Below, piece after piece: positions 1 to 45,874 of a stretch of DNA of 45,874 bases; within the stretch, counting starts at the first letter, position 1, and each line of letters begins with the position of its first letter. A program made the translations under genes and the position numbers. The notes under the pieces were generated by a model. It ran no database searches. It saw nothing but the letters and a program-made list of their open reading frames with translations, and was not told the origin of the DNA. This DNA comes from an uncultured Desulfobacteraceae bacterium (GTDB lineage: Bacteria > Desulfobacterota > Desulfobacteria > Desulfobacterales > Desulfatirhabdiaceae). The DNA lies in assembly GCA_903953895.1 (NCBI GenBank), contig CAJBLH010000209.1, positions 1-45,874 on the forward strand. Reading direction: 5' to 3'.

Positions 1-120
1 GAAAAGGTTAAAATCAGTTCCGGCCATTGATTTGAAGACCTTTTGGAAAAGAAGCTCCAATAAACAGGGCGCTGTCGTTTACGGTAATAAATTCTTATAA
101 TTTTCCATGCAAAGTGTTAA

Positions 121-636
121 CTGAGAAATGAAGGATGCCCATTCTTGCGTTTGCCTCTCAGCGCACTCGGCATGCAGGGTGAATTCGTTTTGGCCACGCC
201 GTGGACTTTCGCCTGCTTCAAGTGCAAAGGCGGAGCAAAGGCATATTTCCACGGCGGACTCTCGCCGCAAGAATTGCTGGTACCGGTCATGATTCTCAGC
301 CCGTCTTCCAGACCCGCCGCTGGTCCGCCGGTTGGTATCAACTGGAAGCTCATCCCTGGGAGCCAGAAACTTACGACCCGGTTTTTTTCCGTTCAGATAA
401 CAGGTGTGAACTCCGGGTTATTCGACATTGCATCGCCGAAAGTCCGTGTTGAGTTGCGGGCAAAGGGGAAGATTATTTCGCGTGCCGTCAGCGCTTCCTA
501 CGGATTCGAAGAAGCCACGGGCGATGTGGCGCTTCGAAACGATGGGAGCGATTCCAAGCGGATCGTCCCCAATACGGTCACTCTCATGATTACTGAGGAG
601 CCGGATCAGAAGAGTGTCGGGTTGCACTTGTTTTAA
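121..636 (+). pseudogene. PglZ-type protein, C-terminal remnant
   Basis: The open frame runs from just after a TAA at 118-120 to a TAA at 634-636. It carries the hallmark HGGLSPQELLVPVM of the C-terminal part of PglZ-domain proteins (alkaline phosphatase superfamily), followed by a beta-rich tail. PglZ proteins are a core part of BREX-type phage defence and related islands and are usually 600-900 residues; only about 160 residues remain, so the catalytic metal-binding core is gone. The only usable start is a TTG at 145 with no ribosome binding site. The last ten or so codons run into sequence that in another frame belongs to a sugar transferase, so the natural C-terminus is also replaced. No other BREX gene (pglX, brxC, brxL) is in view. 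The family call rests on one motif and the general pattern. Confidence 0.55.
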
Positions 637-1060
637 TGCCGATAAGAAGTTGGATGAAATATTAACCAATGATGTTGCCGCCAGGAAGGAATGGGACAAA
701 ACGTTTAAGCTTAAACATGATCCTCGGGTGACGTGGATCGGTCGATTTTTAAGAAAAACCAGCCTGGACGAATTGCCCCAGTTTATCAATGTACTCAAAG
801 GGGATATGAGCATTGTAGGTGCACGCCCTATCGTGTCCCATGAGCTAAGTTGTTACTACAAAGAAAATGGCGGGCTCTACTGCTCCATGAAACCTGGTAT
901 CGCCGGCCCCTGGCAGGTAAGCAATCGAAGCGATACCGAGAATTACGCAGAACGCGTGGCCCTGGATACATGGTATGTGCTTAACCGATCTTTTTGGCTG
1001 GATATGAAGATTATCTTGAAGACGGTGGGGTGTATGATCAGGGGGAAAGGGGCGTATTAG
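607..1060 (+). pseudogene. WbaP/WcaJ-type sugar-1-phosphate transferase, C-terminal remnant
   Basis: The frame encodes the catalytic C-terminal half of a bacterial polyprenyl-phosphate sugar-1-phosphate transferase (PF02397), which starts capsule or O-antigen synthesis at the inner membrane. Visible family blocks are NADKKLDEIL, the KHDPRVTWIG segment, RKTSLDELPQ with the expected Asp-Glu catalytic dyad, GARPIV, MKPGIAGPWQVS and the RVALDTWYV segment, ending RGKGAY as usual. Everything before the NADKKL block is missing, including the membrane helix and phosphate-binding part; intact family members are about 200 to 470 residues, against roughly 145 here. The first possible start (GTG at 614) lies inside the PglZ remnant, so the two genes were joined by a deletion or recombination event near 606-625. 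Function is unlikely. Confidence 0.8.
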
Positions 1061-1107
1061 GGCAGAGGACGGAAATGCGGGATGGCTGAGGGCTGAGAAG
1101 ATAGTGA

Positions 1108-1803
1108 GTGGACAAACTCCTGATCCGGGTTGATTATGACAGTTGGAATCCAGCGATTCTGTCGGGTAATCCGTTCGCCGCATCCATCCAGAATGATAAT
1201 TTTTCGGACCGGGGTTTTTGGATGGAGCTGGAGAAGGACCTTTCCCAGAAGCGGCAGTATCTGGACTATGACAGGTATAAAATTCCGGTAACCAGTGTGG
1301 CCGTATTAGCGGATAACTCACCATTATGGAACCCGCCCCCGTTTCAATACGGGATGTGGGGTTCCACAATGGGCCTGGACTATTTAAAAACAAAACTCCT
1401 TGATTATAAAGATAAATGGCTTTATCTTGAAAACCATGACAACCGTTTGCCATCGTGGTAATGGCCCACTTGAAAGCGCTGGAAACAAGAAAGGACCATT
1501 TGTCAAGAAAGCAGTGGAAAATCGGACTGAAAAAAGCTCCAGTATCAAAAAGGCTATTCAAGAACAGGGGTTTTGAATCTCTACGCGTTTATAGACTGGG
1601 TATTGGCCTTGCCGGATGCGCTTGAGAAAATCTTCCTTGAAGATTTAAGGGAATTTGAAAAGGAGAAAAAAATGCCATATATAACCAGTGCTGAAAGAAT
1701 GGGCAGGAAGGAAGGACGGTGCCTATAATACCTGTGTAAACCTGATCCGGAACATGAAAAAGAATAACCTGACCGGGCAGGAAATTGCGCATCTAAGGAA
1801 ATA
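1108..1803 (+). pseudogene. Rpn family (PD-(D/E)XK nuclease/putative transposase), frameshifted remnant
   Basis: Three reading frames must be stitched to rebuild a protein of the Rpn recombination-promoting nuclease type. The first frame (1108-1461) carries DRYKIPVTSVAVLADNSPLW and the KLLDYKDKW block. Restoring one C near 1441-1447 turns the terminal NRLPSW-stop into NPFAIVVMAHLKALETRKD, the usual continuation of the family. A second shift between about 1530 and 1590 leads to FIDWVLALPDALEKIF and KMPYITSAERMGRKEG, the family's typical end, with a decayed tail (NNLTGQEIAHL) to about 1803. The N-terminal nuclease core is mostly missing. Such genes are numerous in Desulfobacterota and decay often. 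No terminal inverted repeats or target duplication were seen. Confidence 0.8.
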
Positions 1804-2053
1804 TGCGGGAATACACATCCTTTTTGCTTTTACCAACATGAAAAAAATGGCCTCAATTCAAACCATCCCTGCGCGAGTCCAGCTCATGGCTGGTAGTCAT
1901 CCTGCGTCTGGTGGGCAGTGGGATTACAGCGCTTTTTATTTATCCACGGCTCGGTTTACATGATGTAGTCAGCCTGCGCATCGAAAACTGGATTGATTCC
2001 CAATAGCCATTCAATTTTTAGCGAAGTACATAATTCATTTGAAACTACATGAG

Positions 2054-2401
2054 TCAGACCTGTTTCGTCGGATGTCCGGATATCCAGTCACGAAGGGCGG
2101 AGTCAATGCGTGATTGCCAGCCAGCCCCTGTTGCCTTGAAGTATTCAACTACATCAGGCGAAAGCCGAATTGCTAATGATTTTTTTGTAGGAGCTTTTTG
2201 TGGTCCACGGAGTCTTGGACGATGGACTGTGACTCGCGCCAAGTCTTCATCAGTTTTCAGAAAATTATCTGGGTCTTCCATTGCCATTCGTTCAACTTCT
2301 TCTTCAGTTAAGTTGCGGACGCGTTCCCAGTCAGTCATGTCGCCGCCTGCGGCACGCATGGCCTTGATTTCTTCAGATGTCATTCTAACGATTTTGCCCA
2401 T
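2054..2401 (-). CDS. brnA: BrnA family antitoxin
   Basis: This 115-residue protein matches the BrnA antitoxin family (PF14384). It has a charged N-terminal region (SEEIKAM, LTEEEVERMA) and a C-terminal ribbon-helix-helix-type DNA-binding segment, visible as KKSLAIRLSPDVVEYFKATG followed by WQSRIDSALRDWI. In BrnTA systems BrnA binds and neutralises the RNase toxin BrnT and represses the operon. Its start overlaps the 3' end of the brnT remnant by 22 bases, the normal toxin-then-antitoxin order. The coding frame is intact whereas the toxin is frameshifted, so the antitoxin may now act only as a repressor or as a shield against related BrnT toxins. Confidence 0.88.
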   Translation of the reverse strand: MGKIVRMTSEEIKAMRAAGGDMTDWERVRNLTEEEVERMAMEDPDNFLKTDEDLARVTVHRPRLRGPQKAPTKKSLAIRLSPDVVEYFKATGAGWQSRIDSALRDWISGHPTKQV

Positions 2402-2662
2402 AAGTAGTGTCTCCTTTCCTTGCGACTGGCTTTACGCAGCGAGATAAAGCGAACAGCATTACCTCGAACGGTATAGGTGAGAGTCAGGGCCATGAGTTCG
2501 CCCTCAATCATGGGCGACATCGCACCATCGATGTTCATGCGAACGATGACTTTCAGATGTAACCTTGTCGAGTGACTCGTACACAAGATCGCCGTATGAA
2601 AGATCATATCCGTGCTTTTCGATGTTTGTCAGACGTTTGGTTTCATCCCATTCGTAAATCAT
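2380..2662 (-). pseudogene. brnT: BrnT family toxin, single-base frameshift
   Basis: Reading from ATG 2662 gives MIYEWDETKRLTNIEKHGYD, the canonical N-terminus of the BrnT RNase toxin. The frame then stops shortly after RWCDVAHD. Removing one base from the GGG run at 2512-2514 (plus-strand view) restores DVAMIEGELMALTLTYT and continues through FISLRKASRKERRHY to the normal end at 2380, giving about 93 residues, the family length. The catalytic His/Asp/Arg-type residues of the two halves are all present. The lesion is one inserted base in a short homopolymer, so it is either a recent inactivation or a sequencing error. It sits directly upstream of brnA in the standard operon. Confidence 0.82.
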
Positions 2663-3038
2663 GTTTATTGTATATACGATTTGATTTGATTAACCAACGG
2701 AAAAGTTTAACAAGTGCAGCAACACATGAACAATAACAGCAGCCAAAATATTTACGTCTGTGCTGATGCCCGACTGCCCGGACAATTTTGTTCTGCGAGG
2801 GACCGATTGGGTTGAGCAGAAACTTCACCATGCGGGCCTTTTGCCGGACTGTCGACGACATGGTGTAGCAGTGTGGAGTGGGATCAGACAGAGATTAATG
2901 CTGAATTTACGGATATGGCACACATGAACAGTAATGTCGATCAACGTGTGCGTATTTCAGCCCACAGCGGCTGTGGTTAATGATGTCGCGCTATTTTCGA
3001 AGGTCTGGTCGGTACCAATTTGCATCGGGATGGAAAAC
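2663..3038. other. Intergenic region upstream of brnTA
   Basis: About 375 bases without a convincing gene lie between the brnT start and the end of the Fic gene. A 72-codon minus-strand frame (2643-2861) overlaps the brnT promoter region and shows no recognisable motif, so I do not call it. The AT-rich stretch at about 2665-2690 directly upstream of brnT is the likely place for the autoregulated brnTA promoter, but no clear operator repeat could be assigned. Confidence 0.4.
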
Positions 3039-4550
3039 TTAGTTCCTCGCGTATCCCTTTCTGACAGCGTTTTCCATCCTGACCAATTCGTCATCGGTCA
3101 GGAATCCGAAATGCGATTCTCTCTTTCTTTCCGAAAGACGATCGTTGTTTTGCAGGCAGAGCTGGATAAAGAGATCGATGATGCGGTCGGGCATGTCCAC
3201 GATCTCCTGGATCGCCTGCTTGGTCTTGTCGTAATTTACCAGGAAATCGAGTTCTTCCACCAGTTCGTGCGCGATGGTGAGTTTGATGAAATCGTATAAC
3301 GCCTCCGCCTGGGCCGTCATATCGATATACCGATACAAACGCCCGGTCTTACCCGGCACGGTTATCTGGCCGAGATCGTCCAAGTCGTATTCAACCAGCC
3401 GCATCAGTGGGTTTGAGAACGCCTCCAGGGAGTGATCGTAAAGTGCCGGATTTTTCAGCATGGCGGCGGAGACCGGGATCATGAGCCCTTTCGGAATCGC
3501 GCCGCGCAGGAACAGGATGTTGTAAATGAGAAACCGATGAATACGGCCGTTACCGTCCTCGAAGGGATGCATGAAGACGAACCCGTAAGAGATGGCGGCG
3601 GCATGGATAATGGCGGAGACAGAACCTTCCTTCATCACTTGGTGGGCAGTGATCAGGCCCTCCATCAGTTCCGGGAGATCGTCAGGCTTCGGGCAGACAT
3701 AATGAACGAGCTGTTTCTGGTAGGAAATCGTCTGGCCGACGTAGTTCTGGTTGGTCCGGTAGTCCTTTTCTCGGAATCTGGGATCGACGATGCGATTTTG
3801 CACGTCTATCAGGAGAGGCTTTTCGCAAAAATCCTTTTGTTCGGCCATCTCCAGCAGGCCAATGAATTTCTCTGTCCGGGATGCGCTTGGCTTGATGTGT
3901 TCGATCTCGAATGAGGATTTGGTTTCCTTTTTATAAAGATAACTCAATGCCCGTCTGAGAATCTCAGGAGGATAGGAGGTAACGACATCTTCGCACCGTT
4001 TCCGCAGGTCGATTTCTTCCAAGGCGGCGAGTTTTTCGGTGCGCCGGATGATGGGACAGAAGGTTCTTCCGCCAAGCGAATTGTCGATGACCCTTTGACG
4101 CTGCACGCGTCGGCCGGCCGCTGATGTGTAATAACGGTTCGGCTCAAGCAGCTCGATGTAATTCCCCTTGATCATATCCGGCAGCGAGAGTTCCCGTCCG
4201 GTCAAGAATTCGTATATGAACCAAACCCTGCGGACATATTTTCCGGTGGGTTTCGAGCTGATCCAGGCAGCCATCTCGTCTGCCGGGGCCACGTCGAACA
4301 AGGCCGACATGAGTCCCAGGTTGACGCCATCATATTTGAGGGCGAACTCCAGATGGTCGCCCGTCCTATCTCCGGGCCAATAGGACTGGGGATAGATGGA
4401 TTCCACCTGCCCATCCTGAATGGTCGAGCGGAGTGTCCCGGTCGGGCTGACGGCGGACGTGTGCCAGTTCGGCAAAACGCTCAATCCGTAAGTCTCGATC
4501 AGAAACGCATATCCTGCCAGCCTGTTCTGTCTCGTGTCCAATGCCATCAC
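3039..4550 (-). CDS. Fic family protein (AMPylase-type)
   Basis: A 503-residue protein with the complete Fic active-site motif HPFEDGNGR at roughly residues 325-335. In this family the His acts as general base and the motif transfers AMP (or another nucleotide moiety) to Ser/Thr/Tyr of a target protein. The N-terminal 200 residues are helical and family-specific. The segment SFEIEH around residue 215 fits the autoinhibitory (S/T)xxxE pattern, although the usual following Gly/Asn is His here; this part is inference. The C-terminal third is helical and may bind the target or DNA. The start is either GTG 4550 or ATG 4547, with only a weak ribosome binding site. It stands alone between the brnTA remnant and decayed genes, with no antitoxin gene beside it, so any restraint is probably internal. 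Confidence 0.85.
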   Translation of the reverse strand: MMALDTRQNRLAGYAFLIETYGLSVLPNWHTSAVSPTGTLRSTIQDGQVESIYPQSYWPGDRTGDHLEFALKYDGVNLGLMSALFDVAPADEMAAWISSKPTGKYVRRVWFIYEFLTGRELSLPDMIKGNYIELLEPNRYYTSAAGRRVQRQRVIDNSLGGRTFCPIIRRTEKLAALEEIDLRKRCEDVVTSYPPEILRRALSYLYKKETKSSFEIEHIKPSASRTEKFIGLLEMAEQKDFCEKPLLIDVQNRIVDPRFREKDYRTNQNYVGQTISYQKQLVHYVCPKPDDLPELMEGLITAHQVMKEGSVSAIIHAAAISYGFVFMHPFEDGNGRIHRFLIYNILFLRGAIPKGLMIPVSAAMLKNPALYDHSLEAFSNPLMRLVEYDLDDLGQITVPGKTGRLYRYIDMTAQAEALYDFIKLTIAHELVEELDFLVNYDKTKQAIQEIVDMPDRIIDLFIQLCLQNNDRLSERKRESHFGFLTDDELVRMENAVRKGYARN

Positions 4551-4567
4551 ACTTCAAAAAATCGTTA

Positions 4568-5135
<568 letters not shown>

Positions 5136-5139
<4 letters not shown>

Positions 5140-5290
5140 CGGCACTTCTTCTGAAGCAGGATTTCACTGAAGCCGTTTCTGAGCATATCCTGCAATTCGA
5201 CGATTTCGCTGAACCCATTTTCTTTATAAAAAGATCGCGCAGGAATATTGAACGAAGATACTGTTGACCAGATATTGCCGGGACGCTTTT
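5136..5290 (-). pseudogene. GNAT-type acetyltransferase, C-terminal remnant
   Basis: The frame ending at the TGA 5138-5136 reads TVSSFNIPARSFYKENGFSE, then IVELQDMLRNGFSEILLQKK. This is the pattern of the last two strands and helix of GNAT N-acetyltransferases (a 'FYxxxGF' turn followed by a hydrophobic strand ending in LxK). Nothing of the acetyl-CoA pyrophosphate loop remains, and the frame is closed upstream by a TGA. It is followed by the methyltransferase stub in an overlapping start/stop arrangement. Confidence 0.45.
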
Positions 5291-5328
5291 GATTTCATCA
5301 ATTGCAGAAAACGGCATGTCAGTGGCAG

Positions 5329-6363
5329 TCATTTCACTTTCCCCGCAGACGCTTTGTCATAATGAAGATTGTCTCCCGGCACAAGTTCAAAGCATTCCTT
5401 AACGGCAACCGCCGGTCCGTGGGTCAGGAGTTCACTGACCGTTACGAAATCGAATCCCATTTCCTGAAGTCTGGGAATAAAAATGGGGAGTGCGCGGGAT
5501 GTTTCATGTCCGCGACCATTGGCGTGGCAGATGACGATGGATCCAGGGTGAGATTTCTGTAAAATCGCATCGGCGATCATCTGGGCAGAACGGTTGGGGG
5601 ATGGATCGCCGGAGACAACATCCCACTGGATGGCCATCAGACCGAAACGATTCAGCATATCCAGCGCCAGTGGCGTACAGGCGCCATATGGAAACCGGAA
5701 TAAGCATAGGCTTTCTGGAACTTTATTCATTTCAGACGGGTCAATCCCGGCCGACAGCGTTCTTTGCCGAAGCGTTTCCCAAAAAGATTCATATTGCACC
5801 TGGGTCCGGAGAATCTGGGTCTGCATACGGGATGAATCGATCGTTCGGAAATTGGCATGACTCCAGGAATGGTTTCCGATCTCGAAAAGTGGATCTGCCA
5901 TGAGCTGCAAAATTTTTTCGGGATGCGATACCATCCACATACCGCCAGCAAAAAATGTCGCTTTTACCTGATGCCCTCTGAGATAATTGATGATATCTGC
6001 ATCATAGCCGGATTTCCGGTTTGTCGATTCACACAGATCAAACGTCAATGCAATGACTTTTTGACTGTAACGGGGCGTAACACAGCGGAGGGAACCCTGG
6101 AATTCCTTGGTCAGTGGCGCATGAATATTTGCAGGAATCTCCTGTAGCGGCCAACGCCGATATCCCCGCTCGACGCCTGTTTTATCTTCAGGCTTTCCCA
6201 GCAATTCTTGGGGCGTCCAGAGCGTCGTTAAAATCGTTTGAGAGCCGAATGTTTTTTGAACAGCGGAAGTTGTACCGGAAATAACCGCATCCGGATTATC
6301 CCCGGCCAGGCAGAATGGGCTCGAAAAAAATATCAGCGACAGCGCAATAAATGTATTGATCAT
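5329..6363 (-). CDS. Exported NodB-type polysaccharide deacetylase
   Basis: A 344-residue protein beginning at ATG 6363 with a signal peptide (MINTFIALSLIFFSS...CLAG). A longer frame from 6453 would run through the palindrome upstream and lacks sense. The NodB/PgdA catalytic motifs are in order: ALTFDLCE (motif 1, the TFDLCE variant with one metal-site Asp), the HSWSH metal-binding pair in IGNHSWSHANF (motif 2), RFPYGA (motif 3), WDVVSGDPSP (motif 4) and IVICHANGRG (motif 5). The likely reaction is metal-dependent N- or O-deacetylation of an envelope polysaccharide or peptidoglycan in the periplasm. A perfect GC-rich hairpin lies between its start and the dsrC terminator and could influence translation. 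The gene is probably transcribed alone. Confidence 0.85.
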   Translation of the reverse strand: MINTFIALSLIFFSSPFCLAGDNPDAVISGTTSAVQKTFGSQTILTTLWTPQELLGKPEDKTGVERGYRRWPLQEIPANIHAPLTKEFQGSLRCVTPRYSQKVIALTFDLCESTNRKSGYDADIINYLRGHQVKATFFAGGMWMVSHPEKILQLMADPLFEIGNHSWSHANFRTIDSSRMQTQILRTQVQYESFWETLRQRTLSAGIDPSEMNKVPESLCLFRFPYGACTPLALDMLNRFGLMAIQWDVVSGDPSPNRSAQMIADAILQKSHPGSIVICHANGRGHETSRALPIFIPRLQEMGFDFVTVSELLTHGPAVAVKECFELVPGDNLHYDKASAGKVK

Positions 6364-6375
6364 CGTTTCGAATAT

Positions 6376-6418
6376 CCCCCTCCCAGCCTCCCCCCGCTGG
6401 GGGGAGGCTGGGAGGGGG
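6376..6418. repeat. Perfect GC-rich palindrome, 20-bp arms, 3-base loop
   Basis: Left arm 6376-6395 and right arm 6399-6418 are exact reverse complements with a GCT spacer. The core (CCTCCCCCGCTGGGGGAGG type) recurs at 43240-43260, so it belongs to a dispersed palindromic family rather than being a one-off terminator. Here it lies 12 bases upstream of the deacetylase start, and the arm nearest the gene contains the purine-rich stretch that would be its ribosome binding site. Confidence 0.85.
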
Positions 6419-6431
6419 GCAGGGTTGGGCG

Positions 6432-6468
6432 AAAAACAAAAAAGGCCCTGCAATGACTTGCAGGACCC
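6432..6468 (-). terminator. Rho-independent terminator of dsrC
   Basis: On the minus strand the 7-bp stem CCTGCAA/TTGCAGG with a 4-base loop (6447-6464) is followed by GGCC and two T runs (6432-6443). It lies about 45 bases after the dsrC stop codon and fits an intrinsic terminator. Confidence 0.75.
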
Positions 6469-6509
6469 TTACAGACATATGAACCGTCTTGATTCTTGAA
6501 AAAAGAGAA

Positions 6510-6827
6510 TTAGACGCAGCCGGTCGGTTTCGGAAGGCCGGCCATTTTACAGGCTCCCTTGCCAGGACCTGACGGAAACAGCTCGTAGATGTGTTTCAGC
6601 TTGAAGCCGGTGACCTTGGAAAGCACGCGAACCATCGGAGCGATACCGTTCTTCTCGTAGTATTCTCTCAGCATGGTGATAACCTTGCGATGTTCTTCGT
6701 TGAGTTCGTCGATACCTTCTTCTTTTTTCACAAACTGGACCCATGCTTCCGACCAGTTGGTGTAAGAATCAATAAAACCGTCTTCATCTACCACAAACTT
6801 TGTACCCTGAAATTCGATTTCTGGCAT
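6510..6827 (-). CDS. dsrC: DsrC, sulfur-carrier protein of dissimilatory sulfite reduction
   Basis: A 105-residue DsrC/TusE-family protein. The C-terminal arm has both conserved cysteines, Cys93 in GACKMAG and the penultimate Cys104 in PKPTGCV, with ten residues between. This is the arrangement of true DsrC, whose arm enters the DsrAB siroheme site and leaves as a trisulfide that is reduced by the DsrMKJOP membrane complex. The N-terminal part (EIEFQGTKFVVDEDGFI) is also typical. A strong ribosome binding site (AGGAGG, 9 bases upstream) precedes the ATG. The gene has its own near-consensus promoter and terminator, so it is monocistronic, as is usual in sulfate reducers where dsrC is unlinked to dsrAB. 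It strongly indicates a sulfite- or sulfate-respiring organism. Confidence 0.96.
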   Translation of the reverse strand: MPEIEFQGTKFVVDEDGFIDSYTNWSEAWVQFVKKEEGIDELNEEHRKVITMLREYYEKNGIAPMVRVLSKVTGFKLKHIYELFPSGPGKGACKMAGLPKPTGCV

Positions 6828-6895
6828 TTACATTCCTCCTTGGTTTATGATTATTCTAATGGCAATCTGCCTGCAATCTTAAAAATAAGTTATTT

Positions 6896-6924
6896 TAATT
6901 ATCCCATTGGTCTGATATTGTCAA
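6896..6924 (-). promoter_or_regulatory. Predicted sigma70-type promoter of dsrC
   Basis: On the minus strand a perfect TTGACA (6924-6919) is followed after 17 bases by TAATTA (6901-6896), about 70 bases upstream of the dsrC start. The spacing and the -35 match are ideal; the -10 is weak. Confidence 0.6.
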
Positions 6925-7012
6925 CATGAAAATGGAAACCGCTCGGCTCCAAGTGAAGACCCAATGTCGATTCGACAATCAATCGCTATGATTTCCAGCC
7001 AATATTCCGAAT

Positions 7013-7034
7013 AAATCCGGGCAGGGGCGGATTT
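7013..7034 (-). terminator. Possible terminator hairpin after the hdr operon
   Basis: A 7-bp perfect stem (AAATCCG/CGGATTT) with an 8-base loop lies about 55 bases after the last gene of the hdrA operon. No clear U tract follows, so it may be only a weak or Rho-dependent end point. Confidence 0.35.
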
Positions 7035-7090
7035 CAAACCCGTTCCTACAAATGGCTGTGATAATCATGCTGTTAAAAAACAAACCGGAA

Positions 7091-7936
7091 TCAATACTCT
7101 TTAGGCATATTCGTCAACTGGGCCAGCGTGAATACCGGCCCGTCTTTGCACACGAATTCTTTTCCCACGTTGCACCGGCCGCACATGCCGATGCCGCACT
7201 TCATCCGATTTTCCAAAGACATGATGATGTGATCATGGGCATAACCCATCTTGTCTAAAACCGGCTGGGTAAACTTGATCATGATGGGCGGCCCGCAGAT
7301 GATGGCAAAAGTATCGGCATCCGCTTCGGGCGCTTTCTGCTCGGTGATGGTCGGCACGAACCCGACATTGTATTTCCAGCCTGGATCATTGGCAGCATCC
7401 ACGGTAATGTGCATGTGGATATCATCGCGGCGTTCCCAGGCTGCCAGTTCATCCCGATACAGCAGCATACCGGGGGATCTGGCGCCGTAGATGACGTTGA
7501 TGTCTTTGAATCTGGATCGGTTGGCCGGATCGAGCATGTAAACAATGGAAGAGCGCAGCGTGGTGAAGGCGAATCCACCACCGATGATCACCACGTTTTT
7601 TCCTTCCAGGGCCTCCCAGGGGTAGGAATTCCCAAGAGGTCCGCGAAGTCCCATAATGTCTCCCACTTTCATGGCGTGCAGAAATGAGGACACCAGACCC
7701 ACTTTGTTGACAGTGAATTTCACAAAGCCTTTTTCCGTCGGAGAAGAGGCGATGCCGATGGGGATTTCCCCTTTTCCGGTAACCGACAATTCCGCAAACT
7801 GCCCGGCTTTGTATGCAAATTTTTCTTCATCTTCGGGATCGAGAAAAACGAATTTGAATGTCTTTAAATTCTTGTCTTCGGTTTCGGTGATGATTTCATC
7901 GATGCGAACCGGATAAGGCATATATGGATTTTGCAC
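7091..7936 (-). CDS. FAD/NAD(P)-binding oxidoreductase, sulfhydrogenase gamma/FloxA-like
   Basis: A 281-residue protein of the ferredoxin-NADP reductase-like family. It has an N-terminal FAD barrel (residues 1-100, AGQFAELSV and PIGIASSP as the flavin motif), a Rossmann domain starting at VVIIGGGFAF (about 114) and a C-terminal 2Fe-2S cysteine cluster CGIGMCGRC with a fourth Cys in FVCKDG. Related subunits (sulfhydrogenase HydG, AsrB, FloxA) pass electrons from NAD(P)H to iron-sulfur partners in the cytoplasm. The start is GTG 7936, preceded by GGGGGAG at ideal distance. It is the last gene of the five-gene hdrA operon, 18 bases after its beta-like partner. The nucleotide-binding motif reads GGGFAFTTLRS instead of the common GGGIG.APLRS, so cofactor preference is uncertain. 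Confidence 0.85.
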   Translation of the reverse strand: MQNPYMPYPVRIDEIITETEDKNLKTFKFVFLDPEDEEKFAYKAGQFAELSVTGKGEIPIGIASSPTEKGFVKFTVNKVGLVSSFLHAMKVGDIMGLRGPLGNSYPWEALEGKNVVIIGGGFAFTTLRSSIVYMLDPANRSRFKDINVIYGARSPGMLLYRDELAAWERRDDIHMHITVDAANDPGWKYNVGFVPTITEQKAPEADADTFAIICGPPIMIKFTQPVLDKMGYAHDHIIMSLENRMKCGIGMCGRCNVGKEFVCKDGPVFTLAQLTNMPKEY

Positions 7937-7954
7937 AGTACTCCCCCTTTCTGG

Positions 7955-9013
7955 CTAAGCCGGGCAGACGCAGGCTGCAGGATCATAATCGTTCATCTGG
8001 TTGCAGACCTTGCGAATATCAATGTTAACCGGACACAGGCGGATACACCGACCGCAACCCACACACTGGATTCCGTTATCGTACTTGTCCACATAGTATT
8101 TCAGCTTGTGCATGAACCGCTGCCGAACCCGCTGCATTTTTGCGCCCCGGGGGTTATGCCCGGTGCCATGCATGGTAAAGAGCGGAAACATGCAACTGTC
8201 CCAGTTTCGCAGCCGGACACCTGTATTTCCCCGGTTTTCATCCTGAATATCGAAACACCAGCAGGTGGGGCAGGAATAGGTGCAGGTACCGCAGTTGATG
8301 CAGGAAAAAGCCGTATCTTCCCAGAACGGGGCATCATAGATATGCGTGGTTTCCTTGGCTTTTAACCGATCTGTCGAAATACGCGAGGCGATTCTGGATT
8401 CAGCGGCCTGTTTCATGGCTTCGATTTTTCCGGCATCATCGGCCAGTGAGTTCCACCCGGCGGCGGCCAGCAACGCAATGCCTTTATCGGTCAGGGATTT
8501 TGCCAGGAAACGGTCTCCACTGTCCACCAGCAGCACATCGAGGCCTGCCTCGTGAAACGGGCCACACCCGGCGGATGTACAAAAGCAGGTGGGGCACGGA
8601 TCATTGCAGGCCAATCCAACGAAGGTCATGGAATTGTACGCCTTCAGCCAGTAAGGGTCTTGATACTGGGGGGCGTCGAAATTGCGCTTGACCAGTAGAA
8701 ACGCCGCTGCATCGCAAGGCCGGATACCGATCACTGCCTTGGGGCAGACGTCTTCTTGAACTTCTTTTAGAATGTGATGATCCGGCCGGCTTTCGTCCAA
8801 GGTGTAGGTAAACATCGGCTCTGTCTGCGGCTGAACCAGAAATTTCGGAGAAAGCCGGGTATTGGTATATGTCATATCCGGCTGTTCATCTTTGCCAAGG
8901 GCTTTAAAACAATGCCACTCTTTTTCTTTAACCGGACCCAGCACCTGATAAGCCGATTTCGCCTTTTCAATGCCGAGGGCCCATTCTTTTTTGTCGATCG
9001 TGAAAACTTTCAT
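7955..9013 (-). CDS. 4Fe-4S dicluster protein, sulfhydrogenase beta/AsrA/FloxB-like
   Basis: A 352-residue protein of the hydrogenase/sulfur reductase beta-subunit family. The N-terminal 220 residues form the family-specific domain (AVIGIRPCDAAAF; LACNDPCPTCFC around residue 135). The C-terminal part has two ferredoxin-like cluster motifs, CINCGTCTYSCPTCWC and CVGCGRCIRLCPVNI. Such subunits wire the NAD(P)H-binding gamma-like subunit to the rest of the complex. The gene sits between the other iron-sulfur subunit (15 bases upstream) and the FAD/NAD(P) subunit (18 bases downstream), implying stoichiometric co-expression. The family is clear, but the exact name depends on which complex this is. 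Confidence 0.85.
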   Translation of the reverse strand: MKVFTIDKKEWALGIEKAKSAYQVLGPVKEKEWHCFKALGKDEQPDMTYTNTRLSPKFLVQPQTEPMFTYTLDESRPDHHILKEVQEDVCPKAVIGIRPCDAAAFLLVKRNFDAPQYQDPYWLKAYNSMTFVGLACNDPCPTCFCTSAGCGPFHEAGLDVLLVDSGDRFLAKSLTDKGIALLAAAGWNSLADDAGKIEAMKQAAESRIASRISTDRLKAKETTHIYDAPFWEDTAFSCINCGTCTYSCPTCWCFDIQDENRGNTGVRLRNWDSCMFPLFTMHGTGHNPRGAKMQRVRQRFMHKLKYYVDKYDNGIQCVGCGRCIRLCPVNIDIRKVCNQMNDYDPAACVCPA

Positions 9014-9028
9014 GGTAACAGACCTTAT

Positions 9029-9976
9029 TTATTTAATAAAATCATTGGGGTCATTCGGTTTGTACGTATCCAGCGGTGGGCGCTCATCCAGGGTCATGCC
9101 GGCTTCCCAGCCGAACATTTCGAAGGCATCCTTGTTGAGTTTGCTGGTAAACTGCCGAACCTTGATGCCCACCGGACAAGCCCGCTCACAAGCGCCGCAA
9201 TCCGTACACCGGCCGGCGCAGTGGTAGGCCCTTAAAAAATGAAACGTGCGGATATCGATGGGATCCTGACTTTTTCCCACCCACTGGGGCCGGGATTCAT
9301 CCACAAAACAGGTCGGGCAGTAGCATAGCGGGCAGGCATTGCGGCAGGCGTAACAACGAATACAAGGTGAGAGCAGGTCTTCGAAATACTGCCATTTTTC
9401 CTGAGGCGACATGGCCTCCACCCGATTGACTTCGGCATAGCGATCCACCCCCGCCTGTTCCGGCACCAGCTCACCCGCCAGTTCATCGAAAAGAACGGGA
9501 TTACGGTGAATACAGGCCGCGCAGTTACTCTGCAGCACATCGGTTTTCTTCAGACTTTTTTCGCTGCCGTGAATTTTGATTTTCAGATTCTCGCCGTCAT
9601 CCGCCACATCCAGCAGGGTATCGCCGAACTCAGAGATAATCCGCCGTTTATCGACCATTCCCTGACAGGGAACACCGATGATATGCAGGTTTTCCCGCTT
9701 GATTTTATTTTCGATAATATGGGTTACGATGTTTCGGGAATCGCATCCTTTGGCCACCACCGCAATCTTTTCCTTCCGATCGGTCAGATAGTTTGCCAGG
9801 TTGATGCCGCAATTGCTGTCCCACACCAGTTGATGGACATCTTCGGGCCGACGGATAAAACAGGGCTCATTCATCATCGGCAGGGTTCCCTTTCGAAACC
9901 CGATGACCATATCAACGCTTCCATCCTTCAAAAGCCGCAGGGCGACTTCTTTAATTTTATCTTGGTATCCGGACAT
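9029..9976 (-). CDS. 4Fe-4S dicluster protein, FloxC/FrhB-like subunit
   Basis: A 315-residue iron-sulfur protein. The first 150 residues resemble the FrhB/FdhB-type fold found in electron-transfer subunits (VVAKGCDSRNI, IIGVPCQGM). Then come CAACIHR, a Cys-rich stretch CIRCYACRNACPLCYCPTC (about residues 209-227) and CTDCGACERACPVGIKV near 263-279. Several [4Fe-4S] clusters are therefore expected. The ATG at 9976 lies one base after the mvhD stop codon, so translation is probably coupled. In Flox-type operons an equivalent protein bridges MvhD/FloxD and the NAD(P)H-side subunits; that role here is inferred from gene order. Confidence 0.8.
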   Translation of the reverse strand: MSGYQDKIKEVALRLLKDGSVDMVIGFRKGTLPMMNEPCFIRRPEDVHQLVWDSNCGINLANYLTDRKEKIAVVAKGCDSRNIVTHIIENKIKRENLHIIGVPCQGMVDKRRIISEFGDTLLDVADDGENLKIKIHGSEKSLKKTDVLQSNCAACIHRNPVLFDELAGELVPEQAGVDRYAEVNRVEAMSPQEKWQYFEDLLSPCIRCYACRNACPLCYCPTCFVDESRPQWVGKSQDPIDIRTFHFLRAYHCAGRCTDCGACERACPVGIKVRQFTSKLNKDAFEMFGWEAGMTLDERPPLDTYKPNDPNDFIK

Positions 9977-9977
9977 G

Positions 9978-10409
9978 TTAAGCTACCTTAACTGCTTGTT
10001 TATTATAAGTTGTATTGGGGCCAAGGGCTTTTACTGACGCTGTAACGGTCTTGACCACATCGACAAACTTGGTGGATTCCGCAGAGCTGATCCAGGAAAA
10101 CTGAAGTCGCCCCGGCTCGATTCCCATGTGTTCCATTAAATTCATAAACAATCCAAATTTTCTCCGGGCATAATAATTACCTTCCAGGTAATGGCATTCG
10201 CCGGGATGTCACCCGGAGACCCAGACGGCGTCGGCGCCTTCGCTCAGGGCCGACAGGAAAAATTTCGGACTCATTCTGCCGGTACATGGAATCCGGATCA
10301 CCCGGATATTGGACGGATATTCCATCCGGCCGACACCAGCCAGATCCGCCGCCCCATAACTGCACCAGTTACAGAGAAAACTGACGATTTTGGGTTCAAA
10401 CTCGGTCAT
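9978..10409 (-). CDS. mvhD: MvhD/FloxD-type hydrogenase iron-sulfur subunit, selenoprotein (Sec67)
   Basis: The reading frame has one in-frame TGA at 10211-10209. Reading through it gives a normal 143-residue Mvh[16 protein letters not shown] near the N-terminus, [13 protein letters not shown], then [22 protein letters not shown] and a complete C-terminal domain ending at TAA 9980-9978. The family has Cys at this position (GCHPGDCHY), and selenocysteine there is known for VhuD/MvhD homologues. A stem-loop follows the UGA at the distance expected of a bacterial SECIS. MvhD carries a [2Fe-2S] cluster and delivers electrons to HdrA. Start ATG 10409 has AAGGAG 8 bases upstream. It lies 82 bases after hdrA and directly before the next iron-sulfur gene. 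A plain nonsense mutation is unlikely, since the frame stays intact for 76 more conserved codons. Confidence 0.88.
10176..10211 (-). promoter_or_regulatory. Predicted SECIS element in mvhD
   Basis: After the UGA (10211-10209) come 16 bases, then a perfect 6-bp stem ATTACC/GGTAAT (10192-10187 with 10181-10176) and a UGGAA loop. A short stem with GG in the apical loop, about 22 bases after UGA, is the shape recognised by bacterial SelB. Confidence 0.7.
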
Positions 10410-10491
10410 TATCCTGACTCCTTTGCCGAAACACCGGCTGCTGACGTGAATGTACCATCCGTTACGGCAGCCGGCGATTCAGGTTCAAAAA

Positions 10492-13400
10492 TTAAACTGC
10501 TTCATTCAGCGCAAATATCTGCGCAAATATCTGGTCGTTGTCAAAACCTTTCAGTCGAATGGCGCCGGATCTGCAGGAAGCCACACAGAGCCCGCAGCCC
10601 TTGCAAAGCACGGGATTGATCTGGGCCTTTCCCGGGTTGAAACGGGCAGTCGCCTCGATAAACGATGGTGCGGAATACGGACAAATCGAAACACAGACCC
10701 CGCAACTGCTGCATACCGTGGGAACAACTTCAGCAATGGTTCCACTGGTATGGATGTTCTCGCGGGCTAGCAGGGTGACGGCACGGGAGGCGGCCGCCTT
10801 TCCCTGAACGATGGACTCATCGATGGGTTTGGGATAATGGGCCGTACCGCACAGAAACACGCCGTCGGTAGCAAACTCCGATGGTCCGAGCTTGGCATGA
10901 CGTTCCACAAAAAATCCGTCTGCGTTCAGCGGAACCTTGAAGAAGCTGGCCAGTTTTTCGTCACGGTTGGGAATGATGGCGGTCGCCAGGGTGATCAGTT
11001 CGGTTTCCAGCTCCATGGGGCGGCCCAGAATATGATCGGTGACTTTGACCACCAGCTTTCCGTTGTTCCGAACCACCTGAGGTTTGTTGTCCAGGCTGTA
11101 CCGGATAAAAATCACCCCTTTTTCACGGGCTTTTTTATACAGATATTCCCGTTCGCCGTAGGTCCGGATATCCCGGTACAGGATATAGACGTTCATATCC
11201 GGATTTTTTTCCTTCAACTCGAGAGCATTGTCGATGGAATGCGTACAGCAGACCCGTGAGCAGTAAAGCCGTTCCGGCTCGCGGGAGCCCACACATTGAA
11301 TGAAAACCGCCGCCGCCAGGGATTTGAGGGATTCATCCTTTTCCATGAGTTTTTTGTCGAGTTCGAGACTGGTGATGATGCGCCGATCCTTGCCGTAATC
11401 ATATTCCGTGGGAACGTGGGGAGATGCGCCGGTGGCGATCACCGCAATACCGTGCTCGACGACCTGCTCCGAACCGGTTGTGGACAGTGTGGTTTTAAAA
11501 TTTCCGACAAATCCGTTTACCTGGCCAAGTGTGGTGTTCAGGTGAACCTGTATCCGGCTGTTCTGAGCAACCGACGCAATCAATTCGGATAGTTTTTCCT
11601 GAATTCTTTCACCTTTGGCCGTTTGAAACAAATTGAGGGCCTGGCCACCGAGCTGGGCGGATTTTTCAACGATGTGGGTGTGATACCCCTGCCGGGCCAG
11701 ACTGCCGGCAGCAGCCATTCCGGATATACCGCCGCCGATAACCAGAGCGGTCTGGTTGACCTGAAGCTCCGCCTCTTTCAGAGGCTGCGTGAGGGCCACC
11801 TTGGCCACTGCGGATCGCACCAGATCCTTGGCTTTCTGTGTGGCCAGTTCCGGCGTACTCTTGTGTACCCAGGAATCGTGATTCCGGATATTGGCCATTT
11901 CAAACAGGTATTTATTGAGCCCTGCGCTGATCAGGGTTTCCTGGAAAAGCGGCTCGTGGGTTTTGGGCGTACAGGCCGCTACCACGATCCGATTCAGGTT
12001 TTTTTCCTTGATGAGCTGGGTGATGCTGTCCTGATTGTCTTGCGAGCAGGAATAGAGGTTGTCGGAGGTGAATTCCACAAAGGGAAGCGTTTTGGCATAT
12101 TCTGCAACCGACGGCACATCCACGACACCGGCGATATTGATGCCGCATCGGCAGACAAAAACGCCGATTCTGGGACGCTCACCGGCGATATCGGTTTCGG
12201 GAACGATTTCCGGAACCTTTGTCAGGGTGTTGCGGGCCGCGGAGAGAATTTCACCGCAGGCCGAGGCCGCAGCGCTTGAATCGATGACTGCCTGGGGAAT
12301 GTCTTTAGGGCCCTGGAAAGAGCCGCTGACATAGACCCCGGCTCGCGATGTGGATACCGGCTCGAATGACGATGTTTCGCAGAAATTGCCCGGAGTCAGG
12401 GCGATGCCCAGGCGCTTTGCCAGAGAGACCACTTCCGGAGAGGTTTCCATACCGATCGAAAGGACGATCATGTTGAAGACTTCCGTCTTTAAGTCACCGG
12501 CTTCCGTGATGTAGCGCACTTCGAGGTCATCGGTTTCCGGAATCTGGGTGATGGTATGAACCCGGCTGCGAATAAAGCGGATACCGTGCTTGTTTCGGGC
12601 GCTGTCGTAAAACCGCTCGAATTCCTTGCCGTGGGTCCGCATATCCATGAAAAAGATGGCGCAATCCAGACTGTCGCCCTCGTGTTCCTTGGCGATCACG
12701 GCCTCTTTGATGGCATACATGCAGCAGACCGACGAGCAGTAGGAATGATCGCATTTGTTCATGTCCCGCGAACCAACACACTGAAACCATGCGATTTTTT
12801 TGGGGGACTGATGATCGGAAATCCGGGACACATGGCCCATGGTGGGACCGGATGCGGATAGAATCCGTTCGAATTCCAGAGACGTGACAACATTGGGATA
12901 TTTGGCATACTGGTAGTTATCGAATTTCTCGGGATTGAACGGCGCAAAGCCCGGGGAAAGGATTACCGACCCTACGTTGAGCATGACGGTTTCGGGTTTT
13001 TGATCGAAGTCGACCGCACCGGTCGGGCAGATTTTTTTACAGGCGCCGCATTTTTTCTTTTGCAGATAAATGCAGGTGTTCGCATCGATCGCGTACTTCA
13101 GGGGGACTGCCTGAGCATATTCCACATAAACGGATTTGCGTTGGGAAAGGCCCATGTTGTATGGGTCTTTCACTTTTTTGGGGCATTTTTCCGCACATGC
13201 ACCGCAGGCAATACACTTCGATTCATCGATATAGCGGGGATTTTGAACAATTTCGACCTGGAAATTGCCGGCTTCACCGCGGATGTCTCTAATTTCACAA
13301 AGGGTTTTAAGTTCGATATTCAAGTGCCGGCCGACCTCGACCAGTTTTGGGGAGATAATTCACATGGCGCAGTCATTCGTCGGGAACGTCTTGTCCAACT

Positions 13401-13545
13401 GGGACATGACACCGCCGATGGATGGCGATTTTTCAAGTAGATACACATAATAGCCTGAATTGGCCAGATCCAGGGCGGATTGCATTCCGGCAATGCCGCC
13501 ACCGACAACCAATACAGACCCGATAACAGGGTTTGCGTTCGACAT
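10492..13545 (-). CDS. hdrA: HdrA-like FAD/iron-sulfur protein, long tandem form, selenoprotein (Sec62)
   Basis: One frame of 1017 residues runs from ATG 13545 (GGAG 9 bases upstream) to TAA 10494-10492, interrupted only by TGA 13362-13360. Its context [18 protein letters not shown] is the place where HdrA has a conserved Cys or Sec. The N-terminal module has an FAD motif (VVGGGIAGM), the Sec motif, and ferredoxin motifs at about 111 ([12 protein letters not shown]) and 166 (CGACKKICP). From about residue 460 a second, canonical HdrA module follows: CRCGINIAG, the [11 protein letters not shown] segment, a second FAD motif (VIGGGISGM, near 604), YCSRVCCTH, and C-terminal ferredoxin motifs [12 protein letters not shown] and [11 protein letters not shown]. 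HdrA is the flavin bifurcation centre of heterodisulfide-reductase-type complexes. No hdrB or hdrC gene is adjacent, so its partner disulfide reductase, if any, is encoded elsewhere or absent. Confidence 0.92.
13327..13362 (-). promoter_or_regulatory. Predicted SECIS element in hdrA
   Basis: After the UGA (13362-13360) come 15 bases, then a 6-bp stem CUGGUC/GGCCGG (13344-13339 with 13332-13327, including two G-U pairs) and a GAGGUC loop. Distance, stem size and the GGU in the loop match a bacterial SECIS and closely parallel the element in mvhD. Confidence 0.7.
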
Positions 13546-13617
13546 AATGGCTCTCCTATGCTTAATTTTATCAAAAACGTCGGCAACGTTCGGCTTCAGA
13601 AATTTAAATAAAGTTTC

Positions 13618-13646
13618 TAACTAACCTTTGAAAATTTTCTTGTCAA
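13618..13646 (-). promoter_or_regulatory. Predicted promoter of the hdrA operon
   Basis: On the minus strand TTGACA (13646-13641) is followed after exactly 17 bases by TAGTTA (13623-13618), about 75 bases upstream of the hdrA ATG. It has the same layout as the dsrC promoter, which would suit co-expression with sulfite reduction. Confidence 0.5.
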
Positions 13647-13809
13647 CAGATTTTCCGAAAGGGCATTGTTGATAGTCGGAATCTGAAAGTCTACAGAGCG
13701 GGACCGTTCCGAGAACATGTTCCGGAAATCCGCTTCCGGGAAAAAGCGTGGGGATCATCAGCGACGGCCATCATCAAGCCCGTAAAAATCAATGGCGCCA
13801 TTCTCACAT

Positions 13810-13843
13810 CATGAAATAATAGACTGCAGTCCATTATTTCATG
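13810..13843. repeat. Imperfect 34-base palindrome between the envelope operon and hdrA
   Basis: The sequence CATGAAATAAT (13810-13820) pairs with ATTATTTCATG (13833-13843). The 12-base centre itself contains the palindrome GACTGCAGTC. It lies 22 bases after the stop of the M28-FtsX gene and about 165 bases before the hdrA -35 box. It could be a terminator of the upstream operon (no T run is seen) or an operator for hdrA. The rest of this 320-base gap shows nothing else recognisable. Confidence 0.55.
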
Positions 13844-13865
13844 CGTCAGCACTACTATATCCCAC

Positions 13866-16800
13866 TCAATTGACCAGTGCCGAGACCTGCCTTTGCCCGG
13901 TTTCACGCAAGGCATCCGCCAGCAGCCTCTCGTAATGACCATGTGCCGCTGAATCCAACGATCGCCACACCAGAAGCTGCCGTCTGATGGCGTTCAGAAA
14001 TGCCTTGTTGATGCGTCTCCAGGCATTGGACTCGCCGGATTGGCGTTCTATCTGAACAGTGACTTCCAGAAAACCGGGTTCTTCCCGAGATTGACAAAAA
14101 CGCAGGACGATCTGCTGCATGATGCCGAAATCAAACGGCGCCAGCCAGACATGGGCGTTAATGACAATACAGGCATCTTTGGCGCAGTTTTCCCCCTCAC
14201 AGGCATCGATATTGCCAGAAACCGGCGGTACCGGGCAGACTTCGCTGAAGGTGATGTCACCGGTGGAAAACAGACCGTGGGAAACATCCTGGTGGCCTTT
14301 TAAATAGTCATACAAAAATCCGGTGATGCTGCGATGTTCTTCATATTTCATCAGAAAGGGAAGGGTGATTTCTATCAGATTTCCCGTGGATGCGGGAAGG
14401 GTCCAGGACCGGTTGACGTCGGGGATGGCGATTTCTGCAGCGACCCGCGATGGGTAAATGGCCGATATCAGCACAACCAGGATTACCAGAACCATGGCGG
14501 CCACACCGGAAAGCGATGAGTAGTTGACGGTGATTCCCGACCACAGCGAGGTGCCGGCAAAAAGACCGGCGCTGGTCTGGGCCAGAAGATAACCCATGAC
14601 GACACTCAGCACGGCAAAGGCCAGGGCTTCGGCGATAAAAAGAAAGCTGACATGAGAGGGGGCCAGCCCGACGGACGTATAGATGGCGATTTCTCGCTTG
14701 CGTTCATAAACGCTTCCGATCATGGTGTTCAAAACGATAAAGACCGAAATGATGATCGGAATCAAAATGTTGGGCACCCCGCTGTAGCTTAAGGCGTCAC
14801 TGGCGTTATACATCTGGACGCCGTCAGGCTCGCCGCTGAACAGGGCCAGGCCGAAACGGTCAACCAGGTGCTGGGCGGCTTTGCGGGTGTCTGTTGCTGC
14901 CGTATGCCGGACCGCGATGGCCTTCAGCTTTCCGCCGGAAGACAGCAGGGTCCGGGAGGGAACGATCACGGTCAGGTCTCCGGAAATATGCTGATATCGG
15001 CTCTGAAAGGATCGGACATCATCTCCGGATTCCATGGCCTCCATCTCGACTTCGGTCAATTCCTGAGAAGCTTCACGGGGAAAAATGGCGGGCGTCAGAG
15101 GTTCACCGTCCAGGTCGGGCCGATCTTGAAGGAGCTTTCCGGAAAAAATACCGGTTACCTGAAACGGAATTCCCCATATCTGAACGACGGCGGACTCCGG
15201 ATGTTCGAAAGAAATTCCCAACTCCCGGGCCATGCGATCGGAAATCAGAACCACATGGCGTTCTTCGGGTTTGAACCACCTGCCGCCGATCAGAATTTGA
15301 TCGAGTCCCGTAACACCGGGTTCATCGGACGACAGGCCGATCATGCCCTGGGCTTCGAATCTGCGGCTGCCGTATCGCAGCGGGACTGCCTCGGATCGGG
15401 TTCGGTCTTCGTCTTCCAGCCATACCCGCGGAGCGATGACGCCGGAATCATCGAAGGCATGGGTCAGTACCGGAAGGGCTGCCTGGGGAATATCCTGCCA
15501 GCTCACATTTTTTAAGAGAAAACCCGAGTAAGGCGCCTGGGCCTGATATTGAATTCTGGAATGAAGCCGCATGCTCTTCACCGACGTGAAGCTCATGATG
15601 GTAAAGGTCAGGATGATCAGCGTCGCACAGGTCAGGGCTGTTCGAATTCTGCGGCGCCGAAGATTGCTGACCCCCAGAAAAAATGAGGCGGTAAAGGCTT
15701 TCCAGCGGGTGATTTCGCCGGTCGATGCCGGCTTTGCACGGTTTTGAAGGGTGTTCATTTCCGTTTCGAACCGCAGAAAAATGATCAGTGTCACCATAAA
15801 CGACAGGCCGATGATGAAAAAAGCCAGAATGACGACAAGCGGACTATACGCCAACTGAAAGGCCGGGTGAACCTGGTAGATGATGACGATCACGATAACC
15901 AGAATGACGCTGAAGGCGATGATCCGCCTGTAGATGTTGGAATAAGAGAACAGAAGCCGTTCCATGCAGAAAGCAAAGGGAACGAACAAGGCGATGTAGA
16001 ACAAGACGCCGAAAAGTACATCTTTCTGCGTCTGTTCGATATCGTCATAGACGCGGCTGGCAAGCGCCCATGACGCCGAGGATGACTCGATGAACCGGTC
16101 GTATTTTCTATCTGTAAAGGACTGCTCGGCGGTTTGCAGGGCGGACATGCCTTCCTGCTGAAGTCTTCGGATCTGTTCGTTGAAAATGCCGTGTTTTTCA
16201 AGGTTGTTTATCCGCGGGGTCAAGAGCGCCCACATATCTCTTGCCGCCCGGTATTCGGTGCGGTCGAGGATTGGCCAGTCGTCGATCCGGTAGCCCGTTC
16301 CTTCGGAATGCGCGGAGTCTGCATGGAGCAAAATCATTTTCTTGTGAAGCACGGAATCCGATAATGTCAGTTTCAGGCGGGTTTCAGGCTCCAGAAAAAT
16401 GGATGTCAGCACCGAAGACCGGGTGTCGATCCGGCTGTACCAATACTTGAGAGGAGCGGCTTCCCGCCGTCCGTCGATCAGGTTGATCTTGGTCATGTAC
16501 CGGAAGCTGCGCGGTTCCATCAAATTAAACAGAGTGGTGCCTTTGCAGGCGAACATGATCAGGTCGGTCTGCATGGCGGTGCGCTGCATTTTCAGGCGAT
16601 AGGCTTCTTTTCCGGTCTGCTCTTTGTCGATGGCCCACGAGACTTTGCCGGTGTCGGGGTCGAACCGGTACCCTTCGATGATCACTTTGTCCAAAACGTG
16701 TCTTTTATCGGCAACCCCCTTGATCTGAAAGGTGCCGAGACTGCTGGTCATCGCATAATACCTGGCATTTCCCTGATAAGAGAGAAGAACGGTTTCCGGA

Positions 16801-18770
16801 GCCGGCTGATCGGCGAACAGCTCTCCGTGCCGGATAAAATTGGCGCGGCCGCTGACCGTGGAGAACCCGTTCTGCGGCAGGTTTTCGTCGTAAAGGACAG
16901 GGGTGGAGGCAACGCGGGAGATCAGGGCGCACACCTGACGGCTTTGTTCCGTGGCATACGTCCAGTCGATGGCGTTCGGAACATCATCGGGTGTTCCCCA
17001 GAGATGTCTGGCGTCATGGATGGTCGCCAGCGTGGCGCCGATATAACCGGCCAGTGTGCTGACTTCGCCGCCGAAAAATGGGCGATCCGAAAAATAACTC
17101 TGCCAGGTTCTAAGCTTGCTGGGCCGTAATGTATCCCGGAAAAGGGGCAGTTGCGCGCTGATTTGATTCATGGCGCCGTCCAGGGCCGAATAGACCGAGG
17201 ACCGGTTGACACTGGGCTTCAGGGAATAAAGCCATCCCTGACTGAAAGCCCCGAACCCGTCACCATGGCTCGACAGATGCAGCGAAATCGCCACCATCAA
17301 CTCCCGGCTTTTGATCATGGATCGAAAGTCCAGTGCATTGTCAAGAAGCTTGGTCTGATTGGTGGCATCCCGGAGAATGGCTTTCTGGCGGAGGATAACG
17401 GCAGGCATCAGCCGATCCAGCGCGGTTTGCTCTTCGGAAGACAGGCCCTTGAATGCGGATAGCCAGCCCAGTTTTCGCAGCAGAAGCCTGTCTTTGGCCA
17501 GTTGTTGTATTTGTTCCTGATTGGCCGCGTTTTGCTGCTCAAGCCGCATGCGCATCAAATCCCGGGAAATTTCATCCACCTGGGTTTTGATTTCATCACT
17601 GATGGCTTTTTTAACCAGCGTTTCCTGCGGCGCATCTTCAGGATCAGCATTTTCGGCAGGTTCCGACGATTTGGGAGCAAGTGCATTCAGAACTTTGCGT
17701 GTATTTTTGGTTAGATCCCGCAGATGTTTCTTTTGCTTGCGCAGATCCTTGGGGGAAGTTCTCAGACTCCAGATCAGATCCCTGATGCCGGCCAGAGTCT
17801 GCGCGTGGCCGCTGGTGGCTGCCAGCAGAACCGAGCGATCGGGCGGTGTTTCCCGGAGCCGGCGGGCAAGCTCTATCAGGGTGGCGACGCCAACGGATTC
17901 ATCCGCACCCGGAGACAGTCCCGGTACATAGGCGGAGCTGTCGTAAAACGCCTCGATCATGATCAGTTCTTCCTGAAGATCGGGATTTCGGCCGGGGATC
18001 AGGCAGTAGATATTTTCGCTTGAAACCTCTTTCCAGTTGACGTCGGAATTCAGCCGGACCTCCGGAAATATCTGGCTGTCCGGTGCGGTTTCAAAATCTC
18101 CGAAACAGCGCCGGGCTTCTTCTATGGAAATTCGGAAACGGGGAAAGTGAATGGGAGAGAGCTCTTGTTTATCTTCAAACAATCCGCGTGAAGAGCCGCC
18201 CCGGTCTACGTAAACCAAAGCCGTGGCCCCGAGCGAAGCCGCTTGAATCCAGTTTTCGCCAGAGTCCAGTTCCATCAGCAGAATGGCCCCGGCGATGATT
18301 TTGCCGTTTAATTCATTCAGGGCGCCGGTACCGGCATAAATGAGCGGTCCTGTCAGCCCCTGGGGATCGATGGCCTGGGGGGAAACGGCATTGCCCAGAA
18401 GCGGATGCAGAGAAACCGTCGCACCACTTCCTGAAATGGTCATCAGGCTTTTTCCATGCTGAAGGATCGGAATTGCATAGCGATGTACGCCGACCTCGGA
18501 AAACCCCGATTCCTGAAACTGTTTCTGGATATATTGCGCCGCAGACCGACAGCCTGGCGTTCCCGTGCTTCTGTCTCCGAATGCGGACAAGGCGACAATA
18601 TCTGTTTCAAAATCGCCAGCTCCGGCGCTGGAAAACCCTGTCAGGACAATCGCCGCCATCAGCAGCATCCGAAAGCAGAACGGCGAACACTTCGCCCCAA
18701 TATGCCCGAACAGATTTTTCAGGACGCGGAGCAGCGCCGACACACCCAGTTGTAAGAAAAAATGATTCAT
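13866..18770 (-). CDS. M28 peptidase-like domain fused to FtsX/MacB-type ABC permease
   Basis: A 1634-residue membrane protein. Residues 34-52 form a signal or anchor segment. Residues 55-340 resemble M28 aminopeptidases with an inserted PA-like subdomain, but the metal ligands are degraded: the usual AHYDS is AFYDS (274-278), and the Glu-Glu pair after the VLLAATSG strand is missing. A helical, Gln-rich coiled-coil region (about 385-440) and a large beta-rich extracytoplasmic part follow. Next come three transmembrane helices near 990-1080, a MacB/FtsX N-terminal helix (RIRTALTCATLIILTFTIMS), a periplasmic core and the last FtsX helices (RKREIAIYTSVGLAPSHVSF is the cytoplasmic coupling motif). 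A 190-residue C-terminal extension has several Cys (CEGENCAKDAC). It is the last gene of the operon, 4 bases after the ATPase, and is likely a lipoprotein- or envelope-related transporter with a non-catalytic substrate-binding peptidase fold. Confidence 0.85.
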   Translation of the reverse strand: MNHFFLQLGVSALLRVLKNLFGHIGAKCSPFCFRMLLMAAIVLTGFSSAGAGDFETDIVALSAFGDRSTGTPGCRSAAQYIQKQFQESGFSEVGVHRYAIPILQHGKSLMTISGSGATVSLHPLLGNAVSPQAIDPQGLTGPLIYAGTGALNELNGKIIAGAILLMELDSGENWIQAASLGATALVYVDRGGSSRGLFEDKQELSPIHFPRFRISIEEARRCFGDFETAPDSQIFPEVRLNSDVNWKEVSSENIYCLIPGRNPDLQEELIMIEAFYDSSAYVPGLSPGADESVGVATLIELARRLRETPPDRSVLLAATSGHAQTLAGIRDLIWSLRTSPKDLRKQKKHLRDLTKNTRKVLNALAPKSSEPAENADPEDAPQETLVKKAISDEIKTQVDEISRDLMRMRLEQQNAANQEQIQQLAKDRLLLRKLGWLSAFKGLSSEEQTALDRLMPAVILRQKAILRDATNQTKLLDNALDFRSMIKSRELMVAISLHLSSHGDGFGAFSQGWLYSLKPSVNRSSVYSALDGAMNQISAQLPLFRDTLRPSKLRTWQSYFSDRPFFGGEVSTLAGYIGATLATIHDARHLWGTPDDVPNAIDWTYATEQSRQVCALISRVASTPVLYDENLPQNGFSTVSGRANFIRHGELFADQPAPETVLLSYQGNARYYAMTSSLGTFQIKGVADKRHVLDKVIIEGYRFDPDTGKVSWAIDKEQTGKEAYRLKMQRTAMQTDLIMFACKGTTLFNLMEPRSFRYMTKINLIDGRREAAPLKYWYSRIDTRSSVLTSIFLEPETRLKLTLSDSVLHKKMILLHADSAHSEGTGYRIDDWPILDRTEYRAARDMWALLTPRINNLEKHGIFNEQIRRLQQEGMSALQTAEQSFTDRKYDRFIESSSASWALASRVYDDIEQTQKDVLFGVLFYIALFVPFAFCMERLLFSYSNIYRRIIAFSVILVIVIVIIYQVHPAFQLAYSPLVVILAFFIIGLSFMVTLIIFLRFETEMNTLQNRAKPASTGEITRWKAFTASFFLGVSNLRRRRIRTALTCATLIILTFTIMSFTSVKSMRLHSRIQYQAQAPYSGFLLKNVSWQDIPQAALPVLTHAFDDSGVIAPRVWLEDEDRTRSEAVPLRYGSRRFEAQGMIGLSSDEPGVTGLDQILIGGRWFKPEERHVVLISDRMARELGISFEHPESAVVQIWGIPFQVTGIFSGKLLQDRPDLDGEPLTPAIFPREASQELTEVEMEAMESGDDVRSFQSRYQHISGDLTVIVPSRTLLSSGGKLKAIAVRHTAATDTRKAAQHLVDRFGLALFSGEPDGVQMYNASDALSYSGVPNILIPIIISVFIVLNTMIGSVYERKREIAIYTSVGLAPSHVSFLFIAEALAFAVLSVVMGYLLAQTSAGLFAGTSLWSGITVNYSSLSGVAAMVLVILVVLISAIYPSRVAAEIAIPDVNRSWTLPASTGNLIEITLPFLMKYEEHRSITGFLYDYLKGHQDVSHGLFSTGDITFSEVCPVPPVSGNIDACEGENCAKDACIVINAHVWLAPFDFGIMQQIVLRFCQSREEPGFLEVTVQIERQSGESNAWRRINKAFLNAIRRQLLVWRSLDSAAHGHYERLLADALRETGQRQVSALVN

Positions 18771-18774
18771 ATGC

Positions 18775-19536
18775 TCAAGCTTCGCTCAATGAGCCAAGAC
18801 CGGGGATGGTATTGATCTGTCCGATGGAAATGGACAGCTCTTCCCGGTTTTCGATTTTGTCGATGCGGCCATCCCGAATCCAGACGACCTGGTCCGATAC
18901 GTTCAGCATCTTGATGTCATGGGTGGCAGAGATGATGGTGACCCCGCGCTCCCGGCTAAGCTGCTTCAGCAGGTAAATAATTTCCTCACCCGTGTTCAGA
19001 TCCAGGTTTCCCGTGGGTTCATCGGCCAGAATGATGGCCGGGTCATTGGCCAGGGCGCGGGCAATGGCCACCCGCTGCTGCTGCCCTCCGGACAGTTCAA
19101 AGGGTTTGTGCTGAAAGCGATCCCCCAGACCCACCATTTGCAGAAGCTTGATGCCTTTTTCCGCAGCCGCATCATCGGCCATGCCGGCAAACGTCATGGG
19201 AAGGGTGACGTTTTCCAGGGCGGTCATGACCTGGATGATATTGAATGTTTGAAAGATATAGCCGATTTTCCGGCACCTGAGCCAGGCCAGTTCATAGGCA
19301 TCGAGCTGAGCGATATCCACTTCGTCGATGAACACTTTTCCGGTGGTCGGTTTGTCGAGCCCGCCGATCATGTTGAACAGGGTGCTTTTGCCAGAGCCCG
19401 ACGGCCCCATGATGGAAATATAATTTCCGGCGGCGATTTCAAGGTCAACCCCTTTGAGCGCCATCACATCCAGTTTGCCTAGCTTGAAGGATTTGGTCAC
19501 CTGGGTAACCCGGACGATTTTTCTGGAATCAGTCAT
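18775..19536 (-). CDS. LolD/MacB-type ABC transporter ATP-binding protein
   Basis: A 253-residue ATPase with Walker [10 protein letters not shown] (about residue 43), the Q-loop in YIFQTFNII, the signature [15 protein letters not shown], Walker [13 protein letters not shown] and the switch His in SATHDIK. The sequence groups with ATPases that drive FtsX-type mechanotransmission permeases (LolCDE, MacAB) rather than importers. It lies between the short FtsX permease (20 bases upstream) and the M28-FtsX fusion (4 bases downstream). The transporter is therefore presumably a heterodimer of two different permeases with an ATPase dimer at the inner membrane. Confidence 0.93.
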
Positions 19537-19556
19537 GTCGGTTCCTTTGGACGAGA

Positions 19557-20255
19557 TTACTGTTCGACCCGCATGGCCTCGACCGGTTGCATGCGGGCGG
19601 CGACGATGGCCGGATACATCACGCCGATCAGGCTTAACATACAGCCGACCAGTGTCGCTCCGGCAACGGAAAGCCCGGCCTGAGTCCAGGACAGGGTGGT
19701 GAGGGATTCGGTTCCGAATCGAAGCAAAAAATTAACCATGGCAAAGGCCCCGCCGATGACTGCTCCGGCGCTGGATCCGATCAGTCCCTGAATGCCAGCT
19801 TCCAGAAGAAAAAGTCTTAAAATAAAGCGATCCAGTGCGCCGAGGCATTTCATGGTGCCGATTTCCCGGAATCGTTCGGTAACGGCCATCAACTGCGCAT
19901 TGACGATTCCCACAACACATACCAGCAGCGAGAGTACGATGATCCACCTCTGCTTAGGGCTGTTTTCCACACGCATATCGACGGGTTGCAGATCGTATCC
20001 GGAGCGGATCAGTGCCTGTCGCAATGCCGGATCACCCGTTGAGAGCAGTCCGTTGGCCATATCGGAACCCACCTGGGTAAAGCTGAGAAACGACACGGCC
20101 AGAACCAGGCTGACAGTGGTGATCAACGACCTGAAAAAACGGACCCGAATGCTTTTGACGGCGATATCCACGGATTTCATGAACGGCAGAACGACCAGCC
20201 GGTCGATTTTGTCGGATTCGGGTGTATCGGAGTGAAAAATGGAATGCTTGCCCAT
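19557..20255 (-). CDS. Short FtsX-like ABC permease
   Basis: A 232-residue permease. It has a cytoplasmic N-terminus, a first transmembrane helix in FRSLITTVSLVLAVSFLSF, a very short periplasmic loop (residues 65-100, QALIRSGYDLQPVDMRVEN), then three helices containing the FtsX coupling motif ERFREIGTMKCLGALDRFIL. It ends in ARMQPVEAMRVEQ, as is typical of FtsX permeases. The periplasmic domain is about 50 residues against roughly 200 in LolC/MacB, so substrate contact must depend on the large partner encoded two genes downstream. The start could also be the internal ATG at MKSVDIAV. Confidence 0.88.
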   Translation of the reverse strand: MGKHSIFHSDTPESDKIDRLVVLPFMKSVDIAVKSIRVRFFRSLITTVSLVLAVSFLSFTQVGSDMANGLLSTGDPALRQALIRSGYDLQPVDMRVENSPKQRWIIVLSLLVCVVGIVNAQLMAVTERFREIGTMKCLGALDRFILRLFLLEAGIQGLIGSSAGAVIGGAFAMVNFLLRFGTESLTTLSWTQAGLSVAGATLVGCMLSLIGVMYPAIVAARMQPVEAMRVEQ

Positions 20256-20269
20256 GGTGTTGCTTCCTG

Positions 20270-21799
20270 TTAGAGGTCTTGCGGAATATCGTTTTTGATC
20301 CGGCTGCCTCTGGCCCGGTTGAACCGGAACGGATAGGGCCGCACTGGAATGCCGTGGTTTCGAAGCTGTCCGCCGGTATACATTTCCGCACTGACCGCCA
20401 GCGCATCCCTGCGGTATTTGAACCAGTGGATTACATAATCATGGAATTCATCCAGTTTGTCCATGTAAACATCCATGTGTTCCGGGCAGCCGACGGCGAA
20501 TCGATCGTTGATCCCGTCGTAGCCGTGAAAATCCGGAACGTGGATATAGGATAAATCCAGAAGGGATAAATGATCAAGCGGTTTTACAAACATCAGATCC
20601 GGGCGGCACCGAATGATGCAGTCATACTGGATGCTGCTTTCTTTTTCATGTTCGGTGCGCAGCCGGTTGCATTGCTTCATGCCGTAAAGCTGCTGCAGAT
20701 AAGACTGAACACCGCTTTTCAACCGACAGTTGACGCCGTTGATCAAGTGCCCTTCATCCAGCGGCGGATCTGCTTCGATCCGGATCACGGTCGGGTTGAG
20801 CAGGGCCGACAGCCGGCTGTCAGCATCCTGGGCGACGAACATGAACAGATCGTAATCCCCGATGCGATCCAAAAGGCATTCCCGGATGGATTCATGGGTG
20901 TGATCCAGACCGGTACACCGGCCCGACATGCAAACGGCAGTCCGGCGGGGTCGGCTGCCGGTATGCGGTTCATCCGGCTTTTTTTCGGTGTGCAGGGGAT
21001 CGATGCGGCGGTAGCGGATCAGCGGGTGGTCGGCATCGAAATGGTTCTGCATAAAAGAATCCGAAAGCAGATAGGAACCTGTTTTTTTTTCGGGCCTGCC
21101 CGGCAGGGGATGGATGGCGTTGGCATCCTGTACCCTCATCCGGTCTTTCATGTTTGATGTCATGGCATTCATCAGAAACGTTGTGGGCAGGGTCCAGTAT
21201 TTTTTCCGGAGCGCATAGGACTTCCGATTGATATTGCGGGTGGTGACGACATTGAACTGGATTCTGTGGGAATTGTATAAAACCGCTGTCAGATGATTTA
21301 AAATATGCTGGGAATACAGCCAGGACTCGCTGTCGAACCCTGTATAGTACGGCAGCAGAAAAGAAACAGCTTCCCGGTGAAAAGCATTGAACAGCGCATC
21401 GAAATTATACCCGAGATTCACCTCCGCGCCGGGCTCTTCATACTGCCAGGAATAGCGGGTGTACCCAACGGCCGGTTCCCACTCCAGAAGATATCTTTCA
21501 AAAGTTCGAAACGGGTTGCCGCACAGCGGAACGTTTAAAGTACGGGCCAGTTCCGCATCTTCCTTGACGATGCAGTCTCCATCCAGAAAAATATAATAGA
21601 GATAACCGGCGTTTCGGGCCAGGGCTTCTTTCAGCAGATGGTTTCTGCCTTCATTCCATGTGCTGTCCGGATAGAAAACAGCGTCTTTTCGATTGGAAGG
21701 CGTTTTCCATGTCAGCAAAATGATGTCGTTTCGTTCATCCGGAATATCCGGATAAGGCATGTCGGATTCGGATTGAATCAGATAGACAAAAGGCTTCAT
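20270..21799 (-). CDS. Two-part glycosyltransferase-like protein (DUF7796-like C-terminal part)
   Basis: A 509-residue cytoplasmic protein; I placed the start at ATG 21799, 7 bases after the upstream gene, with AGGCGGAAC before it. The N-terminal half has YLYYIFLDGDCIVKEDAELA, reminiscent of the DxD-like nucleotide-sugar site of GT-A glycosyltransferases. The C-terminal half begins at RTAVCMSGRCTGLDHTHESI and includes YDLFMFVAQDAD, CIIRCRPDLMFVKPLD and DRFAVGCPEHMD, a pattern seen in uncharacterised glycosyltransferase-like proteins. No signal peptide or membrane helix is visible. Its place between an envelope protease and an ABC exporter suggests that it builds or modifies a surface glycan or lipid-linked substrate. 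The family is recognised only in outline. Confidence 0.6.
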   Translation of the reverse strand: MKPFVYLIQSESDMPYPDIPDERNDIILLTWKTPSNRKDAVFYPDSTWNEGRNHLLKEALARNAGYLYYIFLDGDCIVKEDAELARTLNVPLCGNPFRTFERYLLEWEPAVGYTRYSWQYEEPGAEVNLGYNFDALFNAFHREAVSFLLPYYTGFDSESWLYSQHILNHLTAVLYNSHRIQFNVVTTRNINRKSYALRKKYWTLPTTFLMNAMTSNMKDRMRVQDANAIHPLPGRPEKKTGSYLLSDSFMQNHFDADHPLIRYRRIDPLHTEKKPDEPHTGSRPRRTAVCMSGRCTGLDHTHESIRECLLDRIGDYDLFMFVAQDADSRLSALLNPTVIRIEADPPLDEGHLINGVNCRLKSGVQSYLQQLYGMKQCNRLRTEHEKESSIQYDCIIRCRPDLMFVKPLDHLSLLDLSYIHVPDFHGYDGINDRFAVGCPEHMDVYMDKLDEFHDYVIHWFKYRRDALAVSAEMYTGGQLRNHGIPVRPYPFRFNRARGSRIKNDIPQDL

Positions 21800-21806
21800 G
21801 TTCCGC

Positions 21807-23231
21807 CTAACGCCTTCTCGTTTCGGATTCACGTAATTTGACCGTATGGCGTTTTTTGGCATCTTCCAGCAACATCTCGATTTCAGCCTTTTTCTGAGGG
21901 TCTGGGGTTGTTTCCAATGCTTTTTCAAGCTGTAACGCTGCGTTTCTATAATCTCCGCGAATATAGTAAAACCGGCCGAGGTAGTAACAGGCTTCCGATG
22001 TTCTGCCCAATGAGCCGTATGCACTGCCCAGATAAAACATGGCATCCGGGTAATCCGGGGTGTTTCGCAGCAGGGATTCCAGCGTGCGGGATGCTTCCTG
22101 AAATTTACCCAGTTCCATGTAGCAGCGGCCGGTATAGAAAAGACTCTCTGTTTCATCGGGAGAAATGTCTAAAGCACCTTGAAGAATGCCGAGTGCTTCG
22201 GTATAGCGGCCATCGAGAAAATACGTTTTCCCCAGCTCTGTTAAAAGAACCGGATCGAATGCCCGCCGGGTCAACGCCTCGCGGAACCGATCGACGGCTG
22301 CGTTTCGGTTTCCAGTTCGGGCCAGGATCAGTCCATAGCCATAAAGGGCCATGACATTGTCAGGCTCCCGGGAGACCCAGGATTTGAAATCCTTCAGGGC
22401 GTCTTTTTCGGTTCCGAACATGGCCACCAGCCGGGTGTGGGTCCAGTTGAAGACAAGATTCGAATGTCGGGGAAGCCGACTGATTTTTGCGGGATTCGCA
22501 TCGATCCAGGCGGACAGATACGCCATCCGGTCTTCGACGGCCGGATGGGTCATGAGATAGGTGGGAACTTGATCCTTGCCGAACCACTGTTTGCTGCGGA
22601 TTTTGGTGAGAGACGTCAGGAGTCCTTTGGGACTGTATCCGGCCTGTATCAGAAAATCCACACCGCGCTGGTCGGCCTGTGTTTCATCTTCCCGACTGTG
22701 GGCCAGCATCAGGGACTGAGAAGCCGCCAGTGATCCGAGTGCCGCAGCGCTGCCGACCGCCCCGGCGCCGGCCGCCCCCAGCAACACACCGGCGGCAACA
22801 CCGGCCAGTGCGCCTATGCCCACTTTTTTGGATTGCTCCATTTGCTGGGAGATGTGCCGACAGATGACATGGGAAATTTCGTGTGCGATAATACCGGCCA
22901 ATTCATCTTCATTTTCCAGGGCTTCGAACAGACCGCTGTGGATGAAAATCTGCCCGCCGGGTCCGGCAAAGGCGTTGTAAACATCTTCCTTGATAACATA
23001 AAAGCGGTACTGAAAGTTTTGGGGAGGTGTGACAGTAAGGATTTTTTCGCCTATTTTGTTGATATAATTTGAAATTACCGAATCATGGATGATTTCGTAA
23101 TGGGCGTTGATTTCAACCATGAATTTCTGAGACAGTTCTTCTTCTTCCTGGATGGTCATACAACGGGCGCTCGACGGAAAAAAAATCAGCAGCGCCGCCA
23201 GCCAGCCCCGGATAAAATTGAAAGTCTTCAT
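21807..23231 (-). CDS. BepA-like periplasmic M48 metallopeptidase with TPR repeats
   Basis: A 474-residue exported protein. It has a signal peptide (about residues 1-25, LAALLIFFPSSARC), an M48 peptidase domain with the zinc motif HEISH (about 117-121), a Gly/Ala-rich hydrophobic hairpin (VGIGALAGVAAGVLLGAAGA), and the third ligand region SREDETQADQRGVDFL with its Glu. From about residue 280 to 460 there are several tetratricopeptide repeats. This is the layout of BepA (YfgC), which assists LptD/BAM assembly and degrades misfolded outer-membrane proteins. It heads the five-gene envelope operon and is transcribed away from parA, with about 100 bases between the two starts. Confidence 0.9.
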   Translation of the reverse strand: MKTFNFIRGWLAALLIFFPSSARCMTIQEEEELSQKFMVEINAHYEIIHDSVISNYINKIGEKILTVTPPQNFQYRFYVIKEDVYNAFAGPGGQIFIHSGLFEALENEDELAGIIAHEISHVICRHISQQMEQSKKVGIGALAGVAAGVLLGAAGAGAVGSAAALGSLAASQSLMLAHSREDETQADQRGVDFLIQAGYSPKGLLTSLTKIRSKQWFGKDQVPTYLMTHPAVEDRMAYLSAWIDANPAKISRLPRHSNLVFNWTHTRLVAMFGTEKDALKDFKSWVSREPDNVMALYGYGLILARTGNRNAAVDRFREALTRRAFDPVLLTELGKTYFLDGRYTEALGILQGALDISPDETESLFYTGRCYMELGKFQEASRTLESLLRNTPDYPDAMFYLGSAYGSLGRTSEACYYLGRFYYIRGDYRNAALQLEKALETTPDPQKKAEIEMLLEDAKKRHTVKLRESETRRR

Positions 23232-23328
23232 TCCTTAAAAGCCCTCCTTGATGCACCAACAACACATATTACCATGACATATTCGGTTGGACTTTTCAAA
23301 TATCAATTTTTATGATACCGTCTGCAAT

Positions 23329-24096
23329 ATGGCTATCATAATATGTATCGCAAATCAAAAAGGCGGCGTCGGAAAAACGACCACCGCCGTCAATCTGTCT
23401 GCGGCTCTGGCCGTATCCGAAAAAAAAGTCCTTCTGGTGGATTGTGATCCGCAGGGCAATGCCACTACCGGCAACGGGATCGACAAGGCCGGCCTGACCC
23501 TTACCCTCTATCACGGCATGATCGGCGAGGCTCCCGCTGAAAATATCGTTCAGAACACAGAGATCGCCGGTTTGAAAGTGATTCCCTCCCGGGTGGAGCT
23601 GATCGGTTTTGAAGTGGAAATGATTTCCATGACTGACCGGGAAAACATCCTGAAGAAATTTCTGTCCGGCCTGACCGATTCCTTCGACTATATCATTCTG
23701 GACTGCCCGCCGTCGCTCAGCCTGCTGACGGTGAACGCCATGACAGCCGCTGATACCCTGCTGATTCCCCTTCAATGCGAGTTTTACGCATTGGAAGGCC
23801 TGAGCCAGCTCCTTGAGACCATGAAACGGATTAAAAGAGGCTTGAATCCGCACCTCAAGCTTGGCGGGATTCTGCTGACCATGTTCGACAAGCGCACCAA
23901 TCTTTCCAGTCAGGTGGCGGATGAGGCCAGAAAATATTTCAAGAATCTGGTTTATCGAACCATCATTCCGCGCAATGTTCGGCTGGGGGAGGCGCCCAGT
24001 TTCGGCAAACCTGTCCTGCTGTATGATGCGGTATCGGCAGGGGCTGTCAGTTATATGGAACTGGCCAAAGAAATTATCGACCAGCCTTCGGTCTAA
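23329..24096 (+). CDS. parA: ParA/Soj chromosome-partitioning ATPase
   Basis: A 255-residue ParA starting at ATG 23329 ([20 protein letters not shown]). The deviant Walker A motif KGGVGKTT, the [10 protein letters not shown] switch I region and the [18 protein letters not shown] Walker B region are all present, and the length suits chromosomal Soj without an N-terminal regulatory domain. An upstream in-frame extension to 23287 is unlikely, since the [11 protein letters not shown] strand is normally N-terminal. With ParB it segregates origin-proximal parS sites. Chromosomal parAB usually lies near the replication origin next to rsmG/mnmG, but those neighbours are not in this window. Confidence 0.95.
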
Positions 24097-24128
24097 AACC
24101 CAGTTTGGGACATCGAGCTTTAGGATAC

Positions 24129-25028
24129 ATGACAACAGAACAATCTCCGAATGAGATCGGGCCCTTGAAACGAAAGAAAATGGCGCTCGGAAGGGGTATC
24201 GAAGCCCTGATCCCGGACATCGAGCCGGATGAGGGCAATTCCACCGGCGAATATTTTACCTGTGATGTCCGTCTGATCCGTCCCAACCCCTTTCAGCCCC
24301 GGATCCGTTTTGCTCCTGAAGAACTCGATGAATTGAGCCGTTCCATTCTCGAACAGGGCATTCTGCAGCCCCTGATGGTGCGAAAGGCGGAAACCGGCTA
24401 TGAACTGATCGCCGGAGAAAGACGCCTGCGGGCTGCCAGAATGGCCGGCCTCGACATGGTGCCGGTTGTTGTCAAAAACGTTTCCGATGGTCAACTGCTG
24501 GAGATTTCGATCATCGAAAACATTCAGCGTGAAGACCTCAATGCTCTGGAAGAAGCCGAAGCCTATCATCGGCTGGTAGAGGAATTTCATCTGACACAGG
24601 ACGAAGTTGCGGCCCGGGTCGGGAAAAGCCGTTCATCCGTTGCCAATTTCATAAGGCTCCGTCAGCTTCCGGAACCGATCAAAGCCAGCATCTTGGATGG
24701 GATATTGACCATGGGGCACGCCCGAGCCCTTCTGGGTGCGGATACCGCAGCTCAACAGAACGCCGCATGGAAAGCCGTCATCGCCAAAGGCCTCTCGGTT
24801 CGGGAAACCGAATCTTTGGTCAAGCGCCTCAAGAATCAAAAACCCGAAACCACACCGCCGCCTCCCCAATCCCTCGATGTCTATCTTAACAGTCTGGCCG
24901 ATAACCTTTCGCAGGATTTCGGAACACGTGTCCATATCAAACGCAAGGGTCAAAAAGGCAAGGTGGAAATCGAGTTTTACAGCAATGACGATCTGGATCG
25001 GTTGATCGGTCTTCTCAAGCGCGCCTGA
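24129..25028 (+). CDS. parB: ParB/Spo0J/Noc family partition protein
   Basis: A 299-residue ParB. The ATG at 24129 (MTTEQSP) has a modest TAGGAT ribosome binding site. The N-terminal CTPase domain carries LIRPNPFQPR, the SILEQGILQPLMVRK segment and GERRLRAARMAGL. The helix-turn-helix is TQDEVAARVGKSRSSVANFI (about 158-177), and the C-terminal dimerisation part ends in FYSNDDLDRLIGLLKRA. MALGRGIEALIP near the start is the usual ParA-stimulating tail. It follows parA by 32 bases in one operon. I did not see a canonical parS palindrome (TGTTTCACGTGAAACA type) nearby. Confidence 0.95.
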   Translation: MTTEQSPNEIGPLKRKKMALGRGIEALIPDIEPDEGNSTGEYFTCDVRLIRPNPFQPRIRFAPEELDELSRSILEQGILQPLMVRKAETGYELIAGERRLRAARMAGLDMVPVVVKNVSDGQLLEISIIENIQREDLNALEEAEAYHRLVEEFHLTQDEVAARVGKSRSSVANFIRLRQLPEPIKASILDGILTMGHARALLGADTAAQQNAAWKAVIAKGLSVRETESLVKRLKNQKPETTPPPPQSLDVYLNSLADNLSQDFGTRVHIKRKGQKGKVEIEFYSNDDLDRLIGLLKRA

Positions 25029-25037
25029 TACCCCCGA

Positions 25038-25559
25038 ATGTCTCTTCACATCATTATCGACGGGTATAATCTGATCCGCCAGTCCGGATTTCTCGGCAGT
25101 CTGGAGACCCGCAACATTCAGGCCGGCAGGGATGCACTGGTAGAAATGCTGACAACGTATCGAAGGGTCAAGCCTCACGACATTACCGTTGTTTTCGACG
25201 GGTCCAGAGCGCCTTTCGACTGCCCGAGCCGGGATCGTATTCAGGGTGTCGGTATCATTTTTTCACGATTCGGCGAGCTGGCGGATACGGTCATCAAGAG
25301 AATGGCGGCCACGGAAAAGGAAAAGGCTATTGTGGTGTCTTCGGATCAGGATATTATCCGGCATTCATCCGCATTCGGGTGTGCAACGCTCAGCTCGCCG
25401 GAGTTTGAGCAAAAACTGGTGATGGCCTGCCGGATGAATTCCGTTGAGCCGGACAACGATTCAGACAGCGGCTGGATTCCGACAACCCGGAAAAAAGGTC
25501 CAGCCCGGCGGCTTTCCAAGCGCAAGCGGCAGAATCAGATCAAAACCGACAAATTATAG
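25038..25559 (+). CDS. NYN-domain (YacP/Rae1-like) putative endoribonuclease
   Basis: A 173-residue protein with the NYN/PIN-like nuclease pattern. The first strand is HIIIDGYNLIRQ, with the metal-binding Asp, then ITVVFDGSRAP, GVGIIFSRFGELADTVIKRM and AIVVSSDQDIIRHSS, which together provide the acidic residues of the active site. The C-terminal 30 residues are basic (KKGPARRLSKRKRQ), suitable for RNA binding. YacP/Rae1 relatives cleave mRNA on the ribosome or mature rRNA. It follows parB by 9 bases and is probably co-transcribed; such NYN genes are common next to housekeeping genes. Confidence 0.85.
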   Translation: MSLHIIIDGYNLIRQSGFLGSLETRNIQAGRDALVEMLTTYRRVKPHDITVVFDGSRAPFDCPSRDRIQGVGIIFSRFGELADTVIKRMAATEKEKAIVVSSDQDIIRHSSAFGCATLSSPEFEQKLVMACRMNSVEPDNDSDSGWIPTTRKKGPARRLSKRKRQNQIKTDKL

Positions 25560-25649
25560 TTTTCAAGATATGGTTTCGGGAAGGCAGCAATGAAGGGATA
25601 GTATTTTTTACGGTATCAATCGTGCCGGCTGATAAACCTGGGAGTAGAA

Positions 25650-26078
25650 ATGAAACGTATCTGTGTGATCGATGGTCAGGGCGGCGGGATTGGCAGTGCT
25701 GTGATCAAAAAACTGAAAGAGGTGTTTGAAGAGAGCATCGAGGTCATCGCTCTGGGTACCAATGCCATCGCCACATCACAGATGCTGAAGGCAAGGGCCA
25801 ACCGGGGTGCGACCGGCGAAAACGCCATTGTCCGAACCGCCGAACGGGTGGATGTGATCATCGGTCCGCTCAGCATTGTTCTGGCCTATGCCATGATGGG
25901 CGAAGTGACACCGAAAATTGCCGAAGCCATTGCCGGCAGTCCGGCCAAAAAAATACTGATTCCGCTGTTCCAGGAAAATGTCGAGATCGCCGGATTCAGT
26001 CCGATGCCTCTGCCCCGGCTGATTGAAATCTTGATTCAGCAGAATCTGTCCGAACTGACGCCGACCGTGATATCGTGA
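25650..26078 (+). CDS. DUF3842 family protein
   Basis: A 142-residue protein with MKRICVIDGQGGGIGSAVIK, a Rossmann-like glycine-rich loop, followed by LGTNAIATSQMLKARANRGA and VIIGPLSIVLAYAMMGEVTP. These are signatures of the uncharacterised DUF3842 family. The ribosome binding site is GGGAG 9 bases before the ATG. The gene is followed 46 bases later by a CooT-like nickel-binding protein, a pairing I recall from anaerobes that suggests, but does not prove, a role in metal or cofactor handling. Confidence 0.8.
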   Translation: MKRICVIDGQGGGIGSAVIKKLKEVFEESIEVIALGTNAIATSQMLKARANRGATGENAIVRTAERVDVIIGPLSIVLAYAMMGEVTPKIAEAIAGSPAKKILIPLFQENVEIAGFSPMPLPRLIEILIQQNLSELTPTVIS

Positions 26079-26124
26079 TGATGAACGAAAAAGTAAAAAA
26101 CCCCAAATACAGAAGGATACTGTC

Positions 26125-26307
26125 ATGTGTGAAGCCAATGCATATCTGATTGAAGGAGAAGAATCCCGTTTGATAATGGAAGCAGTGGATGTTGTTGAAC
26201 CTGAAGATGACGGGGTTCGGCTGATCAGTATTTTTGGAGACCAAAAATTTCTGAAAGCACGAGTCTATTCATTGTCTCTGGTGGACCATAAGATTTTTCT
26301 CAAATAG
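26125..26307 (+). CDS. cooT: CooT family nickel-binding protein
   Basis: A 60-residue protein beginning MCEANAYL, with VEPEDDGVRLISIFGDQKFL and ending LSLVDHKIFLK. This is the complete CooT pattern (PF10133), in which the N-terminal Met-Cys region of a dimer binds one Ni(II). CooT was first described with carbon monoxide dehydrogenase maturation, but the family is widespread in anaerobes with nickel enzymes. The ribosome binding site is AAGGA, 8 bases before the ATG. No CODH or hydrogenase catalytic gene is in this window, so the nickel client is unknown. Confidence 0.88.
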   Translation: MCEANAYLIEGEESRLIMEAVDVVEPEDDGVRLISIFGDQKFLKARVYSLSLVDHKIFLK

Positions 26308-26334
26308 TTCCGGAACGTCGCGAATCGGATTGAT

Positions 26335-26416
26335 TTCACCGCAAAGGCGCAAAGGACGCAAAGAAGATGTATCTTTCCTCTGATACTCTTTGCGATCTTT
26401 GCGCCTTTGCGGTGAA
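26335..26416. repeat. Long imperfect inverted repeat of the CACCGCAAAGGCGCAAAG type
   Basis: Arms of about 35 bases (26335-26372 and 26382-26416) pair with a few mismatches. The arm begins TTCACCGCAAAGGCGCAAAG, a well-known intergenic repeat type in many bacteria. It can form a long hairpin between cooT and ispH. A single half-copy (TCACCGCAAAGACGCA) occurs at about 41523-41540. Confidence 0.85.
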
Positions 26417-26459
26417 TATACTCCGTCAATGACGCGCTTTTCCGCTATCGGATTCATTC

Positions 26460-28196
26460 ATGAAAATCATTATCGCCAAGACTGCAGGATTTTGCATGGG
26501 CGTGCGACGGGCTGTTGAAATGGCCCTGGATTCTCCGGGCAAACACCGCAGCCCCATCTTTACTTACGGCCCCTTGATCCATAATCCCCAAGTACTCGAT
26601 CTGTTGAATGAAAAAGGCGTTCACATCATCGAGAACATTCCTGAAGCCGGAGAGGGAACCGTCCTGATCCGCGCCCACGGGGTGCCGCCTGCAGTCAAAA
26701 AAGATCTGAAGAAGGCCGGGTTTGCGGTCATCAATGCCACCTGCCCCCGAGTGATCAAGGTTCAGGCGATCATCAAAAAACATGCCAGGCAGGGTTATGC
26801 CTCCATCATCATCGGCGATCGGGACCATCCCGAGGTGGTGGGGCTGATGGGATTTGCCGCTGGCAATGGCTATATTGCGGGGACCCTTCAAGAGCTTGAG
26901 TCACTGCCTGCTTTTGACAAGGCCATTCTGGTGGCCCAGACAACGCTCAACACCCGCCTGTTCGAGACCGTCAAAAACTGGGCGCAGGCATACCACCCAT
27001 ATTATAAATGCTTTGATACCATCTGTGACTCAACAACGCAGCGACAGACCGAGGTTCAGAAAATGACGGCAATGGTGGATGCCCTGATCGTTGTCGGCGG
27101 CAAAAACAGCGGAAATACCCAGCGCCTTGCAGAAATCGCCGCTCAGTCCGGTACTCCAACCTACCATATCGAAACCGCATCCGATCTCGATGTCAATGCC
27201 CTGTCTGTGGCTGAAACCATCGGTATTACGGCCGGTGCTTCCACCCCCAACTGGATCATCAATCGGGTGGTCAGGGCTGTTGAAAGGCTGCCATACAAGA
27301 ACGGCGCCGGGATTCAGAAAATGATTTTTTCGATTCAGCAGGCTCTGCTCCTGACCAATGCCATTGTTGCAGCCGGTGCAGGCTGTCTGAGTTATGCCTG
27401 TGCGGTGCTGATGGGGATCGACAATTTTTCACCCCATGTCTGGATATCCATGCTGTATGTGCTGTCGATGCATACATTGAACAATCTGACCGGTCTGAAG
27501 GCGGACCGGTACAATGATCCGGAACGGGAGGCGTTTTACCGGGAACACCACCTGTTTTTGATATCGATAGCCATGTCTTCCGGGGCCGCAGGACTTTTCA
27601 TCGCCTATTCCCAGGGCCTCACCTCTTTTCTGGTGCTTCTGATAATGAGTATTCTGGGGCTATCCTACAACATCAAACTGATTCCAAAAACGCTTTTTGT
27701 TGGAAAATATTCACGAATCAGAGATATTTCAGGCTCGAAAACCATTCTGATCGCGGTGGCGTGGGGAGTGGTGACATCGCTTTTGCCGGCCATTTCCGCG
27801 GGCCATTCCTCCGGCCTGAAAACAGTGCTGGTGTTTTTATGGGCCACTGGGCTGGCTTTTGCCCGAACAGCTTTTTTTGATATCCTGGATATGCAGGGGG
27901 ATCGGATTGTCGGCAAGGAAACCATTCCCATTCTTCTGGGAGAAAAAAAATCCCTTCGGATGCTGAAAACAGTCCTGGGGATATGGGCTGTTCTGATTGT
28001 CACCGCAAGTCTTACAGGCATCCTGCCCACCTTGGGGCTCGGTCTTTTCCTTTGTCCTGCGGCCATGCTGGCGCTTATCAGTATGCATGAAAACGGATTC
28101 ATGCTTCCCGGAATCCGCCTGGAATTTCTTGTCGAATCTCATTTCTTTCTGGCCGGCATGGTGACCCTGTTTTACACGGTGGTTCTTCAGCCATAG
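26460..28196 (+). CDS. ispH: IspH (HMBPP reductase) fused to a UbiA-type prenyltransferase domain
   Basis: A 578-residue fusion. Residues 1-280 are a full IspH: Cys12 in AGFCMGVRRAVE, ATCPRV and FDTICDSTTQRQ supply the three cysteine ligands of the [4Fe-4S] cluster, and HGVPP and DRDHPEVVG supply substrate-binding histidines. It makes IPP and DMAPP in the last step of the MEP pathway. From about residue 290 to the end the protein is a polytopic membrane domain of the UbiA superfamily. Asp-rich motif 2 is clear as FFDILDMQGDRIVG, and motif 1 appears in altered form as HTLNNLTGLKADRYNDPE. A membrane prenyltransferase tethered to the enzyme that makes prenyl precursors suggests substrate channelling towards a quinone or other prenylated product; the acceptor is unknown. 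Confidence 0.9.
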   Translation: MKIIIAKTAGFCMGVRRAVEMALDSPGKHRSPIFTYGPLIHNPQVLDLLNEKGVHIIENIPEAGEGTVLIRAHGVPPAVKKDLKKAGFAVINATCPRVIKVQAIIKKHARQGYASIIIGDRDHPEVVGLMGFAAGNGYIAGTLQELESLPAFDKAILVAQTTLNTRLFETVKNWAQAYHPYYKCFDTICDSTTQRQTEVQKMTAMVDALIVVGGKNSGNTQRLAEIAAQSGTPTYHIETASDLDVNALSVAETIGITAGASTPNWIINRVVRAVERLPYKNGAGIQKMIFSIQQALLLTNAIVAAGAGCLSYACAVLMGIDNFSPHVWISMLYVLSMHTLNNLTGLKADRYNDPEREAFYREHHLFLISIAMSSGAAGLFIAYSQGLTSFLVLLIMSILGLSYNIKLIPKTLFVGKYSRIRDISGSKTILIAVAWGVVTSLLPAISAGHSSGLKTVLVFLWATGLAFARTAFFDILDMQGDRIVGKETIPILLGEKKSLRMLKTVLGIWAVLIVTASLTGILPTLGLGLFLCPAAMLALISMHENGFMLPGIRLEFLVESHFFLAGMVTLFYTVVLQP

Positions 28197-28343
28197 ATGA
28201 TCGGCTGGCTTGACAGCCGTCTGCAGACGATTTATTTTTGCTTAAGTCGGAAGCTAATCCGTCCACCTTGTCCACATTGTCCATCCTGTATATCCATGAA
28301 GATTATATGGTTAGATTGCCTAACCTAACCACCAGGAGGTGAT

Positions 28344-28787
28344 ATGATGACTTATGTCAGATGGGATCCATGGAAACGTATCGGGTTTCTTCAAAATCGC
28401 ATCAACCAGATGATCGCTGATTCGGTAGCCGACTCTCATGACGAGGGTGAAATCGCCAGTTGCGAGTGGAAGCCTGTTGTAGATATTCTTGATACAGCCC
28501 ATGCCGTGATTATCAGGGCGGATATTCCGGGTGTCAAAAAAGAAGATGTCAGCATCGAGTTCAAAGACGGCCTGATGACCATAAAAGGCAATCGATCGGC
28601 TGTACTTCCTGTAAGCACTGAAAAATGTTACCGTAGAGAACGATGTTTCGGATCATTTTTCAGAGCATTTACACTGCCGGGCCGCATCCGTACCGACAAC
28701 ATCCGGGCGGTTTTGAAAGACGGTGTTCTGGAAATCCATTTTCCAAAGTCCTTGGAAGAAAAACCCCGCCAGGTTCAGGTGAATTGA
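28344..28787 (+). CDS. Small heat shock protein, Hsp20 family
   Basis: A 147-residue alpha-crystallin chaperone. It has an N-terminal arm (YVRWDPWKRIGFLQNRINQM), then the alpha-crystallin domain starting at WKPVVDILDTAHAVIIRADI, with VKKEDVSIEF, FGSFFRAFTLP and VLKDGVLEIHFPK. A VQV dipeptide-type anchor (I/V-x-I/V) ends the protein. The ribosome binding site AGGAGGTGAT directly precedes the ATG. It is followed by mutY after 12 bases. It binds unfolding proteins in an ATP-independent manner. Confidence 0.93.
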   Translation: MMTYVRWDPWKRIGFLQNRINQMIADSVADSHDEGEIASCEWKPVVDILDTAHAVIIRADIPGVKKEDVSIEFKDGLMTIKGNRSAVLPVSTEKCYRRERCFGSFFRAFTLPGRIRTDNIRAVLKDGVLEIHFPKSLEEKPRQVQVN

Positions 28788-28799
28788 CAGGTTCGGCGA

Positions 28800-29888
28800 T
28801 TGTCTGAAATCTCATTTCATGTTGATCCGCAAGGATATGCCGATATGCGAAAACGCCTTCGGTCCTGGTATGCAGACAATCACCGAAATCTGCCCTGGCG
28901 CCGAACTTCCGACCCGTATGCGATCTGGGTTTCTGAAGTCATGCTTCAGCAGACCCAGGTCAATACCGTAATCCCTTATTACGACCGCTTTTTAGACCGT
29001 TTTTCAACGGTTCACTCCCTTGCCGCTGCGGATCTACAGGATGTGCTCAAACTGTGGGAAGGTCTGGGATATTACAGCCGGGCCCGCAACTTTCATAAAG
29101 CCGCCATTCTGGTATCTTCCTATGACTCTGGCCTTATACCCGCCGATTGGCATGCTTTCAGACAGCTTCCCGGGGTGGGAGACTACATTGCTTCAGCAGT
29201 TTTAAGCATTGCCTTCGATCAGCCGTATGCGGTCGTGGACGGCAACGTCAAGCGCATCCTTTCCAGGCTGTTTGCTATGGACACGCCGGTAAACGGCTCA
29301 CGGGCGCATGCTGAATTCCAGAAGCCGGCAACGGCCCTGCTGGACCAGGATGCTCCCGGAATCTTCAATCAGGCGGTCATGGAACTCGGCGCCCTCATCT
29401 GCAAGCCCTCACGACCTTTCTGCACGCTGTGTCCGATCGATGCATTCTGCGCAGCCTATGCCGCCCGTCGGGTCGATCTGTATCCGAAGCGCATCAAGTC
29501 GCTGCCCGTGCCGCTTTACCCGATCGCGGCGGGGGTTGTTTACCATCAGGAACGAATGCTCATCACCCGAAGAAAACCGGAGGGCCTGTTGGGCGGATTG
29601 TGGGAATTTCCCGGTGGAAAGATTCAGCCGGAAGAAAGCCCGGCCGATGCCTGTGTGCGGGAAATACGGGAAGAAACCGGGGTTTGCGCTACAGTCGAAT
29701 CGCATCTTTGCCGGGTGAAACACGCCTATACCCATTTTAAAATTGAAATGGATGTGTTTATCTGCAGCGCAATTTCCGAAACGGTCCGGTTGAACGGTCC
29801 TGTCGATTTTCGCTGGATCACCCCGGATGAGATGGATATGTATCCATTTCCCGGCGCCAATCATAAATTTTTTAAATTTCTCAAGTAG
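28800..29888 (+). CDS. mutY: A/G-specific adenine glycosylase with NUDIX domain
   Basis: A 362-residue MutY. The HhH-GPD glycosylase domain has the catalytic Glu in SEVMLQQTQV, the hairpin LPGVGDYIASAVLS, the catalytic Asp in AVVDGNVKRI and the iron-sulfur loop CKPSRPFCTLCPIDAFC (C-x6-C-x2-C-x5-C). The C-terminal 8-oxoG-recognition domain is NUDIX-like, with FPGGKIQPEE and REIREETG. The enzyme removes adenine mispaired with 8-oxoguanine. The start is TTG 28800 or an internal ATG about 15 codons later (MRKRLRSWY). Confidence 0.95.
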   Translation: MSEISFHVDPQGYADMRKRLRSWYADNHRNLPWRRTSDPYAIWVSEVMLQQTQVNTVIPYYDRFLDRFSTVHSLAAADLQDVLKLWEGLGYYSRARNFHKAAILVSSYDSGLIPADWHAFRQLPGVGDYIASAVLSIAFDQPYAVVDGNVKRILSRLFAMDTPVNGSRAHAEFQKPATALLDQDAPGIFNQAVMELGALICKPSRPFCTLCPIDAFCAAYAARRVDLYPKRIKSLPVPLYPIAAGVVYHQERMLITRRKPEGLLGGLWEFPGGKIQPEESPADACVREIREETGVCATVESHLCRVKHAYTHFKIEMDVFICSAISETVRLNGPVDFRWITPDEMDMYPFPGANHKFFKFLK

Positions 29889-29898
29889 GAACTACGCG

Positions 29899-31059
29899 AT
29901 GAATGTAAGAGCCTCCAGTTTTGAACAGGGGCCGATCCGGCCCCCCAACGAAGCCCGCAGTCTGCTGCTTCGCCTGACCCGTAACTGCCCATGGAATCAA
30001 TGCCTGTTCTGTCCGGTGTATAAAACCCGGAAATTTTCGCTCCGGAGTGTGGAGGAAATCAAACAGGATATTCAGACAGCGCGCAACATTGCGGACGATA
30101 TCCTGGCGCTTTCCCACCAGCTCGGAAGAAACGGAGCGGTGGACGATGAAGTGATTTCCCGTATTTCGAACGGGCCCGGATACAGCCAGTGTTACCGGGG
30201 AATGGCTGTCTGGATGTATTACGGCACGAACGCCTGTTTTCTTCAGGATGCCGACAACCTGATCATGAAAACCGATGATCTGGTGGCGGTGCTGACCTTT
30301 CTGCGGGAGAAATTTCCGGAGATCACCCGGGTGACGACATATTCCAGATCCAAAACCATTTCTCGAAAATCCGGGGAATCGCTGAAACGAATCCGCAAGG
30401 CCGGTTTGAATCGGGTGCATATCGGTCTGGAAACCGGATATGATCCACTGTTGAAATTCATGAAAAAAGGGGTGACTGCCGCCGTCCAGATAGAGGCCGG
30501 GAGAAAACTCATGGAAGCCGGCGTGGAAGTGTCGGAATATGTGATGCCGGGGCTCGGCGGGCAGGCCATGTGGCGCGAACACGCCATGGAAACGGCCCGG
30601 GTGCTGAACCAGATCAATCCACATTTTATCCGTTTAAGAAGTCTGCGGGTTCCGGACCGGATTCCGCTGTACGAAAACCTTAAAAATGGCAGTTTCGTAA
30701 TGCAGACCGATGATGCCCTGGCCGAAGAGATCCGGCTCTTCATCGCATCCCTGGACGGCATCACCAGCCGGGTGACCAGCGATCACATCATGAACCTGCT
30801 GGAAGATGTTTCCGGAAAACTGCCTGAAGACAAAGAGGCCATGCTGAAGGTAATCCAGTCTTATCAGGACCTTCCCGACAAAGAGCGGCTCATCTTCCGG
30901 CTGGGCAGAAGGGGCGGGGCCTATCGTTCCATCGATGATTTCAGACGCGATACTGCAACATATCAAAAAATCAACCTGTTGATTCAGAATATCGAAGCAT
31001 CCGAAGGTGCGCCCGGTGTTGAGCGCTACATCACCGAAATGGTGGACCGCTACATCTGA
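29899..31059 (+). CDS. Radical SAM protein with CX4CX2C cluster motif
   Basis: A 386-residue radical SAM enzyme starting at ATG 29899 (MNVRASSFEQGP). The cluster motif is CPWNQCLFC, i.e. C-x4-C-x2-C rather than the common C-x3-C-x2-C. This spacing is shared with a set of uncharacterised COG1032-like proteins. HIGLETGYDPLLKFMKKG is the GE-type SAM-contacting strand, followed by YVMPGLGG. There is no B12-binding domain and no SPASM tail; the C-terminal 100 residues are helical. It lies 10 bases after mutY and is probably co-transcribed. Substrate unknown. Confidence 0.85.
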   Translation: MNVRASSFEQGPIRPPNEARSLLLRLTRNCPWNQCLFCPVYKTRKFSLRSVEEIKQDIQTARNIADDILALSHQLGRNGAVDDEVISRISNGPGYSQCYRGMAVWMYYGTNACFLQDADNLIMKTDDLVAVLTFLREKFPEITRVTTYSRSKTISRKSGESLKRIRKAGLNRVHIGLETGYDPLLKFMKKGVTAAVQIEAGRKLMEAGVEVSEYVMPGLGGQAMWREHAMETARVLNQINPHFIRLRSLRVPDRIPLYENLKNGSFVMQTDDALAEEIRLFIASLDGITSRVTSDHIMNLLEDVSGKLPEDKEAMLKVIQSYQDLPDKERLIFRLGRRGGAYRSIDDFRRDTATYQKINLLIQNIEASEGAPGVERYITEMVDRYI

Positions 31060-31269
31060 AAAAGTCATAATCACCCTTTCATTGCGGGAAGGAGTCGAAA
31101 TATCTAAAAAAGGGTCATTCTGAATTGCTCATTGGAAAGATTTATTGTAAAATTATCGTGAAAATATTTTCAACCATGAAACACACGAGATATACGAAAT
31201 GATGAATTCTGTGCGGCTTCATCCAGCTTGCAACTTATCCATAGTCCGGAAGGAAAAGGAGAATCGCTT

Positions 31270-32232
31270 ATGATCTGGGTAATTGGGGATATTCACGGCA
31301 TGTTTGATCCCATGAAACGATTGCTGTCCGTCATTCAGGGAAACAGTTCCAGAAAGGATTCAAAAGAACCCATCGAAAAAATCATTTTTCTGGGTGACTA
31401 TATCGACCATGGTCCCTCGTCGAAGGAAATCGTGGATTACATCATGGGGCTTCCTTTTGAAACGGTGTGCCTGATGGGAAATCATGAAGATTTGATGTTG
31501 CAGTTTTTAAACAACTCCGAAATGTTCAAGTCGTTTGGGAATGTCTGGTTCCGGGGAAACGGCGGGCAGAAAACGGTGAATTCATTTTTCCCACAAGTCC
31601 TTTACGGCAGTGATGATGAGGATATCTCCAGGGAAGAATTTCCCCTGGAGGACAAGTATCTTCAGTTTTTCAATAACCTGGCTTTCTCTCATACAGAGCT
31701 GATCGGCGGATTACCGTTCGTTTTTGTTCATGCCATGCCGAACAGCTCGTTTCCCCTTCACGATCAATTGTCCATCAAAAACTTCGACGGTTTTCATGAA
31801 TGGTGCAAACAGAACAAGGTGTGGATCGAAGACACCCTGATCTGGAATCGCCAGATGCCTTTAAAAAAACTCGAAGCGTCTATATTTGTGCATGGGCACA
31901 CACCTACCAACAAACTGAACCGGACGTTGTCGAAAACACAGGGCTATGATGTGGATTCCTGCACCCCGTTTTTCAATTTCGAGTTGGCCGAAGGCGAAAC
32001 CATCGAGCATCATGATCGTCCGCATCGTTCTACCTACATGGCTCCCATGGAAAAGCTCATTTCAATCAATATCGATACCGGCGCGGTCTATGGGGATCGG
32101 CTGACCGCCATCGGATTATCCGAGTCATCGCTCCATAAAAACGAGTTTATCGTTCATCAGGTATTGATAAAACAAGGTTATCGTAATTCCACGGAATTTT
32201 ATACCACCTGGGTCACGCTGGATAAACCATAA
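31270..32232 (+). CDS. PPP-family metallophosphoesterase (serine/threonine phosphatase-like)
   Basis: A 320-residue phosphoesterase starting at ATG 31270, with AAAGGAGAA upstream. The metal-binding motifs are in canonical order: IGDIHG (residues 5-10), GDYIDHGP, GNHED, the His in FVHAMP, and FVHGHTPT. This matches bacterial PPP enzymes of the PrpA/ApaH kind. The middle insert is longer than in ApaH, so diadenosine tetraphosphatase activity should not be assumed. The HD hydrolase gene follows after 18 bases. Confidence 0.88.
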   Translation: MIWVIGDIHGMFDPMKRLLSVIQGNSSRKDSKEPIEKIIFLGDYIDHGPSSKEIVDYIMGLPFETVCLMGNHEDLMLQFLNNSEMFKSFGNVWFRGNGGQKTVNSFFPQVLYGSDDEDISREEFPLEDKYLQFFNNLAFSHTELIGGLPFVFVHAMPNSSFPLHDQLSIKNFDGFHEWCKQNKVWIEDTLIWNRQMPLKKLEASIFVHGHTPTNKLNRTLSKTQGYDVDSCTPFFNFELAEGETIEHHDRPHRSTYMAPMEKLISINIDTGAVYGDRLTAIGLSESSLHKNEFIVHQVLIKQGYRNSTEFYTTWVTLDKP

Positions 32233-32250
32233 CTGAATCATACCGGATAG

Positions 32251-33060
32251 TTGGCTGAAAGATCAAAAGTGAACACAGAAACCCTTACACAGCTCAAGGA
32301 ATGGTTTACGCAGTATGTTTCCGGCTATTACACCGGCGCGTATGACTTTGACCGAAACATCCGTTTGAAAGAAGATCATACGCATCGGGTCTGCCAGAAT
32401 ATGTTGTTGATCTGCCGGAGTCTGAATATGCCGCCGGCGGACTGCTGTCTGGCCGAGGCGATAGCCCTTTTTCATGACGTCGGCCGTTTCGAGCAATATC
32501 GCAGGTATCAGACTTTTAACGACATGAAATCGAAAAACCATGCCTATCTGGGATTGCAGGTCATGGCCAGACACCGGGTTTTGTCTGGAAAGGATATTCA
32601 GGAGCGCCGCATACTGACCCATGCCATCGCCTGTCATAATGCTGCAACCCTGCCTGATCAGGATTCCGAACGTGCGTTGCTGTTCAAGAAATTAATCCGT
32701 GATGCAGACAAGTTGGATATCTGGAAGGTCGTCATCGATTATTACCGTGAAAGATCGGTGAATCCCAACAAAACCATCGAGCTGGATCTTTCGGACCGTC
32801 CGGAATGTTCACCCGAAGCACTCAATGCGCTTCGAAAAGGAAGGTTCGCCCGAATGCAGGATATGAAAACCTTGAACGATTTCAAGCTCCTTCAGATCAG
32901 TTGGGCGTTTGATCTCAATTTTAAGAAATCTTTTCAGATTCTGAGAGAGCGACAATACATCGAGCGCATCGCCGAAACACTTCCGGATTTTCCGGAACTG
33001 ACCGATGCCGTAGAAAATGTCTTCCGCTATATCCGGAAGATGACTGAAAACGGTTCCTGA
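32251..33060 (+). CDS. HD-domain phosphohydrolase
   Basis: A protein of up to 269 residues with the HD superfamily metal ligands: DHTHRVCQNML (first His), ALFHDVGRFEQ (the His-Asp pair), HAIACHN and RDADKLDIWK (final Asp). Such proteins hydrolyse nucleotides or signalling phosphates such as dGTP, (p)ppGpp or cyclic di-nucleotides; which one cannot be told. The start is TTG 32251 or GTG 32269, both with weak ribosome binding sites. It is probably translated with the phosphatase gene before it and ends 5 bases from the convergent CDF gene. Confidence 0.85.
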   Translation: MAERSKVNTETLTQLKEWFTQYVSGYYTGAYDFDRNIRLKEDHTHRVCQNMLLICRSLNMPPADCCLAEAIALFHDVGRFEQYRRYQTFNDMKSKNHAYLGLQVMARHRVLSGKDIQERRILTHAIACHNAATLPDQDSERALLFKKLIRDADKLDIWKVVIDYYRERSVNPNKTIELDLSDRPECSPEALNALRKGRFARMQDMKTLNDFKLLQISWAFDLNFKKSFQILRERQYIERIAETLPDFPELTDAVENVFRYIRKMTENGS

Positions 33061-33065
33061 TTCAA

Positions 33066-34550
33066 TTACCGATTCATCTTTTTCATCTGATAAAAATGAT
33101 GAACAAACAGATAAATCGAAATGACAAAAAAGAGGATATCCCGCAGGACCACCCACCAGGTCAACCCGTCAGCCGTTGCTTCGGTGGAAAAACACCCGCA
33201 GGAAATATTCAGGCCCCTGGCCGTGTTGATGATCAGGGCGCTCAGGAAGGTGATCATCAACAAATTGATGCCCAGAACAGCGCCGGGCATCCAGATTCCG
33301 CAGAGCAGCAGCACGCCCAGGATCAGCTCCAGCCACGGCAGTATCAGGGCCAAGAGGTTGATCAGTTGCGCGGGAAGAAGCTGATAATTATACACTGCCT
33401 CTGAAAATGCAGCCGGGTGAAGGATTTTATCGAAACTGGCGTAAATGAACACACCGGCCATGATCAGTCTTGCGACAAGGGCAACATGCCGGGGCCATGA
33501 CTTTTTATCTGGGTCGGGCCGGCTGTTGCTTTGTTCAGGCGGTTGAGACAAGCTTTCTGCAGCACAGGCGTGTTCACAGAAAAGTGTTCCGTCACCGCAG
33601 GGATCAGTTTCAAACTGCAGCACCGGATGGTCTATCCCGAACTCGTGAAAGAGCGACTGGTTGATTTTATAACGAAGTTCACGAGTTTGGCTGATAGGCT
33701 GATCGTTTACAACAACATGGCAGGAAAACGCCACACCCGAGGAACCCAGGCGCCATGCATGGAGATAATGAACGCCTAAAATATCCGGAAAATTTTGCAA
33801 AAACGTTTGTACCGCCTGGATATCCAGATCGCCGGGGGTAGCGTTCATGAGAATGGCGCTGGATGCCTTTAAAATGCTCCAGCAGTTTTTCAGAATAAAT
33901 ATCACGATCATCAAGGAAAGCAGCGGGTCGAGCCAGTACCATGGCTTATAGATCAGGATCAGGCCGTTCAACAGGACCACCACGGAGGTCAGCATATCTC
34001 CCATCATGTGAAGAAACGCCCCGCGGACATTCAGGCTGTCCTTGGCATCCCGGTGAAGCAGCCAGGCGGAAAACCCGTTGCCGATGACGCCGATAGCCGC
34101 AATTCCCATCACAAGTTCCCCTGAAACGATTTCTGGCGCACGCAGCCGTTGAAACGCACCGTAAACGATAAAGCCCGAGGCTCCGAAAAGAATCGCCGCA
34201 TTCAGCAGGGCAGCCAGAATCTCGGCTCTGCGGTATCCGAACGTATTTTGAAGGGTTGCGCCTTTTTTGCTGATTTTAAGAGCGATATATGAAATGAGAA
34301 TGGCCGTAAAATCGCTGAAATTATGGGTGGCATCCGAAATCAGGGCCATGCTGCCGGCCGCAAGTCCGCCAATAACCTGTACGACCGGTATAATGAAATT
34401 CAGAGCCAGGGTAATCAGGAGCCGGCCGCCGGTGGAATCCTCCCAGACTGCATGGTGATGGGCGGCATGTCCGGCACAGCATTTCTTTTCGTTTTCCATC
34501 ACCTGATTTTTGTCTTCTCTGGTGTCTCGATCCAAAGTGTTCTGTTCCAT
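33066..34550 (-). CDS. Cation diffusion facilitator fused to a MauE/DoxX-type membrane domain
   Basis: About 494 residues from ATG 34550. The N-terminus has a Cys/His-rich metal-binding stretch (ENEKKCCAGHAAHHH). The CDF transporter follows: LISDATHNFSDF (the metal site in helix 2), FGYRRAEILAALLNA, HMMGDMLTSVVVLLNG (helix 5 site) and a cytoplasmic ferredoxin-like domain, ending near HPVLQFETDPCGDG. From about residue 365 (SWPRHVALVARLIMAGVFIY) a four-helix MauE/DoxX domain is attached, with the conserved NISCGCFS cysteine pair. CDF proteins export Zn, Co or Cd; MauE/DoxX domains are linked to disulfide or sulfur chemistry. A rhodanese gene directly upstream is the usual partner of stand-alone MauE genes, so the CDF part seems inserted into a rhodanese-MauE pair. 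Confidence 0.87.
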   Translation of the reverse strand: MEQNTLDRDTREDKNQVMENEKKCCAGHAAHHHAVWEDSTGGRLLITLALNFIIPVVQVIGGLAAGSMALISDATHNFSDFTAILISYIALKISKKGATLQNTFGYRRAEILAALLNAAILFGASGFIVYGAFQRLRAPEIVSGELVMGIAAIGVIGNGFSAWLLHRDAKDSLNVRGAFLHMMGDMLTSVVVLLNGLILIYKPWYWLDPLLSLMIVIFILKNCWSILKASSAILMNATPGDLDIQAVQTFLQNFPDILGVHYLHAWRLGSSGVAFSCHVVVNDQPISQTRELRYKINQSLFHEFGIDHPVLQFETDPCGDGTLFCEHACAAESLSQPPEQSNSRPDPDKKSWPRHVALVARLIMAGVFIYASFDKILHPAAFSEAVYNYQLLPAQLINLLALILPWLELILGVLLLCGIWMPGAVLGINLLMITFLSALIINTARGLNISCGCFSTEATADGLTWWVVLRDILFFVISIYLFVHHFYQMKKMNR

Positions 34551-34585
34551 TCCGGCCTTTTTATCATCTGATTTTTCCAACTTCT

Positions 34586-35089
34586 TTACTTTCCTGCCTC
34601 GACGGGCAGCCCGGCATCCTTCCACACGGACCAGCCATTGATCAGTATCCGGGTCTTTGAAAATCCCAGATTATCCAGAAACAGCGCCAGCTCCTTGCTC
34701 AGGCTGCAGGTATCCCCATCGCAGTAAGTGATGATCACGGTATCGTTTGACATATCCATGACGATGTCCATCACTTTCTGTTCGGCTTCATGCCACGGAA
34801 GACTGATTGCGCCCTGAATATGGCCGTTGACGTATTCCTCCATGGGCCTTGCATCCATAAACACGGCGCCGTTGGGCTGGTGAAGCATTTTTGCCTCATC
34901 CAGAGAAATGGCCATTTGCCGGCCGGATGGGGTTGTCAGCCGCGCATCCTGCGACCAGTTTCCCGCCAGGGGCAGCCGGTCCGAGCGGAAATGGTTGGAA
35001 ATCAAGGCAACAACTACCGCCGCCAGTACAATCACGGAGAGTTGCCGGATGGATTGAATCCACGGATGATCGGAACGATATTGTTTCAT
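34586..35089 (-). CDS. Membrane-anchored rhodanese-like protein
   Basis: A 167-residue protein with one N-terminal transmembrane helix (QLSVIVLAAVVVALISNHF, about residues 17-35) and a rhodanese domain facing the periplasm: ISLDEAKML, VFMDARPMEEYVNGHIQGAI, then the active-site loop YCDGDTCSLS with the catalytic Cys, and ILINGWSVWKDAGLPVE. Rhodaneses carry sulfane sulfur as a Cys persulfide. It is followed, 35 bases downstream of its stop, by the CDF-MauE fusion. The pair may handle periplasmic sulfur or disulfides together with metal export. Confidence 0.9.
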   Translation of the reverse strand: MKQYRSDHPWIQSIRQLSVIVLAAVVVALISNHFRSDRLPLAGNWSQDARLTTPSGRQMAISLDEAKMLHQPNGAVFMDARPMEEYVNGHIQGAISLPWHEAEQKVMDIVMDMSNDTVIITYCDGDTCSLSKELALFLDNLGFSKTRILINGWSVWKDAGLPVEAGK

Positions 35090-35436
35090 CGTGCTTTTCC
35101 TGTAAGATAATTATTTGGAATTTGAGAAAACATCTTTCGGGGTTCGTATTTTCTGTCTGCTCCATCATGCTGGCGTGTGCAGTTGCGGTCATGAAACGAA
35201 GGCACGCCCTGGCGAAGACGCAATCTCTATAACTGAAGGCCGCATGAAAGATATCAAGCTTGCTGAATATGTTCAAATCAAATAATCAATTTAATTTTAA
35301 ATGACCCACAATGTTTGTTGAAAAAGCCCGTGTTCAGAAGTCATCTTGTCGAAATGGTCAGAAAAGTGCTATGAGGTAAAAGGATCAATGCAACAATAAT
35401 TATCCCAAAAACGATGACACCAGGGCAGCGGAGAAT
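35090..35436. other. Intergenic region with a receiver-domain tail
   Basis: About 350 bases separate the divergent rhodanese and kinase genes. Apart from the receiver-domain remnant at 35312-35374 I see no gene. AT-rich sequence near 35270-35310 could hold promoters, but no convincing -35/-10 pair was found. Confidence 0.4.
35312..35374 (+). pseudogene. Response-regulator receiver domain, C-terminal stub
   Basis: The frame reads LLKKPVFRSHLVEMVRKVL and then TGA. This is the end of a REC domain: the conserved Lys-Pro after strand 5 followed by helix 5. The DNA GAAATGGTCAGAAAAGTGCT (35351-35370) is identical over 20 bases to the end of the hybrid kinase at 41420. It is thus the tail of a lost paralogue of that kinase or of a stand-alone receiver protein. 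Confidence 0.65.
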
Positions 35437-38007
35437 GTGTTGATGAATTCCAATGGAATCCGGGCTACCGGCCTGCGAATCGTATTTTTTTTGGCTGCAG
35501 TGCCGCTTCTCTGCCTGCTGTCTGTTTTACCGGTACTGGCGGGGGAAACACGTGGTGCGGGTGAAGACATCCTGACCCATGAAGAAAGAATCTGGCTGAC
35601 GAATCATCCGGTCATTCGCCTTGCCCCCGAGCGCAACTACGCCCCTTTCATCTTCCAGGACGAGAATGGAAAGCTTCAGGGCATATCTGTCGATTACACG
35701 GCCCTTCTTGAAAAAAAACTGGGAATCAAATTTCACACGACGGAGAGCAATAATCTTGCCGCTATTCTTGACGCGGTACGCCACGAGGAAATCGATATGG
35801 TGACGTCTTTGATGAAAACCCCTCAACGGTTGGAATTTCTGTTTTTCACCGCACCCTATATCGCCGTACCGGTAGCCATCATCGTCAGAAGGGAATTTGA
35901 GATCGGAAGCACTCTTGACAGCATGGGGTCATTGAAAATTGCAGTCGGAAAAGGCTACGCAGTCCAGTCCTTTTTGCAGGAAAAACACAGCAGCCTTTCT
36001 CTTGTTCCCGTAGAAGACGATATGGCTTGTCTCACCAAGGTTTCTTTTGGAGAGTTCGACGCTGCCGTGGTGGATCTTGCAAGCGCTTCCTACATCATCG
36101 ATAGACTCAAGATAACCAATCTACATGTGGCGGGAACGGTTGATTTCAGCTATCAGCTCAGTTTCGCCTCGCGAAAGGATTGGCCGGAGTTCAACCGCAT
36201 TCTTGAAAAAGGGATCGCCAGGATAAGCCCGGATGAACATAACGAGATATACAATAAATGGGTGCATTTGAGTCAGCGCACGTTTTTTACCGCCAGAGTC
36301 ATTTGGACGGCGCTGGCTGTGATTCTTGGCATCATCCTGATCGGGGTGGCCGGTGCGATTTTATGGAATAGATCTCTCAAGATCAAGATTCATCAAAAAA
36401 CCGAAGAATTGCGGGAAGAACTGGCCGAACGGCGACGGATGGAAGCATCCTTGCGCACCAGCGAAGAAAAGTTCCGATCTTTGCTGAAACTCGGACCTGT
36501 ACCCATGGGTCTGATGGACGGTGAGGGGGGCATCAGTTTTCTCAATGACAAGCACATTCAGCTTTTCGGATACACCACCGACGATATCCCCACCCTCACA
36601 GAGTGGTGGCGACTTGCTTTTCCGGACGAAGCATACCGAGTTCAGGCCATCGAGAGGTGGCGTATGGCTGTGGAGAAGGCAACGCAGGAATCAACCCTGA
36701 TCGATCCGGCTGAATACAATTTGACCTGCAAGGATGGCATGGTGCGAATCGTGGAAGTCTCCGGACTCATCCTTGGCAGCGATGTACTGGTATGTTTTTT
36801 CGATCTCACCGAACACAAGCAGGCAGAGAAAGAAAAGATGGAACTGCAAGCGCAGTTGCTTCAGTCTCAGAAGATGGAATCGGTAGGCCGGCTGGCGGGA
36901 GGTGTAGCGCATGATTTCAACAACATGCTGGGAATTATTCTTGGATTTGCCGAGCTGGCCCTGGACCAGGTGGAACCGACCGATCCCCTCTATGCCTACC
37001 TGGAGGAAATCCTCAAAGCGGCCAATCGCTCTGCCGACCTTACCCGGCAGCTATTGGCTTTTGCCCGCAAACAGACCATCGCCCCCAAGGTGCTGAACCT
37101 GAATGAAACGGTGGAGGGGATGCGCAATATGCTGCAAAGACTCATCGGTGAGGATATCTATCTGTCATGGTTGCCGGCAAAGAGCTTGTGGCAGGTTCTG
37201 ATGGACCCGTCGCAGATCGACCAGATTCTGGTAAACTTGTGCGTCAACGCCCGCGATGCCATCTCTGACGTCGGCAAAGTGACCGTTGAGACTGGGAACA
37301 GCATTTTTGATAAGAACTACTGTGCCACGCATAAGGGATTTATGCCAGGAGACTATGTGATGATGGCCGTAAGCGACAACGGGTGTGGAATGGACGTGGC
37401 TACGCAGGCAAGCATCTTTGAACCATTTTTCACAACCAAAGAGCGGGGAAAAGGCACCGGTCTCGGCCTGGCGACGGTCTATGGCATCGTCAAGCAGAAC
37501 AATGGCTTCATCAACGTCTATAGCGAGATAGAACACGGAACGACATTCAGGATTTATCTGCCTCGCCATGTTGGTGATACAACAGACATGCAGACGGAAG
37601 ATTCCGAAAAACCTGAAGCATGCGGCCACGAAACCATCCTGCTGGTGGAGGATGAGCCGGTGGTTCTGGATATGACCCGCAAGATGCTTGAACGATTGGG
37701 CTATCTCGTGATGGCCGCTTCAACCTTTGGGGAAGCTATCCGGATAGTCAAGGCTCACCCAGGCCAGATTCACCTGCTACTGACCGATATTGTCATGCCT
37801 GGTATGAACGGCCGGGACCTGGCCCAAAATTTATCGTCTTTCGACACCCACATCAAGAGCCTTTACATGTCTGGGTACACCTCCAATATCATCGCCCCGC
37901 ATGGCGCGTTGGACCCGGACGTCAATTTCATTCAGAAACCATTCTCGTTGAGGCAATTGGCCGCTAAAGTCAGAGACGTCCTTGACAATCCCAGGATCAC
38001 GATTTAG
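35437..38007 (+). CDS. Hybrid histidine kinase with periplasmic SBP_bac_3 sensor
   Basis: An 856-residue hybrid sensor kinase. It has a signal segment ([21 protein letters not shown]), then a family-3 solute-binding domain (about residues 45-275, [20 protein letters not shown] at its start), as in BvgS/EvgS-type sensors, and one transmembrane helix ([20 protein letters not shown]). A PAS domain follows (about 335-460), then the HisKA dimerisation domain with phospho-acceptor [11 protein letters not shown], a HATPase with the [11 protein letters not shown]-box and [13 protein letters not shown], and a receiver domain (ILLVEDEP; acceptor Asp in [13 protein letters not shown]; Lys in FIQKPF). 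It probably senses an amino acid or small organic ligand. Start GTG 35437 or ATG 35443. No cognate regulator gene is adjacent. Confidence 0.92.
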
Positions 38008-38214
38008 GAATGACTCGACTTTGCATGATCATATACAATGCCTCTCATGGATTGTTTGTAAGACCGAGGCCATTCCGATTTTTCACCCATCGATCACGAC
38101 TCCAAAAAAAACTGGTTGATAATAGACTGGAGATAATGGACAATTGAATTCCACGAATTAGGGTGGAATCTCGATCCAATAGAGATCATCTGATACGGAT
38201 GGGGGAGGCACGCA

Positions 38215-41200
38215 ATGATCAGCAGAAATAACCGACTCGAAGGCGCCGCGGAACTGCGCAAACGCGCCGCAGAGATCGCACGGGAAAAAACAGCCTTATC
38301 GCCTGAAAATCTGGATACCCTGTCCATTGAAGAAATTCAGCGGATGGTTCACGAACTTCGGGTACATCAGATTCAATTGGAGATGCAGAATGAGGAATTG
38401 CAACTGGAGCAGTTGGAACTGGAATCCTCACGGGCGCGTTATTTTGACCTGTATGATCTTGCACCTGTGGGATATTGCACCATCTCCGAAAAGGGGCTGA
38501 CCCTGGAATCCAATTTCGCCACCGCCACCCTGCTGGGCATGAACCCGGATGCGCTGACCATGCAGCCTTTCTCCATGTTTATCTCCAAGGAAGACCAGGA
38601 TATCTACTATTTCCATTGTAAACAGCTCGTTGAAACCGGTCTGCTTCAGGAATTCGATCTGCGGATGATAAAAAATGGCGGGATGCTGCTGTGGGTGCAT
38701 CTGACAATCACCCTGCAAAATACAGACGGTGCCTTTGTCCGCCACGTCGTGATGAATGATATCACTCAGCACAAAAACGCCGAAGAACAACTTGCGAACG
38801 AAAAATATTTGCAGCAATTGCTGTTGGACCACTTCCCAGGTGTCGTGCTGCTTCTACGAACGTCAACGCGGGAGGTTGTGGCGTCGAACCAGGCCGGGCG
38901 GAATATCGGGGTGGTTTGCGGATCAATGTGTTATGAAACATGGGTGCAAAGAAAAAGCCCGTGTACGTGGTGTCTGGCGCCGAAGTTATGGGCGACCGGC
39001 AAAGAGCAGCGTGCTGAAATCGAAGCCGGAGGCAGACTGTGGGAAGCCCATTGGATACCAGTCACGAATGATCTTTACATGCACTACTCTTTTGACATCA
39101 CCGATCGCAAGCGGGATGAAGAAAAGCTGCATGTGCAAGATAATGTGATTCGGCAGGCGCTGAGCATTTCCAACTCGTTTACCTTCGACTGGGATGTGGC
39201 CAGCGATCAAGTCCTCCGTTCCACCAGTTGTCAAAAGATTTTTGGTGACGACGACTTGATCAATGCCACTGCCGCGCATTTTTCACAACGTGTTCACCCG
39301 GACGACCGCCAGCAGCTTGATAAGTTGCTCCGCAACATGACGCCCACAGAAAATACCTACACCACTGATTTTCGGCTCGTACTCAATAACAAGAGCATCG
39401 TAACTTTACAGGAAACTGCTCAGGCCTTTTTCGACTGTACAGGAAAGGTGACACGAGTCATCGGTGTTGCCACAGACATCACAGAGCGCAAGAAAGCCGA
39501 GGATGCGCTGACGCATTCACATGATCTGATGCGCTACATCATTGAACACAATCGGAGCGCCGTGGCGGTCCACGACAGAGACTTGAGATATATCTATGTC
39601 AGCAAACGCTATCTTGACGACTACAAAGTCAATATAAGAGATGTTATCGGCAAGCATCACTATGATGTATTTCCAGATCTGCCCCAGAAATGGAGAGATG
39701 TGCATCAGAAGGCGCTGTCCGGGGAAATTTCGCGTGCGGAAGACGATCCCTACGTGCGGGAGGACGGCACGGTGGATTGGACCCGGTGGGAATGTCGTCC
39801 ATGGTATGAAGCCAATGGTTCAATCGGCGGGATTATTATCTACACGGAGGTTATCACCGAGCGAAAGAAAGTTGAAGATGCGTTAAGGAAGAGTGTAGCG
39901 CAGCTTCGCGCCATTACCGACTCCGCCCAGGATGCCATTCTGATGATGGATCAAAACGGATGCATCTCCTTTTGGAATCCTGCTGCTGAGAGCATATTCG
40001 GTTATACCGGCGATGAAGCGATTGGCAAAAACCTGCATCAGCTCATTGTGCCGCAACATTACCATGAAGCGCACCATGCCGCCTTTGCCAGATTTCAGCA
40101 GGCAGGCCAGGGCGATCTCATCAACAAAACACTCGAACTGAAAGCCTGCCACAAGAACGGCAATGAAATCTCTGTTGAACTGTCTCTGTCATCGCTTCAT
40201 CTTCAAGATTGTTGGCATTCAGTAGGGATCATACGTGATATCACCGATCGCAAACGAGCCGAGGAGGATAAGGTCAAGCTGAAAGCCCAACTCCTGCAGG
40301 CCCAGAAAATGGAGGCGATTGGATCTCTTGCCGGCGGCATTGCCCATGATCTGAACAATATATTATTTCCGATCAGCGGCCTTTCAGAGATACTGCTCGA
40401 AGACATTCCACCAGACACCCCTGAGTATCAAAGCATTCAACAAATTCACAAATCGGCAACTCGAGGCAGTGCTTTGGTCAAGCAGATCCTGGCTTTCAGC
40501 CGTCAATCCAATCCCCAGAAGCTGCCCATCCGGATTCAGCCGATCCTCAAAGAAGCATTGAAACTGGCACAGGCGACAATACCCAGAAGTATTGAAGTTA
40601 AAAGCCATATCGACACGGATTGCGGCATGATCCTGGCTGACCCCCCGCAGATACATCAGATCGCCATGAACTTGATCACCAACGCGTTTCATGCGGTTGA
40701 ACAAACCGGCGGAATGATAGATATCGCACTGAAAGAGACGACCATAGAATCTGCTGGCGGAAAAGATGAATTGCTCTTCCATGCGATACCTGGATATATT
40801 CTGGCCGGCAGATACGCTTGCATCACCGTATCCGACACCGGAACCGGAATTGATCCAAGAAACATCGATAAAATATTCGATCCCTACTTTACCACCAAAG
40901 AACTGGGAAAGGGCACGGGACTGGGGCTTTCCGTGGTGCATGGCATCGTGAAAGAACACGGCGGGGATATACGGGTTTACAGCGAAGTCGGAAGAGGAAC
41001 CGCTTTTCATGTGTACTTGCCCCTTCTGGAAGACGCCAAGGACAGCAAGCCTGCCGCCATCGCCAGAAAGCATCCAACAGGCCATGAAAGAATTCTGCTG
41101 GTCGAAGATGAAGAACCGATCTTAAGCATGGAAAAGATGATGCTCGAAAGGCTGGGTTATCAGATAACTACCAGACTGAGCAGCCCGGATGCTTTGGCTG

Positions 41201-41466
41201 CATTCAAAGCCAATCCCGACAATTTCGATCTTGTGATCAGCGACAAAGGAATGCCGAATATTACCGGCGAGCAACTTGCCAGGGAATTACTATCTATCAG
41301 ACCGAGGATTCCAATCATTATTTGTTCCGGCTTCAGCGATGAAAACGATGAACAGCAAGCCATATCTTTAGGTGTTAAAGGGTTTCTAAAGAAGCCCGTT
41401 GCAACAGGGGATCTGGCAGAAATGGTCAGAAAAGTGCTGGATGATGCAGACGACTCGACACGATAA
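38215..41466 (+). CDS. Cytoplasmic multi-PAS hybrid histidine kinase
   Basis: A 1083-residue soluble kinase with no transmembrane helix. The ribosome binding site is GGGGGAGG, and translation starts at ATG 38215. It has an N-terminal coiled coil (residues 40-75), then about five PAS/PAC modules. The second one (about 205-300) contains a Cys-rich signature CYETWVQRKSPCTWC that may hold a redox or metal centre. HisKA has GGIAHDLNNILFPISG (about 715), followed by a HATPase with NLITNAFHAVEQ and [13 protein letters not shown], and a C-terminal receiver with the acceptor Asp in LVISDKGMPNITG and FLKKPV. The order of domains suggests a cytosolic redox or metabolite sensor. It does not overlap any regulator gene. 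Confidence 0.92.
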   Translation: MISRNNRLEGAAELRKRAAEIAREKTALSPENLDTLSIEEIQRMVHELRVHQIQLEMQNEELQLEQLELESSRARYFDLYDLAPVGYCTISEKGLTLESNFATATLLGMNPDALTMQPFSMFISKEDQDIYYFHCKQLVETGLLQEFDLRMIKNGGMLLWVHLTITLQNTDGAFVRHVVMNDITQHKNAEEQLANEKYLQQLLLDHFPGVVLLLRTSTREVVASNQAGRNIGVVCGSMCYETWVQRKSPCTWCLAPKLWATGKEQRAEIEAGGRLWEAHWIPVTNDLYMHYSFDITDRKRDEEKLHVQDNVIRQALSISNSFTFDWDVASDQVLRSTSCQKIFGDDDLINATAAHFSQRVHPDDRQQLDKLLRNMTPTENTYTTDFRLVLNNKSIVTLQETAQAFFDCTGKVTRVIGVATDITERKKAEDALTHSHDLMRYIIEHNRSAVAVHDRDLRYIYVSKRYLDDYKVNIRDVIGKHHYDVFPDLPQKWRDVHQKALSGEISRAEDDPYVREDGTVDWTRWECRPWYEANGSIGGIIIYTEVITERKKVEDALRKSVAQLRAITDSAQDAILMMDQNGCISFWNPAAESIFGYTGDEAIGKNLHQLIVPQHYHEAHHAAFARFQQAGQGDLINKTLELKACHKNGNEISVELSLSSLHLQDCWHSVGIIRDITDRKRAEEDKVKLKAQLLQAQKMEAIGSLAGGIAHDLNNILFPISGLSEILLEDIPPDTPEYQSIQQIHKSATRGSALVKQILAFSRQSNPQKLPIRIQPILKEALKLAQATIPRSIEVKSHIDTDCGMILADPPQIHQIAMNLITNAFHAVEQTGGMIDIALKETTIESAGGKDELLFHAIPGYILAGRYACITVSDTGTGIDPRNIDKIFDPYFTTKELGKGTGLGLSVVHGIVKEHGGDIRVYSEVGRGTAFHVYLPLLEDAKDSKPAAIARKHPTGHERILLVEDEEPILSMEKMMLERLGYQITTRLSSPDALAAFKANPDNFDLVISDKGMPNITGEQLARELLSIRPRIPIIICSGFSDENDEQQAISLGVKGFLKKPVATGDLAEMVRKVLDDADDSTR

Positions 41467-41559
41467 TATAGACATTCAGAAAAACAATTTCGCTGTGTTA
41501 TCGGTCGGGAATGGCCAAAAAATCACCGCAAAGACGCATCAGAAATGCTTCAGGCAGCC

Positions 41560-42003
41560 TCACGGTTGATTTCCAATCTTCTCTTGTCGTCCGGCCCAAT
41601 CCATTATCAGCGCCATGAATAGATCAAAATCTTCCAGTCTTTTCTTGAAGATGCCGAATACCAGTTCATCGTCTATGTTCTCATATCGGTGTACCAACAT
41701 ATTGCGGAAAGATGCCATATTTTGAAAAACGGTCAAATGCACCTGGGGAAGAATTCCTTGTTCTGTCAAAATCAAAAGCAGATCTCGGTATCCCGTCGGT
41801 TCACGCCATTTATAAAATGAAACGAAATGATTCGCGATATCAAGCAGCTCTTCTATGGCAAGATGCAGGTAGCGTTCCACGAAAGCCTTGATTCGAAGGT
41901 CATCACGATATTTTTGCCAGTTGATATCATCTGCAGTTTTCAGCACATCCACGTAGTGTTGGAGGCGTGATAATTTTCTGGAAAGCAGCTCTTCATCCAC
42001 CAT
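41560..42003 (-). CDS. hepT: HepT-like RNase toxin (DUF86)
   Basis: A 147-residue HEPN-fold protein with the catalytic RX4HXY motif as RNMLVHRY near residue 108, preceded by the typical helical pattern (ERYLHLAIEELLDIANHFVS). HepT toxins cleave RNA (reported for tRNA) unless they are AMPylated on the Tyr of this motif by MntA. It overlaps the end of the nucleotidyltransferase gene by 11 bases, the usual antitoxin-first arrangement on the minus strand. Intact and likely functional. Confidence 0.92.
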   Translation of the reverse strand: MVDEELLSRKLSRLQHYVDVLKTADDINWQKYRDDLRIKAFVERYLHLAIEELLDIANHFVSFYKWREPTGYRDLLLILTEQGILPQVHLTVFQNMASFRNMLVHRYENIDDELVFGIFKKRLEDFDLFMALIMDWAGRQEKIGNQP

Positions 42004-42397
42004 ATGCAGCGTTGCCTCTCGTTTTCATTTTCTTATAAAGAAAAGCGGTATCCAGGTAGTGCCTGCGCGCCCCAACCTCCTGCAAAATCCGTTCACGCGG
42101 CGCCGCCTCGTAGATCAGGCGGCCATATTTTAATATCTGATGCTGAAGCAGTGGCGACGACTGACCGAATACCACCAGATCAACATCCCTGCCCAAGAGG
42201 TTGGATAGAGTCGTTTCCATTTCAACGCGCGCCATACCAGAAAAAGCGCCTGCAACCATCACTGCCAGATCGATATCGCTACCAGGGCGATCCTTTTCTG
42301 TGGCGACAGAACCGAAAACATAGATGGCGATAACCGCTTTACGCCCAATCGCAAAATCACTTATCTTTTCAATATCAGCCATCGTGAGCATCGACAT
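41993..42397 (-). CDS. mntA: MntA-type minimal nucleotidyltransferase antitoxin
   Basis: A 134-residue minimal nucleotidyltransferase with the active-site pattern GSVATEKDRPGSDIDLAV (GS-x10-DxD), the third Asp in RDVDLVVFG, and the ILKYGRLIYE segment that typifies antitoxins of the HepT/MntA (HEPN/MNT) pair. It neutralises HepT by polyadenylylation of the HepT active-site Tyr. The start is ATG 42397; an alternative Met two codons later is possible. A full GS-x10-DxD suggests catalytic competence. Confidence 0.92.
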   Translation of the reverse strand: MSMLTMADIEKISDFAIGRKAVIAIYVFGSVATEKDRPGSDIDLAVMVAGAFSGMARVEMETTLSNLLGRDVDLVVFGQSSPLLQHQILKYGRLIYEAAPRERILQEVGARRHYLDTAFLYKKMKTRGNAAYGG

Positions 42398-42500
42398 GTC
42401 TCCTGTTTATGAAGAAAGGCTGGCACTGCTTATAGTTAGTGAAGTCAATGTGTTAAGTTGATAAATTAAGAACCCAGTCTCCGCCCTGTACGCTTCTCCG

Positions 42501-42773
42501 TTATCTGAACAAATCAGAATGAGATCCGGTACGATATAGCACCACATCCTGATCCTCAATGGCATAAATCAAAATCCAATCCGGTTCCAAATGACAATCA
42601 CGTTTTCCGTGATATTGCCCTTTCAGGGAATGATCACAATAAACGGTATCCAGGGTGTGACCTTCGCCAAGATGCAGGACAACAGCGAGTAGCTGTTCAA
42701 TGTCTTTTCCTCGTTTCAACACTCGCTTGATATCTTTTTTAAATTGTGTGGTTCTCCGAATTTGATACATCAT
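42501..42773 (-). CDS. yafQ: YafQ-type toxin of the RelE superfamily
   Basis: A 90-residue mRNA interferase. It starts YQIRRTTQFKKDIKRVLKRG, followed by HTLDTVYCDHSLKGQYHGKR and DCHLEPDWILIYAIEDQDVV, with TGSHSDLF at the end. The two His residues of the YafQ active site (DCHLEPDW and TGSHSDLF) are present. YafQ cleaves mRNA on the ribosome, in frame, at Lys-type codons. It overlaps the upstream antitoxin gene by 4 bases. Confidence 0.92.
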   Translation of the reverse strand: MMYQIRRTTQFKKDIKRVLKRGKDIEQLLAVVLHLGEGHTLDTVYCDHSLKGQYHGKRDCHLEPDWILIYAIEDQDVVLYRTGSHSDLFR

Positions 42774-43033
42774 GATAATAAGTCATCGCGTAACGCCTGA
42801 ATTGAGGTAAATACGGGCATGTGAGCTTTATCTTCTGTAAAACTCTTGAGTGTCTGGTCATTCGGAATTTCCGTTAACTCCAGGCTGTGTCGAATCTCCG
42901 TATCCTGGAAAATGTAACGAGCGATAGCCACACGATCTTTTTTCGGTAAGGCACAAAAGACTCGATAAAATGCTTCCGCCGTACTCATCTGATTGGCGGC
43001 CTGCGATAGTGAAACTTGAACTGCTTGTTTCAT
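42770..43033 (-). CDS. Antitoxin of the YafQ-type pair
   Basis: An 87-residue protein starting MKQAVQVSLSQAANQMSTAE. It is mostly helical, with LPKKDRVAIARYIFQDTEIR in the middle and a C-terminal tail (SIQALRDDLLS) of the sort that wraps the toxin. It resembles antitoxins paired with RelE/YafQ toxins more than canonical DinJ, as no ribbon-helix-helix strand is obvious. The upstream AGGAGG is a strong ribosome binding site. The 4-base overlap with the toxin supports the call. Confidence 0.75.
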   Translation of the reverse strand: MKQAVQVSLSQAANQMSTAEAFYRVFCALPKKDRVAIARYIFQDTEIRHSLELTEIPNDQTLKSFTEDKAHMPVFTSIQALRDDLLS

Positions 43034-43145
43034 ATCTTCCTCCTATGATACCGGGGACGCCCTTAACTTATTAAAAAAGTCAGCTCCAGCCAGCCCCCCT
43101 TTTGCCATATCGGCCCCCGGGCAACGGTTGTAAATCAACACTGTT

Positions 43146-43168
43146 GGTATACTCCAAACAGGCATAAT
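43146..43168 (+). repeat. 23-bp repeat, copy 1 (GGTATACT...GGCATAAT)
   Basis: GGTATACTCCAAACAGGCATAAT lies here and recurs, with four changes, at 43192-43214 in the same direction and, inverted, at 43279-43300. The half-conserved ends (GGTATACT and GGCATAAT) with a variable middle resemble a protein-binding site or a small mobile-repeat end. Confidence 0.7.
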
Positions 43169-43191
43169 CTGCGTTTTCCTTATCCCTTAAT

Positions 43192-43300
43192 GGTATACTG
43201 TCAACGGGCATAATTTTGACTTTTGAGCCCCCACCCCAACCCTCCCCCGCTGGGGGAGGGAGCATAAGGAAATTGAAGATTATGCCCGTTCGCAGTATAT
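43192..43300. repeat. Inverted pair of the 23-bp repeat around a GC palindrome
   Basis: Copy 2 (43192-43214) and inverted copy 3 (43279-43300) form arms of 21-22 bases with two mismatches. Between them sits a perfect palindrome (43240-43260: CCCTCCCCC, GCT, GGGGGAGGG), of the same kind as the core of the one at 6376-6418. The whole 109-bp unit abuts the stop codon of the PAS gene. It looks like a small non-autonomous, palindromic element; it codes for nothing. Confidence 0.7.
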
Positions 43301-43873
43301 TTACGGGTACAACTTCTTCACACATTCCGGGCAGATACTGTGACTGAATTCCGCTTCAGAGTGGTCTCTGATATACACTTCAATCTGGTTCCAATACCCT
43401 TTATCATCGCGAATATTCTTACACGACGCGCAAATCGGCAAAAGCCCTCTTAACCTCCTCATCTCGGCTACTTGCGATTTCATCAACGATTCCTGAGCTT
43501 CTACCTTCTCGGTCACGTCGATACAACTCCCAATATAACCGGCGAAATCGTCTGCTGAATTAATAAAAGGTACACCTCGATCAAAAATCCAGCGGTAAAT
43601 CCCGTCATGTCGGCGAAGGCGGTACTCCATCTCGAAGATTTCTCTCTTTTGGAAGGCTTCCAGAAAAATTTTCAGGCAATTCTGGTAGTCCTCTGCGTGA
43701 ACCCCTTCCGCCCAGCCGTTACCGATTTCTTGCTCTATGGAACGACCGGTGAAAGCCAGCCACCTCTCATTAAAATAATCGCACATGGCCGTTGTATCCG
43801 AACGCCATATCATTATCGGCGCCTGCTCAACAAGGGTCTTATATTCTTCAAAATTGAGAATGATATCTGGCAT
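43301..43873 (-). CDS. PAS-domain protein with a C-terminal Cys-rich signature
   Basis: A 190-residue protein starting at ATG 43873 (AAAGGAG 7 bases upstream). It has one PAS/PAC domain (LVEQAPIMIWRSDTTAMCDY; YRLRRHDGIYRWIFDRGVPF; GYIGSCIDVTEKVEAQ), a short coiled coil (SLMKSQVAEMRRLRG) and the tail LLPICASCKNIRDDKGYWNQ ending HSICPECVKKLYP. This tail (CxxC...CxxC) ends many PAS/GGDEF/receiver proteins of sulfate reducers and may bind a metal or act as an interaction module. No enzymatic output domain is attached, so it is probably a signalling adaptor. Confidence 0.85.
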   Translation of the reverse strand: MPDIILNFEEYKTLVEQAPIMIWRSDTTAMCDYFNERWLAFTGRSIEQEIGNGWAEGVHAEDYQNCLKIFLEAFQKREIFEMEYRLRRHDGIYRWIFDRGVPFINSADDFAGYIGSCIDVTEKVEAQESLMKSQVAEMRRLRGLLPICASCKNIRDDKGYWNQIEVYIRDHSEAEFSHSICPECVKKLYP

Positions 43874-44289
43874 ATGCACTCCTTTGATATAGACTCTCCA
43901 AGAATTCATTTCGCAAGGCAGCCGGGTGGGAATGGGCCTTTTTCGACCACTGCCGACCGATAACGCAGCGAAATTGTATTTCTGAATGTCTATACTTCAT
44001 CAAGTGTTCCGATATTGCCTCATGAAGCCATCCTCCTATAATCAGTGTGGATTATCTTCAATATGGGTAGTTATTGCAATACTTTTATATAGGCCACGCT
44101 GCGCAGCGTACCATGAAGGATCTGCGCCGGATCAGTGGCTATGACGTACTGCGCGGCCTGCCAGGCCGCATGACAATATTTGAGACTGTAGATAATATTT
44201 TGCATTGGCTTTTTGCGACATGATAATATAGTTGATCATCTGACCGACATCATAAATCTGCCGTCGTAACAAACAGGGGATAAACGGAT
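43874..44289. other. Intergenic region with two palindromes
   Basis: This 416-base gap between divergent genes has a perfect 14-base palindrome ACGCTGCGCAGCGT (44096-44109) and a hairpin GCGGCCT-GCC-AGGCCGC (44153-44169). A short frame at 44113-44223 (MKDLRRISGYDVLRGLPGRM at its start) has no recognised similarity or ribosome binding site and is not called. Nothing else is evident. Confidence 0.45.
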
Positions 44290-45219
44290 ATGAAAGCAAA
44301 AAAAACTGGCATACGCACTGGAATCGTGATCGTTTCTGCCGCCTTGATCGCATCGATGTTGTTCATTACCTGGATATTATACGTCAAGCCGAAAATGGCG
44401 GATATCATGTTTGAACCGGTATTTATCAATGATATCAAAAAAATCCGGTTGGTGTCTGAAATGCGTGTCAACCTGAATGCCTCTGTGGAGGCAGAGAAAA
44501 TCGCTGTTCTGGCTGATACAGACGAGGCTTCTCGCGCCTATGCGGATCAGGCGCTGAGTCTTTCCGATGGCGTGGAAGACGCCAGGGTCAAGCTTGGCAT
44601 TCTGATTGAAGCGGAAAAGATGGGCCGTGAGGTGGATATTTTCCGGGAGTTCACTACCTGCTGGGAGCGGTTCCGACAAATAGACCAGGAATTATTGCCA
44701 ATGTCCGTCATGAACACGAACGTGAAAGCATACGAGCTTTCGTTTGATTCGGCGCACAAAGCCGTCAGCCACCTGGAGGAGTCTCTTAACGCCCTGATGA
44801 ACAGCGGCATTGAAAATGATAAATCATGTAAAATAAAAGCATTGGCGACGCGGGCGCTGGTTGCCGCGCTTAAAATCCATGTGCTGCAATCTCCCCACAT
44901 TGCCGAGAGCCGCATAGAAAAAATGGATGAGATCGAGACAACGATGCAAATGCAGAATACGCTGATCATCGCATCTTTAGACGCCCTGTCGTTTTTGACG
45001 ATTCCGAAAAGCAAACCACTGCTCGATAAGGCAAATGCGGCCTATGCCGAGTTCTGGCGGATCAACATGGAAGTGATGGCCCTGTCTCGCCAGAACAGCA
45101 ATGTTCAGTCTCTTGCCTTGTCCTTGGGCCAAAAACGCAACGCAACGGTTCAGTGCAGCGATGCACTGGCCGCTCTCGAGGAAGCCATTCAAAGCAAGGT
45201 GTATAAGGCCACAAAATAA
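44290..45219 (+). CDS. Single-helix membrane protein with four-helix-bundle sensor domain
   Basis: A 309-residue protein with one N-terminal transmembrane helix (GIVIVSAALIASMLFITWIL, about residues 11-30) and an extracytoplasmic helical region rich in heptads. This resembles the 4HB_MCP sensor domains of chemoreceptors and kinases (RLVSEMRVNLNASVEAEKIA; ESLNALMNSG; ALSRQNSNVQSLALSLGQKR). No second transmembrane helix, HAMP, kinase or signalling domain follows before the TAA, so it has no output of its own. It may be a truncated receptor, or a periplasmic sensor partner for the kinase that begins just downstream. Start ATG 44290 has a weak GGGGAT upstream. Confidence 0.65.
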   Translation: MKAKKTGIRTGIVIVSAALIASMLFITWILYVKPKMADIMFEPVFINDIKKIRLVSEMRVNLNASVEAEKIAVLADTDEASRAYADQALSLSDGVEDARVKLGILIEAEKMGREVDIFREFTTCWERFRQIDQELLPMSVMNTNVKAYELSFDSAHKAVSHLEESLNALMNSGIENDKSCKIKALATRALVAALKIHVLQSPHIAESRIEKMDEIETTMQMQNTLIIASLDALSFLTIPKSKPLLDKANAAYAEFWRINMEVMALSRQNSNVQSLALSLGQKRNATVQCSDALAALEEAIQSKVYKATK

Positions 45220-45473
45220 AGTTTCTATGGCCTCAATTTCTCGATTTTGTTGATTCTTTGAGCCGATCAGAAGGTGTCTCAAAAAATATACTACCATGAT
45301 TCCTTTAAACAAATTTTCATTTATGGGACAGCATGGACTTTATGGACAGTTTGATACTCCATAGAGTCCATAGAATCCATAAGAGTGGACAGGGTGGTGC
45401 CATTCACCCATGTAGATATACCACTATCTGGTAGATTATTTTTTGGGCTTGCCTGATATCCCATTCTGCAACA
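45220..45473. other. Intergenic region with hairpin and short tandem repeats
   Basis: GGACTTTATGGA (45335-45346) pairs with TCCATAGAGTCC (45358-45369) with one mismatch, and three near-identical TCCATAGAG-type units follow in tandem (45358-45384). No gene is recognisable up to the stop codon (TAG at about 45432) that closes the downstream kinase frame on its 5' side. Confidence 0.5.
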
Positions 45474-45874
45474 ATGACTATACAGATATTGAACGGAACA
45501 TCACCGCATGAGATCCCTGTCATGAAGGAAAGCATCAACCGCTTCATGTTCGACTTCAGGCAGATGGAGCGATGGAACATCCCGATAGACCGTCTGCCCG
45601 CCGGCAGTATGGTGATGTACAAACCCATTTCCTTTTTCGAGGCGTACCATGGACTTGTCATAGGTACTGTCATCGTTTTCATCATTCTGTTGTCTGCTAT
45701 TGGCGCCCTCATCGTCAACATTTACCGCCGCATACAGGCCGAGGAAGGCTTACGGCACAATCAGGCCATGCTGGCAAGAACAGAGAGCATTGCACATGTG
45801 GGCAGTTGGGAATGGGATGTGGCAACGGGTGCAGTGATATGGTCAGACGAGTTGTTCCGTATTTTCCAGTTAAA
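45474..45874 (+). pseudogene. Sensor kinase, 5'-truncated, running off the window
   Basis: From ATG 45474 the frame gives MTIQILNGTSPHEIPVMKES, then FMFDFRQMERWNIPIDRLPA and MVMYKPISFFEAYHGLVIGT. This is the end of the ABC-substrate-binding-type periplasmic domain of a sensor kinase, followed by a transmembrane helix (IVFIILLSAIGALIVNIY) and the start of a PAS domain (HVGSWEWDVATGAVIWSDEL), cut by the window end. About 250-300 residues of the sensor domain that should precede the start are absent; the frame is closed by a stop near 45432 and no match lies upstream. It is either a 5'-deleted gene or one whose front end was replaced by the four-helix-bundle gene at 44290. The missing 3' end is due to the window. 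Confidence 0.6.

Follow-up and report, generated by a model that had tools for sequence, protein, structure and literature searches.

The hdrA gene at positions 10492..13545 on the minus strand of the analysed stretch of DNA (45,874 nucleotides from a sulfate-reducing bacterium, hereafter the window) appears, judging from its sequence and that of its relatives, to encode a selenoprotein in which an in-frame UGA at codon 62 is decoded as selenocysteine (Sec). We propose that the bacterial SelB pathway would decode this UGA, directed by a hairpin located just 3' of it, and that the product, a fused two-module (type II-like) HdrA of 1017 residues, would consist of two HdrA halves working like the methanogen HdrA homodimer, although within a single chain. 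Sec62, in module 1, would replace the residue known as Cys197 in single-module HdrA. The N-terminal domain of module 2 would hold a [4Fe-4S] cluster on the branch toward ferredoxin, and to this cluster Sec62 would most likely donate a selenolate ligand; module 1 would carry the probable bifurcating flavin and module 2 would serve as an electron relay. Finally, HdrA, a second UGA-encoded protein (MvhD), two iron-sulfur subunits and an AsrB-like NAD(P)H flavoprotein probably form an Hdr/flox-like complex that would couple NAD(P)H, ferredoxin and the DsrC (tri)sulfide. We give this explanation as a whole a probability of roughly 0.7.

The hdrA frame continues through a UGA codon

The frame begins at ATG 13545, preceded at a distance of 5 nt by a Shine-Dalgarno-like AGGAGAG (13551..13557, minus strand, read directly from the sequence), and ends at 10492. 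As the preliminary description of this DNA had reported, there is a TGA at codon 62 (13360..13362, minus strand) and the frame stays open for 955 codons beyond it. The identity of the gene follows from the open reading frame together with profile and chain matches: solved HdrA chains match the protein with E-values down to 6.5e-198, and the NF040770 (HdrA2) profile aligns in three stretches with an E-value of 3e-285 and a score of 948.3 bits, which is below the curated cut-off of 1100 bits, and the protein is therefore a homologue but, by that rule, no member of the family. Comparison with the gene of a relative with 93% protein identity (L066), which retains the TGA, yielded 8 synonymous and 3 amino-acid differences in codons 1-61 and 338 synonymous and 72 amino-acid differences in codons 63-1017; protein constraint is therefore present on both sides of the TGA.

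Read with the standard code, the same DNA is represented in the list of open reading frames by a 943-residue frame starting at TTG 13323, and a GAGG that forms part of the hairpin is located 11 nt upstream of this TTG. From both features one could take the UGA for a normal stop codon, for an error in sequencing or for a mark of gene decay, and let translation begin again at TTG 13323. We consider this highly improbable: the restart product would lack the first FAD motif, the segment upstream of the UGA is under coding constraint, and the same UGA recurs across many genomes, is exchanged for Cys codons only, is followed by the hairpin and occurs alongside Sec machinery. Specifically, the window genome (315 contigs totalling 5.47 Mb, with a listed completeness of 100%) encodes selA, selB, tRNA-Sec (selC) and two selD genes, all above curated cut-offs; both selD genes themselves have one in-frame TGA each. 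The absence of selB or selC, which the preliminary description had named as an observation that would speak against Sec, is thus not what the genome shows; within the window, ARAGORN found no tRNA. The presence of an open frame by itself names no residue, and insertion of some other amino acid through suppression or an altered code would equally leave the frame open, but this reading has very little to recommend it in view of the exchange with Cys only, the Sec machinery and the in-frame TGA of both selD genes.

The UGA is exchanged exclusively for cysteine codons

We scanned all of the collected loci for the motif around codon 62 on both strands, permitting every stop codon. Column 62 was placed 164 times, with TGA in 138, TGT in 18 and TGC in 8 placements, certain genomes being counted twice as two genome collections were used. 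Among the 142 distinct contexts there were 117 TGA, 18 TGT and 7 TGC codons (25 Cys codons in total), and none had TAA, TAG or any other codon at this column. An alignment-based count, which ended frames at TAA and TAG and is hence blind to these two stops at column 62, placed the column in 125 of 131 HdrA-like frames: 89 carried TGA, 15 carried TGT or TGC (one of these, L030, is without the motif) and 21 had motif-less flavin regions. HdrA matches were found in all of the 75 genomes searched (that of the window and 74 relatives), with the 21 top-scoring rows having one TGA each, in one case accompanied by a TAG, and TGA-free rows ranking below them. The window genome itself has six more HdrA-like matches with an in-frame TGA. 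Among named strains, Desulfoluna spongiiphila (L143) and Desulfatitalea alkaliphila (L117) carry an hdrA with the UGA. A quick tree was built from 91 genes, of which 77 have Sec and 14 Cys; it bears one long-branch warning. Mapping the two states on it required at least 9 changes, 8 of them forced by well-supported branches.

Sec-HdrA is already published (PMC1794560, PMC2702500, PMC5109826, PMC13188914). In agreement with the preliminary description, a report on its occurrence in Deltaproteobacteria dates from 2006 (PMC1794560), and the CxxU of HdrA is tabulated in a 2026 review (PMC13188914). As far as the parts of these four sources available to us go, the window gene resembles the Sec-HdrA of Deltaproteobacteria and methanogens in its CxxU, in the adjoining Sec-containing MvhD/FrhD and in the sulfate-reducer hosts, and differs from it in that the Sec is located in module 1 of a fusion. 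According to the accessible text of the same review, predicted Sec-metal contacts derive from Cys homologues for all but a few well-studied proteins (PMC13188914). The fused HdrA family supplies natural Sec and Cys versions of one enzyme, which bears on the question of why some iron-sulfur proteins use Sec ligands.

A near-invariant hairpin follows the UGA in Sec genes only

Bacterial SECIS elements are hairpins positioned just 3' of the UGA with a G in a small apical loop. A SECIS-like hairpin of 18 nt is found 15 nt past the hdrA UGA, at codons +6 to +11 (13327..13344, minus strand; identified by folding and comparison): its arms, CTGGTCG and CGGCCGG, form a 7-bp stem closed by an AGGU loop, so that it lies near the UGA and has a G in the apical loop. 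Its stability alone is unremarkable (z of -0.14).

The sequence of the hairpin, CTGGTCGAGGTCGGCCGG, is found unchanged in 73 of 76 distinct Sec genes and in none of 14 Cys genes, the count being restricted to distinct rows that aligned at 900 bits or better. Synonymous entropy over codons +6 to +11 amounts to 0 to 0.28 bits in the Sec genes versus 0.95 to 1.82 bits in the Cys genes; codon +5 is likewise low in Sec genes (0.26), and most other nearby codons range from 0.7 to 2.4 bits. A phylum-wide sample of Desulfobacterota, comprising 30 loci fetched after a search of 297 genomes, yielded the exact hairpin in 17 of 20 Sec rows (6 of the 20 being shared with the first sample) and in 0 of 10 Cys rows. 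The remaining three Sec rows read TTGG...CCGA, the outer pair being kept as a compensated U-A pair, and another compensated pair was seen in a separate comparison. Folding energy did not separate the two groups: z-scores against synonymous shuffles showed no difference between Sec (n=81) and Cys (n=14) genes (p of 0.12), and an Rfam scan of the window at gathering thresholds gave no match. Folding energy fails to show a SECIS; the evidence for one consists of synonymous conservation and covariation. In the portions of the published accounts of Sec-HdrA that we consulted, we did not find a near-invariant hairpin after the hdrA UGA.

Sec62 probably ligates a cluster across the two fused halves

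Fused HdrA is already published (PMC9012536, PMC12054007), and the window protein shares with it, insofar as the accessible parts of these papers describe it, two TrxR domains in one chain, one half with the Cys197 site and without an N-domain, the other with an N-domain and without Cys197. Module 1 (residues 1-455; 12181..13545, minus strand; defined by alignment, conservation and a structural model) is a TrxR-like FAD domain with an inserted ferredoxin; it starts straight at the flavin motif, is devoid of an N-terminal cluster domain, and contains the CxxU with U62 as well as E226 and K280. The N-terminal cluster domain belongs to module 2 (residues 456-590; 11776..12180, minus strand), with cysteines 465, 467, 500 and 525 each present in 91 of 91 aligned genes. 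It is followed by a second TrxR-like domain (residues 597-930; 10756..11757, minus strand; alignment and model) that has no CxxC/U, and by a C-terminal two-cluster ferredoxin domain (residues about 940-1000; 10546..10728, minus strand; alignment and conservation).

Aligned to Methanothermococcus HdrA (5odc_A), U62 corresponds to Cys197, C59 to Cys194, E226 to E356 and K280 to K409, while the N-domain cysteines 11, 13, 46 and 71 correspond to C465, C467, C500 and C525 of module 2. The preliminary description had placed the Sec at the column of a cluster-ligating Cys, and the alignment with Cys197 of the solved HdrA bears this out (PMC9012536). The cluster itself was proposed there to lie beside the Sec-bearing module; this part finds no support, as the available text of PMC9012536 describes how Cys197 of one HdrA ligates the cluster in the N-terminal domain of its partner, on the branch toward ferredoxin, and in the window protein that N-domain is in module 2. 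In tandem or fused HdrA, moreover, N-domain and Cys197 are reported to be present in complementary fashion (PMC9012536). With the sole N-domain in module 2 and a ligand that is donated across copies, the fused chain probably amounts to a heterodimer in itself, and by analogy with the Cys enzymes the module 2 cluster probably has Sec62 among its ligands. The prediction is thus a Sec-ligated cluster between the modules, on the ferredoxin branch.

The tandem arrangement and the motif loss in module 2 stated by the preliminary description are both evident in the alignment: throughout the flavin region of module 2 (residues 598-748), Cys occurs in at most 5 of 91 genes at any column. Given that the N-domain is in module 2 and the Cys197 site in module 1, this loss probably reflects the complementarity of the halves.

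The flavin fold of module 1 is of the disulfide-reductase type, Sec is often catalytic, and C59, a possible partner of U62, is invariant among the compared genes; furthermore, the CxxU-IISPK stretch presumably resembles the active-site region of glutathione reductase. Sec62 might accordingly be a redox-active selenol beside the module 1 flavin, akin to the redox Cys of flavin disulfide reductases, and no cluster ligand at all. We regard this as unlikely, though worth keeping in mind: in fused HdrA the N-domain and Cys197 are distributed in a complementary way, as is consistent with ligation, and the aligned Cys197 is reported to be a cross-dimer cluster ligand (PMC9012536, as available to us).

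As for the flavins, K409 and E356 have been proposed as marks of bifurcation in the text of PMC12054007 available to us. Their equivalents are both present in module 1 of 91 out of 91 genes and in module 2 of none: in the window protein D730 stands in the E356 column and D772 in the K409 column, and among the 91 genes, 76 have D at position 730, while at position 772 D occurs in 30 and K in 28. This distribution supports a difference in role between the two flavins, with module 1 as the bifurcating one, and so lends indirect backing to the different roles that the preliminary description had suggested. That both flavins bifurcate, giving two bifurcations per chain, an idea put forward for archaeal type II HdrA, is improbable for the bacterial genes with their 0 of 91 module 2 pairs, even though 75% of type II sequences from methane-metabolising archaea are stated to retain both key residues (PMC12054007, seen in part).

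An AlphaFold2 model of the full chain, built on an alignment of 49 sequences (the window protein plus 48 relatives picked from 68 candidate frames), reached a pLDDT of 87.5 and a pTM of 0.88, with residues 55-57, close to Sec62, below a pLDDT of 50; a structure prediction made without an alignment (pLDDT of 34.7) was set aside. Among the nearest chains listed, modelled module 1 (residues 6-437) superimposes on 8rwn_A with a Z-score of 32.3 and an rmsd of 1.3 over 424 aligned residues, and modelled module 2 (residues 597-928) on the thioredoxin reductase 3cty_B with a Z-score of 21.4 and an rmsd of 4.0 over 290 aligned residues. Module 1 thus resembles the solved HdrA of Methanothermococcus (5odc) and Methanothermobacter (8rvu, 8rwn), with rmsd values of 1.3-1.8 over 423-429 residues; unlike the window protein, the solved HdrA proteins have a single module per chain and a Cys at 197 in the deposited sequences.

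The window protein differs from the type II or fused HdrA described in the accessible parts of the literature by having Sec in place of Cys197 and a module 2 without the bifurcation pair. The order of its halves agrees with that of type II in PMC12054007, where the N-terminal half comes from the N-domain-less class, and is opposite to that stated for ANME forms in PMC9012536. The combination of Sec at the inter-module ligand site and loss of the bifurcation pair from module 2 is one that we did not find in those portions of the published accounts that we consulted.

A second UGA gene and a cluster that ends in dsrC

Downstream of hdrA lies mvhD (FlpD family, floxD-like; 143 residues; 9978..10409, minus strand; PF02662 with an E-value of 1.7e-50), which has a second in-frame UGA at codon 67 (10209..10211, minus strand), in the context VSG-U-HPGECHY, where relatives have U or C. 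Its UGA is followed by a candidate SECIS-like hairpin with arms ATTACC and GGTAAT around TGGAA (10176..10192, minus strand), the z-score of folding being -2.08 for a 57-nt stretch. The preliminary description had mentioned neither this second UGA gene nor the cluster ending in dsrC. In the 52 relatives with room for mvhD, the column of its UGA was U in 23, C in 6 and not called in 23; as HdrA/MvhD residue pairs, these are U/U in 23, U/C in 2, C/C in 4 and C/U in none, with 23 not called.

Four more genes follow, all on the minus strand: a 315-residue iron-sulfur protein with a Fer4_8 domain (9029..9976; found by domain scan, no NCBIfam match), which we take to be possibly floxC-like; an AsrA- or sulfhydrogenase-beta-like iron-sulfur protein (7955..9013), possibly floxB-like; an AsrB- or sulfhydrogenase-gamma-like FAD- and NAD-binding subunit (7091..7936), possibly floxA-like, the matches of these latter two being below the NCBIfam cut-offs; and dsrC (6510..6827; TIGR03342 and PF04358 above cut-offs), with the tail GACKMAGLPKPTGCV containing two cysteines. 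The full set of four was present in 18 of 43 loci with sufficient room and incomplete in the other 25; at 64% identity or more, it was present in 15 of 16 loci, the exception being L078. The window genome has dsrA and just one other DsrC-family match, which has one tail cysteine as compared to the two of the window DsrC.

Hdr/flox is already published (PMC4215793, PMC4287179). As judged from the parts of these sources at hand, the window cluster is like Desulfovibrio Hdr/flox, for which DsrC is the proposed acceptor, in that MvhD-like and NAD(P)-binding flavoprotein genes adjoin hdrA, and is unlike it in that dsrC is within the cluster, HdrA is a UGA-encoded fusion, and hdrB and hdrC are missing from the scanned cluster genes, none of the six proteins having an HdrB-like domain. 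It also differs from the archaeal-type Sec-HdrA operon, which has hydrogenase genes where the window has those for AsrA/AsrB-like subunits and dsrC. Hdr/flox has been proposed to bifurcate electrons from NADH to ferredoxin and to a heterodisulfide carrier such as DsrC, and was biochemically unstudied as of 2014 according to the text available to us (PMC4215793). As no HdrB-like domain is present in the six proteins, the link to DsrC rests on the gene neighbourhood and on this literature proposal, and NADH and DsrC would be the likely partners.

In some relatives the Sec-bearing segment is a separate gene

The least expected observation was a split form of the enzyme with a separate small UGA gene. 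A group of relatives aligns with the window HdrA from about residue 123 onward, and the first 122 to 125 residues, including U62, are encoded by a gene of their own, about 135 residues long (135 in L098). The preliminary description had reasoned that relatives with an ordinary stop and a separate downstream start at this point would count against Sec. Some relatives do have a separate downstream gene; in these, however, the interruption falls near residue 124, away from the UGA.

The order of genes at the split loci is the small Sec gene, a nuoE-like gene (PF01257, E-value 6e-46), a nuoF-like gene (PF01512, E-value 6.6e-42), a NuoG-HdrA fusion, and then mvhD to dsrC as far as the contigs extend. 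In L083 and L098 the fusion is a 1088-residue frame that combines a NuoG-like [2Fe-2S] domain (PF13510) with the remainder of HdrA. Such a fusion was found in 21 of the 22 loci chosen as split forms; the twenty-second, L104, was rejected since a GltD-like stretch precedes its HdrA part, which makes it a different form. The small Sec gene was seen in 11 of the 21 fusion loci, each time with the TGA and the exact hairpin; in the other 10, judging from positions, the available DNA stops too close to accommodate it. A search of 144 relative genomes for the small protein gave a match in 26 of them with an E-value no higher than 1e-66. Every match spans a TGA, and for 25 the open frame is 129 to 202 residues long; one match has an extra TAG, two have a second TGA and one lies within a 10839-residue frame. 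Ten of the small-gene loci were fetched: all ten carry the TGA, and the hairpin is exact in nine and unreadable in the remaining one. Read with the standard code, this small gene, like the hdrA and mvhD of the window, seems broken, and gene callers miss all three.

The fusion frames retain E226, K280 and the four cluster cysteines of module 1 in 8 of the 8 loci that could be aligned out of 15, and these sequences are most easily explained by a small Sec protein that completes the flavin site in trans. More tentatively, and with somewhat less than even odds in our estimation, the joint statement may hold that Sec62 is a native selenolate on the [4Fe-4S] cluster between the fused halves, within the ferredoxin-directed branch of an NAD(P)H-ferredoxin-DsrC complex, and that the selenoprotein of about 135 residues of the split relatives must join NuoE, NuoF and NuoG-HdrA to complete the bifurcating flavin site.

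In the accessible text, hdrA_N-unknown-hdrA_C genes are mentioned in PMC1794560, and nuoEFG together with mvhD and hdrA is listed for Desulfotignum in PMC4046663; we found no description of a split of the Sec-bearing hdrA in the available parts of these two papers or in the literature covered, which included few subscription papers. Within the genus of the window, G002 gave no match to the small protein at the E-value threshold of 1e-66. Both forms of the gene occur in this genus: the small gene is present in G001, G003, G004 and G005, and the unsplit gene in the window genome and G006.

Split and divergent forms of hdrA

Relatives also carry a split hdrA, in which the Sec-bearing portion of the flavin domain is encoded by a small UGA gene of its own, as at locus L098 (4681–5085), with the gene order small UGA gene, nuoE-like gene, nuoF-like gene and NuoG-HdrA fusion. 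The split gene was likewise found at loci L083, L084, L085, L088–L091, L095, L111 and L138, and it also occurs within the genus to which the window belongs. Another HdrA-related frame, at locus L104 (2–3478; truncated at the contig end), has a GltD-like stretch preceding the HdrA part and is followed by mvhD to dsrC-like genes; it may belong to the HdrL or type III forms.

In the window itself, hdrA is immediately followed by a second UGA-encoded gene, mvhD (9978–10409, minus strand; in-frame UGA at 10211–10209), which was absent from the preliminary description.

HdrA-like sequences elsewhere in the genome

Additional HdrA-like matches with an in-frame TGA are located on contigs C279 (49682–56608), C75 (14034–17057), C182 (34964–36094), C61 (42289–46710) and C63 (12255–13037) of the window's genome (G000), and two of them stand in tandem. 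The match on C61 is perhaps HdrL-like, with an insert. Short HdrA-like fragments, at loci L032 and L033, lie on contig C184 at about 10.6–11.5 kb, close to one of the selD genes; their order differs from that in intact hdrA, Cys replaces Sec in one of them, and they are possibly decayed.

Other putative fusion frames

Read by eye, three further frames of the window are putative fusions. A single 578-residue frame (26460–28196, plus strand) resembles a fusion of IspH with a UbiA-type membrane protein, and a cation-efflux-like protein appears to be joined to a DoxX-like membrane domain (33066–34625, minus strand). The 1634-residue frame at 13866–18770 (minus strand), which seems to combine a peptidase-like part with an FtsX/MacB-type permease, adjoins a putative ABC ATPase-like frame (18775–19536), also read by eye.
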